Source of the DNA: Dyella sp. C11
GTDB lineage: Bacteria > Pseudomonadota > Gammaproteobacteria > Xanthomonadales > Rhodanobacteraceae
NCBI RefSeq assembly: GCF_003121485.1
Contig: NZ_QAVX01000016.1
Coordinates: 1-64,000, forward strand
Direction: 5' to 3'
DNA: 64,000 bases
In this document: positions 1 to 64,000 of the stretch, in pieces
How the letters are laid out: each line of letters opens with the position of its first letter
Numbering within the stretch: the stretch's first letter is position 1
The notes under the pieces: generated by a model
Databases searched by the model: none
What the model saw: the letters and a program-made list of their open reading frames with translations, nothing else
What the model was told of the DNA's origin: nothing
Made by a program: the position numbers and the translations under genes

Positions 1-126
1 GGAAGACCTTAAACTACGAAACGCCGGCCGAGCGATTTCATCAAACTGTTGCAACGACCGGCTGAATCCGCAACCCATAGCGGACATTGTCCTTTGGCCA
101 CGGGCCAAAACCCGATACGTTAACGT
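1..126. other. Gene-free left edge
   Basis: No supportable coding sequence lies before the end of the TonB receptor. A short stretch near 87-100 resembles the degenerate 'GCGGACATT' intergenic repeat core seen elsewhere in this window. The reading frame that opens here is a shadow of the receptor gene. Confidence 0.4.
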
Positions 127-2247
127 CTAAAGCTTGGCGTTCAGCTTGATCCAGAGCGTTCGACCGGGTTCGTTCACGCGTGTGGTGTTTACGTAACCGG
201 CCAATCCGGCGGCTGCGGCATTGACGTGCTCGGCGTAGGTCTTGTTGAACAAATTGTCGATGCCGGCCGTGAGGGTAAAGCGCCGATCGATGCGATACGC
301 GCCATTGAGCGAAAACACACCAAAGCCACCGCTGGGCCCCAGGTCCTGGCCGACGATGTTGCCTTCGCCATCGGCGACACGATGCTGTGCCGTAGCCAGT
401 CGCCATAGCGCACCGGCGGACCATTGCGCCGCTTCGTAGGTCAAGCCGATGCGCGTATCCAAGGGAGGCATCTGTGGCAGCGGGCGGCCCTCAGTGCGGT
501 TTTCGCCCCAGGCATAGGCGAGCGTGATGTCGGTCTTCCAGTGATCGGTAATGGCATAACTGGCGCCCGCCTCGCCACCGGCGATGCGTGCCTGCACGTT
601 GGTGGCGTAGCCGATGCCCATCGAGGTGGCGGGGTAATGCATCAGGATGAAATCGTTGACCACACCTGCATATACCGAGGCCCAGGCTTTGATGCGCTCG
701 TCGTGGTACTGCATGCCTACGTCCAGCTGTGTGGTGCGTTCCGGCTGCAATGCGCGGAAGCTGTCGAGCGTACCTTCCACGTGCTGGCCGAACAGTTCCC
801 AGTAATCCGGGAAACGTTCCACGTGCCCCACGCCCGCATAGAACGTGGTCGGCGAGCTGGTGAGGTCGTGCTCGTAGCGCACGAAGCCCGAGGGCAGGGT
901 GTCGCTGCGGTTTGCGGCGATCGTGGTGGGCGTCATGGCCATGCGGCTCATGCCGCCCATGTCACTCATGCCCATGTCCATGTCGTCGCTTGCGGTAGAC
1001 AAGGTGTAGCCGCGCGTCTGCGCGCGATCCATGCGTACGCCGGCGACCAGCCGCTCTTTCGGCGCGAAGTTCCAGCGTCCTTCGGCGAAGGCGCCGATGT
1101 CCTGCATACGGGCATCACGCACGCGCGGTTGGTCCTTGTAATAGCCCATCATGCTGCCCGGCGGCCCACCCGAGCGGCTGGTGTGCACGCTGACGGAACC
1201 ATCCATGCCCGCCTGGAGTTCCAGTGCATCGTCCCAGCGCCACGTGCCGGCGACTCGCCCACCGGAGGTGCGCCGATCCACATCCGCCGCCATGGGCATC
1301 GGCATCATGCTGTCGGGGTCAGGTTGCCGTAGCGTGTAGTTGTCCATCACATGGTCGGCGTAGTTCATGTACGCCTGCACTTCGAGTTTTTCCCAGTGGG
1401 TGGTGAGGTGCTCCTGGGTCCATTTGAGCGCCGCGCTTTCACGCAGGAATTGCGCGCCGTCCATGCTGCTGAACGCATAGGCTGCGTCTCCATTGCCTTT
1501 GCCGGCGGTCAGCTCCACCCGCGTGTCGTCGCTGGGCGTCCAGCCAACGGTGGCATCGGCATTCCAGCGGTCGTACTGCGAATGCACGCGGTTACCGTCA
1601 CCATCCTTGTAGTCGCCCGAATGCGTGTGGTTGGCGCTGATGCCGATGTAGCCGGTAGAGTCGCCGGCGCGCAGATCGAGATTCTGGTCGTTGCGGCCGG
1701 CCGAACCGAACAGGATGCTGGCGTCGCCCCCCAGCGTCGGTTGCGTATAACGCTCGAAATCGCGATCGAACAGCACAACGCCCGCGGAGTTGCCCGGGCC
1801 ATACAGCACCGTCTCCGGCCCCTTGATGATGGTGACGCGGTCGTAAAGCTGCGGCGCGATATACGCCGTGGGCGGGTCCATGCGCGACGGACAGCCACCG
1901 GCGATCATGCCGCCATCGACAAGAATGTTCAGTCGCGAGCCGCTCATGCCGCGCAGCAAGGGATCGCCGTTGCTGCCGCCTTTGCGGATGGTCGAAAAGC
2001 CGGGAATGCTCTTGAGGAAGTCGGCGCCGTCACTGGCTGGCACGGGTTGCCGCGGCTGCCTGGGGTCAGTCACTACCGTGAGCGGACTGTCCTGCATGGT
2101 GGCGGTGACCACCACGGGCGTCAGCGTCTGCGGGGTTGGCGCGTTGTTGGAGCTGTCGCCGGCATGCGCGGTATCGAGCAGCGCCAGACACACGGCCACG
2201 GTGAGCACGCGGCGAGTGGCGCGCAGGGGATAAGAAAGCAACATCAT
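127..2247 (-). CDS. TonB-dependent copper receptor (OprC/NosA-like)
   Basis: Outer-membrane beta-barrel receptor, probably for copper, energised by TonB. The frame extends 16 codons upstream, but tandem ATGs at 2247/2244 begin a normal signal peptide ending near TAHA. A plug domain follows with TonB-receptor features (LLRGMSGSRLNILVDGG, IKGPETVLYGPGNSAGV), and the last residues (GRTLWIKLNAKL) look like a final barrel strand. The plug sequence matches the OprC/NosA family as I know it. Met-rich stretches such as MDMGMSDMGGMSRMAM and DSMMPMPMA are candidate Cu ligands. It is the last gene of a minus-strand cluster that also encodes a PCu(A)C chaperone and two DUF2946 proteins, which supports the copper call. 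Substrate is inferred. Confidence 0.88.
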   Translation of the reverse strand: MMLLSYPLRATRRVLTVAVCLALLDTAHAGDSSNNAPTPQTLTPVVVTATMQDSPLTVVTDPRQPRQPVPASDGADFLKSIPGFSTIRKGGSNGDPLLRGMSGSRLNILVDGGMIAGGCPSRMDPPTAYIAPQLYDRVTIIKGPETVLYGPGNSAGVVLFDRDFERYTQPTLGGDASILFGSAGRNDQNLDLRAGDSTGYIGISANHTHSGDYKDGDGNRVHSQYDRWNADATVGWTPSDDTRVELTAGKGNGDAAYAFSSMDGAQFLRESAALKWTQEHLTTHWEKLEVQAYMNYADHVMDNYTLRQPDPDSMMPMPMAADVDRRTSGGRVAGTWRWDDALELQAGMDGSVSVHTSRSGGPPGSMMGYYKDQPRVRDARMQDIGAFAEGRWNFAPKERLVAGVRMDRAQTRGYTLSTASDDMDMGMSDMGGMSRMAMTPTTIAANRSDTLPSGFVRYEHDLTSSPTTFYAGVGHVERFPDYWELFGQHVEGTLDSFRALQPERTTQLDVGMQYHDERIKAWASVYAGVVNDFILMHYPATSMGIGYATNVQARIAGGEAGASYAITDHWKTDITLAYAWGENRTEGRPLPQMPPLDTRIGLTYEAAQWSAGALWRLATAQHRVADGEGNIVGQDLGPSGGFGVFSLNGAYRIDRRFTLTAGIDNLFNKTYAEHVNAAAAGLAGYVNTTRVNEPGRTLWIKLNAKL

Positions 2248-2397
2248 GAGTTCAGGGTCCTTGATGCAGTCAGCGGGCCACGGCCGGATATCCATCGGGC
2301 CGTGCGCGACGTGCGTGGGCCCGAAGGCATCGCGCGCACGCGCTCACGCCGACTGCCGTTGAGTCGGCAAAATCAGTATCGAGAGAGGTGTATTCCC

Positions 2398-2769
2398 CTA
2401 GACGGGTAACGTGCCTGGCGCAGGTGGGCCGCGCGCGTGGCGCTTCCACAGCGCGATGGCAGCAAGGGACGAGCCCCGTGCCTCGGCCTGCATGGGTGCG
2501 GCGGGAATGGATGGCACGGTGAAGGCGACGCTGCCCACCGATACCCACCCATGGGCCATCAAGGCGCAATAGCCGCACGCATCTGCCGTGGTGCTGGCAT
2601 GGTCGTCGCTGGCGTTGCCATCCATATGCATGGCCATGGCGCAGGCAGCGTCCATGGCCGACGCCGCCGCTTGTTCCACGCGCGAAACGCTGGGCGCAAC
2701 GAGCAGCAGGAACATCGCCCATACGGCGAGCCAGGCGGCAAGGTGTCGCGAGGCGCGTTGACGAATCAT
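2398..2769 (-). CDS. DUF2946 family protein (copper-cluster associated)
   Basis: Small exported or membrane-anchored protein with an N-terminal hydrophobic segment (HLAAWLAVWAMFLLLVAPSVSR), a His/Met/Cys-rich middle (AMAMHMDGNASDDH, ACGYCAL) and a second hydrophobic stretch. This is the pattern of DUF2946 proteins, which commonly sit beside TonB-dependent copper receptors; their biochemical role is not established. Start placed at the ATG directly before the hydrophobic segment; an ATG at 2796 is an alternative. It lies about 150 bp upstream of the receptor in the same direction. The paralogue at 7202-7615 shares the hydrophobic head and the ACGYCAL motif. Confidence 0.7.
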   Translation of the reverse strand: MIRQRASRHLAAWLAVWAMFLLLVAPSVSRVEQAAASAMDAACAMAMHMDGNASDDHASTTADACGYCALMAHGWVSVGSVAFTVPSIPAAPMQAEARGSSLAAIALWKRHARGPPAPGTLPV

Positions 2770-2857
2770 GCTCAGACCCACAAAAACTTGCGGCATCCTG
2801 CCACGGCGGCGCATCGTCGATGCACTTTCCTTGTGCGGCAAATCGACACGCGCTGCT

Positions 2858-3850
2858 CTATGCCGATGTGCGCGTCACGCGCAAACGATGTGCGATGCGC
2901 ACGAACGCGTGGCCTTGCTGAGCCCACCAGCCTTCGCCATAAGTTCGATGTGAACCGTCGGGCCGTGGCAATTGATCGCGAATGCCGGTGGGTTCGACGG
3001 TGGCATCCCACGATGCCGTGCGGAACAGCATGTCCCACCATGGCAGCAGCACGCCGAAATTGCAGCCGTAACGCGTGCCTTCGTGGCCATAGCCGATGGC
3101 GTGGTGGCGGCGATGAAACGACGGGCTGACCACGATGCGCTCCAGCACGCGGCCAAACGGAATGCGCGCATTCACGTGCTGCAGGCTTTGCATCAGGTTG
3201 CCAATGGCGATCAATGCCACGTATTGGCCCGGCTCCACGCCGATAAGCAGCGAGAGTCCCGCAAAGAAGGCCGATTGGATCAGCGTGTCCACCACATGGT
3301 TGCGGTCGTCTGTCCACAGCGACATCTGGCGCTGGCTGTGATGCACGGCGTGCAGCTCCCACCAGATGCCAAAGCGATGCTGCCAGCGGTGATACCAGTA
3401 GCCGGCAGCGTCGAGCGCCACGAGGTAGATCAGGAAGGAAACCAGCGGCTTGTCGGTCACTCCCGGCCACAGGGTCTCAAGCTCGATGGCGGGAATACCG
3501 TAAATCGCCATCAGACTCTGTAGATGATCGAACCACGGCTGCAGCAGAAAGAAGAACGCGATGTTGAACACGCCAAGCTTGGCGATCCACGTGTAAACCA
3601 CATCCACGCGCGTCGCGCGGCGATCGCTCCACTTTTCGGCAGGCATCAGCGCCTCCCATGGCCGCAATACCGCATACATCACCGCGATCTGCACTACGCC
3701 CACGATCACCCAATACAACGCGTCGTAGGCGTCCTCGTCATAGCCCATTAAGCCAAGGTGGTAGAGCAAGGGCTGCACGGCATCGACGTACAGCCAGGTC
3801 TGCAGGGCGGCGATGCCGTCTTCAAAGGCGTTAATGAGCGTGCTGATCAT
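2858..3850 (-). CDS. Sterol desaturase / fatty acid hydroxylase family membrane protein
   Basis: Integral-membrane di-iron oxygenase of the fatty acid hydroxylase superfamily, 330 residues. The diagnostic histidine clusters are intact: HRWQH (154-158), HAVHH (167-171), and HRRHH (246-250), with an extra His in QHVN near 225. Several hydrophobic segments surround them (e.g. residues 45-63, 94-107, 138-150, 195-220). The family hydroxylates or desaturates lipid chains or sterol-like rings; the substrate cannot be read from sequence. It lies 12 bp downstream of the beta-propeller gene, so it is probably cotranscribed with the copper cluster, which is an unexpected partner for a lipid-modifying enzyme. 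Confidence 0.85.
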   Translation of the reverse strand: MISTLINAFEDGIAALQTWLYVDAVQPLLYHLGLMGYDEDAYDALYWVIVGVVQIAVMYAVLRPWEALMPAEKWSDRRATRVDVVYTWIAKLGVFNIAFFFLLQPWFDHLQSLMAIYGIPAIELETLWPGVTDKPLVSFLIYLVALDAAGYWYHRWQHRFGIWWELHAVHHSQRQMSLWTDDRNHVVDTLIQSAFFAGLSLLIGVEPGQYVALIAIGNLMQSLQHVNARIPFGRVLERIVVSPSFHRRHHAIGYGHEGTRYGCNFGVLLPWWDMLFRTASWDATVEPTGIRDQLPRPDGSHRTYGEGWWAQQGHAFVRIAHRLRVTRTSA

Positions 3851-3862
3851 GGCGATGCGCGA

Positions 3863-4906
3863 TCAATCCGCGTTGGGGCCGAGTACCGGCGCGCGGTTGG
3901 AGAAGTAAATGCCGTGCGGCGAGCGGCCCACCCGGATCGTGTCCACCAGCGCATAGGTGCTCATGTCGATCACGCCGACATGGCGCGCAAAGCGGAATGT
4001 GACCCAGAGGAAGCGCTTGTCGGCAGTGAGCTCCATGTCGTCCGGACCGGGCAGCAGGCCGGTGATGTCGCGTGTCCTGGTCAGATCGACGTAGTCGATG
4101 ATGCTGATGGTGTTGGAGACACGGTTGCTGGCGGCCACGTGACGGCCGTCATCCAGCGATCGGAAATTGTGCGCACCGCGCCCGGTAGGAATGCGTTTGA
4201 CCACGCGCTGTGCGCGCCAATCCACCACCGCGACATCGTCCTCGCCGGTCATGCCGACCAGAAGGTAGCGATCGCCCGGCGTCATCCACAAGCCAGCCGG
4301 CGCATTGCCCACGGGCATGCGCCAGGCAATCGTCTGTGTCGCCAGGTCGATGGCCGCCAGTTCGCCCGAATCCTGCAGCGTCACAAACACCCATTTGCCA
4401 TCGGACGAGAAGTTGAGGTGACTGGGCGTCTTGGCGATGGGAATGCGCTTGGCCAGCGTGATGGTGTTGCCATCGAAGCGATAGATGTCCACGCGGTTCA
4501 GGCGCAAGGCCGCCGTGACGAACCAGCGGCGATCGGGTGAAAAGCCAAGCTGGTAGGGATCTTCCACGCCTTCCATGCGCCGCTGCAGCTGCCCCGTATG
4601 GGGGTCGATGAACATCAGGCTGTTGGACACGGAGTTGGCGATGATCAGCGAGTCGTGATCGGGCGGGATCATCAGGTGGTGAGGCGCCTTGCCGGTCGGC
4701 AGCGTGCCCACCACCTGGTGCGTGGCCTGATCGATCAGGGAGAGCTGCGCTTCGGCGGAATCGAGCACGATCACACGGTCAGCGGCGCTCGCCGCGGCAG
4801 AGGACATCGCGAGCACGCAGGCGAGCCACGTCGCAACAAAGAAGGGAGGAAGGCGAAAGGAAGGCATGGCAAACATCATGGGTCGGTTTCTTGCTGTCAT
4901 CAGCAT
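3863..4906 (-). CDS. YVTN-type beta-propeller repeat protein, exported
   Basis: Periplasmic seven-bladed propeller-like protein of the YVTN/cytochrome-D1-like superfamily. An N-terminal signal peptide ends at AAASAA, followed by repeated blades with the pattern 'I-D-x-A-T/H-x-V-x-G-x-I-P-x-G-x-x-P-H' (e.g. VVGTLPTGKAPHHL, VVKRIPTGRGAHNF, LVDTIRVGRSPHGI). The ATG at 4906 overlaps the stop of the SGNH gene (TGATG), which suggests translational coupling; an internal ATG at 4867 would give a shorter, more standard signal peptide. Function is unknown; such proteins often accompany quinoprotein or metal-related systems. Confidence 0.8.
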   Translation of the reverse strand: MLMTARNRPMMFAMPSFRLPPFFVATWLACVLAMSSAAASAADRVIVLDSAEAQLSLIDQATHQVVGTLPTGKAPHHLMIPPDHDSLIIANSVSNSLMFIDPHTGQLQRRMEGVEDPYQLGFSPDRRWFVTAALRLNRVDIYRFDGNTITLAKRIPIAKTPSHLNFSSDGKWVFVTLQDSGELAAIDLATQTIAWRMPVGNAPAGLWMTPGDRYLLVGMTGEDDVAVVDWRAQRVVKRIPTGRGAHNFRSLDDGRHVAASNRVSNTISIIDYVDLTRTRDITGLLPGPDDMELTADKRFLWVTFRFARHVGVIDMSTYALVDTIRVGRSPHGIYFSNRAPVLGPNAD

Positions 4907-6174
4907 CAGCGTGGGGTGGAGGGCGCGCCGCCCGGCATCGGTAGCGGTACGGCTTTCGCCATGGCGGCATAACCGGCATCGCTGGGATGCACGTGATCAC
5001 CGCTGTCGTAGTTCGCGCGAAGCTGCTGCGGTCTGGCCGGATCGCGCAGTGCGGCGTCAAAGTCCACCACGCCGTCACTTTCGTGTTGGCTGCGAATCCA
5101 TTGATTGACGGCAAGCCGCAACGATTCGCGATCGGGCGGAAGTCCGGCGGGCGTCAGCGTGCCAAGCAGCAGGCGCGCATGGTGCCGATGCGCGACATCA
5201 ATGAGGTGCCTGTAGCCGGACGTCAGGTCTTTGGCGTTGACGGAGGTGTGCGGGGCATCGCAATCGAGGCCCTGGCGCGTCGGCATGGCAGGGAAATTGA
5301 TGTCATTGATTCCCACCAGGACCACGACCGTGCGTACGCCGGGTTGATGGTCCAGTTCCTGCTCGAAACGCGACACAAGCCGCTCGCCATAGCAGGGGGA
5401 ATCAGACAACAGCCGGTTGCCGCTGATACCTGCGCTGAGCACCGCAACAGGCTGATGCGCGTCGTTCAACCGTCGTGCCAAGGCATCGGGCCAGCGGCGG
5501 CCGGCATTGGGCGTGGAGCGCATGCCATCGGTGATGGAGTCGCCGATGGCCATGACCGCGGGTGCCAGGTGATTCACCGCGACGGACGTCACCCAGGCGA
5601 ACTGCGTGAAATGTCCTCGGAAAGCGCTGGCGTCGACATCAGCGGTGTGGTCACCGGGAGTAGAGACATAGCTTGTCTGGCTCGCCACGCGATGCCATGC
5701 CTGCAACGCCTGATCTGCGCCGAGGTGTATGCTCACCGCATACGGACGAAGCGCGACTACCGATAGCGGAACGGGATCACTGTCGGCTTCGGCGCCTGGC
5801 GGTAGGCGTAGTCCGGCACGTCCCGCAAACGACACGGCGACGCCGGCCGACGCCGTGGCCGCGGACACCCCATGCGATGGCGCCACGCGCACGTTCTCGA
5901 TCACCAGGGGCGTCGTCGCGTAGCGATTGCTGACGTGCAGGCGGATCGATTCACCCGCCAGCGTGGGATAAACGATCTGCCGCACGGTTTTCCCTGCCAC
6001 ATCCGGTGCCGTGTAAAGCGCGGGCAGGCTCGTGCGTTGTGGAATGGCTTGCAGGGACGTCATCCATGCGGACGTCCATGAGTCCTCTTCACCTTGAGCC
6101 ACAAAGGGCAGCGATGCCAGCAGGGCAGCACAAGCGATAAGGCGCGCAGTTGGATAGCGAAAGCGTGAAAACAA
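4906..6174 (-). CDS. SGNH/GDSL-family hydrolase, exported
   Basis: Secreted serine esterase/lipase-like hydrolase of 422 residues. A signal peptide ends near VAQG. A beta-rich N-terminal half (about 45-195) precedes the SGNH domain: block I GDSITDG with nucleophile Ser213, the oxyanion Gly/Asn blocks GISGNR and VGINDI, and the C-terminal DHVHPSDAGY block with the catalytic Asp and His. The start is a TTG at 6174 preceded by AGGA at good spacing; it lies 9 bp after the stop of the 44-residue gene and overlaps the next gene by one base, so it is in the middle of an operon. Natural substrate unknown (acyl esters or O-acetyl groups in related enzymes). Confidence 0.85.
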   Translation of the reverse strand: MFSRFRYPTARLIACAALLASLPFVAQGEEDSWTSAWMTSLQAIPQRTSLPALYTAPDVAGKTVRQIVYPTLAGESIRLHVSNRYATTPLVIENVRVAPSHGVSAATASAGVAVSFAGRAGLRLPPGAEADSDPVPLSVVALRPYAVSIHLGADQALQAWHRVASQTSYVSTPGDHTADVDASAFRGHFTQFAWVTSVAVNHLAPAVMAIGDSITDGMRSTPNAGRRWPDALARRLNDAHQPVAVLSAGISGNRLLSDSPCYGERLVSRFEQELDHQPGVRTVVVLVGINDINFPAMPTRQGLDCDAPHTSVNAKDLTSGYRHLIDVAHRHHARLLLGTLTPAGLPPDRESLRLAVNQWIRSQHESDGVVDFDAALRDPARPQQLRANYDSGDHVHPSDAGYAAMAKAVPLPMPGGAPSTPR

Positions 6175-6183
6175 GCGTGTGTC

Positions 6184-6318
6184 CTAGTCTAGTAAGGTGA
6201 AAGCGTGACGACTCTGCACCGATCGAACGCGATAGTGCACCGTCACGGCGAACACGATGACCATGTAAGTGGCGGCCCAGCCTTTGGTGAGCAGATAGAT
6301 CAGCGGTAGTGAATGCAT
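6184..6318 (-). CDS. 44-residue single-pass membrane protein, unrecognised
   Basis: A short gene between the PCu(A)C chaperone and the SGNH hydrolase. ATG at 6318, GGAG nine bases upstream, stop TAG at 6184-6186. The product begins MHSLPLIYLLTKGWAATYMV and continues with a hydrophobic helix rich in V, I, A and Y, then a basic tail (HYRVRSVQSRH): a signal-anchor protein with a cytoplasmic, positively charged C-terminus. Spacing (20 bp from the upstream gene, 9 bp to the next) and the ribosome-binding site support translation. I do not recognise the family. It might anchor or assist the copper cluster, but that is only positional inference. Confidence 0.6.
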   Translation of the reverse strand: MHSLPLIYLLTKGWAATYMVIVFAVTVHYRVRSVQSRHAFTLLD

Positions 6319-6337
6319 GCGGGAATGCTCCGTTGAT

Positions 6338-6790
6338 TCAGTCTTGCGGTCCTACCGCATTGGCGGGTCGCACCGTGAAGTGGGCGGTGGCCACGCTGCC
6401 GTCGGTGAATTCGAATCGCAGGGGAATGTCATCACCGACCTTCACCGGCGCGGTCGGCGATTCGAGCATGATGTGATAGCCGCCTGGCGAAAGCGTCACA
6501 CGCGCATGCGCCGGCAGTGGAAGCTGATCGATCATCTTCATGCGGCTCATGCCGCCATCGCTATTGCTCTGGTGCAGCATCGCACTGGCATATAGCGCGG
6601 ACTGAATATCGCGCAGCACCAGTGGTTCGGCGGCATCATTGGCGAGCTCTGCATAACCGCCCGCCGGCAGGTTACCCGGCAGCAGACGAATCCACGCCTG
6701 GGTGATACGGACGTGATCGGCCATGGTAGCGACGGCCGTCACCGGTATGGCCAGCGATATGGCAAATGTCATTGCAGCGATACGAATCAT
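6338..6790 (-). CDS. Periplasmic copper chaperone PCu(A)C
   Basis: Copper-binding periplasmic protein of the PCu(A)C family, which delivers Cu(I) to cytochrome oxidase CuA sites or to copper homeostasis partners. Start at the ATG preceded by AGGGGAGC; the open frame reads further upstream but lacks support. Signal peptide (about residues 1-23), then the family fold with the expected ligand pattern: His73 (MLHQ), Met84 (MSRMKM), and His106/Met108 in GGYHIM. Length of about 150 residues is normal. It heads the compact run of cotranscribed genes that ends with the copper receptor. Confidence 0.9.
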   Translation of the reverse strand: MIRIAAMTFAISLAIPVTAVATMADHVRITQAWIRLLPGNLPAGGYAELANDAAEPLVLRDIQSALYASAMLHQSNSDGGMSRMKMIDQLPLPAHARVTLSPGGYHIMLESPTAPVKVGDDIPLRFEFTDGSVATAHFTVRPANAVGPQD

Positions 6791-7201
6791 GCAAAGCTCC
6801 CCTCTCTGATGATCAATGGACAGCCGCAGGCTCAGCACCATGCGTCGGTCCCGGGAAACGACGCACGCGCGGCGAGCGTCGAAGTACAAGGTCCTCTGCG
6901 GTCAGCAACAGCCACGAGGCTGCCACTAGTTTTGACAGCCACCGCAGCAAAAATGGCAGACAAAGCCATCCAACATAGAAAGCACCGCCGCCATCGCAGG
7001 CCATAGGAATGGCGCTCGCGATCCGTCCCCGGATCCGTTGAATTCATGGCCGGCTCCACAGCACACAACGCGCCATCCGCCATCCGCATCGCGGTTGGAG
7101 AGGTAAATAGTTGACGTCGCGCTTGCTGCTACCGGCCGCATTCAGGTCAGCAGCCGTACGGCACGCACGAACTGCCCAACGCGGATGACGAGGTCGTTAT
7201 G
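6791..7201. other. 411-bp stretch between PCu(A)C and DUF2946 genes; one weak ORF
   Basis: This stretch separates the first DUF2946 gene from the PCu(A)C gene on the minus strand. The best candidate inside it is a minus-strand frame at 6813-7004 (63 residues) with a hydrophobic segment around LCLPFLLRWLSKLVAASWLL and a basic tail, ending 23 bp before the PCu(A)C start. It has no clear ribosome-binding site, so it may be a remnant of a membrane protein or chance. The remaining sequence may hold a promoter, but I see no clear element. Confidence 0.35.
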
Positions 7202-7615
7202 TCAAGCGAACGGAGGGCCGCGCAGGTGAACGGGAAGAGTGCGCAGATAGGGCGCAACAAATTGAGGTGCGTTGGCCTGCACCGGGACCGGCGCAAAGGC
7301 CGCAAGGTACATGACAAAGCTACTGGCTATCAGCGGGCTGTGACTTAGTAATGCGCAATAGCCGCACGCGCCATCGGCTGTGCCATGGTCAGGCATGGAG
7401 GGCACGCCATGCGGATGGCTCGCGTGGCCCGTGCACCAGGCGCCGAGATCCGGCTCGGCATTCGCCGCAAGAGCACGCGATAACACCGGGGCAACCAGCA
7501 GCAGGCCAAGCGCCGCAAAGGCCAGCCACGCGGTCAAGCGACGATGAATGCGACTGCGGGACAAGGCGGATTCCGGACCATGCAACCTTGGACCAAGGTT
7601 CAAGGATGATGCCAC
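7202..7615 (-). CDS. DUF2946 family protein, second copy
   Basis: Exported or membrane-anchored small protein of 137 residues with a hydrophobic head (LTAWLAFAALGLLLVAPVLSRAL), a His/Cys-containing middle (WCTGHASHPHG, ACGYCALLSHSPL) and a second hydrophobic stretch. It resembles the protein at 2398-2769 in layout and in the ACGYCAL motif, which defines the DUF2946-like pair in this cluster. The precise start is uncertain because the first ~20 residues precede the hydrophobic segment without a strong ribosome-binding site. First gene of the copper cluster in transcription order. Confidence 0.65.
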   Translation of the reverse strand: MASSLNLGPRLHGPESALSRSRIHRRLTAWLAFAALGLLLVAPVLSRALAANAEPDLGAWCTGHASHPHGVPSMPDHGTADGACGYCALLSHSPLIASSFVMYLAAFAPVPVQANAPQFVAPYLRTLPVHLRGPPFA

Positions 7616-8471
7616 ACAGGATGGTCAGGAGGTAACCGGCAAGCGCGGGCAATGCCTTTCCAGTGCCCGCAGCGAAGTTCAAGCCGTTCGCCGCGCTGAA
7701 CTGATCCAGCGCCGGCCATAGATCAAAGCGCCGCGAAATCGGAACTTTTTGTGCCTAGCGTGCTTGGCTGACGTCGGCGGGGTGATTGCTAACCGCCAAG
7801 CACGCTAGGCACACGCATTGTGCCGCACGCACGGGCCGACGCAAGCTCCGGTGGCGCCCAGCGCCGCGGGCTGTGGAGGATCGTGGGCGAGGCGTGCGGG
7901 CTAGCGAAAAAATGATCAGTCCGGGCGAACACACCTCGGCGCGCGGTCGCCCCTCGCCTGCGTGCCCCTCCTCTTTTCATGCAGGTTACGAAGGTAAGGG
8001 AATGGCAGCAGAAGCCACGTGGTCCGCGCCGATCTGGTGGCTTCTCGTGATGCGGATTGCTGCAGCGGACTAGCGGTACGTCTCGTCTGACGTGGACCCT
8101 TCCGTTCCTGGCCTTTCTAGAAACACGTATAGAGATCTAACCTAACTGGAGTGTCCGCTTCCGACCTATAGCGGGGATTACTAACAGTCAGGACGTCTCA
8201 GGCCCAGACTGTTTGTCGCTGCGCCCGTCTTCTTCCCATTGGAGTTGCCGGAGCTTCGCCACCCCCTTTCAGTCAGGGCCGGCGGCGGGAATGTCGCGTA
8301 TCCCAATTGGATCAGCGCAAGGATGCTCACAGGGCTCTTACCCTCAGCCACGTCTTTGAGGTCACGCAGGTAAATCAAGAGCGACTCCTCGGCGAATCGG
8401 CATAGCGAAATATGTCAATTCGGCGCAGCCCCGGTCAATGCGCAGAAGTGACATGACAGATCGCCAAGCGC
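7616..8471. other. 856-bp gene-free stretch
   Basis: No reading frame here carries a recognisable domain or a convincing ribosome-binding site. A minus-strand frame at 8181-8378 (65 residues, beginning MIYLRDLKDVAEGKSP) is possible but unsupported. The stretch contains the 18-bp inverted repeat listed separately and may hold divergent regulatory sequence or a decayed insertion. Confidence 0.5.
7751..7812. repeat. Perfect 18-bp inverted repeat, 26-bp spacer
   Basis: Left arm 7751-7768 (GTGCCTAGCGTGCTTGGC) and right arm 7795-7812 are exact reverse complements. A T5 run precedes the left arm on the plus strand, but no T-tract follows either arm in a transcription direction, so it is not a canonical terminator. 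It could be a binding site, an extrusion structure or a relic of a mobile element end. Confidence 0.85.
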
Positions 8472-9893
8472 TCAATGCGCTTCAGCACCGCCCACCCGTT
8501 TCAGCAGAGCCTCGCAGTCATCGTTGAGGTGAATGACATGCAGCTGCTTGCCCTGCTGAGTGTAGCGTCGCCGCAGGCTTTCGATCGCCTCGATGGCGGA
8601 GTGATCGTCCAGGTGCGCGTCGGAGCAGTCGAGCTCTACATGGGTTGGATCGTTTTCAATATCGAACATGGCCTGCAACCGCGTGGTGGCAGCAAAGTAC
8701 ACGGTTCCTTGAAGGCGATAGCGCCGGCCGCCGTTGCCAGCGTCTTCGCGGGTTACGCTCAGGCGGTCGGCATGCTTCCAGGCAAAGGCGAGCGCTGCGA
8801 TCAGTACGCCACAGAGCACAGCGGTTGCCAGATTGGTGAACACGGTAATGAGCGTGACGGCGACGATGGTTATCGCATCGGCGACCGGCAGTCGGCGCAG
8901 CAGGGGTAGACTGCCCCAGGCAAACGTTTTTTGCGCAACAACCAGCATCACGCCAAACAGCGCAGCCAGCGGGATGCGTTCGATCAGTGGCGAGAGAAAC
9001 AGCACGAAACACATCACCAGCACACCCGCCGTGATGCCCGACAAGCGCGTACGCCCTCCGGACGTCAGGTTGATCATGGTCTGGCCGATCATGGCGCAGC
9101 CTCCCATGCCGCCTAGCAGTCCGGAAGCGACGTTGGCTATGCCAAGGGCCACGCACTCGCGATTGGGCTGACCTTCGCTGCTTGTGATTTCATCGACCAG
9201 GTTGAGGGTGAGAAGGGTTTCAAGCAGACCAACAAGCGCCATGACTAGTGCGTACGGAAACACGATTTTCAACGTATCGAGCGTCCATGGCACGTGTGGC
9301 CAGTGCAGCAACGGCAAGCCACCTTTGATCAACGCAATGTCTCCGACCGTGCGCGTGTGCAAGCCAAATAGTTGTGCGATGAGGCTCACGATCACGATGG
9401 AAGCCAGCGCCGATGGCACGGCCCGCGTCAAGCGCGGCAGCAGATACACCACCAGCATCGCGATAAGCGCCAAGCCCAGCATGAGGTAAAGCGTTTGCCC
9501 CTCAAGCCAACCGCCGCCGGGCGCGCGCAGATGCTCCAGCTGCGAGCCTGCGATAACAATCGCCAAGCCGTTGACGAAACCCAGCATCACCGGATGCGGA
9601 ATCATGCGCACCAGCTTGCCCAGTCGAAGTAGCCCGAACAACAGCTGTATCACGCCGCCAAGCAACACGGTCACCAGGAAATACTCGCTGCCGTGCTGCA
9701 CCACCAGCGCAACAATCACCACCGCCATCGAGCCGGCAGCGCCGGAAATCATGCCTGGCCGACCACCCCATGCCGCCGTCAACGCCGCGATGATCGCGGC
9801 GCCGTAAAGACCCATCAGGGGGTTGAGATGAGCCACCAGCGCGAACGCCATGGCTTCGGGCACCAAGGCAAACGAGGTGGTCAGCCCAACCAT
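8472..9893 (-). pseudogene. SulP-family anion transporter, 5' end lost at a deletion junction
   Basis: Inner-membrane SulP transporter (sulfate/bicarbonate/other anions) with C-terminal STAS domain. From GLTTSFALVPEAMAFALVA the sequence follows the family through the membrane helices to the STAS region (about the last 90 residues, VELDCSDAHLDDHSAIEAIE). What is missing is the normal short N-terminus of roughly 20 residues: upstream of about 9887 the DNA is epoxide hydrolase sequence in another frame. The first in-frame ATG next to the junction is at 9893 and has no ribosome-binding site; frames starting at 9992 only read hydrolase DNA out of frame. All membrane helices survive, so activity is possible if translation starts, but expression is doubtful. 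Confidence 0.8.
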
Positions 9894-10362
9894 GCGTGAG
9901 GAGGATGGGCAGCGCGTTGGGGTTCGGCGATCGAAGATGGAAGAAATGGATGCCCAGACCGTCAATGCTTGTCCGAAACTGCGGCAATGCATTCATGCGC
10001 TTTTCGAAACGCCGCCAGGCGTATTTCTCCGCCCAGTACGCGATAAATGATCTGGCTTGATCGAGAGGTACGCCCTGGGACCAGTCAGAGACAGTCTGAG
10101 GATTGGGCCAGCGCGTGCCACGAAGGCGAACACGAAGGTCGTCCAGTGCTGCTTGAGGCATGTGGACTGAAAACGGCGTGACATCCTGTGTCGCTACCGG
10201 CGGAACGAATGCCTTGTTCCCGTTGCTCTGGCTCGCATTCGCCTCCGGCAGCGCGCCGAAAGCGGCCGCTGTGGCGCCGAGGGCAGCATATTGAAAGAGT
10301 CGCCGGCGTCGAATGTCGATCGTGGCTTCCATGGCATTCGTACTATCGTCAAACGTACTCAT
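9886..10362 (-). pseudogene. Epoxide hydrolase, N-terminal fragment
   Basis: Begins at ATG 10362 with a twin-arginine-like signal (RRRRLFQYAALGATAAAFG) and runs into a typical epoxide hydrolase N-terminal domain (FSVHMPQAALDDLRVRLRGT, then the W-x-x-Y-W linker region SFIAYWAEKYAWRRFEKRMN) up to LPILLTHGW, the start of the alpha/beta hydrolase core (oxyanion-hole HGW). Immediately after HGW the reading frame enters the SulP gene out of frame. The nucleophile Asp and the rest of the catalytic domain are therefore absent. Start lies 53 bp downstream of the MFS gene, so the original pair was probably an operon. Confidence 0.85.
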
Positions 10363-10414
10363 TGATTCACCCGATGCATCAAGAAGTGGAGGAAGCGCCA
10401 AGCGAGCGCCGAGA

Positions 10415-11614
10415 TCAGTCGTTGGCCCCATGCGCTTGCGGGTGCGGAACACCCTTGGCGACAGCGACATAAGTCGCTCCAGCCAATGCCGTCATGGCAG
10501 CGAGGACGAAGGCACCCGATATACCCGCATGGTTCAGTGCCAGGCCGCCCATGAGAGAACCCGCGGCCAATGCGATCTGGAAGCATGTAACGACCAGTGA
10601 CGAGGCACTTTCGAACTGTGCTGGTGATGCGTGATAAATCCACAGTTGAACGCACACCGGCACGGCGCCAAACGCAGCACCCCAAAGAAGCAGTGCCGCC
10701 ACCACCGCCAAGGGCATCGCGGCCAGGGAAAGTGCCAGCAGGGTGGAAATAGCTATTCCAGCGCACGCAGCCACGAACGCCCATCGAATGGACAGGGACG
10801 CTGCCCGCTCGGCAGCAAAGGTGCCCACGACGCCACTCATGCCGTACGCCATCAAGACAACGCTGAGACCGCGGGAAGAGAACCCTGCCGAACGGACGAG
10901 AAACGGCTCAACGTAGGTGTAAGCAGAGAAGTGGGCCGCCGCTATCAAGGCTGCTGCCATGAGACCCGTGCTGACCGAGGGTTGCCTGAGGATCGCCAGC
11001 AGGCCACCGAAATCCACCGGATCATCACCGGCGACCTTTGGAAGTGCGCGGAACTGCCAGCACCACGCAACGGCAGAGATCCCCGCCACGATGGCGAACG
11101 CACCCCGCCAGCCAATAACCAGGCCAAGCGCAGTGCCAAGGGGCATGCCGAAAACGGAGCCAAGGGAGAGGCCCGCGAGAATGAAGGCCGTGCCGCGCGC
11201 GCCATCACGGGGTGGAACGAGCTTTCTGCTGATCGCGGCCGAAAATGTCCAGAAGCCACCGACGCTCACGCCGAGCACCATCCGGCCGAGCAGTGCCATC
11301 CCGAACGTTGTGGCCAAGGCGACGATGATGTTGGAAATAACCACCATGCCGGCAAATCGCTTGAGCAGAACGTCCCTGTCCAGGTTCCGCCCTGCCAGCG
11401 CCAGCATCGGCGCGGAAATCGCCGCAACGATGCCCGGTGTCGTCACCATGAGGCCAGCAGTGCCACTTGCTATGGAGAATGAAGCGGCCAAGGGGCCAAG
11501 CAACCCGATGGCCAGAAATTCACTCGTCACCATGATGAACGCGGCGAACGCAACCGAACCCACCGCGCGCCAGTCCGAATTCCTGGCCAGCGTCTCGAAT
11601 GATCCCGTCGTCAC
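10415..11614 (-). CDS. MFS transporter (arabinose/drug efflux type)
   Basis: Twelve-helix major facilitator of about 400 residues resembling the AraJ/sugar-and-drug efflux group: conserved FIMVTSEFLAIGLLGP in helix 1, GRNLDRDVLLKR in the loop 2-3 position, and GRMVLGVSVGGFW in helix 4. The open frame runs to 11758, but the extra 48 residues look non-coding; the GTG at 11614 starts 26 residues before helix 1 and is my choice, with weak ribosome-binding support. It precedes the epoxide hydrolase fragment in the same direction. Substrate unknown. Confidence 0.8.
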   Translation of the reverse strand: MTTGSFETLARNSDWRAVGSVAFAAFIMVTSEFLAIGLLGPLAASFSIASGTAGLMVTTPGIVAAISAPMLALAGRNLDRDVLLKRFAGMVVISNIIVALATTFGMALLGRMVLGVSVGGFWTFSAAISRKLVPPRDGARGTAFILAGLSLGSVFGMPLGTALGLVIGWRGAFAIVAGISAVAWCWQFRALPKVAGDDPVDFGGLLAILRQPSVSTGLMAAALIAAAHFSAYTYVEPFLVRSAGFSSRGLSVVLMAYGMSGVVGTFAAERAASLSIRWAFVAACAGIAISTLLALSLAAMPLAVVAALLLWGAAFGAVPVCVQLWIYHASPAQFESASSLVVTCFQIALAAGSLMGGLALNHAGISGAFVLAAMTALAGATYVAVAKGVPHPQAHGAND

Positions 11615-11947
11615 AGTGCCTGACCGTCCCCAGCTGAGAGAGCTATTCCTCAAAGGTCGATGACCCAGGTCATCGTCGACGAGGATCACGGCGCGGAAGA
11701 CCAAGGTCTTGTCGAAAATCGCTCCATTCCCTGGGCGTGCCAGAGCGGGATTGTGCAATACCCGACCTTCCCGACATGCCGATCGTTTCTTCGGAATAAA
11801 GCTTTACGGGGCAGTCAATGGCCGCACCATGCCCGCGCTTGAGCAGAACCAGACAAGACATCCCTCATGGGTTCAACCAGCATGCAGCGAAAAGCCCCTG
11901 CCAACGAAGCAGCGCGGCGAACCACGATGGTGCAACGGGAAGGACTT

Positions 11948-12949
11948 ATGTGGCACAAATCTCCGCTTACGAGCGCCATAGTCATGGCCAGCATTCTTGC
12001 AATGCTCGCGATCGCGCTTTGTTCGATCTTCGGAGCCACGCTTGATCGCTCGCATCACGACGAGCGCTTAGCGTCGCCATGGGCTGAGGGCGCGGGTTCC
12101 ATCCCGGTTCGGTTGTCGCCTTCCAATGACACCCATGAAGACTTCGGGTGGCTCGGATCTCTTCTGCTGTTCAACTTTGCCTTCCTGGCGACCGCAGCGC
12201 GAAAAGCGCAAAAGTACCGTCGTAGCGTTGTGCGCCAATTGGAAAAGGCACGAAGCGACGAACGCATCGCCATGGCGCGTGATCTCCACGACACGCTTCT
12301 TCAAAGCGTCCAGGCGGTCCTGTTGCAGGTCAATGCCATGGCGATGGATGTCACCGATCCCTTGATGAAGCGAAGGCTGCAAGTGCTTGAGGAACTTTCA
12401 CGAGAGGCGGTGCTGGAGGGAAAGGCCCGCATTTTGCGCCTGAGGGATAGCTTGGCTGAAGCACCCTTGGTCGAGCGGCTCGGTCGTCGTGGTCGCACCC
12501 TGCAGGGTATTCATGGTGGTTCGTTCTCGATCACGCAAAGCGGTCCCGAGCGGCTGCTGAAACCTTCCCTGGCGGACGAGCTTGTCCTTATTGCCAGCGA
12601 ACTGATGACCAATGCGTTCCGGCACGCAAGCGCCAGCAGAATACGGGTGCGCATAACGTTTGCGTTGCGCCAGGTCATCATCCTGGTCGAGGACGACGGC
12701 AGTGGCATCGACTTGCCGCGACATCAGGGCGCGCTCTCCGGTCATTGGGGCCTGGTGGGCGTGCAGGAGCGATCCCGACTGATCGGCGCGTCGATATGGA
12801 TGCGATCAAAGATTGGATCGGGCACCACGTTTCGCGTCGCCGTGAAGTACGGGGAGCCTTGCCTGGATGATGATCAACGCCCCAACACGCCGATGGCGCC
12901 AGGCGGCCACGTGGTCAATGTTCATGCGCTGGATGAGATGCGCACCTGA
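11948..12949 (+). CDS. Sensor histidine kinase (HisKA_3 / NarL-partner type), orphan
   Basis: Membrane two-component kinase of 333 residues. Two hydrophobic segments (about 10-31 and 66-85) frame a short periplasmic loop. The dimerisation/phosphoacceptor region ERIAMARDLHDTLLQSVQ has phosphoacceptor His114, followed by an HATPase domain with the N box (ELMTNAFRHAS), G1 (VEDDGSGIDL) and a late GSGTTF element. This class normally phosphorylates NarL/LuxR-type regulators, but no response regulator gene adjoins it. Start chosen at ATG 11948 (GGAAGG five bases upstream); an ATG at 11867 would add 27 residues. Signal unknown. Confidence 0.85.
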   Translation: MWHKSPLTSAIVMASILAMLAIALCSIFGATLDRSHHDERLASPWAEGAGSIPVRLSPSNDTHEDFGWLGSLLLFNFAFLATAARKAQKYRRSVVRQLEKARSDERIAMARDLHDTLLQSVQAVLLQVNAMAMDVTDPLMKRRLQVLEELSREAVLEGKARILRLRDSLAEAPLVERLGRRGRTLQGIHGGSFSITQSGPERLLKPSLADELVLIASELMTNAFRHASASRIRVRITFALRQVIILVEDDGSGIDLPRHQGALSGHWGLVGVQERSRLIGASIWMRSKIGSGTTFRVAVKYGEPCLDDDQRPNTPMAPGGHVVNVHALDEMRT

Positions 12950-13005
12950 CCAGGGCCCGACATCCCCGTCCTGGCGGTGTTTGAACGACGCACCAGGCCT
13001 GCCGC

Positions 13006-13932
13006 TCAATGGAAGGCTGTGCCCTGGCGATCGTAGGGTGCAAATATCTTCGCAGCCCATTCAATGAAAGTTCGCAGTCGAACGCTCTCATGCTTTGATC
13101 GCTGAAAGACGATATGGATGTGGTGCAGCGGTCGGGTCCATTCGGTGAGGACGGGCACCAACGTCCCGTCGTCCACGTATTTCCTGGCCATGAAGCCAAA
13201 GGTCTGGCCCACGCCAAGACCCTGGACAAGCGCGCTCAAGTGACCGGTGCTCTCATTCAGCAGCAAACCTCTCGAGCTTCGCGGGTCCACCTCGATCTGT
13301 TCATCGTTGCGTTGAAACATCAGGGGGAAGGGACGTCCGCTCAAGGACGAGAAGTAGCCGACGGTTTCATGCACATCCCTCAAGTCGTCAGGATGCGATG
13401 GCATGCCATGCTTTTTGACATACGCAGCACTTGCACACGTGACGTAATCAAAGCTGGCAATTCGCCGGGCCACCAGCGACGTATCCGTGAGTTCTCCCCC
13501 GCGGATAACGCAATCGACGGCGTCACCAACGAGATCAACGTGACGGTCACTGACGCCGAGCTCAAGACGAACATCCGGAAAAGCCTCGCGGAAATCGATC
13601 AGCTTCGGGATAAGGATGATGTTCGCAAGCGACGAGCCTACGTCGACGCGAAGACGGCCGCGGGGCCCGTGTTTCGAGTCGGAGAACAGGACATCCATTT
13701 CGTCCAGTTCCGTGAGCAATTGCATGGCGCGCTGGTAATACGCGCGGCCTTCCTCGGTCACCGAGACCTTCCTGGTGGTTCTTTGGAAGAGCTTGACGCC
13801 CAGGTGCTGCTCCAGGTCCTGCACAAGCTTGGTAACCGTGGCTCTTGGGATATCCAGAGCATCAGAAGCCTTTCCGAAGCCGCCGGTCTCAGCAATTCTC
13901 ACGAAGACTTTGAGTGCAGCAAGCTGATCCAT
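13006..13932 (-). CDS. LysR-family transcriptional regulator
   Basis: LysR-type regulator of 308 residues: N-terminal winged helix-turn-helix (about 1-60, with TGGFGKASDALDIPRATVTK) and a C-terminal substrate-binding domain of two alpha/beta lobes. TGGAG sits just before the ATG at 13932. It is transcribed away from the SDR gene at 14066 with a 133-bp shared intergenic region, the usual arrangement of a LysR regulator and its target. The intergenic region contains several CCATG/CATGG elements that could form its operator; the inducer is unknown. Confidence 0.9.
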   Translation of the reverse strand: MDQLAALKVFVRIAETGGFGKASDALDIPRATVTKLVQDLEQHLGVKLFQRTTRKVSVTEEGRAYYQRAMQLLTELDEMDVLFSDSKHGPRGRLRVDVGSSLANIILIPKLIDFREAFPDVRLELGVSDRHVDLVGDAVDCVIRGGELTDTSLVARRIASFDYVTCASAAYVKKHGMPSHPDDLRDVHETVGYFSSLSGRPFPLMFQRNDEQIEVDPRSSRGLLLNESTGHLSALVQGLGVGQTFGFMARKYVDDGTLVPVLTEWTRPLHHIHIVFQRSKHESVRLRTFIEWAAKIFAPYDRQGTAFH

Positions 13933-14065
13933 AAGGGCTCCACATGTATTGGGCGGTCCTGATTATCCATGTCCATGAATAGTCATTTCCATGGGCCCAT
14001 CTTAATCCGGAGCCAGCACAGGCCTATCGTTTCTCCATCGAAATCACCAAAGATTGGAGTACGAC

Positions 14066-14821
14066 ATGACTGATCGACTGAAAGGCAAAGTTGCACTGGT
14101 TACCGGCGGCACGAGTGGTATCGGATTTGCGTCGGCGCTCGACCTGGCGAACGAAGGTGCCAAGGTCTACATCACCGGCCGCCGCCAGGCGGAACTCGAC
14201 GCGGCCGTTACCGCCATCGGGCAGGGTGTCGTGGGTATTCGCGGCGATGTCACCAACCATGACGACCTCGAAGCACTCAGGAAGCTGATTCAAGACAAGG
14301 AAGGCCGGCTGGACATCCTGTTTGCCAATGCCGGTGGCGGGAGCATGTCGCCCCTGGGCGAAATCACCGAACAGCACTTCGACGAGACATTCGATCGAAA
14401 CGTGAAAGCGTTGGTGTTCTCGGTGCAGACCATGCTCCCGCTGATGCCGGCCGGGTCGTCCATCATTCTGATGGGCTCTATCGCAGGCACCACCGGAACG
14501 GCGGCCTTCAGTATCTACAGTGCTTCCAAGGCAGCCGTGCGTAGCCTGGCCCGCAGCTGGGTGCTCGACCTCAAGGAACGTGGCATCCGGGTCAACGTGA
14601 TCAGCCCAGGCTCAACCAAGACCGTGGGTCTTGCCGAACTGGCCGGCGACAACAAGGAAGCCCAGGACGGTCTGCTGTCTTACCTCGCGTCGCTCGTGCC
14701 GATGGGCCGCCTTGCCGATCCGGCAGAGATCGCCAAGGCCGTGACGTTCCTGGCTTCCAACGATTCGAGCTTCATCAACGGCGCGGAACTCTTTGCCGAT
14801 GGCGGCCAGGCGCAGGTGTAA
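14066..14821 (+). CDS. SDR family NAD(P)-dependent oxidoreductase
   Basis: Classical short-chain dehydrogenase of 251 residues: Rossmann motif TGGTSGIG (13-20), NAG motif (88-90), catalytic Ser138, Tyr151 and Lys155 (YSASK). [10 protein letters not shown] after the second strand, with two arginines, suggests NADP(H). Start at ATG 14066 with GGAG seven bases upstream; a TTG at 14054 opens the frame but is not needed. The paralogue at 39929-40684 has the same length and the same motif positions, and also faces a LysR gene. Substrate unknown. Confidence 0.92.
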
Positions 14822-15057
14822 GCGGCGCTCTTGAATCCAGGCTCGATGGACGTCCGTGTGGGGCGGAGCACTCCGCCCCGTGCCTGCTCCGAAGCCCGAA
14901 CACAAAACGACAAGACGGGTTGATGCGAAGCCACCAAAGATCACGGCATCGCGAGCGTCCGGCTCAACCCGGCTGAACTTACTCAATCGATACCTGACGT
15001 TGGTGGGCTCTCGCTCACCGGCGCAGGTGAACTCATGACTTATGGGAGCAATGGTTT

Positions 15058-16044
15058 ATGCGTCTCAACACTCTACTCGGCGGCCTGGTCGCGTTAGCCG
15101 CCATGACTACACATGCCACGGATGCCGTGCCGTCCAACAAGCAGCCCATCGTGCAGGTTCGAGGCATTGACCATGTCGGATTGAACGTGCCCGACATGAC
15201 GGCAGCGGTGAACTTCTTCTCCGATACCTTTGGCTTCAGCGTGGTCACCGAGATGAAGGACCCGCCAGTTGATGCCGCATGGAAGGAGCGATACCACATG
15301 CATCCCGACACGAAAGTGCGGAGCATCGTGATGATGCGTGCCGGCAATGGCGCAAATATCGAACTGTTCCAGTACGAGTCAAGGCAGGCGCCGACCACAC
15401 AGCCTTACTACGACGATCCCGGCACAGGGCATGTGGCGTTCTACACGGACAACATGGCAGCCAGTGTTGCCGCACTCCGCGCAGCAGGCGTGAAATTGTT
15501 GAACGATCCGATCGACATGAAGGCGGGCCCCACGGCGGGCGAAACATGGGTTTACTTTCTGGCCCCGTGGGGACAGAAGCTTGAGCTGGTGAGCTATGAG
15601 CACCAGGCGTACGAGAGCAACCACCCGAGCGTCCACCTGTGGAAGCCGGCATCCGCCACGAACGAAGGATCTGAAACCATGCTTACCGTGTCATTTGTTG
15701 AAAACTTCGCAGACCACTACTTGCAGGCATTCAACGAGGACGATGCCACGAAGCGTGCCTCGCGAATCGCCGAGTTCTTTACCCAGGACACCAAGTTCAC
15801 CGATCCCGAAGCTGTGGTCACCGGCATTGACGGGCTCAACGAACTGATGGGTCACCTGCACCAGCGCTTCCCGGGTTGGAAGTTGTCGCGCGAGGGTGAC
15901 GTCAAGGTCGTCGGCCACTACGCGCGCGTTCCCTGGAAGATGGGCCCTGCAGATGGCACGGCCATGGTTCGCGGCGAGGACGTCATCGAGATTCGCGACG
16001 GAAAAGTCGTTTCGACCGTGGTCTTTGTTCTCTGGATGAAGTGA
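15058..16044 (+). CDS. Exported VOC-domain + NTF2-like fusion protein
   Basis: A 328-residue protein with two domains. After a likely signal peptide (LLGGLVALAAMTTHATDA) comes a vicinal-oxygen-chelate/glyoxalase-like domain (about 33-185; RGIDHVGLNVPDMTAAVNFF at the start, metal-ligand-like His/Glu in GHVAFY and KLELVSYE). From about residue 205 there is an NTF2/SnoaL-like polyketide-cyclase domain (DHYLQAFNEDDATKRASRIA ... FPGWKLSREGDVKVVG ... DVIEIRDGKV). Fusions of these two domains occur, but an exported one is unusual. A terminator follows directly. It may belong with the upstream SDR gene (gap about 240 bp). Confidence 0.8.
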   Translation: MRLNTLLGGLVALAAMTTHATDAVPSNKQPIVQVRGIDHVGLNVPDMTAAVNFFSDTFGFSVVTEMKDPPVDAAWKERYHMHPDTKVRSIVMMRAGNGANIELFQYESRQAPTTQPYYDDPGTGHVAFYTDNMAASVAALRAAGVKLLNDPIDMKAGPTAGETWVYFLAPWGQKLELVSYEHQAYESNHPSVHLWKPASATNEGSETMLTVSFVENFADHYLQAFNEDDATKRASRIAEFFTQDTKFTDPEAVVTGIDGLNELMGHLHQRFPGWKLSREGDVKVVGHYARVPWKMGPADGTAMVRGEDVIEIRDGKVVSTVVFVLWMK

Positions 16045-16051
16045 GCCAAAG

Positions 16052-16077
16052 AGCCCCGCCGCAAGGGCGGGGCTTTT
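16052..16077 (+). terminator. Intrinsic terminator after the VOC/NTF2 gene
   Basis: Nine-base-pair GC-rich stem (AGCCCCGCC / GGCGGGGCT) around a five-base loop, followed by TTTT, starting eight bases after the stop codon. Confidence 0.85.
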
Positions 16078-16167
16078 CCCAGGCCAGGGATGCACCCCAC
16101 GTGCGGGTGGACTTGGCGCCTTCAGAGCCAACGCCGATCCAGGCGGGGAACATGGGGCGACATGCCT

Positions 16168-16800
16168 TCATTGGCTGAGTTCAAGAATGCCTCGCCATCC
16201 TATCTGCATGCCGATGCACAACAGGATGAAAGCGAACAGGCGGTCCACGATGCGCGAGCCGGCGACGCCAATGAAGCGGTGCAGTTTGCAGACATACCGC
16301 ATGCACGCGTAGACGATCAGCGAAAGCAGCAGGAACGCAACGCCCACGCCGGCAAAATGCGCGATGGATTCGTCATCGATGGCCTCGGTTCCCAACGCAA
16401 TGGCCACCGAGATCGAGCCGGGGCCGACCGTCATGGGAAGCGTGATCGGGTAGAACGCGTTGGCTTCCACGTCATCCCCGGCAGCCACTGGCGCGTTTGG
16501 CATGTCAGTGGAGGGCGCCTGTAGCAGCCTCCAGCCGGAGTAGGCGACAACAAGGCCTCCCGCCACGCGAAGGATGGCCTCTGATATGCCGAAGAACGAC
16601 AGAATGTACGTGCCCACCAGCACCGACACCGTCAGGATGACGAAGCTGTTGATGGCAACGCTGCGCGCCAGGCGCGCACGACCGGTGTCGTCCAGATGAG
16701 GGGTAAGGCTGCGCGCAATCAACGATGCGCCAATCGGGTTGAGCACGGGGAACAGGCCGGTCATGACCAGCGCCAGGGCGTCGAGGGCAACGGAAAGCAT
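16168..16800 (-). CDS. MarC family integral membrane protein
   Basis: Six-helix inner-membrane protein of 210 residues, the normal MarC length. The head MLSVALDALALVMTGLFPVLNPIG and FYPITLPMTVGPGSIS in the middle are the two inverted-repeat family signatures. MarC proteins were once linked to antibiotic resistance, but this was not upheld; function remains unknown. The open frame extends to 17115, but the extra 100 residues are basic, low-complexity and unlike the family; ATG 16800 has GGAG ten bases upstream. Confidence 0.88.
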   Translation of the reverse strand: MLSVALDALALVMTGLFPVLNPIGASLIARSLTPHLDDTGRARLARSVAINSFVILTVSVLVGTYILSFFGISEAILRVAGGLVVAYSGWRLLQAPSTDMPNAPVAAGDDVEANAFYPITLPMTVGPGSISVAIALGTEAIDDESIAHFAGVGVAFLLLSLIVYACMRYVCKLHRFIGVAGSRIVDRLFAFILLCIGMQIGWRGILELSQ

Positions 16801-17135
16801 GGGGTAATCGCTCCAGCGGAACGGGCCGCTGCCGTGTTGGATCGCAAACGGTTCGCCGGTATCGGAAACCGGCTCGTGCATTTTTCTGCGTCCGTGCCCG
16901 CACGACTTTCCAAATCCCCTGCTTCTTGTCATTTCGCCGGGCCGGAAAGGCGCCAGTTGAAGGGCACGACGCAAGGCTCCCCCGCTTCCATGTTTGTCTT
17001 GCCTCACCCGCTTTTTCTTGCGCTTCGCGCCAGGGGAACCCTGATTGGAAGAACCTGTCTGATTAGGCTTATCGCAACGCGCGCTGACGGCATGCGTCTG
17101 TTTCGTGTGAGCCATTGGCGTGGATTAGGGGTGTG
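16801..17135. other. 335-bp divergent intergenic region
   Basis: Lies between the divergent MarC gene and the gene at 17136. Frames on both strands are present but lack family features or ribosome-binding sites. Probably holds promoters for both genes; no clear element is visible. Confidence 0.4.
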
Positions 17136-18212
17136 ATGGAGCGTTCCGGACAGGTCCAACATCGACTGGAGGGGGAAAGTGCACGCGGCCTGGCATTACT
17201 CGACAGCGAAACCCGTGCGACCTTGGGACGGAGGCGTTGGCGACAGCCACCGCTGACGCGCCCGGCGCTGACGCTGGCGTGGATGCTGGTGTTGCTGCTG
17301 CATGTGTTCTTCGCGGTGGCGCTCTGGTACGAGATGAAGCCCAGGCCGCAGCAGGCGGCCGTCGTGACCATGGAAAACGACAAGGCGCTGATCGTGCGTC
17401 TTATCGAGCGTCCCGCCAAACCGCGCGCCGTGCAGGCTTCTGCGCCGCAGGCTGCGCCGGAAAAACCGGCACCGTCAACGCCACCGCCGCCGGCCCCTCG
17501 CATCAACCCGGTGGCACACGAAAAGCCCCGTCATGACGCCATGGTCGTGCAGGATCATGAGGCGGCACCCGCGTCGACGGCGTCCGTGGCTGCACCGCCC
17601 GCCGCGCACTTGTCCGCGAAGGATCTGCGATTGCCGTCTTCGGCGGCGGCGTCGTCAAGCGCAAGCGCCACGGCCACTGCCGACACGTCAAAGCCTGCCG
17701 ACGATCGCCAGATCATGCAGCACGACAGCAACCACATGCAGTACAAGGCCACGCGCTTCGAGAAGTATTTCCCGCCGCCGAACGAAACGGCCGGTGGTGC
17801 CGTGGGGCGCCATATCGGCGATGTGATCAAGGACATCACCAAGAGCGTATGCGATCCCACCAAGAGCAGCACGGCCACCAACCTGCTGTGCGGTGCGCCT
17901 CCGCCGCCGGCATCGTCCAAGGATCGCGACGCACGCCTGAACATGCCTCCGCCGCCGTTGGCGAAAGACCCCAATCCTCCCCAGGGGCCGTCGCTCGAAA
18001 GCTGCATCGCCGAATACAAGGACGAGAAGCCGCTGTCATCCGGTTGCCCGGCAAACACGCCCGATCTTGCCTTCAAGGCGGAGATGCGTGAATGCATCGA
18101 TCTGTATCGCGCAGGCAAGCGACTCAAGACCTGGTGTCCGCTCGATACGCCCAAGCGCGCGGCGGCAGAGGCCTCGAAGCCAGCGGAATCTTCAAGCACC
18201 GCGACGCATTGA
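17136..18212 (+). CDS. Membrane-anchored proline-rich protein, unrecognised
   Basis: A 358-residue protein with a cytoplasmic basic N-terminus (ATLGRRRWRQ), one transmembrane helix (about 42-62; LTLAWMLVLLLHVFFAVALW), and a long Pro/Ala/Ser-rich periplasmic segment. This layout resembles TonB/TolA-like linkers and some energy-transducing proteins. The C-terminal part has four spaced cysteines (SLESCIAEYKD, SSGCPANT, MRECIDLY, KTWCPLD), suggesting a disulfide-bonded periplasmic domain. No TonB C-terminal motif (YP) is visible. ATG 17136 follows AGGGGTG. Stands alone as a transcription unit. Confidence 0.7.
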   Translation: MERSGQVQHRLEGESARGLALLDSETRATLGRRRWRQPPLTRPALTLAWMLVLLLHVFFAVALWYEMKPRPQQAAVVTMENDKALIVRLIERPAKPRAVQASAPQAAPEKPAPSTPPPPAPRINPVAHEKPRHDAMVVQDHEAAPASTASVAAPPAAHLSAKDLRLPSSAAASSSASATATADTSKPADDRQIMQHDSNHMQYKATRFEKYFPPPNETAGGAVGRHIGDVIKDITKSVCDPTKSSTATNLLCGAPPPPASSKDRDARLNMPPPPLAKDPNPPQGPSLESCIAEYKDEKPLSSGCPANTPDLAFKAEMRECIDLYRAGKRLKTWCPLDTPKRAAAEASKPAESSSTATH

Positions 18213-18515
18213 TTCTGCTCGACCACGCAGGCACGCGGGTCCCGTGAAAACCGGACTCGCGTGCTGCAAGGCAAAGTTCGATCGAGCATTGAGCGCGATC
18301 GCCTGTCGTCACGCGGGTTTCGCTTCGAATGCGTTGCTCGATGCATCGCGTGATGCGCGTGGCCATCCAACGTCGACTGGCGGCGATGGATGCGGAGGGA
18401 TCGTCTTGCGTCGGAATCATGGGAAAGAAGGCCGGCGCTTCGCCCATTCAAGCTTTCACCAGCGCGTCAAAGGCACGCCTTGAGTTCGAGGCGTGGCCAG
18501 GCCCGGCGTGAGCGC
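18213..18515. other. 303-bp convergent intergenic region
   Basis: Separates the convergent genes at 17136 and 18516. I see no supportable gene and no strong terminator with a T-tract. Confidence 0.4.
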
Positions 18516-18806
18516 TCAATCCGCGCCGTCATGAATCAACGCCGACGCAAACGCGGACCACGCCAGGGGCTCGTCGCGCGCGATCTGGCCCGATCCACCG
18601 CGAATGCTGGCTTCCACGGCTTCGTGAATACGGATTTCGATCACCCGCAGATCCTGCTCCACGCCCTGGATGGGCACCTGTCCGTGCAGGCAAAAGGCGT
18701 GGTCGCCGCCCTGGGCCACGTCCACCGACCAGATGGCTATCTCTTGCCGCGGGTTGAAGGCGCCGCGGTAGTGGAAGTCGTCGCAATGCCCAGCGATACG
18801 CGCCAT
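18516..18806 (-). CDS. Small hypothetical protein (96 aa)
   Basis: A soluble protein of 96 residues with mixed composition and no hydrophobic segment. Start at ATG 18806, preceded by GGGAGGACTG, a good ribosome-binding site at nine bases. Regular alternation of hydrophobic and charged residues (EIAIWSVDVAQGG, LRVIEIRIHEAVEASI) suggests a folded alpha/beta domain. I do not recognise a family. It is divergent from the LuxR-type regulator gene at 18967. Confidence 0.6.
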   Translation of the reverse strand: MARIAGHCDDFHYRGAFNPRQEIAIWSVDVAQGGDHAFCLHGQVPIQGVEQDLRVIEIRIHEAVEASIRGGSGQIARDEPLAWSAFASALIHDGAD

Positions 18807-18966
18807 GCGTCAGTCCTCCCGGTCTTTACGGCAGACTGCCACGGCATTCGCGCTGCGGACGGGCATTTTCGGCAAAGACGGCAAAGACTTACGGCATAGG
18901 CCGAGGCGGACGCTGTCTGGGGCGCCGGCGCTAAGATGGCGGCGCGCAGGGGAGCGGAGGCGGGTG

Positions 18967-19380
18967 ATGTGGAAGCAGATAGTCGGCTATGGCGCGCTGC
19001 TGGCCGTGGGCACCGTGGCCTTGCAGTGGCTCGACTACCAGCGCCTGGTGCGTACGCATTCGGGTGATATCTACCTGTTCCTGGTCGCGGCATCGTTCCT
19101 GGTGCTGGGCATCGTGCTGGGCGTGCGCATCTTCGCCACGCCAGCGGCGGCCGATTTCGATGGCAACCCGAAGGCGCAGGCAGCGCTTGGCCTGAGCGGG
19201 CGCGAACTGGAAGTGCTGCACGAACTGGCGGCCGGCCATTCCAACAAGGAGATCGCGGCCCGGCTTCACGTGTCGCCCAACACGGTGAAGACGCACGTGG
19301 CGCGGCTGTTTGAAAAACTGGGCGCCCGGCGACGCACCGAGGCCATCCGCCGGGCGCGCGAACTCGGCATCGTGCCCTGA
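18967..19380 (+). CDS. Membrane-anchored LuxR-type transcriptional regulator
   Basis: A 137-residue protein with two N-terminal transmembrane helices (about 6-22 and 36-54), a short linker, and a full LuxR/GerE helix-turn-helix at the C-terminus (LSGRELEVLHELAAGHSNKE, VSPNTVKTHVARLFEKLGAR). There is no receiver or autoinducer domain. Start at ATG 18967 after a GGAG-rich leader; the open frame upstream to 18805 is not coding-like. The next gene, 108 bp downstream, is DUF4199 with a TTG start, and the two probably form an operon. By layout the regulator acts on DNA from the membrane. Confidence 0.85.
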   Translation: MWKQIVGYGALLAVGTVALQWLDYQRLVRTHSGDIYLFLVAASFLVLGIVLGVRIFATPAAADFDGNPKAQAALGLSGRELEVLHELAAGHSNKEIAARLHVSPNTVKTHVARLFEKLGARRRTEAIRRARELGIVP

Positions 19381-19487
19381 TGGCCACTTTTTCGGGTGAA
19401 AACACCCCAATCATCCTTTCGGGTGATTGCCGCCCCGTGCCGATTCGCGGCCAATAGCGGCTCCAGCCACCATCGAGGAGTAGCGCC

Positions 19488-20024
19488 TTGTTACGGACCA
19501 TCCTGAAATACGGCGTGATCGCCGGTGTCATCGTCGGCGGGTTCGAGCTGCTCACCTTCGTGGTGTTCTCGGGCATGCCGCCGCTGAAGTACGGCATGGT
19601 GATCGGCTACACCACCATGCTCATCGCCCTGAGCGCGGTGTTCGTGGGCATCAAGCGGCATCGGGACGTGGACCGCGGTGGCGTCATCGGCTTCTGGGCG
19701 GCGCTGGGGGTTGGCGTGGGCATCAGCTTCATCGCCGGCATCTTCTACGTGGCCGCGTGGGAGGCGGTGCAGGCCATGACGCACATGGATTTCGCCAGCT
19801 CCTACGCGCAGGCCATCATCGCCAGCCAGAAGGCCAAGGGCGCCAGCGCCGAAGCACTGGCCAAGCTCAGTGCCGACATGGAGGCGTTCAAGGTGCAATA
19901 CGCCGATCCCATGTACCGCCTGCCCATGACCTTCGCGGAAATCTTCCCGGTCGGCGTACTGGTGTCGCTCGTCTCGGCGGGTCTGTTGCGCAACAGCCGC
20001 TTCCTGCCTGCCCGTCGAGGCTGA
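19488..20024 (+). CDS. DUF4199 domain membrane protein
   Basis: A 178-residue protein with about four transmembrane helices (9-29, 36-55, 66-88, 150-168) and a soluble insertion rich in Ala/Lys (about 110-140). The pattern matches DUF4199 (function unknown). Start is TTG at 19488, supported by GAGGAG eight bases upstream; no ATG or GTG fits. It follows the membrane-anchored LuxR-type regulator, which suggests that the two work together, perhaps as sensor partner and regulator. Confidence 0.8.
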   Translation: MLRTILKYGVIAGVIVGGFELLTFVVFSGMPPLKYGMVIGYTTMLIALSAVFVGIKRHRDVDRGGVIGFWAALGVGVGISFIAGIFYVAAWEAVQAMTHMDFASSYAQAIIASQKAKGASAEALAKLSADMEAFKVQYADPMYRLPMTFAEIFPVGVLVSLVSAGLLRNSRFLPARRG

Positions 20025-20053
20025 GTTCACGTCATCGCCCATGGTTATCCGTC

Positions 20054-20083
20054 GCCGGTCAAACGCGTTGCGTTTTGACCGGC
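20054..20083 (+). terminator. Hairpin after the DUF4199 gene, possible terminator
   Basis: GCCGGTCAAACGC pairs with GCGTTTTGACCGGC (one bulged base) around a short GTT loop. No T-tract follows, so it may be a factor-assisted terminator or an mRNA-stabilising stem. Confidence 0.4.
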
Positions 20084-20242
20084 AGTCCACTCGGCGCCAC
20101 CTAGGCTGAGTGGACCCTTCGACGGGACACCCGCGGCGACATCAACGAGTCGCTTCGGCTATGGTGTGACCGGTTTGCGCCCGGCCCGAATCGGTTGCTC
20201 GTGGTAGCCGATGGGATGTCTTCGCGCATCAAGGGGAAAACG

Positions 20243-20497
20243 GTGAACGACCATCGCCCGCCGCGTGGCCAATTCAATCCGAGCGCACTTCTGGGTTTTC
20301 TCGCCTTCTGCGTCATCCTCGGCGTGCTGATTTCGTTCCACTCAAGGAACGTCGACCGGATCAGCGCGTACCTTTTCCTGGGGCTAAGGGCGGCGATAGC
20401 GATGGCCTTTGTTTGGGTGGTCTGGTCATCGCGCATCCGGGGCAAAGCCAAGCCGCGCTGGTATCGCAAATGGTTCCTCGGCGAGGACGATCGATAG
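20243..20497 (+). CDS. Small two-helix membrane protein, unrecognised
   Basis: 84 residues from a GTG at 20243 that follows AAGGGG at correct spacing (the open frame starts 48 bases earlier without support). Two hydrophobic helices (about 13-31 and 41-61) and a basic C-terminal tail (RIRGKAKPRWYRKWFLGEDD). Short membrane proteins of this design are common and uncharacterised. Next gene lies about 110 bp downstream in the same direction. Confidence 0.55.
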   Translation: MNDHRPPRGQFNPSALLGFLAFCVILGVLISFHSRNVDRISAYLFLGLRAAIAMAFVWVVWSSRIRGKAKPRWYRKWFLGEDDR

Positions 20498-20609
20498 CAA
20501 CGCGAACCAAAGCCGTCCGCTTTCGACCCTAGGCGTGCCTTCCCCATTGCACCGACATCGGTATCTGATAAAACCACCGCCTTTCTTTGAAGCACCGAGT
20601 GATGCCGCG

Positions 20610-20897
20610 ATGACCTACAAGAAGCCACCGCTTAATCGCGGCGTCCATCCCGAGAAAATGAATTGGCTATGGCGGCTGGTCTGCGAGGCGGGCTACATCA
20701 CGGTCGATGAAGTGGTGGACGCTTTGCGCGCGGGCAACATCGACGTAGAACGAGCCCGCGTCGCGAGCTGGCTCCGCTCCGAGCACGACGATGACTATTT
20801 CCCGCTGAGCATCGCCGAGCTTGAGCAGAACCTTCGAATGATTCTCTCCGCTCGTGCGGAAGCCGCGCCGCCTGGCGTTGAAGCGGCGTCGGAGTGA
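20610..20897 (+). CDS. Small hypothetical protein (95 aa)
   Basis: Soluble, acidic-to-neutral protein of 95 residues. The central part (CEAGYITVDEVVDALRAGNI, then RARVASWLRSEHDDDYFPLS) looks like a small helical domain and is faintly reminiscent of one half of a DUF1456 protein, such as the one at 50099-50572; I would not assign it. ATG 20610 is the only start that avoids the out-of-frame upstream sequence. Function unknown. Confidence 0.55.
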   Translation: MTYKKPPLNRGVHPEKMNWLWRLVCEAGYITVDEVVDALRAGNIDVERARVASWLRSEHDDDYFPLSIAELEQNLRMILSARAEAAPPGVEAASE

Positions 20898-21294
20898 CTT
20901 CGGTCCCAAGCCTGCATCCGCTCGGTACGTGTGATTCTTGAAACCCTTGGAGCAGAACCCGTGATCAAGCCTGGTCGATAGTGGAACGTCTGTTTTCGGG
21001 CCACGCAGACGTCATCGACCAAACGTAGCTTCACGTTTTCAAAGGCGATCACACGACAAGCAGGCATGTCATGCCAGGACGTGCCACGCACCTGCCTGGC
21101 ATGCGTCATGTGCGTGCGAAATGCCGCCAGCTCGGGTGTCGCAATAAGTTGCGATACCGTTTTGTCGAACGCCTTGCGGGGGCGCCACTCAACTTGCGGC
21201 CCCTTTGCCCAAAATGCATTATCCGCCCCGGGGCAATGCGACTCCGGGGGGAGTCGGTTGCGACGTCAGGGAATACGTCGATACAGGGGGAGTC
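20898..21294. other. 397-bp gene-free stretch
   Basis: Frames on both strands cross this interval but none has a recognisable domain. The last 30 bases carry the GGGGGAG ribosome-binding site of the lipoprotein gene at 21295. Nothing else noted. Confidence 0.4.
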
Positions 21295-22059
21295 ATGAAT
21301 CACTTGCCACGCGCTTCGAGCGCGTTGATTGTCGCTGCGTGCCTTTTGACGGGGTGCGCCACGGAGCCGCAACAGAAGCCGTCCAATCCACCCAAGGTGG
21401 CTGCGGCCACTACTGCCGCACCCATCGCAGCGCCCGTGAACAAACCAACGCCACAAGGTGGCCCGGTGGTCGTGGATCAACGCCCGCAAAGCGACAAGGT
21501 GCACGAGATCCACTCGCTGTGGATCACCAGCTGCGACTACGGTGTATTCACCCTCGCCGAGAAGAAAGACAGCAAGTCGCATGTCGAGGCGTTGCACGAT
21601 GATCTTGCCAGCATGCCCGGTGATCCATGGCATGGCCACACGATCACCGTCACGCACTACGCCGCCTATCTCAACATGAAGCGCAAGCTCAAGGGTGGGG
21701 TCAATGCCATGTACGGCGGCCTTATTCCCAGCGTGATGTCGCAGATGGGCGAAAGCTGCGCTGAAAACCAGATGCATGGCGGCTGGTACGCGGGAACGGA
21801 TCTGAAGAACACACTGTCGCCGATTGTCATTGAAATCACGGCAACGGTAGACGGTACGCCGCACAGCGTGCGTTCCGTCTTCTCACCGCAGACCGCCATG
21901 AACCCCAAGTTGAAGCAACCCAGCGACGATGCGCAACTCGCCGAGGCCATCAGCAAGGCAGATGCGGATTTTGCCGCGTCGTTGAAAGATGATGACGCCA
22001 CGTCGACGGCAGCCGGTGCGTCCCTCGACGCCATGAAGACCGCACAGCCGAAACCATAA
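21295..22059 (+). CDS. Lipoprotein, unrecognised (254 aa)
   Basis: Signal peptide ends in the lipobox LLTG-C (Cys at residue 20), so the mature protein should be lipid-anchored. A Pro/Ala-rich linker (about 25-55) precedes a compact domain with two cysteines (ITSCDYGV, MGESCAEN) and a long Lys/Asp/Ala-rich C-terminal tail. ATG 21295 has the strong site GGGGGAG just upstream. First of three consecutive lipoprotein genes in the same direction. Function unknown. Confidence 0.75.
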   Translation: MNHLPRASSALIVAACLLTGCATEPQQKPSNPPKVAAATTAAPIAAPVNKPTPQGGPVVVDQRPQSDKVHEIHSLWITSCDYGVFTLAEKKDSKSHVEALHDDLASMPGDPWHGHTITVTHYAAYLNMKRKLKGGVNAMYGGLIPSVMSQMGESCAENQMHGGWYAGTDLKNTLSPIVIEITATVDGTPHSVRSVFSPQTAMNPKLKQPSDDAQLAEAISKADADFAASLKDDDATSTAAGASLDAMKTAQPKP

Positions 22060-22154
22060 CGGTTCGCACCGTCCGCAGCCGATCAACGGCTGCGGCGTTG
22101 CATGCTCGGTTTGATTCCTGGGCAATGGCGAGTCATTGGACTCAAGAGGGACGC

Positions 22155-22592
22155 ATGCGCACAGCTGCATGGTTGATAACGATGGTGCTCATCATTAGCG
22201 GCTGCGCAACGGGATATCACACAGTGGATGCCCCCGTTGTCGGCTTTACGGGTGGCTATTGGGACAAGCCCGGTCCGGGTGAGTTGCTCAAGGTGGGCTT
22301 CGACGGAAATGGCTACATCGATCGCGACACCATCACGGCTTACCTGATGTATCACTGTGCGGAATTGGCGCAGCAGCGGCATAAGCCCTACTTCCGCATG
22401 TACGAGTCCTTGCCGGATGCCATACACGACAATGCCGTCAGCGAGCTGGCGGTGGGTCGCGTGTTCGGCAAACTCGATGATTGGGTGTATTTGCTTTTCG
22501 ACGACCAGCATCAGCCGGGCGACCAGGATACAGCCACGGTGTTGGCCACCTATCGCACCAAGGTCACGAAGAAACCGGAGGCCCACCAATGA
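22155..22592 (+). CDS. Lipoprotein resembling the CC0125/CC1285 family
   Basis: 145 residues with signal peptide and lipobox LIISG-C (Cys19), start at ATG 22155 after AAGAGGG. The region GGYWDKPGPGELLKVGFDGN followed by a hydrophobic/charged helix and ...YHCAELAQQRHKPYFRM resembles the small CC0125/CC1285-type lipoproteins (pattern: beta strand 'F-x-V-x-F-x-G-N', then 'RCAELT'). Role of that family is unknown. The stop overlaps the start of the next gene (ATGA), so the two are translationally coupled. Confidence 0.7.
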   Translation: MRTAAWLITMVLIISGCATGYHTVDAPVVGFTGGYWDKPGPGELLKVGFDGNGYIDRDTITAYLMYHCAELAQQRHKPYFRMYESLPDAIHDNAVSELAVGRVFGKLDDWVYLLFDDQHQPGDQDTATVLATYRTKVTKKPEAHQ

Positions 22593-23026
22593 TGCGCATG
22601 CGTCGATTCGTGGTGCCCATGCTTTGCGTCCTGCTCAATGGCTGTGCCGGGTTGCCTGCCTATCAACCCTCCGCAGGGGAGAGCGTTGCAAACATTGCGG
22701 TCTCGGCCAATATGCAAAGCCATGACATGCAGATGTGCGACAACGGCGCATGTTACGTACTCAAGCCCGCCGATGGCCAGGTAAAAGTGCCCGCTGGCCG
22801 GCGTGTTTCGATCTACATGCCCCTGGTGGCGACGGGCTATCGCTCGACGTACTCCTGTTCGCCCGGCGTCAGTTTCGTGGCCAAGGCGGACGTCAAGTAC
22901 TACGCGAACCTCGAGGTGCGCGCCGAGAAGTGCCAATTCGACATCTACAGAGTCGATTCGGCGAGTCGGGTCGGTATCACTTTCGAGCCCACCGAACGTC
23001 CGCTGCAATCGGAACATTCAAGCTGA
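22589..23026 (+). CDS. Lipoprotein, unrecognised (145 aa)
   Basis: Starts with an ATG overlapping the stop of the upstream gene, with GGAGG nearby. Signal peptide and lipobox LLNG-C (Cys19), then a beta-rich domain with four cysteines (MCDNGACYV, YSCSPGV, EKCQFDI). The layout (GKVKVPAGRRVSIYMPL-like strand and a 'SVSF' core) suggests an immunoglobulin-like or DUF-type periplasmic fold. The frame ends at 23026, but coding-like sequence continues in another frame to 23258 (see next entry), so the native C-terminus may be longer. Confidence 0.65.
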   Translation: MMRMRRFVVPMLCVLLNGCAGLPAYQPSAGESVANIAVSANMQSHDMQMCDNGACYVLKPADGQVKVPAGRRVSIYMPLVATGYRSTYSCSPGVSFVAKADVKYYANLEVRAEKCQFDIYRVDSASRVGITFEPTERPLQSEHSS

Positions 23027-23034
23027 CGTATGTG

Positions 23035-23258
23035 CGTGGCTTGGCGAGTCGCCAGGTTCTTCTGCCTATCAGAAAGAGGCGCCGGCCAAGCTCAATCTCG
23101 CCTCGCACGCCTTCGCCAAATACATGGCCATCGAGTGCGACTACGAGGCAACCCTGGCTATCAAGGGGAGCGGCTCCGAAGATATTCGATCGGCATGCAT
23201 GGCAGTGCTCAGCGAGGAGCGTGCCAAGCTCGTAAGATCGGCCCATCCCGTTCCATAG
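23035..23258 (+). pseudogene. Coding-like remnant after the third lipoprotein (possible frameshifted C-terminus)
   Basis: In a different frame from the preceding lipoprotein, the sequence reads PAKLNLASHAFAKYMAIE, then CDYEATLAIKGSGSEDIRSA and further to the stop at 23258, with normal composition and codon use. It has no start codon or ribosome-binding site of its own. It may be the authentic C-terminus displaced by a frameshift near 23000-23030, or a residual fragment of a separate gene. Confidence 0.4.
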
Positions 23259-23321
23259 CGTGCGTTGTTATGTAAGCCTTCGAACCAGCGCAGACTTCTC
23301 ACTGAAATCCGGGGGCATGAA

Positions 23322-23717
23322 ATGCACGAACACCCGCTGGAAACTTGGCACCGCCTGGTTCGTACCCAGGACGCCTCCGGCCTCGACACGCTGCTCGCGG
23401 ACGACGCGGTTTTCTATTCGCCCGTGGTCAACACGCCGCAGCGAGGCAAGGCATTGGCCGCTGCCTACCTGGGCGCCGCGTTCACGGTCTTCTTCAATCC
23501 AACATTCCACTACGTGCGCGAGATCGTGGGCGCTTCAGACGCCATGTTGGAATTCGAGGTAGACATTGACGGCATACTCGTCAACGGCGTCGACATCATC
23601 AAGTGGAACGACGCAGGGAAAATTGTCGAATTCAAGGTGATGCTGAGGCCGCTGAAGGCGATCAACCTGATTCATCAGCGCATGGCGGAGATGCTGCAAT
23701 CCAGGCAGGGAGCTTAG
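23322..23717 (+). CDS. NTF2-like / SnoaL-like small protein
   Basis: 131 residues, start ATG 23322 after GGGGGC. The sequence (HPLETWHRLVRTQDASGLDT, then LLADDAVFYSPVVNTPQRGK, ending DIIKWNDAGKIVEFKVMLRP) follows the cone-shaped NTF2-like fold found in ketosteroid isomerase-like and SnoaL-like proteins: helices, a DD/D catalytic-like pocket and a final strand 'I-x-E-x-x-V-M-x-R-P'. Cytosolic, no signal. Such proteins act on small hydrophobic substrates or as binding proteins; substrate unknown. Confidence 0.75.
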   Translation: MHEHPLETWHRLVRTQDASGLDTLLADDAVFYSPVVNTPQRGKALAAAYLGAAFTVFFNPTFHYVREIVGASDAMLEFEVDIDGILVNGVDIIKWNDAGKIVEFKVMLRPLKAINLIHQRMAEMLQSRQGA

Positions 23718-23756
23718 CGGTAAGGTTTTCCAACCTCGATGGACAAGGAAAGCGCG

Positions 23757-24425
23757 ATGAAGCTTCTCCTCACTTCCGGTGGTGTCAGCAACCCGAGCAT
23801 CCGCGACGCCCTCGTCGAGATGCTGGGCAAACCTATCGCCGAATCCACGGCGCTGTGCATTCCCACAGCGATGTACGGGATGCTGCCCGACACGGCGGTG
23901 ATGACGTGGCGGCAGATAGCCGGACAGACGCCAACGCCCCTGACCGAACTGGGATGGAAGTCCGTAGGCATGCTTGAGCTCACCGCCTTGCCCAGCATCG
24001 ATAAGCAGAACTGGATTCCCCTGGTTCGGGAGACCGATGCCTTGCTGGTGTGCGGTGGCGACGTTCTGTATCTCCACCACTGGATGCGTGAGTGCGGGCT
24101 GGCGGATCTGTTCGCGTCGCTCAGCAAGACGGTTTATGTGGGACTCAGCGCCGGCAGCATGGTGATGGCTCCGCACGTGGGCGAGAGATTCGTGGGATGG
24201 AAGCCGCGCGCCGGTGGTGACTGTGCGTTGGGCAGGGTCGGCTTCTCGATTTTCCCCCATCTGGACAACGTGATGTGCCCGGAAAACACCATGGCAGATG
24301 CCGTGACATGGGCTGAACACTTGCCCGTGCCCGGATATGCAATCGACGACGAGACGGCCATCAAGGTGGTGGATGGCGTCGTTGACGTTGTTTCCGAGGG
24401 GCACTGGAAACTCTTTGAGCGTTAG
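23757..24425 (+). CDS. Peptidase E (S51-type) family protein
   Basis: Serine peptidase of the PepE (S51) family, alpha/beta fold, 222 residues from ATG 23757 (AAGGA upstream; an ATG at 23739 is possible). The nucleophile elbow GLSAGSM places catalytic Ser at residue 131, and the preceding strand LLVCGGDVLYL matches the 'GG-x-x-x' loop of the family. S51 enzymes cleave Asp-X dipeptides or related cyanophycin-type substrates. The length fits. Stands in the same direction after the NTF2-like gene but without tight coupling (about 40 bp). Confidence 0.85.
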   Translation: MKLLLTSGGVSNPSIRDALVEMLGKPIAESTALCIPTAMYGMLPDTAVMTWRQIAGQTPTPLTELGWKSVGMLELTALPSIDKQNWIPLVRETDALLVCGGDVLYLHHWMRECGLADLFASLSKTVYVGLSAGSMVMAPHVGERFVGWKPRAGGDCALGRVGFSIFPHLDNVMCPENTMADAVTWAEHLPVPGYAIDDETAIKVVDGVVDVVSEGHWKLFER

Positions 24426-24640
24426 AACGTGGAGCCGCTCGCGGTTATCGCTCGGTTCGAGGTGTTCGTAGTGTTGCGGCGGACGTATGGTTTGCTGAAG
24501 CGTATGGCGGTACCGTCACTATCTTCGGTCGATGGTCGCCCTCACGCAAAACCCCAGGATCCCATTCTGGCCAGGGCAGACAAACTCCAAGGCTGCGCCT
24601 GATATTTAAGTAAACGTAATGCGGGCCAGGGGAGACGGAA
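24426..24640. other. Short intergenic region, 215 bp
   Basis: Between peptidase E and the next plus-strand gene. The final bases include GGAGACGGAA, the ribosome-binding site for the GTG at 24641. No gene seen. Confidence 0.4.
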
Positions 24641-25141
24641 GTGGTTTCAAATGTTTTACTGCGGACAGAGAAAAGCGCTGTCGATATTTCGCTGCGGTCC
24701 TACCAGCGCTGGCTGACGTGCGCTGTACTTTCTTCCTGGATCGCGATCATCATCTTTGACGCTTTGCGCGACGCGGCATCGAGCAACCGGTTGGCCGTCT
24801 ATATGTTTGGCAGCATTGCTGTTGGCGCATGCATTTTGTGGGCGTCGTTCGTAAAAGAGGTCGTGACCCTATGTGACTCGCATATCCGCCTCCAGTCGTG
24901 GTTCGGTCATCTGCGCCTTGGCGACGAAAAATTGATCGATAAAGACGCGATTGTGGACGTCGAACTTCGAGTACGCCGTACCCGTGCGAAAGGCGGGGAA
25001 CTTACAAGCCGAAGATTGGTACTGATCACGAGCGAAGGCGAGGTTTACTTGCGAACCCAATTGTCTTTGCCTGATGGTGAATTGCTGTGCGATATCGTCA
25101 AGAGCTCCCTGACTGGCAAGCCCGACGACGGAGTCGGGTGA
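24641..25141 (+). CDS. Two-helix membrane protein, PH-like domain, unrecognised
   Basis: 166 residues from a GTG at 24641 (GGAGACGGAA upstream). Two hydrophobic helices (about 25-42 and 52-70) with a short loop, then a soluble domain of about 95 residues with alternating strands (VTLCDSHIRLQSWFG, VDVELRVRRT, RLVLITSEGEVYLRTQL), consistent with a bacterial PH-like fold. The gene ends just before the repeat array. Function unknown. Confidence 0.65.
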   Translation: MVSNVLLRTEKSAVDISLRSYQRWLTCAVLSSWIAIIIFDALRDAASSNRLAVYMFGSIAVGACILWASFVKEVVTLCDSHIRLQSWFGHLRLGDEKLIDKDAIVDVELRVRRTRAKGGELTSRRLVLITSEGEVYLRTQLSLPDGELLCDIVKSSLTGKPDDGVG

Positions 25142-25179
25142 CAAACACTTGCTTGTGTATGCCCTTGACGCGGCGATTC

Positions 25180-25507
25180 TCGAGGACAGGATGATCGTGC
25201 CGTTTCTTTGGTGGGAGCCCACCCTGTGGGCGACAAGCTGACGGAGCGAGGATGTGTGATGCCCGTGTCGCGCACAGGGTGCGCTCCCACATGTGCACTT
25301 CCATGCAGCCAGGTGCTGACGCAGCTGGGGATTGATTACAGAAGCGGGGCTGAGCAGCGTTCGCCTCGCCTGTCGGTGCCAGCTCTTCTGTAGGAGCGCC
25401 CTTGGGCGCGACCCTAGCGTGACTGCTGGCGATTTCGTGCATGGCTGTCGCGCACAAGTGCGCTCCTACAGAAAAGGCTTGGGGGCCGCGATGTTCGGAT
25501 CCAATCT
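25180..25507. repeat. Tandem 331-bp repeat, copy 1 (REP-like)
   Basis: Starts TCGAGGACAGG and ends in ATGTTCGGATCCAATC. Copy 2 begins at 25511 with an identical period of 331 bp. Each copy contains two inverted pairs of REP-like arms: one around GGGAGCCCACCCTGTGGGCG / GTCGCGCACAGGGTGCGCTC and one around TGTAGGAGCGCCCTTGGGCG / GCGCACAAGTGCGCTCCTAC. The TGTAGGAGCGC core resembles REP elements widespread in Xanthomonadaceae and Pseudomonas. Confidence 0.9.
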
Positions 25508-25510
25508 CTC

Positions 25511-25838
25511 TCGAGGACAGGATGATCCTGCCGTTTCTTTGGTGGGAGACCACCCTGTGGGCGACAAGCTGACGGAGCGAGGATGTGTGATGCCCGTGTC
25601 GCGCACAGGGTGCGCTCCCACAAGTGCACTTCCATGCAGCCAGGTGCTGACGCAGCTGGGGATTGATTACAGAAGCGGGGTTGAGCAGCGTTCGCCTCGC
25701 CTGTCGGTGCCAGCTCTTCTGTAGGAGCGCCCTTGGGCGCGACCGCAGCGTGATTGCTGGCGATTTCGTGCGTGCTTGTCGCGCACAAGTGCGCTCCTAC
25801 AGAAAAGGCTTGGTCGCCGCGATGTTCGGATCCAACCT
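25511..25838. repeat. Tandem 331-bp repeat, copy 2 (REP-like)
   Basis: Near-identical to copy 1 (single-base differences such as GATCGTG/GATCCTG and AGCCCAC/AGACCAC near the left end, and CCTAGCG/CGCAGCG in the second arm). The copies lie head to tail with a 3-bp gap, consistent with a recent unequal-exchange duplication of a BIME-like cluster. No transposase gene of the REP-associated type is in the window. Confidence 0.9.
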
Positions 25839-25956
25839 TTTGATGGATGGGTGGCCGATTCAGCGTCGACTTGTGTCAACTTGCATCATCCAGCCCAGCG
25901 CCGGCGTCCAGCCGAAAGCTACTATTCACCAGCAAGGTTTGGTTAAAGGGACACTC

Positions 25957-26769
25957 GTGAACATCAGTCATCGTGGTTCCAGCGTAAGCCCCCCAGCGTG
26001 GCTGATTGCCCTGGTTGTACTCGCATCGACGATTCAACCTCGCGCGGCCTGCGCAGCGAGCTCAACCGTTGCATTGAGCGAGCAGCCCGTCGCTTGTCCT
26101 ACGGCAAAGCAGCTTCAGCCACTCCTGAACTTGGGCAGTGTCTATCTCGGCGAGCTTCATGGGACGGTGGAATCGCCATCGCTCGTGCGCTGCCTGGTTG
26201 ATTCAACGTTGGCTGAAGGCGTGGCGCCGTTGACCGTGTCGTTCGAATTGCCGGAAGTCGCTCGCGATACCCGTAGTCAGGTGTGGGGTGGACAGGATGG
26301 CCGGACATCCGCCGCCATGCAGTCACTCATCGCTTACCTGGAATCCTTGGAGAAGCAGGGAAAGATCAAGCTGGATTTCCAGCTGCCCGAACAGCAGCAG
26401 AGCGACCAGCAGATGAACAAGCAGGTGGGCGAACATCTGGCGAAGCTGGCAGAGGGCGGGCGCGTGATTGCCCTGGGTGGGAACATCCATAGCCAGCGCA
26501 AGCAGGCCATGATTCCCTCACTGACGTTCATGCCCGCGGGCGCCTATGTGGGCGACCGCATCAAGACCGTAATGCTGGTTCCCGCGCACGACGGTACGGC
26601 TTGGAATTGCGGCCCGCAATGCGCCGTGCACGATGCGAAAGGTTTTTCGGGGATCAAGGTCGGTGAGCTTATCGACGGAAGCGCCTACGGGCACGACGAT
26701 GTCTACGCCGTCGCCCAATCCACGGCATCGCCGCCTGCGCTTGCCAGAGGCCCATCGTCGGGCAAGTAG
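25957..26769 (+). CDS. Exported protein with ChaN/TraB-like signature
   Basis: 270 residues from a GTG at 25957, preceded by AAAGGGAC. N-terminal signal peptide (hydrophobic LIALVVLASTIQPRAACA). The strand-turn LGSVYLGELHGTVESPSLV is the 'GE-x-HGT/S' signature shared by ChaN-like iron-regulated and TraB/EreA-like hydrolase-fold proteins, and a later GGNIHSQRKQ provides another conserved His. The frame on the track begins within the repeat DNA and that N-terminal stretch is spurious. Possible role in haem or metal handling, or hydrolysis; not determined. Confidence 0.75.
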   Translation: MNISHRGSSVSPPAWLIALVVLASTIQPRAACAASSTVALSEQPVACPTAKQLQPLLNLGSVYLGELHGTVESPSLVRCLVDSTLAEGVAPLTVSFELPEVARDTRSQVWGGQDGRTSAAMQSLIAYLESLEKQGKIKLDFQLPEQQQSDQQMNKQVGEHLAKLAEGGRVIALGGNIHSQRKQAMIPSLTFMPAGAYVGDRIKTVMLVPAHDGTAWNCGPQCAVHDAKGFSGIKVGELIDGSAYGHDDVYAVAQSTASPPALARGPSSGK

Positions 26770-26955
26770 CAGGAGTGCCTTGCCTTAGGGAATTGAGGAA
26801 AGGCGCGGCTCATTTATCCGTAGTGTCCTGCGGCGGGAGGATATGGCGTTTGAGATCCGGCAACAGTGCAGGTGACCAGCACCTGCACATGGTATTGCCC
26901 GTCCAGCTATGTCTCCTCGCCATGGCCATAACGAACATGCGTTCGACACAATTGT
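26770..26955. other. Convergent intergenic region
   Basis: Between convergent genes at 25957 and 26956. Contains the GCGGGAGG/CCTGC-rich stretch but no clear terminator stem. No gene. Confidence 0.35.
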
Positions 26956-27681
26956 TTACTGCGAAGACGCGTCGACTTCCGAATCCGACATGCGATACCC
27001 AATGGAGGGAATCGTATGCAGCAAGGGCTTCTTGAACGGCTTGTCGATAGCGTTGCGAAGTATGTAGAGATGCGAGCGCAGCGTGTCCGAGTCGGGTAGG
27101 CCGTCGCCCCATACGTGGCGCTCCAGTTGCGCGCGCGTCACCACCTTGGGTGATTCGCGCATCAGTATCGCCAGCAGTCGAAGCCCGATGGGCGAAAGCT
27201 CGATGCGCTTGCCGGCGCGGTGAACTTCGAAGGTGCCGGGATCGAAGCGCAGGTCGCCGACGGTGACGGTGGCTTGGGCCACTTCCTGTCGATCACGACG
27301 AATCAGTGCGCGAATGCGTGCATCCAGCTCGCGCAAGTCGAACGGCTTGCACAGGTAGTCGTCGGCGCCGGTTTCCAGCGCGGCCACCTTGTCTTCCAGT
27401 CCCGTACGACCGGTGAGCATCAGGATGGGAACGTCCTTGCGGCTGCCGGCGCGCACGCGGCGCACCACTTCCAGGCCATCCAGCCCGGGCAGCATGCCGT
27501 CGGTTACCACGATGTCGTACTCGTTGGCTTCCGCAAGGCGGATGCCGGTGAGGCCATCGTGCGCGAAATCCACGGTGTGTCCGCGGCCGTCGAGGTAAGA
27601 GCCGATCACACCGGACAGTTCGCGGTCGTCTTCCACAAGCAAGATGGCGGCTGCGTCCGCTTGTCGTTTTCTAGCTGCCAT
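26956..27681 (-). CDS. OmpR-family two-component response regulator, orphan
   Basis: 241 residues: receiver domain (1-125) with the acidic pair ED-D (17-19), phosphoacceptor Asp61 (VVTDGMLP), Thr/Ser in MLTGR and Lys in CKPFDL; then a winged-helix OmpR/PhoB DNA-binding domain (about 135-230, with ELSPIGLRLLAILMRESPKV and HLYILRNAIDKPF). Start at ATG 27681, ribosome-binding site CGGAGG. No histidine kinase adjoins it. Regulon unknown. Confidence 0.92.
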   Translation of the reverse strand: MAARKRQADAAAILLVEDDRELSGVIGSYLDGRGHTVDFAHDGLTGIRLAEANEYDIVVTDGMLPGLDGLEVVRRVRAGSRKDVPILMLTGRTGLEDKVAALETGADDYLCKPFDLRELDARIRALIRRDRQEVAQATVTVGDLRFDPGTFEVHRAGKRIELSPIGLRLLAILMRESPKVVTRAQLERHVWGDGLPDSDTLRSHLYILRNAIDKPFKKPLLHTIPSIGYRMSDSEVDASSQ

Positions 27682-27786
27682 GGCGGCCTCCGATAAATAG
27701 AGCGTCGTGCGCCGCGATATTGCAACGCGACATCCCTGGAATGAAAACAGGCCGGGCCCGTCCCTGGGCCGTCGCTTGGCGTGTGC

Positions 27787-28236
27787 TCAGCCCGCGATGG
27801 AATGCTTGATGGCACTCATTTCGTCGTGGCCCGTGCGCACCGACGTGTAGCAAAGCTGCACGACTTCGCGCGCGGCGACGGAAAGGTCCTTGTCCTTCAG
27901 TGCGTCTTCGTACTTGCTCTTGATGTGATCTTCACCGCGCTCGACTTCCTCGATAACGGCCTTGTCGTTCTTGCTCATCGAGGCGCGCATGCCCACGAAC
28001 ATGCGATGGGCGGAGGCGAGCACGGTGCCGTCGTCTTCCGGCTTGCCGCCTTCCTGGCGCACGGCCTGTCGCAAGGTGGATACCACCTGCGTGCGCTCCG
28101 ATGCCCACTGCCTAAACAGCTGCGCAATACGTGCGTTCTTCGCGTCTTCCGCGGCCTTCTGGTAGCCATCGGCGCTGTCGATGGTGGTTTCGATCAAGCC
28201 GTTGAGTACGCGGATATCGTGGTTGTGTTCGCTCAT
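27787..28236 (-). CDS. PA2169/DUF2383 family four-helix protein
   Basis: 149 residues, start ATG 28236 with GGAG nine bases upstream (an in-frame ATG 18 bases earlier is possible). All-alpha: four long amphipathic helices with heptad-like patterning (IRVLNGLIETTIDSADGYQK, AEDAKNARIAQLFRQWASER, KAVIEEVERGEDHIKSKYED, REVVQLCYTSVRTGHDEMSA). This matches the DUF2383 ferritin-like stress proteins related to PA2169. Roles in stress or metal handling are suggested for the family but not proved. Divergent from the small protein gene at 28624. Confidence 0.85.
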   Translation of the reverse strand: MSEHNHDIRVLNGLIETTIDSADGYQKAAEDAKNARIAQLFRQWASERTQVVSTLRQAVRQEGGKPEDDGTVLASAHRMFVGMRASMSKNDKAVIEEVERGEDHIKSKYEDALKDKDLSVAAREVVQLCYTSVRTGHDEMSAIKHSIAG

Positions 28237-28561
28237 GGGCGAGACTCCTGCCAAAGGTGGGAGCAGGGTCTCGGCGCGGACGTGATGGTCACGCGCGATG
28301 AATGTTAAGAGTGGTTTTTACAGTCAGGGAGTCGCTGGCCACGCCGGGATGGGCAGCTGATGGGCTGAACGAATCGGTAAGGAGTGGGCAGCGAGCGGAA
28401 GCGTGCCGTGTGGTTGCCTCACTTCGCCCCGGCACCGCACTGATGCCGGCACGGGAAATAACCTGACATTCGCCGTTACTTGCTTTTGCTAACGTCGTTG
28501 CGTCACTCGCGATGTTCTTTCCCGTTCTTCGCAAGTGGCCATGGCAGCCATGCCATGAGGC
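28237..28561. other. Upstream region before the 28624 leader
   Basis: About 325 bases between the DUF2383 gene and the leader hairpin. It should hold promoters for the divergent DUF2383 gene and the 28624 gene. No gene or clear promoter pair can be assigned. Confidence 0.35.
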
Positions 28562-28623
28562 GCGGTCCGCAGGTGGTGACTCACCTGCGGACCGCTAACC
28601 ATCACCAACACACAGAGTTGATC
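28562..28623 (+). promoter_or_regulatory. Candidate structured leader RNA (14-bp hairpin) upstream of the 28624 gene
   Basis: Arms 28562-28575 (GCGGTCCGCAGGTG) and 28582-28595 are perfect reverse complements around a six-base loop. Directly after it come TAACCATCACCAAC and CAGAGTTGATC, then the ATG at 28624. At 49450-49513 (minus strand) a hairpin with a different stem sequence, a six-base loop and the matching tail T-ACCATCA-CAAC ... GAGTTGATC sits in front of a gene with a similar N-terminus. The agreement of structure without stem-sequence identity argues for a conserved cis-acting RNA element. Confidence 0.6.
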
Positions 28624-28968
28624 ATGGCTGTTCACGATCATACGGCACCCGCACGCCCGGACTTTCCCCGTGGTGACGCGTTCAGCGACCTGCCCGTCCG
28701 GCGTAACACGGCGCATGGCAGGCAGGCCCATTCGCTGCATCTTTCCAACCTTGACGACGTGGCGCTGGCGCTTTACTCCTTGGAGCGCCTGCGTTCCGCC
28801 AACGAGCGTTGCCGCAAGGCGCAGGCGTGGGGTTTTCCCGTTTCGCCGCCGGAATGGCCGTTTTCCGCGTTCTTTTCGGAAGGCCTGACCACGGCGATTC
28901 AATGCCTGAACCAGTACGCGCGGCATCTGGAATACGGAAAGGCAAGAACGCGCAAGCGGGACCTTTGA
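28624..28968 (+). CDS. Small hypothetical protein with leader-controlled start (114 aa)
   Basis: Soluble basic protein beginning MAVHDHTAPARPDF, followed by a low-complexity stretch and a helical region (ALALYSLERLRSANERCRKA). No domain recognised. The N-terminus and the leader are shared with the reading frame at 49132-49449, whose C-terminal part does not match. Start at ATG 28624, six bases after GAGTTGATC, part of the conserved leader motif. Confidence 0.6.
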   Translation: MAVHDHTAPARPDFPRGDAFSDLPVRRNTAHGRQAHSLHLSNLDDVALALYSLERLRSANERCRKAQAWGFPVSPPEWPFSAFFSEGLTTAIQCLNQYARHLEYGKARTRKRDL

Positions 28969-28977
28969 TCGTTCCCC

Positions 28978-29009
28978 GCGGCGTATCGGCCTGTCTGGCG
29001 ATACGCCGC
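28978..29009 (+). terminator. GC-rich hairpin after the 28624 gene, possible terminator
   Basis: GCGGCGTATCG pairs perfectly with CGATACGCCGC around a 10-base loop, starting nine bases after the stop. The downstream bases are not T-rich, so it may not act as a classic intrinsic terminator. Confidence 0.45.
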
Positions 29010-29105
29010 ACCTAAACCCGTTCCCTTCTGAAGAAGCATTCACCGACACGGACGGCGGCCATCGCCGACCCGTCGATTGCCCGCGCCCCTACCCAGGCAA
29101 TACCC

Positions 29106-29408
29106 ATGTCCACGTCCATCCCACTTGTCCCGAACATGACCCCCGACGACGCCATACCGCTGCGCTCCCCGGGCCAGGTGCTGGTGCAGGATTTTGTGGA
29201 ACCGCTCGGCCTGCCCATGGCCTTCGTCGCCCGCACCACCGGCATATCGACCCGCCGTTTGCGCGACATGGTGAAAGGCCAGCACGTGGTAACGGCGCTT
29301 GAAGCGAAACGGCTCGCGGTGGCGTTCAACACCACGGCCTTCTACTGGATGGTGTTGCAGGCGCGTTGGTCGCTGGAAGGGCGAGACCGATTCGGCGGGG
29401 CGCACTGA
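29106..29408 (+). CDS. higA: HigA-family antitoxin-like XRE protein, orphan
   Basis: 100 residues with a helix-turn-helix of the HigA/VapI type: GQVLVQDFVEPLGLPMAFVA, then ARTTGISTRRLRDMVKGQHV and ALEAKRLAVAFNTTAFYWMV. Antitoxins of this group bind their own operator and neutralise HigB/RelE-like RNases. No HigB-like gene is found within 500 bp on either side, so this is an orphan antitoxin or a stand-alone regulator. It lies between the small gene at 28624 and the fluoride riboswitch. Confidence 0.8.
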   Translation: MSTSIPLVPNMTPDDAIPLRSPGQVLVQDFVEPLGLPMAFVARTTGISTRRLRDMVKGQHVVTALEAKRLAVAFNTTAFYWMVLQARWSLEGRDRFGGAH

Positions 29409-29479
29409 GCTTCTTCCAGGTCTGTGCCGGCCAGACGTTATTTGCGCCGCAGCACCCGGTACGCTAACCTCGCCTTCAC

Positions 29480-29532
29480 GGAGATGGCATGCCTCCGCGA
29501 ACCGCCGAGATGATCGGCTGATGATGCCTACG
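29480..29532 (+). ncRNA. Fluoride riboswitch aptamer (crcB motif)
   Basis: The conserved crcB-motif elements are present in order: GGAGATGGCATGCCTCC (P1 and loop), AACCGCC (29500-29506) and GGCTGATGATGCCTAC (29516-29531), as in the proteobacterial versions in front of eriC(F). It senses fluoride and controls the CLC(F)-type gene at 29616. Its 3' strand overlaps the left arm of the terminator listed next, so fluoride binding should prevent termination. Confidence 0.93.
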
Positions 29533-29566
29533 AGCCCCTGGACAGGGAGGCCGTAGGCATTTTTTT
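29524..29566 (+). terminator. Intrinsic terminator of the fluoride riboswitch expression platform
   Basis: ATGCCTACG (29524-29532) pairs with CGTAGGCAT (29552-29560), followed by a T7 tract. The left arm is part of the aptamer's terminal sequence, the usual ON-switch arrangement. Confidence 0.93.
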
Positions 29567-29615
29567 ATGCCTGCGTTTCCCGCCCGGGTTTGATCCTTTC
29601 ATACCGGGATACCTA

Positions 29616-30920
29616 ATGAAACGCGTTTCTTTACCCGAACAGGCGACCATGCTGCCGCTGCTCGGACGCTGGCTGATGCTTTCAGCCGTGGTTGGCGGAT
29701 TGGTCGGCAGTGCCTCGGCACTTTTCCTCTGGACGCTCGACTGGGCGACCAACGTGCAGACCACGCACGAGGTCATGCTCGCCTTTCTTCCTGTAGCCGG
29801 CCTGGTGGTGGGTTGGGTGTATCACCGCATCGGCAAGGATGTCGAAGGCGGCAACAATCTTCTCATCGACGAAATTCACGATCCAAAGAAGATCGTGCCC
29901 AAGCGCATGGCCGTGCTGGTCTTCGCCGGCACCATCGTCACGCATCTGTTTGGTGGTTCCGCTGGTCGCGAGGGAACAGCCGTCCAGATGGGCGGTGCGT
30001 TGGCGGATCAGGTCACCCATCGCCTGAAGCTGGGCAAGGACGACCGGCGCATCCTGCTGATGGCCGGCATCAGTGCGGGCTTTGCATCGGTGTTCGGCAC
30101 GCCACTGGCGGGCGCCATCTTCGGGCTGGAAGTGCTGGCGATTGGCCGGTTGCGTTACGACGCGCTGTTGCCGTGCGTGCTGTCGGGGATCATGGCGGAT
30201 GAAGTCACCCGCCATTGGGGCATTCACCACACGGTGTACGCGATTCCGTTTGTGCCGCATCTCGACGTGGCCGGGCTTCTGTCCGTGGCCGTGGCGGGGA
30301 TCTGTTTCGGCATCGTGGGCATGTTGTTCGCCAACACCACGCATGCCTTGTCGGCGGCTTTCAAGAAAACCATTGCGTATCCACCGCTGCGTCTTTTCGT
30401 GGGTGGCGCCATCGTGGCGGTTGCGGCCTATGTGCTGCATGCGCGCGCTTATCTGGGATTGGGCATCCCGACCATCCAGGCGGCCTTTGATCACCCGCTG
30501 CCGGCTTACGACTTCGCCGGCAAGTTTGCCTTTACCACCATGACGCTGGCCTCGGGCTTCAAGGGTGGTGAGGTCACGCCGCTGTTCTACATGGGCGCCA
30601 CCCTGGGCAACGCGTTGGGCTACGTCTTGCCGCTGCCGTTTCCGGTATTGGCCGGCATGGGTTTCGTAGCGGTGTTTGCGGGCGCGGCGAACACGCCGTT
30701 GGCATCTACCGTGATGGCCATGGAACTGTTCGGGCCCGAGATGGGCGTGTATGCCGGTATGGCGTGCGTGATTGCGTACCTCTTTTCCGGACACACGGGC
30801 ATCTATCGCGCTCAGCGCGTGGGACACGCCAAACACGTTGCGTGGCCGGAAGGCATCCGCCTTGCCGACCTGCCTGCCCAGCGACGCGCCGAGCGCGCTT
30901 CCGCTTCCGCCGCCGACTGA
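29616..30920 (+). CDS. eriC: CLC(F)-type fluoride/proton antiporter
   Basis: Integral-membrane CLC transporter of 434 residues. Motifs: GGNNLLIDEIHDP (78-90, helix C-D region, in which the canonical Ser of GSGIP is not present), GSAGREGTAVQMG with gating Glu119 (the GREG-T version typical of the fluoride-specific branch rather than GREGP), and GGEVTPLFYMGATLGNALG near the second ion-coordination site. Fluoride-specific CLC(F) proteins export F- against a proton gradient and commonly sit behind a fluoride riboswitch, as here. ATG 29616 with GGGA spacing. Operon partner at 30936. Selectivity is inferred from motifs and the riboswitch. Confidence 0.9.
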   Translation: MKRVSLPEQATMLPLLGRWLMLSAVVGGLVGSASALFLWTLDWATNVQTTHEVMLAFLPVAGLVVGWVYHRIGKDVEGGNNLLIDEIHDPKKIVPKRMAVLVFAGTIVTHLFGGSAGREGTAVQMGGALADQVTHRLKLGKDDRRILLMAGISAGFASVFGTPLAGAIFGLEVLAIGRLRYDALLPCVLSGIMADEVTRHWGIHHTVYAIPFVPHLDVAGLLSVAVAGICFGIVGMLFANTTHALSAAFKKTIAYPPLRLFVGGAIVAVAAYVLHARAYLGLGIPTIQAAFDHPLPAYDFAGKFAFTTMTLASGFKGGEVTPLFYMGATLGNALGYVLPLPFPVLAGMGFVAVFAGAANTPLASTVMAMELFGPEMGVYAGMACVIAYLFSGHTGIYRAQRVGHAKHVAWPEGIRLADLPAQRRAERASASAAD

Positions 30921-30935
30921 TGCCGATACCTATCC

Positions 30936-31298
30936 ATGAATGACACGACAAAGAAGCTCACCGCGCTGCGCTTGTACTTTCACCATGCCGCCACCGTCGA
31001 ACCCAGCACGTTCTGGCATCGACTGAGCAAGCCGACGGTGGCCTCGCATCTTCTGAAGAATGCACATCGGGAAGGCATCGAGCAGGTGCTTGTGCATCAG
31101 GTGCACAGCGGCTATCTGGCGGGCGACAAACCTCAGCTGCGCCATGTCGAGCACGTGCATCCGCGCTTACCGCATTGCATCGAGCTGGTGGACATCGAGC
31201 ACAAGCTGCGCGACTTCTGGGCGAATCACTGCGCTCACCTCGATAACGTGAGGGCGCTGTTCATGCCCTGCGAAGCGGCGGAGTCTGCATCGGGCTAG
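30936..31298 (+). CDS. DUF190 family protein (fluoride-operon partner)
   Basis: 120 residues, start ATG 30936, 15 bp after the CLC(F) stop. The pattern ALRLYFHH, then FWHRLSKPTVASHLLKNAHR, followed by HCIELVDIEHKLRDFWANHC is that of DUF190, a PII-like small protein frequently encoded with crcB/fluc or CLC(F) fluoride exporters. Its biochemical role is unknown; a regulatory role is proposed for the family. Riboswitch control is shared with the upstream gene. Confidence 0.85.
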   Translation: MNDTTKKLTALRLYFHHAATVEPSTFWHRLSKPTVASHLLKNAHREGIEQVLVHQVHSGYLAGDKPQLRHVEHVHPRLPHCIELVDIEHKLRDFWANHCAHLDNVRALFMPCEAAESASG

Positions 31299-31307
31299 CG
31301 CTTTAGT

Positions 31308-31339
31308 GGCGGTGCGCAGCACATGCGCTGCACACCGCC
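31308..31339. terminator. Possible bidirectional terminator between convergent genes
   Basis: GGCGGTG and GCAGC arms pair with GCTGC and CACCGCC around ACATGC, with one unpaired base on each side. The T-tract is weak (TTCTTC). It fits the gap between convergent genes ending at 31298 and 31344. Confidence 0.4.
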
Positions 31340-31343
31340 TTCT

Positions 31344-31820
31344 TCAGGAGCCAGGCTGGGGCACGATGCGCCAGGTGGCCGCGAACATGGCGCATGTGTC
31401 TGCGTCTGTCATGCGGTCGGCAAACGTTTGAGCATCCGCGTAGTGCCTGGCATGCGCCGTGGCGTCGCGGTTGGCAAATGCAACATTCGCGGTTACCGCA
31501 TGGGCGAATGCCATCTCCCAGGGAGCGCATTCGCCTGTCTCGAAATGCGGCCACGCCCGAGCCAGATAGCGCGCCGCGGATTCAGGCTGCCTGAGCAGCG
31601 CATGCACGTGGGCCAGAAGCAGTGCGGCATGCGCACGTTGCGCCGGCGTCCCTTCCATGCTCCAGAAGTACATGGCTGCATGGGAGGCATGCAGCATGTC
31701 TTCGTCCTCTTCAGGCGAACGCTGTGGCGACTCGGCAAGCGTCCATGCATGGTTGTTGGCCTGGGAGGCCAGTCGCCGTTGCCAGCGCGAGATGTCTTCA
31801 GGGGTGGGCTTGTCCGTCAT
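31344..31820 (-). CDS. Small helical hypothetical protein (158 aa)
   Basis: Soluble protein, predicted mostly helical (RWQRRLASQANNHAWTLAES, AQRAHAALLLAHVHALLRQP, ESAARYLARAWPHFETGECA), reminiscent of TPR-type repeats. Its ATG at 31820 lies inside the end of the GNAT gene (23-base overlap) with GGGAG upstream, so the pair is coupled. Not recognised; function probably linked to the acetyltransferase. Confidence 0.7.
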   Translation of the reverse strand: MTDKPTPEDISRWQRRLASQANNHAWTLAESPQRSPEEDEDMLHASHAAMYFWSMEGTPAQRAHAALLLAHVHALLRQPESAARYLARAWPHFETGECAPWEMAFAHAVTANVAFANRDATAHARHYADAQTFADRMTDADTCAMFAATWRIVPQPGS

Positions 31821-32541
31821 GGGTGGATGCTCCCGCACTGCGCAGGGAAGAAAGGGACTGCACCTGCTGGCCCTGGTCATCGAAGTTGGATGGCGAAAGC
31901 CAATGCACAAAGGCTTTCCCGATCGCGGGCCATTCCGAATCGATGATGGAAAACCAGGCGGTGTCCCGGCTGCGTCCCTTGTACACCACCGCCTGGCGAA
32001 AGATGCCTTCGAAGCTGAAACCCAGGCGTTGCGCGGTTTTGCGCGACGGCGCATTCAGCGAATCGCACTTCCATTCGTAGCGACGGTACTTGAGCACATC
32101 AAAGACGTACCGCATCAGCAGGAACTGTGCCTCGGTAGACGCCGGCTTCTGTTTCATCAACGGCGAGAACATCACGTGACCGACTTCAATGACGCCGTGC
32201 GTGGGCTCGATGCGCATGAGTGACAGCGAGCCTACCGCCTTGCCCGTCACTGCATCGATGACGGCGTAGTGCTTCGGGTCCTGGCTCTGTTCCAACGTCG
32301 ACATGTATTGCAGGAACAGTGCTTCGTTCTCGAACGGGCCAACGAACATGTACGTCCAGTCCCTGGGGTCGTCCGCCTGGGCGTAAGCGTCGTACAGGGA
32401 GGCTGCATGCCTGCTCGCGCTGAGCGGCTCAAGCCGGCAGAAGCGTCCCTCAAGCGTCACGTTGCCCGGGCGTTCGCGTGCCGACCAATGGGGAAGCGCC
32501 GGGCCAATCGGTTGCCCGTAGGTATTGGTTGGGCTGCTCAT
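31798..32541 (-). CDS. GNAT acetyltransferase (RimJ/RimL type)
   Basis: 247 residues of the RimJ/RimL-like GNAT group that acetylates protein N-termini or small molecules using acetyl-CoA. Visible motifs: FCRLEPLSASRHAASLY at the start, the acetyl-CoA-binding segment VGSLSLMRIEPTHGVIEVGH, RYEWKCDSLNAPSRKTAQRL and GFSFEGIFRQAVVYKGRSRD. ATG 32541. The 3' end overlaps the next gene by 23 bases. Substrate unknown. Confidence 0.88.
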   Translation of the reverse strand: MSSPTNTYGQPIGPALPHWSARERPGNVTLEGRFCRLEPLSASRHAASLYDAYAQADDPRDWTYMFVGPFENEALFLQYMSTLEQSQDPKHYAVIDAVTGKAVGSLSLMRIEPTHGVIEVGHVMFSPLMKQKPASTEAQFLLMRYVFDVLKYRRYEWKCDSLNAPSRKTAQRLGFSFEGIFRQAVVYKGRSRDTAWFSIIDSEWPAIGKAFVHWLSPSNFDDQGQQVQSLSSLRSAGASTHDGQAHP

Positions 32542-32807
32542 GCCGGTGATTTCCCTTGGTCAGTGATGCTGGGTGGTGGATGGGCAGCGTATCGGAACGG
32601 GCCGTCTTGAGCTTGAAACCGTGCACGCGATGTCCCCTGGCTTCATCGCGCAGTGCGGGCATCACGCCGCCGCAAGCGTATTTTCGAGCCCGCCGCTACC
32701 CTGATTTCGGGGATACCCAGCCCGTGAGGTGCCAAAGACAATCCATGGTCTGCGGACCATCACGTTTCGCTCGGTGACGGTCTCGTCTCGGAAACAGGGG
32801 AATCGCC
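32542..32807. other. Divergent intergenic region, 266 bp
   Basis: Between the GNAT gene and the autotransporter gene. Probably carries promoters in both directions; ribosome-binding site AGGGG precedes the autotransporter ATG at 32808. No gene seen. Confidence 0.4.
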
Positions 32808-35800
32808 ATGAACATCCGCCATGTCACGCCGGGCGCGCGCCCGGCTTCGCGCGTTGCTGCTTTCTTGCCGGTGGCCAGGGCACCTTCGGGTCTGTCCCGA
32901 ACGCTGCTGGCCAGTGCCTTGATGCTGGCGCTGTCGCCGGCGACGTGGGCGCAAACGTCAGGTGGGCAGGGTGGGCAAAATTACGCGCCGGGTGGCAACA
33001 GCGGCCAAGGTGGCGGCGCGATATCTTCAGGCATCCTGCAGCCGGGAGCCAACAGCAGCAATGGTGACGGCGGAAACGGGGGCAACGGCACGGTGCCTGG
33101 CGGTGCGGGCGGCAGTGTCAATTTGTATGTGACCAATTCCGACCTCGCAGTAGGGGGGACTCTCGTCGGTGATGACGGTAGCGTGGGTACCTCCACGGCT
33201 ATCTACGGTCACGCGGGTGGCGGTGGCGGTGGCGGCGCGGGTGTCTACATATCCGGCACGGTCAATCTCATCAACCAGTCGACCATTGGTGGAGGCAACG
33301 GTGGTGATGGCGGTGTCGTCGACGAGGGAACGACGGGTGGTGGCGGCGGCGGTGGCAATGGGGTCAGCGCGTACGACGTGACCATTCAGAACTACGGCAC
33401 GATCACGGGTGGCAATGGCGGCGCCGGCGGTTCGGGCACGTATTCGAGTGCCGGCAGCGGTGGCGGTGGCGGCAATGGCATTGCAGGGTCGAACCTGACC
33501 ATTATCAACAGCGGCACCATCAGCGGCGGTGCGGGTGGTGCTGGTGGTGTCGATAACGGAAACAGTGCGGGTAACGGCGCAGCGGGAACCAACGGCGACG
33601 CGATCCTGTTCACAGGTGGTATCAATACGCTCACGATGGCCGGGGGCTCGTTACTCAACGGCGCAGTGGAAGCCTTGCAGGGTGCTCTCGTCAGCATCAG
33701 CGGCACGGGTAGCGGCACAATTTTCAACAAGCTCACGACGGTGGGTGCCGGTCAATTTCTTTTTGGACCGATCGGCGTGGGCGCCGTTAACGACAACGCC
33801 GCCACCACGCTTTATGGCAACGTCATCACGCAGGGTGGTGGGCAGATCTACGGCAGCAGTGCCTCGCTGACGTTGGGCAGCAACGTTACGTTGAGCGACA
33901 CGAATGGCGGAGACATCATTTTCGACTCGCCGATAAACGGCGCACAGAATCTTGCCGTCAGCACAATGGGCAATGTGTCGTTTCAACAGAGCGCAGGAGC
34001 GACGACTGCGTTAACCGGTCTCGTCGTGCAAAGTGGGTCGGCTAGCTTCGCGGCTCCGCTGCAGGTGTCAGGGTCGTTGTCGATCAGCACAACGATCGGT
34101 AGCATTTCCCAAAGCGCTGCATGGAACGTCGGGGGCATGTTCAGCATCAATGCTGGCAGCAACGCCATTACCCTGACCAACGCGAACAACTCCTTCGCTT
34201 CCGGTATGTATCTTTACGGCAGCGACATCACGATCGCAGCCGCGAGTAACCTCTCGTTTGGCACAGTGGCCGCCTCGGGAACATTCGTGGCTAACGGCAC
34301 GGGGAACATGAGCGTTGGCGAAGTGTCCGCCGCGAAAGCCGATCTTTCCACGAGCGGCTCCATTCTTGTTACGGGTGACCTGCTTACCAGCCAGGGCACC
34401 ACGTTCAGCGCAACGTCGCTGCAGATCGGCAATGGCAGCACCTATGGTTCGATCACCGGCAATGTCGTCGACAACAGCACGCTGATCTGGAATCGCAGCA
34501 ACGACGTCAGCTATGGCGACGTCATTTCCGGCTCGGGCCAGGTGCTGAAACAAGGCGCCGGTGTGTTGACGCTGGATGGCAACAGCAGCGCATTCGGTGG
34601 CACGACGGACGTGCAGGCAGGCACGTTGATCGTGGGCAGCGTGTCAAACAACGGCGCCGCGCTGGGTGGCAACGTCAGCGTGGAAAGCGGTGCCACGCTG
34701 GGTGGCAATGGCGCCATCGGCGGCAGCGTGTCGCTGGCAAGCGGCAGCACGCTGTCTGCCGGTGCCGCGTCGCAGATCGGTACGCTCACCGTGAACGGTG
34801 ATCTCACCATCGATAGCGGCTCGACGCTGAACTTCGACTTCGGTGCGCCGGGACCGAACTTCAGTACGCCTGGTCAGAGCGACCACGTGGCCGTCAACGG
34901 CAACCTGTCGATTGGGCAGTCCACGCTCAACGTCAACAACCTCGGCAGCATGGGGCCCGGGTTGTACAACCTGTTCACCTGGGGCAACACGCTCAGCATC
35001 ACCGGTGGTGGCTTTGCGCCGCCTGCGGGCATGTCGTTGCAGGTGCTGACCATCGACAAGCAGATCAACCTGATCGATACGCAAAACGTGACCCTCAACG
35101 AATGGGATGCCAACGGTCTGGCCGGCCCGGGCTCCATGGGTGGCGGCAGCGGCACGTGGAGCGTCACCTCCGGTACGTGGTCCGACACCACGGGGCAGTA
35201 CATCGGACCCATGGCACCGCAGCCGGGCTTCGCCATCTTTGGCGGTGCGGCGGGCGTGGTGACGGTGGACGGAACCAACGGTGCGGTTTCGGCAACGGGC
35301 CTGCAGTTCGTGACCGATGGATATGTCCTCATCGGTGACTCGCTCGATCTGGTCGCGCAGAACAGTGTCGCTCCTGTCATACGCGTCAGCAGCGGTGCCA
35401 CGGCCGTTATCGACAACTCGCTCGATGGCGTCGCCGGCTTCAACAAGACCGACGGCGGCACCCTGGAGCTCAATGGCGTAAATATATACACGGGCAACAC
35501 CGTGCTGAGTGGCGGTGAGCTGTCCGTGTCGTCGGACCTCAATCTTGGAAGCGCCAGCAGCGCGCTGGATTTCGAAGGCGGCACGCTGCAGGTCACAGGG
35601 AATGTTTTTCACTCGACCAACCGCCAGATCATCTGGGGCAATGCCGGTGGTGGCTTCGATATTGCCGATGCCAGCAACGTGTTCACCGTATCGCAGAATT
35701 TGTCGGGTACGGGCGGCCTGTACAAAACCGGCGCAGGCACGTTGGTGTTGAGCGGCAACAACAGCTTTACCGGCGGAACCACCATTGCGCAGGGCACTTT

Positions 35801-38669
35801 GCAGGCGAACACGACAAGCCTTATGGGCGATGTCGTGGATAACGCCACGTTGTCGTTCGTGCAGGCGTCCGACGGTACGTTCAACGGCGCCATTTCCGGC
35901 AGCGGGCAACTGGTGAAGAGTGGCACCGGCACGTTGACCTTGGGCGGCGCCAATACGTACAGCGGCGGTACGCTCATTTCGCAGGGCGCGCTGCAAGGCA
36001 CCACGAGCAGCTTGCAAGGCGGCGTGACCGACAACGGCGTGTTGATCTTCGACCAGTCGGTTGATGGCGCGTTTGCTGGCGCGATATCGGGCACGGGCCA
36101 GCTCGTTAAAAATGGCACGGGCAACGTGACGTTGGCGCAGGGCAACAGCTACACCGGTGGCACGCTGATCAACAGCGGCACGCTCACCGGGGACACTGGC
36201 AGCCTGCAAGGCAACATCATCAACAACGCAACGATGGTGTTCGCGCAGAATGCCGATGGTGTGTCTGCTGGCACCATCTCCGGCACGGGTCAGCTCATCA
36301 AGAATGGCACGGGCGTGCTGTCACTCACGGGTGGCAACACCTACAGCGGCGGTACCACCATCAACGCCGGCACGCTGCAGGGTGATACCACCAGCTTGCA
36401 GGGCGACATGCTGGACAACGCCACACTCACGTTCGCGCAATCATCGAACGGCACGTTTGCCGGTGCGGTGTCGGGCACAGGCCAGTTGATCAAGTCGGGC
36501 ACAGGCACGCTGACGCTCAGCGGCGTCAACACCTATGGCGGAGGTACGCTCATCGCCGCTGGTGCGCTTCAAGGCACCACCAGCAGCGTGCAGGGCGCCG
36601 TCACGAACAACGCCGCGTTGATCTTCGATCAGGCGAGCGACGGCACTTTCGCCGGAGCAATATCCGGCACAGGTCAGCTTGTAAAGAATGGCGCGGGCAA
36701 CGTGACGTTGGCGCAGGCCAACAGCTACACCGGCGGCACGCTGATCAACGGTGGGACGCTCACGGGCGATGTCGGCAGTCTGCAAGGCAACATCACCAAC
36801 AACGCGACGGTGGTATTTGCACAGAACGTCGATGCCGCATTCAGCGGCGTCATTTCCGGGGCCGGCCAGCTCATCAAGAGCGGCAGCGGTGTGTTGTCGC
36901 TCACTGGCATCAACACGTACACCGGCGGCACCACCGTCAACGCCGGCACGTTGCAAGGTGACACGAGCAGCATCAACGGTGCCGTGGTCGACAACGCCAC
37001 GCTGGTATTCGCACAGCAGTCGAATGGCATTTTCAATGGCACGCTTGGCGGCAGCGGGCAACTGGTAAAGAACGGCAGCGGAACGCTGGTGCTCGATGGG
37101 GCCAACAGTTTCAGCGGCAACACCGAGGTGGCTGCCGGCAAGCTGGTCGTGGGTGATGACACCCACGCCGGTGCCTCGCTGGCCGGTACCGTGTCGGTCG
37201 ACGGTGGCGCCACGCTGGGCGGCATCGGCAGTATTGGCGGACTGGATCTCGCCGGCACGCTTACACCCGGCAATTCCATCGGCACGCTCAACGTGCTTGG
37301 CGACGCAACGTTCCGTCCGGGCTCTAGCTACCAGTTTGAAGTGGCACCCGACGGCAGCAGTGACCGTTTGGCTGCGACGGGTGCCGTGACCATCCAGGGT
37401 GGTTCGGCGCTGGCGCTGGCCAGCAATGGCAACTGGTCGCCCGTGACATCCATGCAGATCATCACGGCGGGTGGCGGCATCAGTGGCCAGTTCGACAGCA
37501 TCCAGTCGAATCTCGCGTTCCTCACGCCCAGCCTCAGCTATGGCGCGAACGCGGTAACGCTGCAGATGGAACGCAACGACATTCAATTCGCCGATGTTGC
37601 GCAGACGAAGAACCAGCGTGCCGTGGCTTCTTCCATCGACGCCTTGGGCATGGCCAGTCCGATCTACAGCGCCGTGGTCAGCCTGGACGCCGCGACGGCT
37701 CGCGCGGGCTTCGACGCGATGTCGGGCGAACAGTTTGCGAGCACGCGTTCCGCCCTGATCGACGACAGCCACTACGTACGCGATGCCATCGATCGCCATC
37801 TGCTTGGCCTGTCCAACGACGGCACGCAGGCAACCAACGCACAGGGTGTCACCGCCTGGACCAGCGCGTGGGGTCATTGGGGCAGCAGCGACAGCGACGG
37901 CAATGCGGCGCGCATGAATGCCGATGGCAGCGGCCTGCTGGTGGGCGCGGATCTGGGCGTGGGCAGCGACGCGCGCCTGGGTGCGGTGGTCGGGCACAGC
38001 CAGTTGACGACACGCGTGGATGATCGCGGCTCCGATGCACACGTCCTGGGCACGAACCTTGGTTTGTACGGCGATGTGTCGTGGGGAGCGTTTGCCTTGC
38101 GCGGTGGCGTGGCCTACGCGTGGCAGCAGGTGAACAGCCACCGCAACCTGGCGTTCGGCAACCTGACCGATGCGTTGAGCGATCGCTACGACGCCCATGT
38201 GGCACAGGGCTTCGTCGAAGGTGGCTATCGATTCCAGGTGACACCAGGCCAGCAGGTCGAGCCGTTCCTCAATCTCGCGCACGTGCAGGTGCAGACCGAT
38301 GCGAGTCGCGAGGCAAGTGGCATCGCAGCGTTGACCGTCGCGAGCCAGAGCGATGCGGTGAACATTGCCACGCTGGGCGTGCGCGACACTTGGTCGCTGG
38401 GACGTACCGGTGGTTTGAACGCGCACATCGGCATCGGCTGGCAGCAGGCCTGGGGCGACGTGACGCCGGTCAGCACCGTGCGCTTCACCAGCGGCAGCGA
38501 CAGCTTCGACATTGCCGGCACACCGGTTGCCCGGCACGCGGGTGTGATCGACGGCGGCCTGTCATTCGCCGTCGCGCGCAATGCGTTCGTTGACGCGAGC
38601 TATATCGGACGCTTTGGCGACGGCGCCAAGGATCAGGGCGCTCGATTGTCTCTGAATGTGCTTTGGTGA
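32808..38669 (+). CDS. Autotransporter (type Va) with repeat-rich passenger
   Basis: A 1953-residue secreted surface protein. Long signal region (cleaved after ATWA, about residue 48); a Gly/Asn/Ser-rich segment (about 50-260, GGNGG-type runs) that may form a flexible or ice-binding-like surface; a beta-helical passenger (about 270-1580) with many 'G-x-L-x-K-x-G-x-G-x-L-x-L' passenger-associated repeats; and a C-terminal autotransporter beta-barrel (about 1680-1953) that starts near VTAWTSAWGHWGSS and ends with alternating strand residues (RLSLNVLW). The barrel inserts in the outer membrane and exports the passenger. Neither a catalytic triad nor a clear adhesin domain is visible, so role (adhesion, biofilm) is uncertain. 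ATG with AGGGG. Confidence 0.9.
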   Translation: MNIRHVTPGARPASRVAAFLPVARAPSGLSRTLLASALMLALSPATWAQTSGGQGGQNYAPGGNSGQGGGAISSGILQPGANSSNGDGGNGGNGTVPGGAGGSVNLYVTNSDLAVGGTLVGDDGSVGTSTAIYGHAGGGGGGGAGVYISGTVNLINQSTIGGGNGGDGGVVDEGTTGGGGGGGNGVSAYDVTIQNYGTITGGNGGAGGSGTYSSAGSGGGGGNGIAGSNLTIINSGTISGGAGGAGGVDNGNSAGNGAAGTNGDAILFTGGINTLTMAGGSLLNGAVEALQGALVSISGTGSGTIFNKLTTVGAGQFLFGPIGVGAVNDNAATTLYGNVITQGGGQIYGSSASLTLGSNVTLSDTNGGDIIFDSPINGAQNLAVSTMGNVSFQQSAGATTALTGLVVQSGSASFAAPLQVSGSLSISTTIGSISQSAAWNVGGMFSINAGSNAITLTNANNSFASGMYLYGSDITIAAASNLSFGTVAASGTFVANGTGNMSVGEVSAAKADLSTSGSILVTGDLLTSQGTTFSATSLQIGNGSTYGSITGNVVDNSTLIWNRSNDVSYGDVISGSGQVLKQGAGVLTLDGNSSAFGGTTDVQAGTLIVGSVSNNGAALGGNVSVESGATLGGNGAIGGSVSLASGSTLSAGAASQIGTLTVNGDLTIDSGSTLNFDFGAPGPNFSTPGQSDHVAVNGNLSIGQSTLNVNNLGSMGPGLYNLFTWGNTLSITGGGFAPPAGMSLQVLTIDKQINLIDTQNVTLNEWDANGLAGPGSMGGGSGTWSVTSGTWSDTTGQYIGPMAPQPGFAIFGGAAGVVTVDGTNGAVSATGLQFVTDGYVLIGDSLDLVAQNSVAPVIRVSSGATAVIDNSLDGVAGFNKTDGGTLELNGVNIYTGNTVLSGGELSVSSDLNLGSASSALDFEGGTLQVTGNVFHSTNRQIIWGNAGGGFDIADASNVFTVSQNLSGTGGLYKTGAGTLVLSGNNSFTGGTTIAQGTLQANTTSLMGDVVDNATLSFVQASDGTFNGAISGSGQLVKSGTGTLTLGGANTYSGGTLISQGALQGTTSSLQGGVTDNGVLIFDQSVDGAFAGAISGTGQLVKNGTGNVTLAQGNSYTGGTLINSGTLTGDTGSLQGNIINNATMVFAQNADGVSAGTISGTGQLIKNGTGVLSLTGGNTYSGGTTINAGTLQGDTTSLQGDMLDNATLTFAQSSNGTFAGAVSGTGQLIKSGTGTLTLSGVNTYGGGTLIAAGALQGTTSSVQGAVTNNAALIFDQASDGTFAGAISGTGQLVKNGAGNVTLAQANSYTGGTLINGGTLTGDVGSLQGNITNNATVVFAQNVDAAFSGVISGAGQLIKSGSGVLSLTGINTYTGGTTVNAGTLQGDTSSINGAVVDNATLVFAQQSNGIFNGTLGGSGQLVKNGSGTLVLDGANSFSGNTEVAAGKLVVGDDTHAGASLAGTVSVDGGATLGGIGSIGGLDLAGTLTPGNSIGTLNVLGDATFRPGSSYQFEVAPDGSSDRLAATGAVTIQGGSALALASNGNWSPVTSMQIITAGGGISGQFDSIQSNLAFLTPSLSYGANAVTLQMERNDIQFADVAQTKNQRAVASSIDALGMASPIYSAVVSLDAATARAGFDAMSGEQFASTRSALIDDSHYVRDAIDRHLLGLSNDGTQATNAQGVTAWTSAWGHWGSSDSDGNAARMNADGSGLLVGADLGVGSDARLGAVVGHSQLTTRVDDRGSDAHVLGTNLGLYGDVSWGAFALRGGVAYAWQQVNSHRNLAFGNLTDALSDRYDAHVAQGFVEGGYRFQVTPGQQVEPFLNLAHVQVQTDASREASGIAALTVASQSDAVNIATLGVRDTWSLGRTGGLNAHIGIGWQQAWGDVTPVSTVRFTSGSDSFDIAGTPVARHAGVIDGGLSFAVARNAFVDASYIGRFGDGAKDQGARLSLNVLW
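35700..37130 (+). repeat. Tandem passenger repeats, period 192 bp, with a 3-unit superperiod
   Basis: The protein motif G-(T/S)-G-(Q/G)-L-x-K-x-G-x-G recurs about every 64 residues from near residue 968 to 1415 (eight copies, plus an isolated earlier one near 575). Neighbouring copies fall into classes; the NVTLAQ/VLSLTG/TLxL order recurs, and GCAACGTGACGTTGGCGCAG at 36121 returns at 36697, exactly 576 bp (three units) later. This indicates a recent duplication of a three-repeat block inside the gene. Confidence 0.85.
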
Positions 38670-38676
38670 CGATGAG

Positions 38677-38701
38677 GGCGACTCGCATGCAGCGAGTCGC
38701 C
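38677..38701. terminator. Hairpin between autotransporter and convergent reductase gene
   Basis: GGCGACTCGC and GCGAGTCGCC form a perfect 10-bp stem around ATGCA, a few bases after the autotransporter stop. No T-tract on either side; likely a shared terminator or RNA-stabilising stem. Confidence 0.5.
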
Positions 38702-38725
38702 GTACAACTGGAATACTTGTCGCGA

Positions 38726-39322
38726 TCAGCCTTGCTTGATCAAGCTGTGCAGGGCGAGCGGGCCGCCGAATTGCTGCAGCAATCCACCCTCGGACAGGCG
38801 TCCCAGCGTGATGGCGCTGAAGCCGAGCGTAGCGACCAGCGACGCCACTGTTTCGTTGGCGTCGGCATGGTTGCCGGAGACGAACAGCGTGCGATGGCCG
38901 TTGCCTACGCGCGGCTCGTCGGCGAGCACCGCTGCCGGCAACGTATTGAACGCCTTGACCACGTTGGCGCCCCTGAAGTGCGCGGCGATCACTTCACTGG
39001 ATGGCTTGCCGCCCAGGTCCATCGGCTTGAAGGCGGGAAATTCGATGGCGTTGGTGGCATCCACCACGATCTTTCCATCCCAGCGATCGCGCAGCCTGGC
39101 GACATCGCCCACCGCGTTGAAGGGAACGGCGAGGATGATGATGTCCGCGTTCAGCGCATCGGTCATTTCCTTGGCCGTGACGGTGGGTGCGAGCGACTGG
39201 ATGGTTTCCGGCAAGGAAGCGGGACCACGACGGTTGGCGATGACGACCGGAACCTTGCTGCGTGCGAATTGCTGGGCGAGCGCACCGCCAATGGCGCCCG
39301 ATCCGATGATGGCGTAATTCAT
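38726..39322 (-). CDS. NAD(P)-binding reductase-like protein (F420-dependent NADP reductase fold)
   Basis: 198 residues with an N-terminal Rossmann motif (MNYAIIGSGAIGGALAQQF) and R-R after the second strand (VVIANRRGP), typical for NADP. Later segments (DIIILAVPFNAV, VVDATNAIEFP, NVVKAFNTLP) follow the FNO/NADPH-dependent F420 reductase-like fold used by several dinucleotide-binding enzymes. Start ATG 39322 with CAGGAGAC. F420 itself is unlikely in this type of organism, so the substrate is open. First gene after the autotransporter on the minus strand, probably transcribed with the upstream DoxX/SDR genes. Confidence 0.82.
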   Translation of the reverse strand: MNYAIIGSGAIGGALAQQFARSKVPVVIANRRGPASLPETIQSLAPTVTAKEMTDALNADIIILAVPFNAVGDVARLRDRWDGKIVVDATNAIEFPAFKPMDLGGKPSSEVIAAHFRGANVVKAFNTLPAAVLADEPRVGNGHRTLFVSGNHADANETVASLVATLGFSAITLGRLSEGGLLQQFGGPLALHSLIKQG

Positions 39323-39392
39323 GACATGTCTCCTGATCAATGGATGGCCAGGCGGGTGGCGCTGACGGCGCTCACCCGGCCTGGATCGACGG

Positions 39393-39830
39393 TTACGAAC
39401 GACGGCCATCCAGACTCAGGCGCCCGCCACCGAAAGCCACCACGTGCAGCAAACCACCGGCCAACGCGACGTTCTTGAAAAAGTGGATGAACTGGTTCTG
39501 GTCGGCGAGATGGCTGTGGAAGAACGCCGCGGTCGCCAGCGAGAAGAAGAACAGCACACCCGCGACGATGCGCGTGCGATAGCCGAGCAGCAACAGGATG
39601 CCGCCGACAATTTCCGTGAATGCGGCAAGCACGAACGCCACGGATGGCAACGGCAAGCCGACGGACTGGATATAGCCAATGGTCATGGCTGGCGCGGCGA
39701 TCTTCGAGAAGCCGGCCAGCAGAAAGAGCGAGCTGATCAGCAGGCGGCCGAACGCCGGCACGACAGTAGTAAGTGCGTTGGGAAGCGGCGAGGGAATAAC
39801 GGTGGTTTGTGAAGCGACTTGGCTGTTCAT
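39393..39830 (-). CDS. DoxX family membrane protein
   Basis: 145 residues with four transmembrane helices (about 28-47, 60-80, 85-104, 115-135). PAFGRLLISSLFLLAGFSKI and TEIVGGILLLLGYRTRIVAG are typical of DoxX proteins, small membrane proteins linked to quinone and thiol redox processes. ATG 39830. Lies between an SDR gene (99 bp upstream) and the reductase-like gene (71 bp downstream), same direction. Confidence 0.85.
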   Translation of the reverse strand: MNSQVASQTTVIPSPLPNALTTVVPAFGRLLISSLFLLAGFSKIAAPAMTIGYIQSVGLPLPSVAFVLAAFTEIVGGILLLLGYRTRIVAGVLFFFSLATAAFFHSHLADQNQFIHFFKNVALAGGLLHVVAFGGGRLSLDGRRS

Positions 39831-39928
39831 GGGAGTTTCCTGGGTAAGGGGAGGGCCTTTGAAAACGCTGCGCGGGTCGAACGAGGGAGCTGCCGGCGCG
39901 CATCGGCGCCGGCAACTCGTGCGTTGCG

Positions 39929-40684
39929 TCAGATCTGGGCCTGGCCGCCGTCGACAAAGATCTCGGTGCCGGCGATGAAGGCCGAGTCGGACGAGGCGAG
40001 GAACACCGCGGCGCCGGCGACGTCATCGGGATCACCCACGCGACCCAGCGGCACGGTGCTGGCCATGTAGTCGAGCAGGTTCTGCTGTTCGGCAGCGCCG
40101 GGGCCGGCCAGTTCAACCAGGCCAGGCGTCTTGATCGGGCCCGGGCTGATCACGTTGACGCGGATGCCGCGCGCCTTCAGGTCGAGCGTCCAGCTGCGTG
40201 CCAGGTTGCGTACGGCGGCCTTCGATGCACTGTAGACACTGAAGGCGGGCGTGCCCTTGATGCTGACGTTGGAGCCGGTAAGGATCACCGAGGCGCCATC
40301 CACCAGCAGCGGCAGCGCCTTCTGCACGGTGAAGATCACACCCTTCACGTTGCGGCCGAAGGTGTCGTCGTACTGCTCTTCGGTGATGGCGCCCAGCGGC
40401 AGCATGGAGCCGCCACCGGCATTGACGAACAGCACGTCGATGCGGCCCGCCTCGTTCTTCACGCGCTCATAGAGGCGGTTGAGGTCGTTGAGGTTGGACG
40501 AGTCGGCCTGGATGCCGATGGTGTTGGGGCCGATGGCCGACACGGCGGCGTCGAGTTCCGCCTGGCGACGACCGGTGACGAAGACCTGCGCGCCTTCCTG
40601 TGCAAAGCGCTTGGCCGTGGCCAGGCCGATGCCGGTGGTGCCGCCGGTGACTACTGCGATTTTGCCTTCGAGCTTGCGAGCCAT
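39929..40684 (-). CDS. SDR family NAD(P)-dependent oxidoreductase, second copy
   Basis: 251 residues; Rossmann TGGTTGIG (13-20), NAG (88-90), catalytic Ser138, Tyr151, Lys155 (YSASK), same length and motif positions as the enzyme at 14066-14821, with [15 protein letters not shown] also shared. Start ATG 40684, ribosome-binding site GGAGAC. It heads a minus-strand unit with DoxX and the reductase-like gene and faces a divergent LysR gene. Substrate unknown; an activated carbonyl or quinone is plausible from the neighbours. Confidence 0.92.
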   Translation of the reverse strand: MARKLEGKIAVVTGGTTGIGLATAKRFAQEGAQVFVTGRRQAELDAAVSAIGPNTIGIQADSSNLNDLNRLYERVKNEAGRIDVLFVNAGGGSMLPLGAITEEQYDDTFGRNVKGVIFTVQKALPLLVDGASVILTGSNVSIKGTPAFSVYSASKAAVRNLARSWTLDLKARGIRVNVISPGPIKTPGLVELAGPGAAEQQNLLDYMASTVPLGRVGDPDDVAGAAVFLASSDSAFIAGTEIFVDGGQAQI

Positions 40685-40762
40685 GATCGTGTCTCCTGTG
40701 GAGTGGTTGGTTGCCTGGGACAAAATCTAAGGCGTCGTGCTACTTTTCGAAATAGAAATGAC

Positions 40763-40779
40763 TGCAAACCATCGTTGCA
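40763..40779. promoter_or_regulatory. Candidate LysR operator (TGCAA-N7-TTGCA)
   Basis: TGCAA-ACCATCG-TTGCA lies in the 104-bp region between the divergent SDR and LysR genes, ten bases before the LysR ATG. It has the inverted symmetry and the T-N11-A spacing expected of a LysR box. Inference only. Confidence 0.5.
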
Positions 40780-40788
40780 AAATTGTCT

Positions 40789-41745
40789 ATGTCAAAGCTC
40801 CCCGATTTCGAAGGTCTGGCGATGTTCGGCAAGGTGGCGGAGGAGGGCTCTTTTGCCGGCGCCGCCACGGCCATGGGCGTGTCCGTCGCCACCGTGTCGC
40901 GCGCCGTCACGCGTCTTGAAGAACGGCTGGGTGGACGCCTGTTCAACCGCACGTCCCGGCGACTGGCGTTGACCGACTATGGCCGCTCGCTTGCCGAGCG
41001 GGCCGCGAAGATCTACAGCGAGGCGGAAGAAGCCGAAGACTTCGCGCGTGAAACCTCCAGCCGGCCGCGTGGGCTGGTCAAACTCGCCGTGCCGCTTTCG
41101 TTCGGTGCGCGCTGGGTGGCGCCGTTGTTGCCGGAGTTCTTCCGCACCTATCCCGACATCGCCATCGATCTGCATGCCACCGATACGCAGGCGGACCTGA
41201 TCGGCGAAGGCTTCGACGCCGCGCTGCGCATCGCCGCCATGGAAGACTCATCGCTGGTCGCGCGATTGATCGCGCCCATGCGCCGGTTTCTGGTGGCATC
41301 GCCGGGTTATCTGTCGCGCTACGGCCGGCCGCAACATCCGAACGATCTCGGCCCGCATCCGTGCCTGAGCTACGTCAATCGGAACAAGCGCGACGTGTGG
41401 CGCTTCACGCATAGAAAAACCGGTGAGGAATGCCTGATCACGCCCACCGGACCACTACGCGTGACGAGTGTCGAAGCGCTGCTGCCCATGGTGCTCGCGG
41501 GCGCGGCCATTACCGAACTGCCCGAATTTGCCGCTACGCCGTACTTTCGCGAGAAGCAGCTGGAGCCCTTGCTCACCGATTGGCGCATGACCGAAGGCGG
41601 TTTGTACTTCGTCACGCCCACGGCACGTGCTCGACCGGCCAAGGTCAGCGCGGTCGCCGATTTCTTTGTGTCCAAACTCGCTACTGCCGAGTGGCGTGCG
41701 GAGATGGCGCCGGAGGGAAAGCCATCCAGGCCACGCAAGAAGTGA
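40789..41745 (+). CDS. LysR-family transcriptional regulator
   Basis: 318 residues from ATG 40789: helix-turn-helix (LAMFGKVAEEGSFAGAATAM, then SVATVSRAVTRLEERLGGRL) and a two-lobe inducer-binding domain. Divergent from the SDR operon at 40684, with a palindrome in the shared region, so likely its regulator. The C-terminal part ends in a Lys/Arg-rich tail. Inducer unknown. Confidence 0.9.
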   Translation: MSKLPDFEGLAMFGKVAEEGSFAGAATAMGVSVATVSRAVTRLEERLGGRLFNRTSRRLALTDYGRSLAERAAKIYSEAEEAEDFARETSSRPRGLVKLAVPLSFGARWVAPLLPEFFRTYPDIAIDLHATDTQADLIGEGFDAALRIAAMEDSSLVARLIAPMRRFLVASPGYLSRYGRPQHPNDLGPHPCLSYVNRNKRDVWRFTHRKTGEECLITPTGPLRVTSVEALLPMVLAGAAITELPEFAATPYFREKQLEPLLTDWRMTEGGLYFVTPTARARPAKVSAVADFFVSKLATAEWRAEMAPEGKPSRPRKK

Positions 41746-41840
41746 ACGCAAAGGTGTCCACGGTCGTGTCGTGCATCGAGGTTGCCGATGCACGACCTGG
41801 ATCCAAGGAGCTACCCGTTCCGCACCTGCACGTTCATGGC

Positions 41841-42392
41841 TTACGAAACGGTGCCATCCACCAGCGACGCCGAGCGGTTCTTCCTGAAAGTCAGCCAGAG
41901 CGCTGACAGCAGGAAATACAGGCAGCCAAACGCGGCGTAAGGGGCGAGTTGTGCGATGCCCGGCGCGATGCCGAAGGATCGCTTGATGAAGATGACGCCT
42001 GCCAGCGCCGACTGTGCGCCGCTGATGATCATGAACGCCTGGCCGCCCAGCTTTCGGCGGCTTATGCCCACGGCAAGCTGGAACAATCCGGCGAGCAACG
42101 CCCACACACCAAACACCAGCACCGCGCCCGCATTGCCTTGCAGCGCAAAGGCGATCGCCATGCATACCGCGGTAATCACGCTGGTGAGCGCATTGAATTT
42201 CTGCCCCGGGTTGGCCTGCAACCCGCCACTGCGTTGAGCATCCATCACGTTCGCCACTGCATCCCATGCGGGGTAGAGCACCAGCAGCGCACCGACGATA
42301 AACGCGGGTGCCGATCCCAGCAGTACGGCCAATGCGGCCCACACAAAAGCAACGCCCGCACGAAGGAAATAGAAGTTACGCAGTGATGTCAT
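41841..42392 (-). CDS. HdeD/DUF308-like membrane protein
   Basis: 183 residues with about six hydrophobic helices arranged as three internal repeats of two helices each (AGVAFVWAALAVLLGSAPAF, ALLVLYPAWDAVANV, MAIAFALQGNAGAVLVFGVW ...), like the HdeD-type acid-stress membrane proteins. ATG 42392. A TetR-type palindrome overlaps the region just upstream, suggesting repression by a regulator not encoded in this window. Confidence 0.75.
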   Translation of the reverse strand: MTSLRNFYFLRAGVAFVWAALAVLLGSAPAFIVGALLVLYPAWDAVANVMDAQRSGGLQANPGQKFNALTSVITAVCMAIAFALQGNAGAVLVFGVWALLAGLFQLAVGISRRKLGGQAFMIISGAQSALAGVIFIKRSFGIAPGIAQLAPYAAFGCLYFLLSALWLTFRKNRSASLVDGTVS

Positions 42393-42409
42393 GGCGAATC
42401 CTTGGGAAA

Positions 42410-42425
42410 TACCAACCAGTTGGTA
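42410..42425. promoter_or_regulatory. Palindromic operator TACCAAC-CA-GTTGGTA
   Basis: A near-perfect 16-bp palindrome with seven-base arms, 18 bases upstream of the DUF308-like start codon. The core ACCAAC/GTTGGT is typical of TetR-family operators. No TetR gene is adjacent. Confidence 0.65.
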
Positions 42426-42548
42426 GGTACTTCGAAGGAAACGCCGGCCGGGTTACATGGGGCCATGAAGTTTGCGGACCGGCCACGGAGGCATTGGCGT
42501 GCCCGTCGATCAACGATTCACCGCGAACGCGTGGCACGCGTCGTGTGG

Positions 42549-42582
42549 GCGATGTCTGCTTCCGGGTGAAAACAGACATCGC
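42549..42582. repeat. Degenerate intergenic hairpin repeat (GATGTCTG family)
   Basis: GCGATGTCTG and CAGACATCGC are exact reverse complements around CTTCCGGGTGAAAA. It matches other intergenic copies in the window (near 49715, 51355 and 52649) in the pattern GATGYCTGCTTCSGGT-GA..-GYRGACAT. Confidence 0.75.
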
Positions 42583-42638
42583 GTCGAGCCATCAACCAGT
42601 CGCCTTCGACTGCTGCTTGTACGGGCGGCAGCCCATCA

Positions 42639-43637
<999 letters not shown>

Positions 43638-43685
43638 TCACCTCAATGCATTCATGAAAAGGGAAACAACGTGTGTCGCGGCGGC

Positions 43686-44006
43686 TCAGGGGTTTTCCTC
43701 GAACACCTTGCGCGCGATACCCACGGCGCTGCTCGCTGCCGGCCAGCCGGCATAGAAGGCCAGATGCGTGATCACCTCGACCAGTTCGTCGCGGGTGACA
43801 CCGTTCTGCTGCGCAAACTTCAAGTGAAACGGCAGCTCGTTGATGCGGTATTGCGCGATCAACGCGGCCACGGTGATCAGGCTGCGGTCGCGCTTGGATA
43901 GTTCCTTTCGCTCCCAGACCTCACCAAACAACACTTGCTGGGTAAGCCGGTCGAGCGCGGGCACAACATCGGCGAAAGGGCCTTGGGTTTTCTGGGCATC
44001 GGCCAT
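43686..44006 (-). CDS. Carboxymuconolactone decarboxylase family protein
   Basis: 106 residues, one CMD domain: SKRDRSLITVAALIAQYRIN, ELPFHLKFAQQNGVTRDELV, EVITHLAFYAGWPAASSAVG. The CxxC of AhpD-type members is absent, so it is of the decarboxylase-like branch rather than a peroxidase. The start is ATG 44006 (AAGGAG upstream); the frame runs further but is not needed. Together with the AKR gene, likely induced by the divergent LysR gene at 44168. Confidence 0.87.
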   Translation of the reverse strand: MADAQKTQGPFADVVPALDRLTQQVLFGEVWERKELSKRDRSLITVAALIAQYRINELPFHLKFAQQNGVTRDELVEVITHLAFYAGWPAASSAVGIARKVFEENP

Positions 44007-44167
44007 GGCCGGGCTCCTTGGGGGAGTAAAAACGTCGCCAGGGCGGCGCGTGGATGCACGCCGGGCGGGGAAGGCCAAGCCAGTGTGGTCCCGCTGCGCC
44101 TATCTGATAAGACGGCAAATATCGAATGGACTTATGATTCCCATCGATCAATCGCATCGGCGCGACC

Positions 44168-45067
44168 ATGAGCGGCGAGAACTACAACGATCTGCAGGCG
44201 TTCCTGGCCGTGGCGCGTGAAGGCAACTTCACCCGCGCCGCTGCGCAGCTGGGCCTGTCGCAGTCGGCGCTCAGCTACAAGATCCAGGGGCTGGAAGCGC
44301 GGCTTGGCCTGCGCCTGCTCACCCGCACCACGCGCAGCGTGTCGCCCACCGAAGCGGGCGAGCGGTTGCAGCAGGCGCTCGCACCCAATTTCGAGAACAT
44401 CGACGCGGCGCTTGCCGGGCTGAGCGAATTGCGCGACAAGCCCAGCGGCACCATCCGCATCACCAGCAGCGAACATGCCGCCGCCACCATCCTGTGGCCC
44501 GTGTTGGAAACATTCCTGCCGAAGTACCCGGACATCCGCGTGGAAGTGATCAGCGACTCCACGCTCACCGATATTGCCGCCGAACGTTTCGATGCCGGCA
44601 TTCGCCTCGGCGAGCAGGTCGCGCTCGACATGATCGCAGTGCCCATCGGGCCACCGACGCGCCTTGTCGTTGTGGCCCAACCGGCCTACCTGGACGCCAA
44701 GCCGCCCATCGCCACACCACACGACCTGACCCGACACGACTGCATCAACCTGCGCTTCCTTACGCATGGCGGCCTGTATGCATGGGAATTCGAAAAGGGC
44801 AGCCAGGCACTCAACGTGCGCGTGGAAGGTCGACTGACCTTCAACAGCCTTCAAGGCATCCTCACCGCGTCACTCGCTGGCTTCGGTCTGGCCTACCTGC
44901 CCGAAGACATGGTGCTGCCGCACATCCAGGCCGGCCGTTTGCACCAGGTGCTGGACGACTGGTGCCCGCTGTTTTCCGGCTACCACCTGTACTACCCAAG
45001 CCGGCGACAACCATCGCCCGCGTTCGCGTTGCTGGTTGATGCGCTGAGGTATCGCGCTTTTGGTTAA
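44168..45067 (+). CDS. LysR-family transcriptional regulator
   Basis: 299 residues; helix-turn-helix (LQAFLAVAREGNFTRAAAQL, then GLSQSALSYKIQGLEARLGL) and C-terminal inducer-binding domain. Divergent from the CMD/AKR operon with a 161-bp intergenic region. ATG 44168 with GGCGCGACC upstream (weak site). Inducer unknown. Confidence 0.9.
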   Translation: MSGENYNDLQAFLAVAREGNFTRAAAQLGLSQSALSYKIQGLEARLGLRLLTRTTRSVSPTEAGERLQQALAPNFENIDAALAGLSELRDKPSGTIRITSSEHAAATILWPVLETFLPKYPDIRVEVISDSTLTDIAAERFDAGIRLGEQVALDMIAVPIGPPTRLVVVAQPAYLDAKPPIATPHDLTRHDCINLRFLTHGGLYAWEFEKGSQALNVRVEGRLTFNSLQGILTASLAGFGLAYLPEDMVLPHIQAGRLHQVLDDWCPLFSGYHLYYPSRRQPSPAFALLVDALRYRAFG

Positions 45068-45322
45068 GGGTGGGGCGGAGCCGCGAACGGGCCAGATATG
45101 GGCGACTGGTTAATGTGGAGTTGAGCGGCACGATTTTCCGCCCGGTCCTAGACATCCCTACCGGTACTTCTGTCTTCCTCCGTTAAACCGGCACGCTCCA
45201 AATCGTCAGGGCAAGTCGCCTACAAGCCCGTGCGGCCTGCTTCCCTTGGCGTGAATTCTCTGTGGCGAGAAAGTGCCGAATCGCGTCCACGGCGCCCCCT
45301 TCGTTGATGAACAGGGAAAGAT
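45068..45322. other. Promoter-sized region before the T6SS cassette
   Basis: 255 bp without a gene, likely holding the promoter of the PAAR operon; ribosome-binding site GGGAAAG precedes the ATG at 45323. The AT content rises noticeably at the start of the cassette. Confidence 0.4.
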
Positions 45323-45904
45323 ATGAAGCGTTACCTAATTACACAGGGCGCCAAGACAACTGCTGGCGGTACGGTTTTGGAAGGAGAAAGCGCAAGCACC
45401 GTTAGCGGTGTGCCCATAGCTTATGAAGGCGCACACGTCTACTGCCCTTCCTGTAATAGCAATGGAGTGGGCGCCAACGTTCAACCGTTTCACACAAGCA
45501 CGTTGAACGGCAAACAAGTTCTACTGGAAGGCGATCTTTGCGTTTGCAAATGCAGCCCGTCGCCCAAGCTTCTGGCAGCGCAATCGCTTGCCTGCCAATC
45601 ATTCGAAGAGCACGAAGCGCCCCTGCGTAGTTTCGAGCAGCGGCCAATGGGTGACGCAGCAAGGCCCTCGACAGCAGCCTCGCCAACGCGGATCGCCACG
45701 TGTTGGGTCTTGCTGCGCGACAGCACGACAGGTGAGCCAATGCCTAATCACGTCGTCGTCGCAGAAGTTGGCGGCCGTCATGTGCAAGGTTTTACGGATG
45801 CCAACGGATATGCAGTCATTCGCAGTAACGAATCGCTGGAGGTGAATTTTCATTCTGTTTTTGTCGCGCCGCGTCGCACACTAAAATTCGATAAGGGAAT
45901 GTAG
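45323..45904 (+). CDS. PAAR-domain protein with C-terminal extension (T6SS spike tip)
   Basis: 193 residues. The first ~95 form a PAAR domain (KRYLITQGAKTTAGGTVLEG, ending near CVCKCSPSPKLLA), with Cys and His residues positioned for zinc (YCPSCNSNG, LCVCKC). PAAR proteins sharpen the VgrG spike and recruit effectors. The C-terminal ~70 residues form a transthyretin/Ig-like beta extension (ATCWVLLRDSTTGEPMPNHV, ending SLEVNFHSVFVAPRRTLKF). Five bases before the amidase gene; the two are obviously coupled. No VgrG or other T6SS gene is in the window. Confidence 0.85.
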   Translation: MKRYLITQGAKTTAGGTVLEGESASTVSGVPIAYEGAHVYCPSCNSNGVGANVQPFHTSTLNGKQVLLEGDLCVCKCSPSPKLLAAQSLACQSFEEHEAPLRSFEQRPMGDAARPSTAASPTRIATCWVLLRDSTTGEPMPNHVVVAEVGGRHVQGFTDANGYAVIRSNESLEVNFHSVFVAPRRTLKFDKGM

Positions 45905-45908
45905 CCAT

Positions 45909-46667
45909 ATGGCTGATTACTTCATAAAACAATGGACTAAAGCCACAACGAGCGTAGGCAGCACGAAAGACGAAGCGATTGAAATTAGCGTAAATAACCG
46001 TGCGGCAACGCGGCAGGCGATCATCGACCAGTTGCGGTCGAAGGGCCTTCGAGTGCGTACTCGCTCAGCCTGGAAGGCCGAAGACATTGCCAAGGGGGTG
46101 GTGAAAGATTGGAACTATTCGGGCATAGCCATTCATCACGCCGGCAATAGTTTCAGTTGCTCGGCAGATGGTGTGGAGCAAATGCGAAAGGCTGAAGCCA
46201 TTGACCTAGGGCATTTTGGACAAGTTAGTTATCACTATGCAGTGGATTGCGCAGGGGTGGTCTATGAAGCGTTGGACATTCGCTATCGCGGTGCCAACAT
46301 CGAAGGCAACAACACGGGGGTGATTGGCATCGTCTTGCTAGCGGACCTTAGTCTGCCTGGTGAGGCCATAGAACATGGCCCTGGTGCCTGGGCTACGACC
46401 CAGAAAAAGGGTTTGTGGCATGGCTTCAAGGAACTGATGGGGGAAGCATCCGACGCCGTTGATTTTGGCTACGATGTGCCAAGTGATAAGCAAGTGGAAT
46501 CCACTTCACTTCTTTGCCATGCCCTCGCAGACTTTTTCGGTATCAGTAAGCTTGGAGGCCATGGCGAGTGGGCCGCGCTGAAGGGGAATAAGCGGGCTTG
46601 CCCGGGCGCTTATGGTCTTGTAGTGGCTCGCGTATTGCGCAACGAACTGAAAGTGAGCGCGCCTTGA
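45909..46667 (+). CDS. N-acetylmuramoyl-L-alanine amidase effector (amidase_2/PGRP type)
   Basis: 252 residues. An N-terminal stretch (about 1-50) precedes an amidase_2 fold with zinc ligands consistent with His76/His77 (IAIHHAGNS), His218 (GGHGEW) and Cys231 (RACPGA). The YHYAVDCAGVVYEALDIR region matches the conserved core of PGRP-like amidases, which cut the amide bond between MurNAc and the peptide. Lying right after a PAAR gene and without a signal peptide, it is probably a type VI secreted toxin delivered to the periplasm of competitors. Its stop overlaps the start of the next gene. Confidence 0.87.
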   Translation: MADYFIKQWTKATTSVGSTKDEAIEISVNNRAATRQAIIDQLRSKGLRVRTRSAWKAEDIAKGVVKDWNYSGIAIHHAGNSFSCSADGVEQMRKAEAIDLGHFGQVSYHYAVDCAGVVYEALDIRYRGANIEGNNTGVIGIVLLADLSLPGEAIEHGPGAWATTQKKGLWHGFKELMGEASDAVDFGYDVPSDKQVESTSLLCHALADFFGISKLGGHGEWAALKGNKRACPGAYGLVVARVLRNELKVSAP

Positions 46668-47035
46668 TTAACTGGCGGATCTGTGGCGGCACATTGCTAT
46701 GTTCTGTCGCTTTCATCGTCGCAGGGCGCTACTACCTAGGCAGCGAACGGATCGTGGGTGACCACGAAGTGGGGACCTCATGGGTTTGGTTCGTGAAGCG
46801 CAGGCCGGCCTGGCAATATGAATTTATTAATCCTGCGTGGCCTTATTTGGATGCGAAGGATATGGAGCGTCTAACGCCAGATGAACGAATGCGATTTCGC
46901 GGGTTTTGCGAAATCAGGTACGGCGTGAGCGATGTAGAGCAGTGTTACCGCACGATGTGTGCTGGAACAGTTGGAGCAACGGACGGATGTTGGCGATGGA
47001 CTGGGCCGCCAGTACGCACTAAGACGAATATCTAG
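46664..47035 (+). CDS. Probable immunity protein, TTG start
   Basis: 123 residues with an N-terminal hydrophobic anchor (about 8-24, GTLLCSVAFIVAGRYYLG) and a periplasmic-type domain carrying four cysteines (RFRGFCEIRYG, VEQCYRTMCAG, DGCWRW). The TTG at 46664 overlaps the amidase stop (TTGA), giving translational coupling; the frame has no better start. Location and topology fit an immunity protein that blocks the amidase in the periplasm. No known family recognised. Confidence 0.7.
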   Translation: MINWRICGGTLLCSVAFIVAGRYYLGSERIVGDHEVGTSWVWFVKRRPAWQYEFINPAWPYLDAKDMERLTPDERMRFRGFCEIRYGVSDVEQCYRTMCAGTVGATDGCWRWTGPPVRTKTNI

Positions 47036-47314
47036 TGACGGTGTACCGCTGTGCGTACCAGCCACATTCTTGCGTGTGCATGATGAGCCGAGACGAGGGT
47101 TCGCTCTTCAGGGGGTAAAGCAGACCTGGGTCCTTGGTCCGAGGGACTTTTCTCTGCGGACATAATGCCGCCATTGATTCCCCTTCCCGTGCACAAGGGG
47201 AAAGCTGTAGTTATATGAGGTCGATACCCTTCAATCGATGACATTTACCTTGTTTGCAATTGACGGCTACAGGTCTAGAGAAGATCTTGCCTCGCCGATA
47301 AGGAGTTCGATGAT
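47036..47314. other. Gene-free region after the T6SS cassette
   Basis: 279 bp without a supportable gene. Contains CCCTTCCCGTGCACAAGGGG (a small imperfect hairpin) and the promoter region of the SGNH gene at 47315. Confidence 0.35.
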
Positions 47315-48007
47315 ATGGGGAAAATAGCATCGATATGTCGCTTGGCGACCGTGGCCATGTTCGCTGTTTCGGCTTCGCAAGCTGTATACGCAGGTTCCGC
47401 ACTGCCCAAGGTGCTCATCATTGGCGACTCCATTTCGGAAGGCTATACGCCGCATGTCGTCGCGCTGCTTCGCGGCGAGGCCGAGGTGAGCCGTATTCCG
47501 GAGAACGGCGAGACATCCGCCTATGGCCTTGAGCACATGGACGACTGGCTGGGTTCCACCCGGTGGGATGTCATCAGCTTCAATTTCGGGCAATGGGACT
47601 TCTGCTATCACAACCCTGCGCTGCCGGAGTCGAACGACCGCGACAAGGTGCATGGGTCGATAGCCATCAGCCTTGATCAATACAAGGCGAACCTCGAGAA
47701 GATCGTGGAGCGTCTGCAGAAGACGCATGCGCATCTTGTCTGGGAAAACACTACGTTTGTTCCCGAAGGCGAAAGCGGAAGAAACGTCGAGGACGCCATT
47801 CGCTACAACCAGGCGGCGCAGAAGATCATGCAGCAGCACGGCGTTGCGGTGGTCGATCTCTACGACCTGACCAAGGGCTTCGAGCCCGGGTTGTTCAAGC
47901 GGCCACACAATGTCCATTACTCGGACGAGGGATATCAGAAGATCGCGGTGGCCGTTGCGCAGGGCATTCGGCAATCCTTGCCGGCATCGGTGCATCGCTC
48001 GCCCTGA
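47315..48007 (+). CDS. SGNH-type hydrolase, exported
   Basis: 230 residues with signal peptide (VAMFAVSASQAVYA). SGNH blocks: LIIGDSISEGYTPHV (nucleophile Ser), NFGQWDF in place of the usual N-x-D-type oxyanion block, and a final block HNVHYSDEGYQ (HxxH-like with catalytic Asp/His). Distant from the SGNH protein at 4906-6174. A TTG/ATG choice is not needed; ATG 47315. Substrate unknown. Confidence 0.82.
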   Translation: MGKIASICRLATVAMFAVSASQAVYAGSALPKVLIIGDSISEGYTPHVVALLRGEAEVSRIPENGETSAYGLEHMDDWLGSTRWDVISFNFGQWDFCYHNPALPESNDRDKVHGSIAISLDQYKANLEKIVERLQKTHAHLVWENTTFVPEGESGRNVEDAIRYNQAAQKIMQQHGVAVVDLYDLTKGFEPGLFKRPHNVHYSDEGYQKIAVAVAQGIRQSLPASVHRSP

Positions 48008-48068
48008 TAGGGCGACGGCGTGAACCCTGCGCCGGGCGGAATTCTCCGCGTGTTTCCAAGGCTGCGCG

Positions 48069-48815
48069 TCAGTGTTGCGCAGCGATGTGGCTCTGCACCC
48101 ACTGGTCGATGCTTCCTTCCGTCACGCTCTGGCTGCCCGGCGCCTTGATGGGCCCCAGCCTCGTTGCAAGCAAGCGGCCCTGTTCGTCAATCAGTGCCAG
48201 TGTCGGCGTGCCCCATAGTCCAAGATCCCTGAAGAAGGGCGCTGCATTGGCGGCGGTCGGCCACGCGAAGCGTTCGTGCTTGACCAGATCGCGGATGTAG
48301 ATGTCGTTATCCGGCGCAACGGCCAGCGTCTGCACGTCGGGATGTGCCGCCTTGTACGCATTCAAGGCCGGAATTTCGTCCAGGCAGGGCCCGCAGCCGT
48401 AGGAGAAGAAATCGATAAGCGTCACCTTGCCTTTGAACATCGCATTGGACACAGGCCGGCCATCCACCGTCGTCAGTTCAAATGGCGGCACAAGCGCGCC
48501 CTTTTCCAGCTTGCTGGCGTGCCCATCGGGCAGCGGTACCAGGCCCCACGCCACGGGTTGGCCCATCACGAAAACCAGCTTGCCGTTGTAAGCGGGCTGG
48601 TCCACCGAGTAACCCTGGCCCTGATTCACTGCGCGAAGAAAATCCGGTTCGCTCAAGGACGAACCATCTGCCCGTCGAAAATAGAGCCTGGTGGATTCAT
48701 CCACCTCCCATTTTTTTCGAAGCGCTGCGTCATCCACCGACGCCGTGCTCGCAAGGCCGGTATGCGCGACGCAGAAGGCCGCGACAAGCAGGAAAGCAGT
48801 CAGCCGAAACGTCAT
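48069..48815 (-). CDS. TlpA-like thioredoxin-fold protein, exported
   Basis: 248 residues. Signal peptide (AFLLVAAFCVAHTGLA), an N-terminal segment (about 25-100), and a TlpA/ResA-type thioredoxin domain with CGPC active site at Cys141/Cys144 (FFSYGCGPCLDEIP) and cis-Pro loop GTPTLALID. Usually a periplasmic disulfide reductase or oxidase in cytochrome maturation or stress; partner unknown. Convergent with the SGNH gene. Confidence 0.9.
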   Translation of the reverse strand: MTFRLTAFLLVAAFCVAHTGLASTASVDDAALRKKWEVDESTRLYFRRADGSSLSEPDFLRAVNQGQGYSVDQPAYNGKLVFVMGQPVAWGLVPLPDGHASKLEKGALVPPFELTTVDGRPVSNAMFKGKVTLIDFFSYGCGPCLDEIPALNAYKAAHPDVQTLAVAPDNDIYIRDLVKHERFAWPTAANAAPFFRDLGLWGTPTLALIDEQGRLLATRLGPIKAPGSQSVTEGSIDQWVQSHIAAQH

Positions 48816-49131
48816 GACCTCACCTGGATAAGGCGCAGTGGCCGCATGTTGGCTTTCAGGAAGTGAAAATCCGGCAAACGGCCCAGGGTTCTTTCGTTAG
48901 CTGGCTGAATTCATCTTGCGTCGAAAGGAAGGCCCTGTGGAATCCATGGGCCGGAGGCAACATTCCTGATGCTTTCATGCACCGCGAATACGCTGGTGAC
49001 CGTGGCAGGAAGCGCGGCATCCTGCGCCTGGTTGCCCATGCAGCATGTTGCTGCGGTCTCGCTTCGCTGGGTGTGGCGCACAGCATGCAACACGGCGCGC
49101 CACAGGGGCGATCAACGGGCTCGCAACAACC

Positions 49132-49449
49132 TTACGCCAGCCTGCGGCTGGCTGCTTCCTCGTACCGATAACGCACTGCGCGGTTCGCGCCAGCCGAGAC
49201 AGCCGGCATGGCACGCATCGATGATTCGCCCGTCCCTGCATGCCGTCCCTGATGTGTTGCATGCAGAGTCACACGTCGCCGTCCGTGGACAACGTGGTTG
49301 TCACCTAAGCGGGTCGAAAGTGCGGGTGGCGCGGTGCCGCGCGGGCGCCGTGTCAGGTTCGCCCTATGCGAACTGTCGGGGATGAAAGCGAGGTAGTCGT
49401 CTTGCAGGAAAGACGCGCGTGCGCGTGCCGTATGATCCGGCGTAGCCAT
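49132..49449 (-). pseudogene. Reading frame with N-terminus like the 28624 protein, probable remnant
   Basis: Starts MATPDHTARARASFLQDD..., close to MAVHDHTAPARPDF at 28624, and lies behind the matching leader. Beyond about 15 residues the sequence no longer matches and becomes Arg/Ala/His-rich. The start ATG at 49449 is preceded by GGAGTTGATC. It may be a decayed paralogue or a young gene that shares only the regulatory leader. Confidence 0.4.
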
Positions 49450-49513
49450 GATCAACTCCAAGGTAGTTGTTGATGGTCAGCGGGTCGTATGGGCTCCTAC
49501 CCATGCGACCCGC
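49450..49513 (-). promoter_or_regulatory. Candidate structured leader RNA, second copy
   Basis: On the minus strand GCGGGTCGCATGGG (49513-49500) and CCCATACGACCCGC (49493-49480) form a 14-base stem with one C-A mismatch and a six-base loop, followed by TGACCATCAACAAC and GGAGTTGATC before the ATG at 49449. Compare 28562-28623: same stem length, loop length and downstream motif, different stem sequence. Confidence 0.6.
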
Positions 49514-49714
49514 GCTACTCACAGCATTGCTGCTGGCCGCTCGCAAACCCCGTCCGAAGACCCCGCGAGCAACACGACGACCGTATCAAAGGTCGCTCAC
49601 CCGGGATGTAGGGATTCATCGCCAAGCCGCGCGATCCGCTGGCGTGTTGGGCGGTAGTGCATGGCGTGTGGTTCGGTGCGTGCGTCGGTGAAGCGGCAGG
49701 CACCTGGCGCAGGA

Positions 49715-49773
49715 ATGCCTGCTTCCGGTCGAAAGTGCACATAGGACGCCCCCGACAAACGGGACGGAGGTAG
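49715..49773. repeat. Degenerate intergenic repeats
   Basis: Two elements in a row: ATGCCTGCTTCCGGTCGAAA with GTGCACATAGG (GATGTCTG family, as at 42549), and CGACAAACGGGACGGAGGTA, which returns at 53247. Confidence 0.5.
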
Positions 49774-50098
49774 TTAATTGAATACACGGAAGGCATCGCA
49801 CGAAATGCGCACGTAGGCGCCACGCCGCGTTCAGCGCAGCCCATGTGATGGCTTGCGACCGGCACTTTCTCGATACCTGCACGCCAGCGTAGCCAGATAT
49901 GTGGGCGCGGCTGAGCTAAAATCGGGCCGCCCAAGTGAGCCCGGTCTCCGGATGACGTGCGAAGGCGGTGGGTAAGCAGCGCTCTCCGCCAGGCGCGGCG
50001 CATACCGATGACATGGACGCCAGCTTGGCCCCAGCCAGGCTCACGAATTGACAGGTGCCACACCCAAAGGCCATGGGGCGTGCATCACAGGACAAGCA

Positions 50099-50572
50099 AT
50101 GATCAATAACGACGTACTACGAAGCGTGCGCTACATGCTCGATCTCAGCGACAACAAAGTTGTCGAGATCATCAAGCTGTCTGATGCCGATAGCCCGATC
50201 GATAAGTCGGACGTGCAAGCGTTCCTGAAGAAGGACGATGAAGAAGGTTATGCCGAGTGCGGCAATCAGGTGCTCGCACACTTTCTCGACGGGTTGGTCT
50301 TTTACCATCGCGGTAAAGATGAAAGCCTCCCGCCACGACCGATCGAAAAACGCGTTACCAACAACGTGGTGATGAAAAAGCTGCGTGTCGCTTTCCAGCT
50401 CAAGGATGTCGACATGCACCAAGCTTTCCAGGACGCCGGTTTTCCGATCTCCAAGCCGGAACTTACCGCCCTGTTTCGCCAGCCCGGCCATAAGAATTTC
50501 CGCCTCTGCGGAGACCAGCTGCTTCGAAACTTCCTCAAGGGATTGACGCTGCGCGTACGGGGAAACGGCTGA
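50099..50572 (+). CDS. DUF1456 (YehS-like) protein
   Basis: 157 residues built of two similar halves: MINNDVLRSVRYMLDLSDNK then a helix and 'DxxxFLKKDDEEGYxxCxNQVLAHFLDGL', and NNVVMKKLRVAFQLKDVDMH with a matching C-terminal 'LxxLFRQPGHKNFRLCGDQLLRNFL'. That internal repeat defines DUF1456/YehS proteins, of unknown function. ATG 50099 after CACAGGACAAGC. Separate unit. Confidence 0.85.
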   Translation: MINNDVLRSVRYMLDLSDNKVVEIIKLSDADSPIDKSDVQAFLKKDDEEGYAECGNQVLAHFLDGLVFYHRGKDESLPPRPIEKRVTNNVVMKKLRVAFQLKDVDMHQAFQDAGFPISKPELTALFRQPGHKNFRLCGDQLLRNFLKGLTLRVRGNG

Positions 50573-50775
50573 ACGTACTTTGCGGCGGGGGCTTCAAGTC
50601 AGTGGATGAAGCCCTCGGAATCTCGGCTCGACCTCGCGACATGCGCTTGGCCCAGCGACGTCGACATGAATCCTTTCCGAGAAAAGGGTGCCAGGGTGCA
50701 CTTCTTCCAAGGTCCGCTCCGCGTCGGAAGCGGCCATTTCGCGATGGGCCATTGGCCTATGTGATGGGTTGTCCT
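50573..50775. other. Intergenic region with a degenerate repeat
   Basis: About 200 bp between convergent genes. GTCCGCTCCGCGTCGGAAGC followed by GGCCATTTCGCG resembles the GATGTCTG repeat family. No gene seen. Confidence 0.35.
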
Positions 50776-51297
50776 TCAATACGCATCGGCTACCGCAACG
50801 GGTCGGTATTTCACGATGAACCGGCGCAAGAGCTCGCCGGCAAATAGCCACCCGAGCGTCATGGCCACGCAGAACATGAGCAGTGCCCAGGATTGGGCGA
50901 CGTCCGCACGTTCGGAGATATTGGTGGCGTATCGAGACGGCCTGTTTATCTCCGGCTTCTCGCGCAGGTATGTCACCGGGAGGAGATTCTGCCCTGCCTT
51001 CAACGCGCGCCAGGTAGACGTGTTGATTTCTGTCCAGGGATCTTCCCGACCAAACTCGTCGGTAGTCCCATAAACGCGGTCGCCGATGGAGAAAGCGTAG
51101 CGAACCTCATAACTTCCACGGTGAACACGCCTGTCAACAATCGTTGCGGAGAGGGAAGTCGGTCTTAGCGGATCCCAAAACGCCTTGGTGTCCTGAACCG
51201 TCCTATATCCCGCAGGAACGAGAAGCACGACGGGGCAAAAGCATGCCCACACCACGATCAGAACCCACCATCGCCTGAAGTCGTCAATCACGTGCAT
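50776..51297 (-). CDS. DUF3592 domain membrane protein
   Basis: 173 residues with helices near 10-32 and 126-147 and a soluble beta domain between them (TIVDRRVHRGSYEVRYAFSI, GDRVYGTTDEFGREDPWTEI, LKAGQNLLPVTYLREKPEIN). Matches the DUF3592 pattern (hydrophobic-beta domain-hydrophobic). ATG 51297 chosen for its position immediately before the first helix and the upstream GGGGAAA. Function unknown. Confidence 0.8.
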   Translation of the reverse strand: MHVIDDFRRWWVLIVVWACFCPVVLLVPAGYRTVQDTKAFWDPLRPTSLSATIVDRRVHRGSYEVRYAFSIGDRVYGTTDEFGREDPWTEINTSTWRALKAGQNLLPVTYLREKPEINRPSRYATNISERADVAQSWALLMFCVAMTLGWLFAGELLRRFIVKYRPVAVADAY

Positions 51298-51412
51298 GGG
51301 GTTTCCCCGTTTCCATACATGGATAACCGTAGCGTTGCTTTGGCATGCCTTCCTGGGCGTCCGTTTGGGGTCGGAAGAGGACATCGCAGGAACGCCCGGG
51401 CACGCATCGAAA
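51298..51412. other. Short intergenic region with a repeat
   Basis: Contains GGTCGGAAGAGGACATCGCA (51369-51388), part of the degenerate GATGTCTG family. No gene. Confidence 0.35.
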
Positions 51413-52618
51413 CTACTCGATACGCGCTATGGAAATCGATGAGCCATCGCCGGTCGCAAGCCACTTACCATCAGGACTGACGGCAATACTCTCGTGGCCG
51501 CCCTTAAACCAAAATGCCGGCTTGCCTGTATTTGCATCCAGGACCAGATTCCGGGCCTCATTGGAACCAGGCCTGGCTGACCCCTTCAGATAAATATATG
51601 CGCCATCGGGGCTGATCGACGCGTTCCGTTGATCGAGCTCGCCGGGGTATTTGTGAGTGACCAGCTCATCGATCGACGCATAGGTGAGAACGTCCATGGT
51701 CTTGGTACTAATAATGTGACCAAAGCCCGCAAGAACCCTGCCACCCTGATGATCTGGCAAGAGAAACGGAAAGCTGACCAACTGGTCTTCGTACCACGTG
51801 CGCGACACACCGTTGCGCTCAACGACATGGGGAAGCGAGGGTGCGAGCATCACGGTTGTTGGCGGGCGCTGCCCCGTGAGATCGATCAAGCGCGCCACCG
51901 CATCATTCTCCTTGAAGCCGAGCTTCGCAGACTGGGCAGTGGCCTCCGCACCTGCTTCATTTCGGCGCACAGAGCCAAGCACCAGCACCTGGCTGTCGCC
52001 TACCCACGAAAGCGCCCTGATGTACAGGTCTTTCTCGTCTACCTCCTGGTAGCTCCAGTCGTCAACGTTGTAGATTCGGAATACCGAGCTGCGCGCGATG
52101 GGGGCATTTTCTGCCAGCACCTTACTCCCGTCGCTATTGAAGTGCAGTGCGTAGGCAGAAACAGATGCGGGCGCCTCCTTGGCGAGCGCTCCCGTCATCG
52201 GGTTCCAGAATTGAATGGGATAGGTCCGGCCGCTATTGCCGAACGTAAGATACTTACCGTCCGGGGTCCAGGTCAGCTCAACGCCTGGATAATCACTGAA
52301 GCTGCGGCTTATCGCGATGTGCGATCGCATTCGGTCTTCTTGCACGTCCCAAACGACCACTGCGTTCGAACCGTCGGCAAGCTTTTCGACAATGCCTAGA
52401 TATCGACCATCGGGGCTGAAACTCAGACCCATAACGTAAGGCCTCTGCCCCTCACCCGGTAGATCGATGGTTCTAGCTGCCTTAAGCGGAGGCGGCGCCG
52501 GCGACATCGATGATTCAACCGGGGCGCTAGCGCCCGCCAACGCCGTTTTTGTGCCAGATACAACAAGTGCCCCAAGAATGCCCAAGGCAAAGATGGCGTG
52601 GCGTGTCGCCAGATTCAT
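51413..52618 (-). CDS. Exported WD40/TolB-like beta-propeller protein
   Basis: 401 residues, signal peptide (AIFALGILGALVVSGTKTALA) and beta-propeller blades with the pattern 'F-S-P-D-G-R-Y-L-x-I-V' (MGLSFSPDGRYLGIV, LTWTPDGKYLTFGNSG, ISPDGAYIYLKG, IAVSPDGKWLATGD). Probably periplasmic; no ligand can be inferred. ATG 52618. Not obviously linked to the flanking genes. Confidence 0.8.
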   Translation of the reverse strand: MNLATRHAIFALGILGALVVSGTKTALAGASAPVESSMSPAPPPLKAARTIDLPGEGQRPYVMGLSFSPDGRYLGIVEKLADGSNAVVVWDVQEDRMRSHIAISRSFSDYPGVELTWTPDGKYLTFGNSGRTYPIQFWNPMTGALAKEAPASVSAYALHFNSDGSKVLAENAPIARSSVFRIYNVDDWSYQEVDEKDLYIRALSWVGDSQVLVLGSVRRNEAGAEATAQSAKLGFKENDAVARLIDLTGQRPPTTVMLAPSLPHVVERNGVSRTWYEDQLVSFPFLLPDHQGGRVLAGFGHIISTKTMDVLTYASIDELVTHKYPGELDQRNASISPDGAYIYLKGSARPGSNEARNLVLDANTGKPAFWFKGGHESIAVSPDGKWLATGDGSSISIARIE

Positions 52619-52648
52619 GGATCAATTCCTCTTGATGTCAAATCCGAG

Positions 52649-52677
52649 ATGCCTGCTTCGGGTCGAGAGCGGACAAC
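52649..52677. repeat. Degenerate intergenic repeat
   Basis: GATGCCTGCTTCGGGTCGAG then AGCGGACAAC, a copy of the GATGTCTG family. Lies just upstream of the propeller gene. Confidence 0.45.
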
Positions 52678-52711
52678 CATGCCGTTTGGAAAATCGTCCT
52701 AGGTCCCTGGA

Positions 52712-53209
52712 TCACAGATCCCCTCGGGGATGCGGCGGTGGTTGTGGCCCAACCGTGAATACCTGGTGCGATAGGTCTTCCCCCGAAGCGTGGACGGTGT
52801 CGCAAGCCCACCAGTAGGGTTGCGGATATCGCTTCAAGGCTCGACTCAAGTGCTCACTGTCATCTGACCCGTTGGGCAGTACGTCGAACTTCTGCGTGCT
52901 ACCCGGGGGTAACGGCGGATTGAGACGGATGGTCAACGGGATGGCGAGTGCTGGCTGGCCATCGGTGCGCACGTTGTCAGTCCGGCAACTGACGCGAACC
53001 GTGAGCCAGCTGTGTCGGCTTCGATTTGCAACTTCACCCATGATGTGGGGCGTGTCCTGCTTATCGAGGTATGGCGTGGCATGAACATATACCGACCCTT
53101 CGTCCAGAAGTGGAGGCGTGTTCAATTCACCCGCGAAGACAGGGCTTGCTACGGGGAACAGCACAAGCGCAGACATCTGAAGCCATCCTCGACGCATTCG
53201 ACGTGTCAT
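52712..53209 (-). CDS. Exported hypothetical protein (165 aa)
   Basis: Signal peptide (RRGWLQMSALVLFPVASPVFAGE) from ATG 53209, then a beta-rich domain (GSVYVHATPYLDKQDTPHIM, SWLTVRVSCRTDNVRTDGQP, PLTIRLNPPLPPGSTQKFDV) with the look of a FxLYD- or Ig-like fold, and two cysteines. Frames reaching further upstream read into a repeat and are not coding. Function unknown. Confidence 0.65.
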   Translation of the reverse strand: MTRRMRRGWLQMSALVLFPVASPVFAGELNTPPLLDEGSVYVHATPYLDKQDTPHIMGEVANRSRHSWLTVRVSCRTDNVRTDGQPALAIPLTIRLNPPLPPGSTQKFDVLPNGSDDSEHLSRALKRYPQPYWWACDTVHASGEDLSHQVFTVGPQPPPHPRGDL

Positions 53210-53246
53210 GTTGGGTAGCCCTGTCCTGCAGGTTTGATGTTCGCCT

Positions 53247-53310
53247 CGGCAAACGGGACGGAGGTAGACAATTCGCACAATGGCGGCGGGACTTAACTAC
53301 CTCCGCCCTT
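53247..53310. repeat. Intergenic repeat with inverted arms
   Basis: CGGCAAACGGGACGGAGGTA (53247-53266) matches the element at 49753-49773. CGGAGGTAG (53259-53267) is repeated in inverted form CTACCTCCG (53299-53307), giving a nine-base stem with a loop of about 30 bases. Confidence 0.55.
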
Positions 53311-53332
53311 TCTGGCCGTATCGTTATTGCCA

Positions 53333-54457
53333 TCACCACGCCCCCGCTACCCGAATACTCGTGACGCAGTAGCGATCGCCGAGTTTGTTCGCGAGAAAGT
53401 CGAGGTTTGAGTCCTTGCCGTCGAGCTTGAATGCCTGGGAATACGCTTGACCCAGCAGTGCCTTCTTCTCCGCGGCAGGTGTCCACCCGGCATCGAGCAA
53501 TCCGGTTTCGACCATGCTTGCCGACAAGCAGCCCGGCTGACCTGCATCGTCGACAAAACTGAAGCTGGGAATGGAGATGGTCAGCGCAGAGCTTTGCCCG
53601 TTCGGAACCACGCCGGGTTGCACGCTCTGATACCCAGGGCCGGTTACGTCATAAAACAATCCGAAGTACCAGCCGTCGCGCGCCCTGAGTTCGCGTCGTG
53701 CGGTGCTCTTGTAGCCCATGGCGATGGGTGTGAATGTCACATGCAGTGACTGCTGCAGTTCTTCCGGTCCGATGTAGCCGTTGTGCAGGCGAATCATTGC
53801 CATGAATGTCTGCCAGAACTCCGCGGCCGTGAATGGAGGGCGCGCAGGTAGTCGATTGGATATCTCGGCAGGAATCAGGGTCGCCACGGTCGGTCCGGCA
53901 TCCCTGGAAAAATAGAAGATCGACAGCGAGACGCGCTTGGCGCAGTCATCTTTGCTGGCCGACTCGATCCGTAGTCTTGTGCCACGCCCGGCAGGCGAAT
54001 CGTAGGAGATCACGTCATAAGTGCTGGGGCTATCAGCTATCGGCATCACCATTTTCGCGAGGCTCAATCCCACTTCGGCCGGGAAATTGGCAGGTTTCAG
54101 GCAATATGACTTGTCCAGGGAAAGGGCGAGTTCTTCATGGGCCGCATGAACTCCGCCCTTGTCCGTTTCAACTCTAAAATCCATTCGAGTCAGGCCCCAA
54201 GGATTGGCGCCGATCCGGTAAGTCAGGCTCAGTCCTTCGGACTGGTATCCATAGGTGCTCGCCAGCTCTGGCTTGCTGATGGCGATGTTCAGTGCCTTGG
54301 CCAAATCCTCTGGGCGAGGCAACGCCGGCCTGCCTGCCCAGGCGCCGAGTGTCTTCTCCAGGTGGTTGGATGGCTCCCTGGCAACCCGATCACCGCGAGC
54401 ACCGATCATCATGGCCGCAACCATGACCATGCACAGCCTTGCTCCTTCGATATTCAT
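53333..54457 (-). CDS. Exported hypothetical protein (374 aa)
   Basis: Begins with a weak signal peptide (CMVMVAAMMIGARGD) and continues with a mixed alpha/beta domain (PEDLAKALNIAISKPEL, THE-type strand WGLTRMDFRVETDKGGV, TYDVISYDSPAGRGTRLRIE, SVSIFYF-like strand SLSIFYFSRDAG) and a C-terminal domain with Cys (GQPGCLSAS, DRYCVTSIRV). No family recognised. ATG 54457; downstream neighbours are probably separate. Confidence 0.65.
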   Translation of the reverse strand: MNIEGARLCMVMVAAMMIGARGDRVAREPSNHLEKTLGAWAGRPALPRPEDLAKALNIAISKPELASTYGYQSEGLSLTYRIGANPWGLTRMDFRVETDKGGVHAAHEELALSLDKSYCLKPANFPAEVGLSLAKMVMPIADSPSTYDVISYDSPAGRGTRLRIESASKDDCAKRVSLSIFYFSRDAGPTVATLIPAEISNRLPARPPFTAAEFWQTFMAMIRLHNGYIGPEELQQSLHVTFTPIAMGYKSTARRELRARDGWYFGLFYDVTGPGYQSVQPGVVPNGQSSALTISIPSFSFVDDAGQPGCLSASMVETGLLDAGWTPAAEKKALLGQAYSQAFKLDGKDSNLDFLANKLGDRYCVTSIRVAGAW

Positions 54458-54514
54458 CGCTGACTCCGCTTCATGCGCCGATGTGTTTTCCCGCCAGTGG
54501 TTTGCAGCGGACGG

Positions 54515-54757
54515 TCAGCCAGTGGAGCCTTGATTGCCGCCGTCCCGAAGACGCTTGATCTCTTGCTTCAGCTCGTGAATCGCGGCGGATTGCCGGTAGA
54601 GAACGAGGCTTACGAAGGCGAAGCACATTGGCAGATAGATGAGTGGCCCTGTCCATGCCCCTATGCCGGTCCCCGAGTTGTAAAGGACGGCGATGGCTAC
54701 AGAAAAAGCGCACAGCCCAGTCGATGCCCAAATGCCGGCCACTTCTTGATGTGTCAT
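54515..54757 (-). CDS. Small two-helix membrane protein (80 aa)
   Basis: Start ATG 54757 with GGAGCAGAG upstream. Two hydrophobic helices (about 7-25 and 37-55), then a coiled-coil-like tail (SAAIHELKQEIKRLRDGG). Not recognised. Ends before the next minus-strand gene with a 57-bp gap. Confidence 0.6.
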   Translation of the reverse strand: MTHQEVAGIWASTGLCAFSVAIAVLYNSGTGIGAWTGPLIYLPMCFAFVSLVLYRQSAAIHELKQEIKRLRDGGNQGSTG

Positions 54758-54907
54758 TGCTCTGCTCCGAGTGACGTAAACCGGGTTCTGAAGTGTCGCG
54801 CTGGCCAGCGTTTGGGGCAGCTCAGCTGCGAACGACGGCTGCGATGGGTGCAGCCAGGGCTTTAAGCCTTCGCATCCGTTCTTCCCTTCCGCGCAAGCTT
54901 TCGCTGA

Positions 54908-55213
54908 TCAGCCGCCAGTCTGGCCCGAGCGCATGGGCGCGGGAGCCGCTACGGCGGGTGCATGGTTGGTGTTGTCGGTTCCGGCCGTGGCTGGCGCACG
55001 GGTATAGATGATGGCCTTGTCGCCTTCGCAGTGGCCGACCACGGTGCCGTTGCTCTTGTCGGCTTGATCGGTGGGTACGACATCCAGGCTGTAGTTGCTT
55101 ACGCCGTTCGCCTTGATCTTGGCGTCGATGTCGGACTTCACGGTGTCGCACGAAGCGTGGGCGAACAGCGGCAACGTCAATGCGAACGCGATGATGGACA
55201 GACGAATCTTCAT
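54908..55213 (-). CDS. DUF1161 family periplasmic protein
   Basis: 101 residues: signal peptide (IIAFALTLPLFAHAS), then the DUF1161 pattern CDTVKSDIDAKIKANGVSNY-SLDVVPT... with the second Cys in GHCEGDKAIIY. A short low-complexity C-terminus (Ala/Pro) follows. Family function unknown. ATG 55213, 63 bp after the AIM24-like gene in the same direction. Confidence 0.85.
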   Translation of the reverse strand: MKIRLSIIAFALTLPLFAHASCDTVKSDIDAKIKANGVSNYSLDVVPTDQADKSNGTVVGHCEGDKAIIYTRAPATAGTDNTNHAPAVAAPAPMRSGQTGG

Positions 55214-55236
55214 GGCTTCCCCTTGTGGACTTGTTT

Positions 55237-55271
55237 CGATGGTTGATATCCGTGGCGGATATCAACCATCG
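55237..55271. repeat. 16-bp perfect hairpin between AIM24-like and DUF1161 genes
   Basis: CGATGGTTGATATCCG (55237-55252) and CGGATATCAACCATCG (55256-55271) are exact reverse complements around TGG. No T-tract follows on the minus strand, so it is more likely a processing, pausing or protein-binding site than an intrinsic terminator. Confidence 0.75.
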
Positions 55272-55276
55272 GCTCG

Positions 55277-56050
55277 TCAATTGTCGTCGCCGCTCAACAG
55301 CGAGCCCACGATGCCGCCAAGCAGGCCGCCACCGACCACGGCGCGTCCACCACCGCCGCCTTCATTGCTGGGCAGGTATTCGGCCACCTGATGGGCAAGG
55401 CGGGAGATGGGGAGCGTTTGCAGCCACACGGTGCCGGGGCCGGTGAGTGCGGCGAGGAAGATGCCGTCGCCGCCGAAGATGGCGTGCTTGATGCCGGGCA
55501 CGGTGGTGATCTGGAAGTTGACCGAGGCCTGGAAGGCACCGACATGCCCGGGATGCACGCGCAGGGTTTCGCCGGGGGCGAGGTCCTTGCGAATGAGTTC
55601 GCCGGAGAGTTCAAGCCAGGCCGTGCCGGAGCCGCCGACGCGTTGCAGCAGGAAACCGTCGCCGCCGAAAATGCCGGCGCCCAGCGATTGCTGGAAGCCC
55701 ACGCCAATGGTGACCTGTGGCGTGGCGCAGAGGAAACCATGGCGATGCACCAGGTATTCGTTACCCGGGCTCACTGACACCGGCACGATATGGCCCGGCA
55801 CCTTCGTGGCAAACGCGACTTCGCCCGTGGCTTGCACGGCGCGGTATTCGGTCATGAAGAAACTGCCGCCGCCGACCACGCGCTTGAACATGCCGAGCAG
55901 GCCGCCGCCACCGCCCATCTGCGTGTGCGTCGTCATCTGGATCGACGAGGTCATCCAGGAAAGCTCGCCGCTCTCGGCGAAGATGCTTTCGTTCGGATCG
56001 AGCCGGACTTCAAGTACGGGCATCACGGTGCCCTGTATGCGCGTCTGCAT
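55277..56050 (-). CDS. AIM24/TIGR00266 family protein
   Basis: 257 residues from ATG 56050 (GGAGA upstream). Beta-helix-like AIM24 domain: ESIFAESGELSWMTSSIQ, GGGGGLLGMFKRVVGGGSFF, PGHIVPVSVSPGNEYLVHRH, GIFGGDGFLLQRVGGSGTAW and GTVWLQTLPISRLAHQVAEY. The C-terminus is Gly-rich (GGGGGRAVVGGGLLGGIVGS). The family is widespread and of unknown function. Separated from the next gene by the 16-bp hairpin. Confidence 0.88.
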   Translation of the reverse strand: MQTRIQGTVMPVLEVRLDPNESIFAESGELSWMTSSIQMTTHTQMGGGGGLLGMFKRVVGGGSFFMTEYRAVQATGEVAFATKVPGHIVPVSVSPGNEYLVHRHGFLCATPQVTIGVGFQQSLGAGIFGGDGFLLQRVGGSGTAWLELSGELIRKDLAPGETLRVHPGHVGAFQASVNFQITTVPGIKHAIFGGDGIFLAALTGPGTVWLQTLPISRLAHQVAEYLPSNEGGGGGRAVVGGGLLGGIVGSLLSGDDN

Positions 56051-56129
56051 GGTGTTCTCTCCTGAAGAGGAAGGGTGTCCAAAATCCATCGATGCGAGGC
56101 CATCGAATCAAAAGAACCGATCGCGTCGA

Positions 56130-58484
56130 TCACGTGTTGGGGGAGTCGAACGACATCTTTTTTCCACGCAGCCTCCGCAGCGATGCGAACACCAGCACGG
56201 TGGCGAGTAGCGCAAAAGCAAACGCACTCGCCAACCACGGGTGCACATGGAGCCTTGGCACGAGCTTCTGCCACTGTTTGATCCAGGAAGGCCGCGCTGC
56301 TGCGTCGAAATCCGGGTCTGGGCATTGGTGACCGAAATGACTCGCCCACGACACATGGGCGCCGTGCTTCACGTAGAGCATCCATGCATCGCGCAAGCCG
56401 GTGACGGGATCGCGATTGTCGACGACGGGAGCCTGGTACATCCAGTGCGCCGCGTGACAAAGAACGGCCGCATAAGCCTGTGAGCGCGGTGGCAACAGCT
56501 GCGCCGCCTTGTACGCGTCGTCAAAGGCGACGAACCAACGTAGGTTGTCCTGGTCCGGCGTGACGTAATTGTTCCTCAATCGGTCACGTTCGCTGGCGGA
56601 GACGCCATGGAAGATCGGTGCAGCCTTATCTTTGTAGAGAGGCGCGTCGTGATCCAGAATGACCCCGTGTTCCACACGGGTTAGCAGGGCGAGCTGATAC
56701 CACGCAGCCGCTTTTTCAATGGCCGACGTTGCATTTGCCGTTTGGTCCGACGCCGTGGCGTACGCCTGAATAAAATCGTGCTGGCTCTTGAGGCTTTGAC
56801 TCAACCCGGTATCGAAGGAAGGATCGTTGACGGTTGTAGCAACGTTGCCTTCGATGTCGGCATACGACAGTGCCTCCTGATAGCGGTTCGCCCTGACCAA
56901 TCGTTTGGCCAATGCCGAATGCAGCAGTGCACTGTCATAGTCCAGTACTCGGCCTGTATGCATCGAAGGGTCGGGCGGCAGGGCGGCAACGATGTCTTGC
57001 AGCTCCTTGAGGGACAGTACACGTTCGGCCAGATACAACAGCAGATCGGGAGCGGGGAATCCCATGTATGTCCTGTCGCAAGCAAGCTGATCGCGCATGG
57101 CAGGTACAAATTCACCACGAACCCGTTCGAGCTGCGCCAGTTCTGCACACGCCGCGGACTCGTTGAATGGCGAGAGGCCATTGGGGTCTGGCGTCGCGGG
57201 TGACATGGCCAGCGCTTTCTTGTAATTCGCCTCGGCGTCGGACAGCTTACCCTCGGCCAGCAGCATCTTGGCCTTCAGCCACCATGCGAGCGCGGTGCTT
57301 TGCCCATCGACAAGTGCATGGGCGAACTCGAAGTCACCGGTGCGATAGGCGATGGAGGCGAGACGATCAGGCCAGGCGATCTTTTCCTTTGGCCATTGCT
57401 TCGCTGTTCGCACGATGAGATCCATCGTGCCGTTGTCCACGTTGAGATACGGATGTCCACCCGGCGAATAAACGTACTCACGCACCCGCCCGTCGTCATT
57501 GATTTCGAGCGCATAGGCGAGCAGCAGGCGCTGTCCCTGCGGAATATCCTCGACCTTGGCCATCCCCTGCGGATCGAGATAGAGCGACTGGGCCACCCAC
57601 TTGAGCGATTCGACTCCCTCTATCGACCCACGCGCTGCCTGCTCTGCGTAAAGACCGATGGTTGAAGCCAGATCGCCTGCCGCGCGCCGCAACCGCGCCT
57701 GATCACCAAAGCTCGCCACGGCGAGTCCCTGCGGGTCGGGCATGCCGGCGCGCGCCAGCGTGCGTGTCAGCACGAACGCCTTTTCTGCGGCGGCCGCGTC
57801 GCCGGGGCCGCCACGCAAGGCATGGCTACGACCCAACATGTAAGCGGCGGCGACAACCCGGGACGATTTTACGGCATCCGGCAGATCGAGCACTGCCTGA
57901 AAACGTGGCAACGCCTTGTCCAGCGCCGCCAATTGCTCCGTGTCCATAGGCCCGGGCGGTAAGGGCTTCGGCCACTCCAGGTCGGCTTGTCGCACGATGG
58001 TCGCGGGGTGTGCCGCATGAAAGTCGATGGCTGCGGCCGTATAGAGGCGAATGGCCTCGGGCAGGTGCTTGCCGATGGCATAGGCCGCATCACCATTCGG
58101 CGCAGACTGCATCGCCTTGAATTCGGCGGCGACCTGATCGGGCACGGCGGTCAGCACGGCCTGCTTTTGGCGGCGTTCGGCCCGTTGCCCGTCCAGCTCG
58201 CTCTCATCATCGAAGGATGCAGCCGAAGCGAGGCGGATATCGGACATGCCGCGAAACAGCGTGTCGTCGTCCACTTCATCGACGGTCAGCTGATCGTGAC
58301 GCGCGGGAAGAAGATGGACCGCCTCGAACACGAAGCCGTTGTATGGCGGATAGGCGAGAAAACCTTGGGGTGTCGTCGGATCATCGGCAGCCTGGGCTAT
58401 GCCGGCCCAACCCATCGACAATGCGATGAGGGCTATCCACCGGCGCAGGTTGACCCGCCCTGAAACGAAGACATCCTGCCTCAC
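56130..58484 (-). CDS. Large exported TPR-like protein with C-terminal membrane anchor
   Basis: 784 residues from a GTG at 58484 (AAGGGGA upstream). Signal peptide (IALIALSMGWAGIAQA), a large mostly helical body that looks like TPR/Sel1-type repeats (e.g. WWLKAKMLLAEGKLSDAEAN, YKKALAMSPATPDPNGLSPF), and a final transmembrane helix (ASAFAFALLATVLVFASLRR) with a basic tail. So a periplasmic scaffold fixed to the inner membrane. No known family recognised. Lies 10 bp after the LprI-like gene, likely an operon. Confidence 0.7.
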   Translation of the reverse strand: MRQDVFVSGRVNLRRWIALIALSMGWAGIAQAADDPTTPQGFLAYPPYNGFVFEAVHLLPARHDQLTVDEVDDDTLFRGMSDIRLASAASFDDESELDGQRAERRQKQAVLTAVPDQVAAEFKAMQSAPNGDAAYAIGKHLPEAIRLYTAAAIDFHAAHPATIVRQADLEWPKPLPPGPMDTEQLAALDKALPRFQAVLDLPDAVKSSRVVAAAYMLGRSHALRGGPGDAAAAEKAFVLTRTLARAGMPDPQGLAVASFGDQARLRRAAGDLASTIGLYAEQAARGSIEGVESLKWVAQSLYLDPQGMAKVEDIPQGQRLLLAYALEINDDGRVREYVYSPGGHPYLNVDNGTMDLIVRTAKQWPKEKIAWPDRLASIAYRTGDFEFAHALVDGQSTALAWWLKAKMLLAEGKLSDAEANYKKALAMSPATPDPNGLSPFNESAACAELAQLERVRGEFVPAMRDQLACDRTYMGFPAPDLLLYLAERVLSLKELQDIVAALPPDPSMHTGRVLDYDSALLHSALAKRLVRANRYQEALSYADIEGNVATTVNDPSFDTGLSQSLKSQHDFIQAYATASDQTANATSAIEKAAAWYQLALLTRVEHGVILDHDAPLYKDKAAPIFHGVSASERDRLRNNYVTPDQDNLRWFVAFDDAYKAAQLLPPRSQAYAAVLCHAAHWMYQAPVVDNRDPVTGLRDAWMLYVKHGAHVSWASHFGHQCPDPDFDAAARPSWIKQWQKLVPRLHVHPWLASAFAFALLATVLVFASLRRLRGKKMSFDSPNT

Positions 58485-58494
58485 GGTGTTCCCC

Positions 58495-59601
58495 TTACCA
58501 TGGCGACGAGTTCAAGATTCGTTTTCCTTTGAAACTGAGGACGGCCTGCAGGTCGTTCCACGGAATCGACACTGTGAACCCGCCGATGAATTCGTCGGCC
58601 GACAAGGCTGATTGATTGACGCGGATACGAAATGCATCGCTGCCGAAAACCCAGTTAGAAGGATCGATGGCGACGGCCCGCATGGCCTCCGCTGAGGGAT
58701 GCCAGTCTTCGTTATGGTCGCGCGCTTGCTTCTGAACCTCCTGTTCGAGTCGCTCGGTCAGCAATTGCGACCAGGCACCTCCGGAAGAAAAAAGGTCACC
58801 CGGCTCAAGTTCATGCACATCGCCGCCCATCATCACGATGTTGTATTGCGTCTGGGACATGAAGTGATCTTGCGGCAATCCGTTGAAAGAGCCGGATCCG
58901 CGCACAATGATGAGTGCTGCCCTTCCACCGTGACATGTGTCGTCGCGGTCCATCGACACGCTGATCATCAACGCGGTGGCCATCAGGACGTGGGGTTCCC
59001 GGTAGATGTCTCCTTTGCCGCCCGCACAAAGTGATGACTGGTCGAGTGCACCGATGCGCTTGGCGATAAGCGTGTTCCACGCTTCGGCATCGGCCCAGCT
59101 GACCCCCGCCATAGAAGATTTATGGTCGATCTGCGGTATCGACGACTCGGCCCAGTAGGGCAGACCCCCCGACGGGTTCGGGGTAGTCCCATAGGTGCTT
59201 CGGACGAAGAACGTGTAGCGCTGCGAACTCCGTTGATGGGCGAAAGGAGCCAGAAGTCTTTCATCTCGGCGGAGGAATTGTCGGCTCAGGCAACGCATGT
59301 CGCCTGGCTGGTCACCGTCCTGCGTAAATCCGCAGGCCGTTGCACGATAGGTCAGCCATGCACGCTGATCGGCCCGCAACATGGATTGCGCTGCTGGCGA
59401 AAGTACTTTCATCAATTCGCCGTAGTCTTCGTTGAGCTTGGCATCCGCCGCAGTCAGATGACCGTCCAGGCAGACGGCTTTATCGACCTTCGATGTGGCG
59501 TTAACGCAGTCCAGCGCGAACGCGGCCGAGCCATGCCCCACACACCAGAGCAAACCCACGGCAAGCAGATATACCTTCAGTCGTCCCTGTCCAGCTCCCA
59601 T
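58495..59601 (-). CDS. LprI-like (DUF1311) exported protein with a C-terminal domain
   Basis: 368 residues from ATG 59601 (AGGGGAAT upstream; a GTG three bases earlier is possible). Signal peptide (LLAVGLLWCVGHGSAAFA) and an LprI/DUF1311 domain (about 30-115: LDCVNATSKVDKAVCLDGHL, LNEDYGELMKVLSPAAQSML, QRAWLTYRATACGFTQDGDQ) known from lysozyme-inhibitor proteins, with paired Cys. The C-terminal half has a mixed alpha/beta domain (ESSIPQIDHKSS, EWGLLQEVQ-like helices) resembling DUF3298-type. Role is uncertain; inhibition of a lysozyme-type hydrolase is possible. Confidence 0.72.
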   Translation of the reverse strand: MGAGQGRLKVYLLAVGLLWCVGHGSAAFALDCVNATSKVDKAVCLDGHLTAADAKLNEDYGELMKVLSPAAQSMLRADQRAWLTYRATACGFTQDGDQPGDMRCLSRQFLRRDERLLAPFAHQRSSQRYTFFVRSTYGTTPNPSGGLPYWAESSIPQIDHKSSMAGVSWADAEAWNTLIAKRIGALDQSSLCAGGKGDIYREPHVLMATALMISVSMDRDDTCHGGRAALIIVRGSGSFNGLPQDHFMSQTQYNIVMMGGDVHELEPGDLFSSGGAWSQLLTERLEQEVQKQARDHNEDWHPSAEAMRAVAIDPSNWVFGSDAFRIRVNQSALSADEFIGGFTVSIPWNDLQAVLSFKGKRILNSSPW

Positions 59602-59764
59602 CACATTCCCCTGTGCGTCAACTATGGATTGTCTGAGTTCATTACACTCTGCTGGCCGGATAGGCTCGCCACCAAGACTGGCGAATACCGGCGGAAAACG
59701 TGGCCCCTACGGGCTGGCACGTGACAGGCCGATGGGGCCAGCTCTTGCGTCGATCAAGCCACGC

Positions 59765-62700
59765 TCACACCTCTAACCTGTCGTCGGGTCGCGCGACCAG
59801 CGCATAAAGCACCGGCATGAGGAACACGCTGATCAGCAATCGCGTAAACAGGCCGCTGACGATGACCAGGGCGAACGGTCGCTGCGTATCCGTGCCGACG
59901 CCGGTGGCGAGCGCGGCGGGCAGCAGGCCAAGTGCGGCGACGAGGGCGGTCATCATGATGGGACGCAAGCGAAGGATGGCGCCTTCGCGAATGGCGTCCG
60001 TCAGGTTGGTGCCGCCGCGGCGCAGTTCGTTGACGTAGGAGATGTAGACCACGGCCGTTTGCACCGACACGCCGAACAGCGCGAGAAAGCCGATGCCCGA
60101 GGACACCGAGAACGGCGTGCCCGTGATCCACAGCGCCACGATGCCGCCCACCGGCGCGGACAGCAGCACGCCGAGCACGGTGATGAAGGGGAACTTGAAG
60201 TTGCTGTAGAGCGTGAACAGCAACAGGAAGATCAAGGCGAGCGTCAACGGAAGAATCACGTTCAACTGCGCACGCGAGGCGGTGTATTCGGTGTACTCGC
60301 CGCCCCAGTCCAGGCGATAGCCCTGCGGCAGTTTCACCTTGCCGTTGACCTGCTGGATGGCGTCTTCCACGGCGCCGGCCAGGTCGCGTCCTTCCACGGA
60401 GAACTGCACGCCGATGTAGCGCGAGTTGTTTTCGCGGTAGATGAACGACGCGCCGTTGGTGACCTCGATGGCGGCAAATTCCTTCAGCGGAATCTGCTGG
60501 CCGTCCGGCGTGGTGACGAGGATGTTCTTGATCTCCTCGGGGTTGTTTCGGTACTGCTCTTCAAGGCGAACGATAAGGTCGAACTGCTTCTCGCCCTGCA
60601 CGACCTGCGTGGCGGCATCACCGCCGATGGCCGTCTGGATGATGCCGTTGATGTCCGACACGTTCAGTCCGTAGCGGGCGATCTTGGCGCGGTCGATGGT
60701 GATGCTCAGGCTGGGCTGGCCCAACTCCTGCACCAGGGTCACGTCGCGTATGCCGCGCACGTTCTCCAGCACCTTCTTGATGCTCTTGCCTTTCTGCTCG
60801 AGCGTGTTCAGGTCGGCACCGAACACCTTCACGGCCAGGGCGCTCTTCAGGCCGGTTTCGGCTTCGTCCACGGCATCCTCGGCGGGTTGCGTGTAGTTGA
60901 AGATGATGCCGGGGAAGGCCTGCAGTTTCTGGTTGATGGCGTCGATCAGGGCGGCCTTGTTGCGATACGTGCCGTTCCACTGCGAATACGGCTTCAGGCC
61001 TACATAGAACTCGACGTTGAAGAAGCCGGTGGAATCGGTGCCGTCGTCGGGGCGGCCAAGTTCCGATGCCACCGTGGTGACTTCGGGGAAGGAGCGCAGC
61101 ACTTCGCGTACGCGCGGCGTGATCTTCGACGCTTCTTCGAACGAGATGGTGTAAGGCATGGTGGCGCGCACCCACAGCGCGCCTTCGTCCAGCTGCGGCA
61201 TGAACTCGGCACCGATGCGCGGTATCAGCAGCAGCGACAGGAGCAGCAGGAGGGTCGATGCCGCGGCCGTCACCCACGGCCACGCAAGGCAGGCATCCAG
61301 GCCTTTCACGTAGACCGACTTGATCGCCTCGAAGATGCGGTTGCGTCGCTCCTTCACGCCCTTGCGCATGAACACGGCGCACAACACCGGCAACAAGGTC
61401 AGCGTGATCACCAGCGAGCCGACCAGTGCAAAGATCATGGTGTCGGCCATGGGCTTGAACAGCGTGCCCGACGGGCCGGACAGCACGTAGATCGGCAGGA
61501 AGCTGACCACGATCACGGCCACCGCATAGAACAGCGGGCGATCCACCTCGGCGGCAGCATCGCGGATGATGTCCTTTACGTTGAGCGGCTTGCCCTCGCG
61601 TTCGGCGATCTGGCGGAAGATGTTTTCCACCATCACCACGGCCGCGTCGACAAGAATGCCGAAGTCCACCGCGCCGATGGATAGCAGGTTGGCCGACGCG
61701 CCTTGCAGGTCCAGGCAGATGAAGGCGAACAGCAAGGCCAGCGGAATGGTGGTGGCGACGATCAGGCCGGCACGGAAGTCGTAGAGGAAGAAGATCAGCA
61801 CCACCACGACCAGCAGCATGCCGCGCAGCAGGTTGTCTTCGACGATCCTGGTGGTGAGCGAGATCAGGTCGGTGCGGTCGTAGAACGGAACGACCTTCAC
61901 GTCCTTGGGCAGGATCTCGTCATTGAGTTGCCTGGTCTTGGCTTCGACGCGCTTGAGTACGTCCTGGGTTTTTTCGCCGGTACGCAACAGGATCACGCCT
62001 TCCACGGCGTCATCCTGCTTTTCGTAACCGAATTCACCCAGGCGCGGCGCGATGCCGATGGTGACGCGGCCTACGTCCTTCACCAGTATCGGCGTGCCGT
62101 TGTGCACGGCTACCACCACGTTGCCGATATCTTCCAGCGTTTCCACGCGGCCCTCGCCGCGTACGTAGTAGAACTGGCCGCCCTGCGAATAGAAGCCGCC
62201 GCCGGCGTTCGCGTTGTTGGCGCCGAGCGCGGCTTCCACCTGCACGGCGGAAAGTCCGACGGAGGCGAGTTTGGTCTGGTCGAGCAGCACCTGGTATTGC
62301 ATGGTGCCGCCGCCGAAGCCCGAATCGTCGGCCACGCCGGGCACCGATTTGTATTGCGGTTCCACCGTCCAGTCCTCAAGCGTCTTGAGGTCCATCGGCG
62401 AGCGGTCGGTGCTTTGCAGCACGTAGCGATAGATCAATCCCGAAGGCGCGGACAGCGGCGACACCGAGGGCGCGACGCCGCTCGGCAGGCTCAGGTCGCC
62501 CAGGCGGTTGAACACCTCCTGCCGCGCGAAGTTGTTGTCCGTGCCGGTTTCGTAGGTGAGGATGACGTCGGACAGGCCGTACAGCGAAATGGAACGCCGC
62601 GTGGTGGTCTTGGGCACGTCGTTCATGCCCAGCTCGACCGGTACGGTAATCAGCCGTTCCACTTCTTCGGCGGTATGCCCGGGCCACTGCGTGATGATTT

Positions 62701-62890
62701 CCACGATGGGTGGCGAGAGGTCCGGATACGCATCCACCGGCAGGCGTTGCAGCGAACGCGTGCCCGCGCCCGTCAACAGCAGTGTCATCAGCAGGACGAG
62801 AAGCGGCTGGCCCAGCGAGGCGCCGACGATGCGATTCATGATGGACGCCGTACGCGACGGCGGCACGGAAGAGGGCAGCTGATCGCTCAT
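59765..62890 (-). CDS. Heavy-metal efflux RND pump (CzcA/CusA family)
   Basis: Inner-membrane proton-driven RND transporter of 1041 residues, the usual HME length, twelve helices, large periplasmic loops after helices 1 and 7. Proton-relay region ANLLSIGAVDFGILVDAAVV has the DFG-x-x-x-D pattern typical of the divalent-cation (Zn, Co, Cd, Ni) branches rather than the Cu/Ag pattern. N-terminus and the C-terminal region (RLRPIMMTALVAALGLLPAA) are intact. Its start overlaps the stop of the fusion-protein gene. Metal specificity is inferred from one motif. Confidence 0.93.
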   Translation of the reverse strand: MSDQLPSSVPPSRTASIMNRIVGASLGQPLLVLLMTLLLTGAGTRSLQRLPVDAYPDLSPPIVEIITQWPGHTAEEVERLITVPVELGMNDVPKTTTRRSISLYGLSDVILTYETGTDNNFARQEVFNRLGDLSLPSGVAPSVSPLSAPSGLIYRYVLQSTDRSPMDLKTLEDWTVEPQYKSVPGVADDSGFGGGTMQYQVLLDQTKLASVGLSAVQVEAALGANNANAGGGFYSQGGQFYYVRGEGRVETLEDIGNVVVAVHNGTPILVKDVGRVTIGIAPRLGEFGYEKQDDAVEGVILLRTGEKTQDVLKRVEAKTRQLNDEILPKDVKVVPFYDRTDLISLTTRIVEDNLLRGMLLVVVVLIFFLYDFRAGLIVATTIPLALLFAFICLDLQGASANLLSIGAVDFGILVDAAVVMVENIFRQIAEREGKPLNVKDIIRDAAAEVDRPLFYAVAVIVVSFLPIYVLSGPSGTLFKPMADTMIFALVGSLVITLTLLPVLCAVFMRKGVKERRNRIFEAIKSVYVKGLDACLAWPWVTAAASTLLLLLSLLLIPRIGAEFMPQLDEGALWVRATMPYTISFEEASKITPRVREVLRSFPEVTTVASELGRPDDGTDSTGFFNVEFYVGLKPYSQWNGTYRNKAALIDAINQKLQAFPGIIFNYTQPAEDAVDEAETGLKSALAVKVFGADLNTLEQKGKSIKKVLENVRGIRDVTLVQELGQPSLSITIDRAKIARYGLNVSDINGIIQTAIGGDAATQVVQGEKQFDLIVRLEEQYRNNPEEIKNILVTTPDGQQIPLKEFAAIEVTNGASFIYRENNSRYIGVQFSVEGRDLAGAVEDAIQQVNGKVKLPQGYRLDWGGEYTEYTASRAQLNVILPLTLALIFLLLFTLYSNFKFPFITVLGVLLSAPVGGIVALWITGTPFSVSSGIGFLALFGVSVQTAVVYISYVNELRRGGTNLTDAIREGAILRLRPIMMTALVAALGLLPAALATGVGTDTQRPFALVIVSGLFTRLLISVFLMPVLYALVARPDDRLEV

Positions 62891-64000
62891 TGGTTTTGCA
62901 TGAACTGGACGAAGATGCCGCCATCCACCACGACCTGCTCACCGGCCTGCAGGCCGGCGGGAATGTCGAACTGGTCCCCGGTGCGATAGCCCACCGTCAC
63001 CGAGCGTCGCGCAAAACTGCCGTCGTGCTGGGCGACATAGACGAAGGGCAGGTTCTCGTCGTCGCGCAGCAGCGCCGATACGGGAACCAGCAAGCCGTTC
63101 GCTTCCTGGCGAGAATGGATCTGCACGCTTACGTAGGCCTGCTTTTTCAGCAAGCCCTGCGCGTTGTCCACCACGATGCGCGTGGGCATCAGGCGCGTGT
63201 CGGGATCGATCAGCGACGACGTCTTGGCCACGGTGCCGGCCAGGCGCTGCGCATTCACGCCGGTGGCGATATCGGCGGTGTCTCCCGGTTTTACCGATGC
63301 CGCGTCCGAGTCGGCCACCTGCGCCATCACCCATACGTGCGACATGTCCGCCACGGTGAAACACGGCGTGGTGCCGGCCTGCAGAAGCTGGCCGGGCGTG
63401 ATCTGGCGATCCACCACCGTGCCGGCCATGGGCGAGCGAATCACGCCATGGATGGGCGCAATCGGCTGGCCTTGTTCGATGGCCTTGATCACCTTGGGGT
63501 CCACATTGAGCGAGACCAGCGCTTTCAATGCGGCGTCGACATCGGCGTCCGCGTTGGCAGCGTCGGCCTGCGCCTGGTCTTCTTCGCGCTTGGCGACGCC
63601 CTGGTGTTCCACCAGATCCTTTTCGAGATCGGCGAGCCTTCGCGCGGTGTGCGCCGTGGTCAACGCCTTGCGATACGTGGTGACGGCGGCGGCGTAGTCG
63701 GGTGAATCCACCAGGGCGAGTGCGTCGCCTTGCTTCACGTGATCGCCGATGTCCACCAGCAAACGCGAGACCGGGCCGGAAATCGGCGCGAGTACGGCGG
63801 TGGCCTGGTCGTTGTTGAAATCCACCGAGCCGGTGGCGTCCACCGTGCGGTGGTAGGCGGCGCGTTGCACGGTGAACAGATGGATGTTCTTCCGCTGATC
63901 GGCTGTCAGCGTCACGTTGGTTGGCGTGACGGAAGCCGTCGACGCATCGTCATCACTCTTGCTGGAACAACCGGCCGCACCGCACGTTGTCGCAAGCAGA
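62887..64000 (-). CDS. RND membrane-fusion lipoprotein (CusB/CzcB family), 5' end outside window
   Basis: Periplasmic adaptor of the heavy-metal RND system, connecting the pump to an outer-membrane TolC-like channel. The coding frame is open to the window's right edge; what is visible includes a lipobox (AAG-C near 63968), then the barrel-sandwich (GSVDFNNDQATAVLAPISGP), a helical hairpin (ALTTAHTARRLADLEKDLVE) and beta-barrel (IHSRQEANGLLVPVSALLRD). The upstream start codon is not visible. Overlap with the pump gene is ATGA. Confidence 0.93.
   Translation of the reverse strand, partial: LLATTCGAAGCSSKSDDDASTASVTPTNVTLTADQRKNIHLFTVQRAAYHRTVDATGSVDFNNDQATAVLAPISGPVSRLLVDIGDHVKQGDALALVDSPDYAAAVTTYRKALTTAHTARRLADLEKDLVEHQGVAKREEDQAQADAANADADVDAALKALVSLNVDPKVIKAIEQGQPIAPIHGVIRSPMAGTVVDRQITPGQLLQAGTTPCFTVADMSHVWVMAQVADSDAASVKPGDTADIATGVNAQRLAGTVAKTSSLIDPDTRLMPTRIVVDNAQGLLKKQAYVSVQIHSRQEANGLLVPVSALLRDDENLPFVYVAQHDGSFARRSVTVGYRTGDQFDIPAGLQAGEQVVVDGGIFVQFMQNQ

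Follow-up and report, generated by a model that had tools for sequence, protein, structure and literature searches.

The hairpin module and its genes

The window, a 64,000-nt stretch of the Dyella sp. C11 genome, carries two copies of a hairpin module, each in front of a small open reading frame. In copy 1, a perfect 14-bp inverted repeat (28562-28575 / 28582-28595, 6-nt spacer) is followed by CTAACCATCACCAAC, then by GAGTTGATC and then by the ATG at 28624. Copy 2 has the same layout on the minus strand, with the A of its ATG at 49449. On this gene strand its stem forms 13 of 14 pairs; the odd pair, C-A there, is G-U on the opposite strand, where all 14 pairs form. The original prediction had described a perfect 14-bp stem with a 6-nt loop and 13 of 14 pairs in the second leader, and inverted-repeat and fold checks confirmed this. 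With zero mismatches, CCATCAMCAAC and GAGTTGATCATG each occur only at the two loci within the window, and both gene-strand leaders out-folded 200 of 200 shuffles (z -4.44 for copy 1, -4.01 for copy 2). Genome-wide, CATCAMCAACN{0,25}GTTGATCATG occurs 8 times vs. 0 for a backwards control, and a covariance model of the gene strand, R1, retrieves 12 full-length copies from the same genome.

The first gene of copy 1 (ORF1, 28624..28968, plus strand) encodes a 114-aa protein of a family with the signature MAxxDHT... No Pfam family at E 0.01 matched any of 47 ORF1 members, and searches of NCBIfam with four representatives and of PHROGs with three gave no match at a meaningful score. The predicted structure has a disordered start and two helices (residues 43-68 and 82-112; pLDDT 71.9). 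A tentative likeness between ORF1 and the DUF3077 or DUF6124 proteins of Pseudomonas was entertained but not established. ORF2 (29106..29408, plus strand), 137 nt 3′ of ORF1, encodes a HigA-family antitoxin-like protein (TIGR02607, 55.2 bits vs. a cut-off of 47.7). Further downstream, the sole Rfam leader match in the window is a fluoride riboswitch (RF01734, 29471-29537, 51 bits) preceding a CLC-type channel gene (29616-30920), and a 1953-aa, autotransporter-like ORF with passenger-associated transport repeats (PATR) occupies 32808-38669.

The second genes were surveyed in a set of 94 Dyella copies, in which copies without a difference across 60 nt to either side count once and one copy, L032, was left out for having too little upstream DNA. 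By motif search within 900 nt, where copies near a locus end cannot score, a HigA-like gene follows 41 of the 94 copies and a different small second gene follows 17; each of the 26 HigA-like proteins scanned, out of the 41, matched TIGR02607. No HigA-like gene was seen downstream of copy 2. The HigA partner, together with a gene order and gene sizes that we take to resemble those of higBA, would suit a type II toxin-antitoxin system with ORF1 as a HigB-like toxin, ORF2 as its antitoxin and the RNA as a secondary component. Although this reading is compatible with the one we prefer, namely an antisense RNA acting on ORF1, we consider it unlikely: 47 ORF1 members are without a Pfam match, the second gene differs in the 17 copies, and the predicted all-helical fold, a helical hairpin at moderate confidence, is unlike that of RelE/HigB. 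The ORF1 proteins tried matched no RelE/HigB family, their best hit being a RelB-antitoxin model at E 0.099, far under its cut-off.

A separate class of copies has a shorter first gene. In 20 Dyella copies the first ORF is exactly 33 codons long, as it also is at four loci of another genus (L161, L172, L179, and L186), and a small gene of the GE[PA]W family (A2) lies about 235 nt downstream in 17 of the 20. A common family for ORF1 and the GEPW protein was rejected, profile comparison giving a probability of 0.3%.

ORF1 of copy 2 (49132..49449, minus strand, 105 codons) shows no clear sign of protein constraint, and the same holds for the second type of copy, to which it belongs. Among five copies from this genome, differences at codon position 2 equalled or exceeded those at position 3 in 8 of 10 pairs, the other two pairs standing at 6 vs. 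7 and 5 vs. 7. Protein constraint is seen in 12 disjoint within-genome pairs of paralogues with the most similar ORF1s of equal length, drawn from five named Dyella genomes, none of them the window's genome: third codon positions differ at 181 of 1260 sites (14.4%) vs. 210 of 2520 (8.3%) for first and second positions. Copy 2 also sits in a dispersed repeat (about 49067-49698), and a short GC-rich inverted repeat, recognized by eye, adjoins the common end of its matches.

Strand of the conserved structures

Alignment of the 94 copies gave a constant order of a promoter-like stretch, three hairpins (P1, P2, and P3), CCATCAMCAAC, a hypervariable stretch, GAGTTGATC and the ATG. P3 is the stem of the original prediction; P1 and P2, two hairpins further upstream (28502..28539 and 28540..28557 at copy 1, plus strand), were absent from that account. 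Upstream of this sense leader, CTGACA ... TTTGCTA (28463..28491, plus strand) falls in conserved columns of the 94-copy alignment and may be a promoter; a sigma-70 consensus scan of 28380-28760, done for copy 1 only, reported a promoter on neither strand. In some copies of the 33-codon class (L012, L019, L046, and L070), an inverted GTCTGTA ... TACAGAC pair about 35 nt apart lies at the promoter-like stretch, 5′ of the module, a possible operator.

We compared the strands by the kind of imperfect pair that each helix tolerates, using contiguous helices placed by the consensus fold and filled in ungapped across 43 non-redundant copies (A4, those of the 94 that are <88% alike). On the gene strand, the cells of P1 comprise 327 Watson-Crick, 32 G-U, 6 A-C and 14 other combinations, and those of P2 comprise 250, 32, 2 and 15, so that the two pooled show 64 G-U vs. 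8 A-C. P3 shows the reverse, with 512 Watson-Crick, 1 G-U, 68 A-C and 21 other; the copies are related, and the cells of these counts are not independent. Since an A-C on the gene strand is a G-U on the opposite strand, P1 and P2 appear to be maintained as folds of the mRNA, and P3 as a fold of the opposite strand, which argues that P3 is part of a SymR-like antisense RNA and not primarily an mRNA hairpin.

Folding energies agree in direction, the minimum being -46.8 kcal/mol (z -8.1) for the antisense vs. -37.8 (z -5.4) for the sense strand at copy 1, and -41.5 (z -6.1) vs. -33.7 (z -4.3) at copy 2. In an antisense-strand alignment of 62 sequences (A6), 96.1% of cells in the consensus helices are paired vs. 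83.9% after shuffling and 34-42% when slid, both-sided changes occur at 17 of 23 pairs, and the structure beats 500 of 500 shuffles on every measure. These 62 sequences came from the pattern search (24) and from matches to the gene-strand model R1 (38), an origin that may bias the set towards fixed or paired columns. Covariation over the aligned copies bears out the expectation that the stem would change while its pairing is kept.

The original prediction had placed this structure in a cis-regulatory leader RNA, with translational control as a plausible role. Control of translation initiation is still the likeliest role, whereas the evolution of the stem itself is that of an opposite-strand hairpin and not primarily that of an mRNA leader. 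A purely sense-strand leader, in which the stem and a pairing of CCAUCAMCAAC with GUUGAUCAUGG act in the mRNA, for example as an AUG-hiding thermometer or a protein-binding leader, could draw on P1 and P2, which are sense-strand hairpins, and on a weak sense hairpin able to pair the AUG. We regard it as improbable, because the G-U pairs of P3 are kept only on the opposite strand, the antisense fold exceeds the sense fold in stability by 9.0 (copy 1) and 7.8 kcal/mol (copy 2), and pair 8-37 of A6 is an antisense U-G, hence a sense A-C, in 28 of 62 sequences. A sense hairpin hiding the AUG was our initial idea; it was dropped on the result of the strand comparison, and the invariance of the AUG region in A4 is a product of the search pattern, which forces it.

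A predicted SymR-like antisense RNA and its promoter

The hairpin looks like part of a small predicted antisense RNA, 71-73 nt long, that covers the ribosome-binding site and the AUG. At copy 1 the predicted RNA (28559..28629, minus strand) is 71 nt long with two hairpins and matches the Rfam symR model at 42.7 bits (E 7.4e-7); at copy 2 (49444..49516, plus strand) it is 73 nt long and scores 40.0 bits (E 1.6e-6). Its 3′ hairpin at copy 1 is P3 (28562..28595, minus strand), the 14-bp inverted repeat, which retains G-U pairs on the minus strand. The remaining part (28597..28629, minus strand), delimited by the fold, carries a hypervariable loop (variable columns 18-25), and its helix, helix 2 of A6, has both-sided changes in 4 of 4 pairs. 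At neither window copy is P3 followed by a run of T on the antisense strand.

Homology to SymR is supported from both directions. An antisense-strand covariance model, R2, built from the 62 sequences, which come from Dyella and from further genera in its order and include no SymR, matches copy 1 at 28560-28631 (minus strand, 73.6 bits) and copy 2 at 49442-49515 (plus strand, 83.9 bits). The same model finds the annotated E. coli K-12 SymR, matching 1234-1311 of L244, a 2-kb stretch, where the annotation gives 1236-1312 (44.9 bits, E 1.8e-11 for the search of that stretch). In the opposite direction, the Rfam symR model (RF01809) scores both window copies below its gathering score of 61, the level for membership in the family, and exceeds it with 63.1 bits at one locus (L159, genome G028); over 61 genomes it gave matches at E 0.001 in 20, that genome being the only one above the gathering score, and in a control of 14 genomes it matched E. 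coli only.

In E. coli, SymR is described as repressing symE translation, as having its promoter within the symE ORF and as active in trans (PMC1891008), and papers on it regard it as the antisense partner of symE, in E. coli and its close relatives (PMC1891008, PMC4147584). Kawano and colleagues report that two silent -10 changes inside symE abolished SymR (PMC1891008). A candidate promoter of the same kind is present in the Dyella loci. On the antisense strand, a putative -10 box TATGAT lies at 28637..28642 (minus strand) of copy 1, within ORF1 codons 5-7, and at 49431..49436 (plus strand) of copy 2, assigned there from sequence and the rule of position in the ORF; a conserved GATCAT within ORF1 contains the predicted box, and E. 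coli symE has ATTCTA at the -10 offset from its ATG. We found no clear -35 box.

An antisense-strand TAnnnT occupies ORF1 positions 14-19 in 93 of 93 Dyella copies (one of the 94 was too short; background 0.0%). At the same ORF positions it occurs in 31 of 32 copies belonging to genera of the order other than Dyella (background 0.3%), a set found with R1, whose reach includes these positions, and in 23 of 33 matches from the class and phylum, with 7 more at 13-18 (background 0.9%), a set found with R2, whose reach ends short of them. The hexamer itself varies with lineage (TATGAT, TAGAAT, TACAAT, TACTAT, TAAGAT), showing that what is conserved is not a fixed peptide. By comparison and prediction, the loci thus share with SymR a two-hairpin antisense RNA over the ribosome-binding site and AUG, a TAnnnT at equal offset inside the ORF, and covariance models that detect each other. 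They differ in that ORF1 is not SymE, being instead a nameless small family of predicted helical proteins, in having about a dozen paralogues per Dyella genome, and in the additional sense hairpins P1 and P2. SymE (PF08845), the sense product of a SymE/SymR type I toxin-antitoxin system, was absent from the window's genome.

The promoter data also bear on whether the module is a selfish dispersed repeat, in other words a non-autonomous mobile element that uses its hairpins for transposition and to which the gene is incidental. The 49449 copy matches seven other copies in its genome over 188-634 bp, and five of the seven matches are at least 521 bp long and end within about 20 bp of one downstream point, as such an element might. 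It is nevertheless the least probable of the alternatives: the G-U strand bias and the conserved -10 box imply a transcribed RNA, the module stands at a constant distance from the ATG of genes that are unrelated to one another, and ORF1 is under protein constraint in the 12 paralogue pairs.

Two other antisense families bear some likeness to the module. PtaRNA1 (RF01811), a plasmid-transferred antisense RNA, is likewise a two-hairpin family, and its model scores 40.9 bits on the minus strand of L159, under the gathering score of 47; it had zero matches in the window's genome at E 0.001 and matched 2 of 143 class genomes at that threshold, neither above the cut-off. The R1162-like plasmid antisense region (RF00043) resembles the gene-strand layout hairpin-CUAACCAccAac-SD-AUGGCU, and its scores of 31.0 (copy 1) and 38.3 bits (copy 2) stay under the gathering score of 55, so that neither family takes in the window copies. 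The R1162-like antisense region governs a plasmid replication gene. The view that the hairpin matches no known riboswitch held: no riboswitch or other known Rfam leader reached the gathering score over it, and the best near-misses were antisense families (symR, R1162, and PtaRNA1).

Loop divergence and distribution of the module

Variability over 91 Dyella copies is highest in columns of the two antisense loops and next to them. The search pattern behind most copies fixed parts of the 5′ hairpin and left the loops free to vary, and the invariance of that hairpin is therefore not evidence. In the 12 paralogue pairs, structure-defined antisense loops differ at 76 of 160 sites (47.5%), compared with 17 of 552 in stems (3.1%) and 14.4% of ORF1 third codon positions, an excess with a Fisher p of 4e-20. 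The most variable loop columns taken alone differ at 61 of 96 sites, and the P1 loop, outside the antisense RNA, at 60 of 249.

None of 381 within-genome pairs shares both loops (loop 1 is common to 4 pairs and loop 2 to 2), and neither does any of 3714 between-genome pairs. At 0-3 non-loop differences, mean loop differences were 3.92 and 3.39 within genomes and 4.04 and 3.11 between genomes. The excess is as expected if each RNA has to recognise its own mRNA; gene conversion of ORF1 and stems that exempted the loops would give an identical picture. We infer insulation within the cell from these data, and because loops differ as much between genomes, it is not separated here from generally fast loop change. 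Dyella thus carries many copies of the predicted SymR-like RNA with very different putative recognition loops. Among the titles and abstracts listed in literature searches, none concerns the Dyella module or its loop divergence.

Very probably, then, each locus is a sense/antisense pair in which a SymR-homologous RNA blocks ORF1 translation and the loops give specificity for its own mRNA. The mRNA would comprise the structured leader with P1 and P2, the small protein ORF1 and often a HigA-family gene. From a predicted promoter on the opposite strand, in ORF1 codons 5-7, a 71-73-nt SymR homologue with two stable hairpins would be transcribed, fully complementary to the ribosome-binding site, the AUG and the region upstream. 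Its loops would initiate pairing, and the resulting duplex would bar the ribosome from the mRNA; translation repression is the likely function, by homology and layout. With about a dozen similar copies per genome, and given that SymR acts in trans, divergence of the loops would let each antisense RNA recognise its own mRNA. Sequence comparison shows the strand, the two hairpins, the conserved -10 box, the kinship with SymR and the extra divergence of the loops, whereas transcription, translational repression, loop-based specificity and any toxic effect of ORF1 are inferred.

The original prediction was staked on the pattern recurring at other loci and in other genomes, and it does so. Among 101 sampled genomes, including the window's own, 15 genomes from a single genus carry the exact pattern, and R1 finds matches in 31, from 11 of 51 genera, per-genome counts including some partial palindromic matches. 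A similar pattern is present in at least 80 stretches of named genomes, all titled Dyella among the matches listed. At E <= 1e-4, and with the window's genome counted in each sample, R2 matches 30 of 274 genomes sampled from the class and 21 of 249 sampled from the phylum, 11 of the 21 lying outside the class.

Distant loci were read in all 29 class genomes and in 13 of 20 phylum genomes with an R2 match, the window's genome excluded; of the other phylum genomes, one (G185) was already in the class set and six were without a locus. The rule for start codons gave one at 33 of these 42 loci (9 were dropped), and 29 of the 33 have an ORF of at least 40 aa. Pfam identified 6 of the 29 as SymE and 1 as ArdC, and it found two helix-turn-helix families, each in 1 protein, leaving 20 without a Pfam match if the family matches fall on different proteins. 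From 35 next ORFs listed, 4 overlapping ones were dropped, and a few of the 31 scanned are of toxin-antitoxin type (HicA, HicB, RelE, Gp49-like, and HTH).

An architecture of SymR type is thus predicted across Pseudomonadota, before genes that are mostly not symE, and many small genes of unknown function thereby acquire a predicted regulator and may play a part in toxin-antitoxin systems. We lean towards a broader proposal, in which SymR represents a single branch of an ancient, widespread antisense off-switch that plugs in before many genes unrelated to one another, most of them without a known family. Dyella would run a dozen or so such pairs in parallel per genome, cross-reaction being prevented by loops under diversifying selection; these would be antisense regulators that are naturally orthogonal and that perhaps guard new small toxins. 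Its paralogues offer a natural test, approachable by loop swaps, of how many antisense pairs coexist per cell and which nucleotides confer specificity.

Two of the distant antisense modules lie next to genes of other kinds. One (L218) is upstream of an ArdC-type antirestriction gene, and another (L256) is upstream of a small gene that, by eye, adjoins a zinc-finger primase-like gene.
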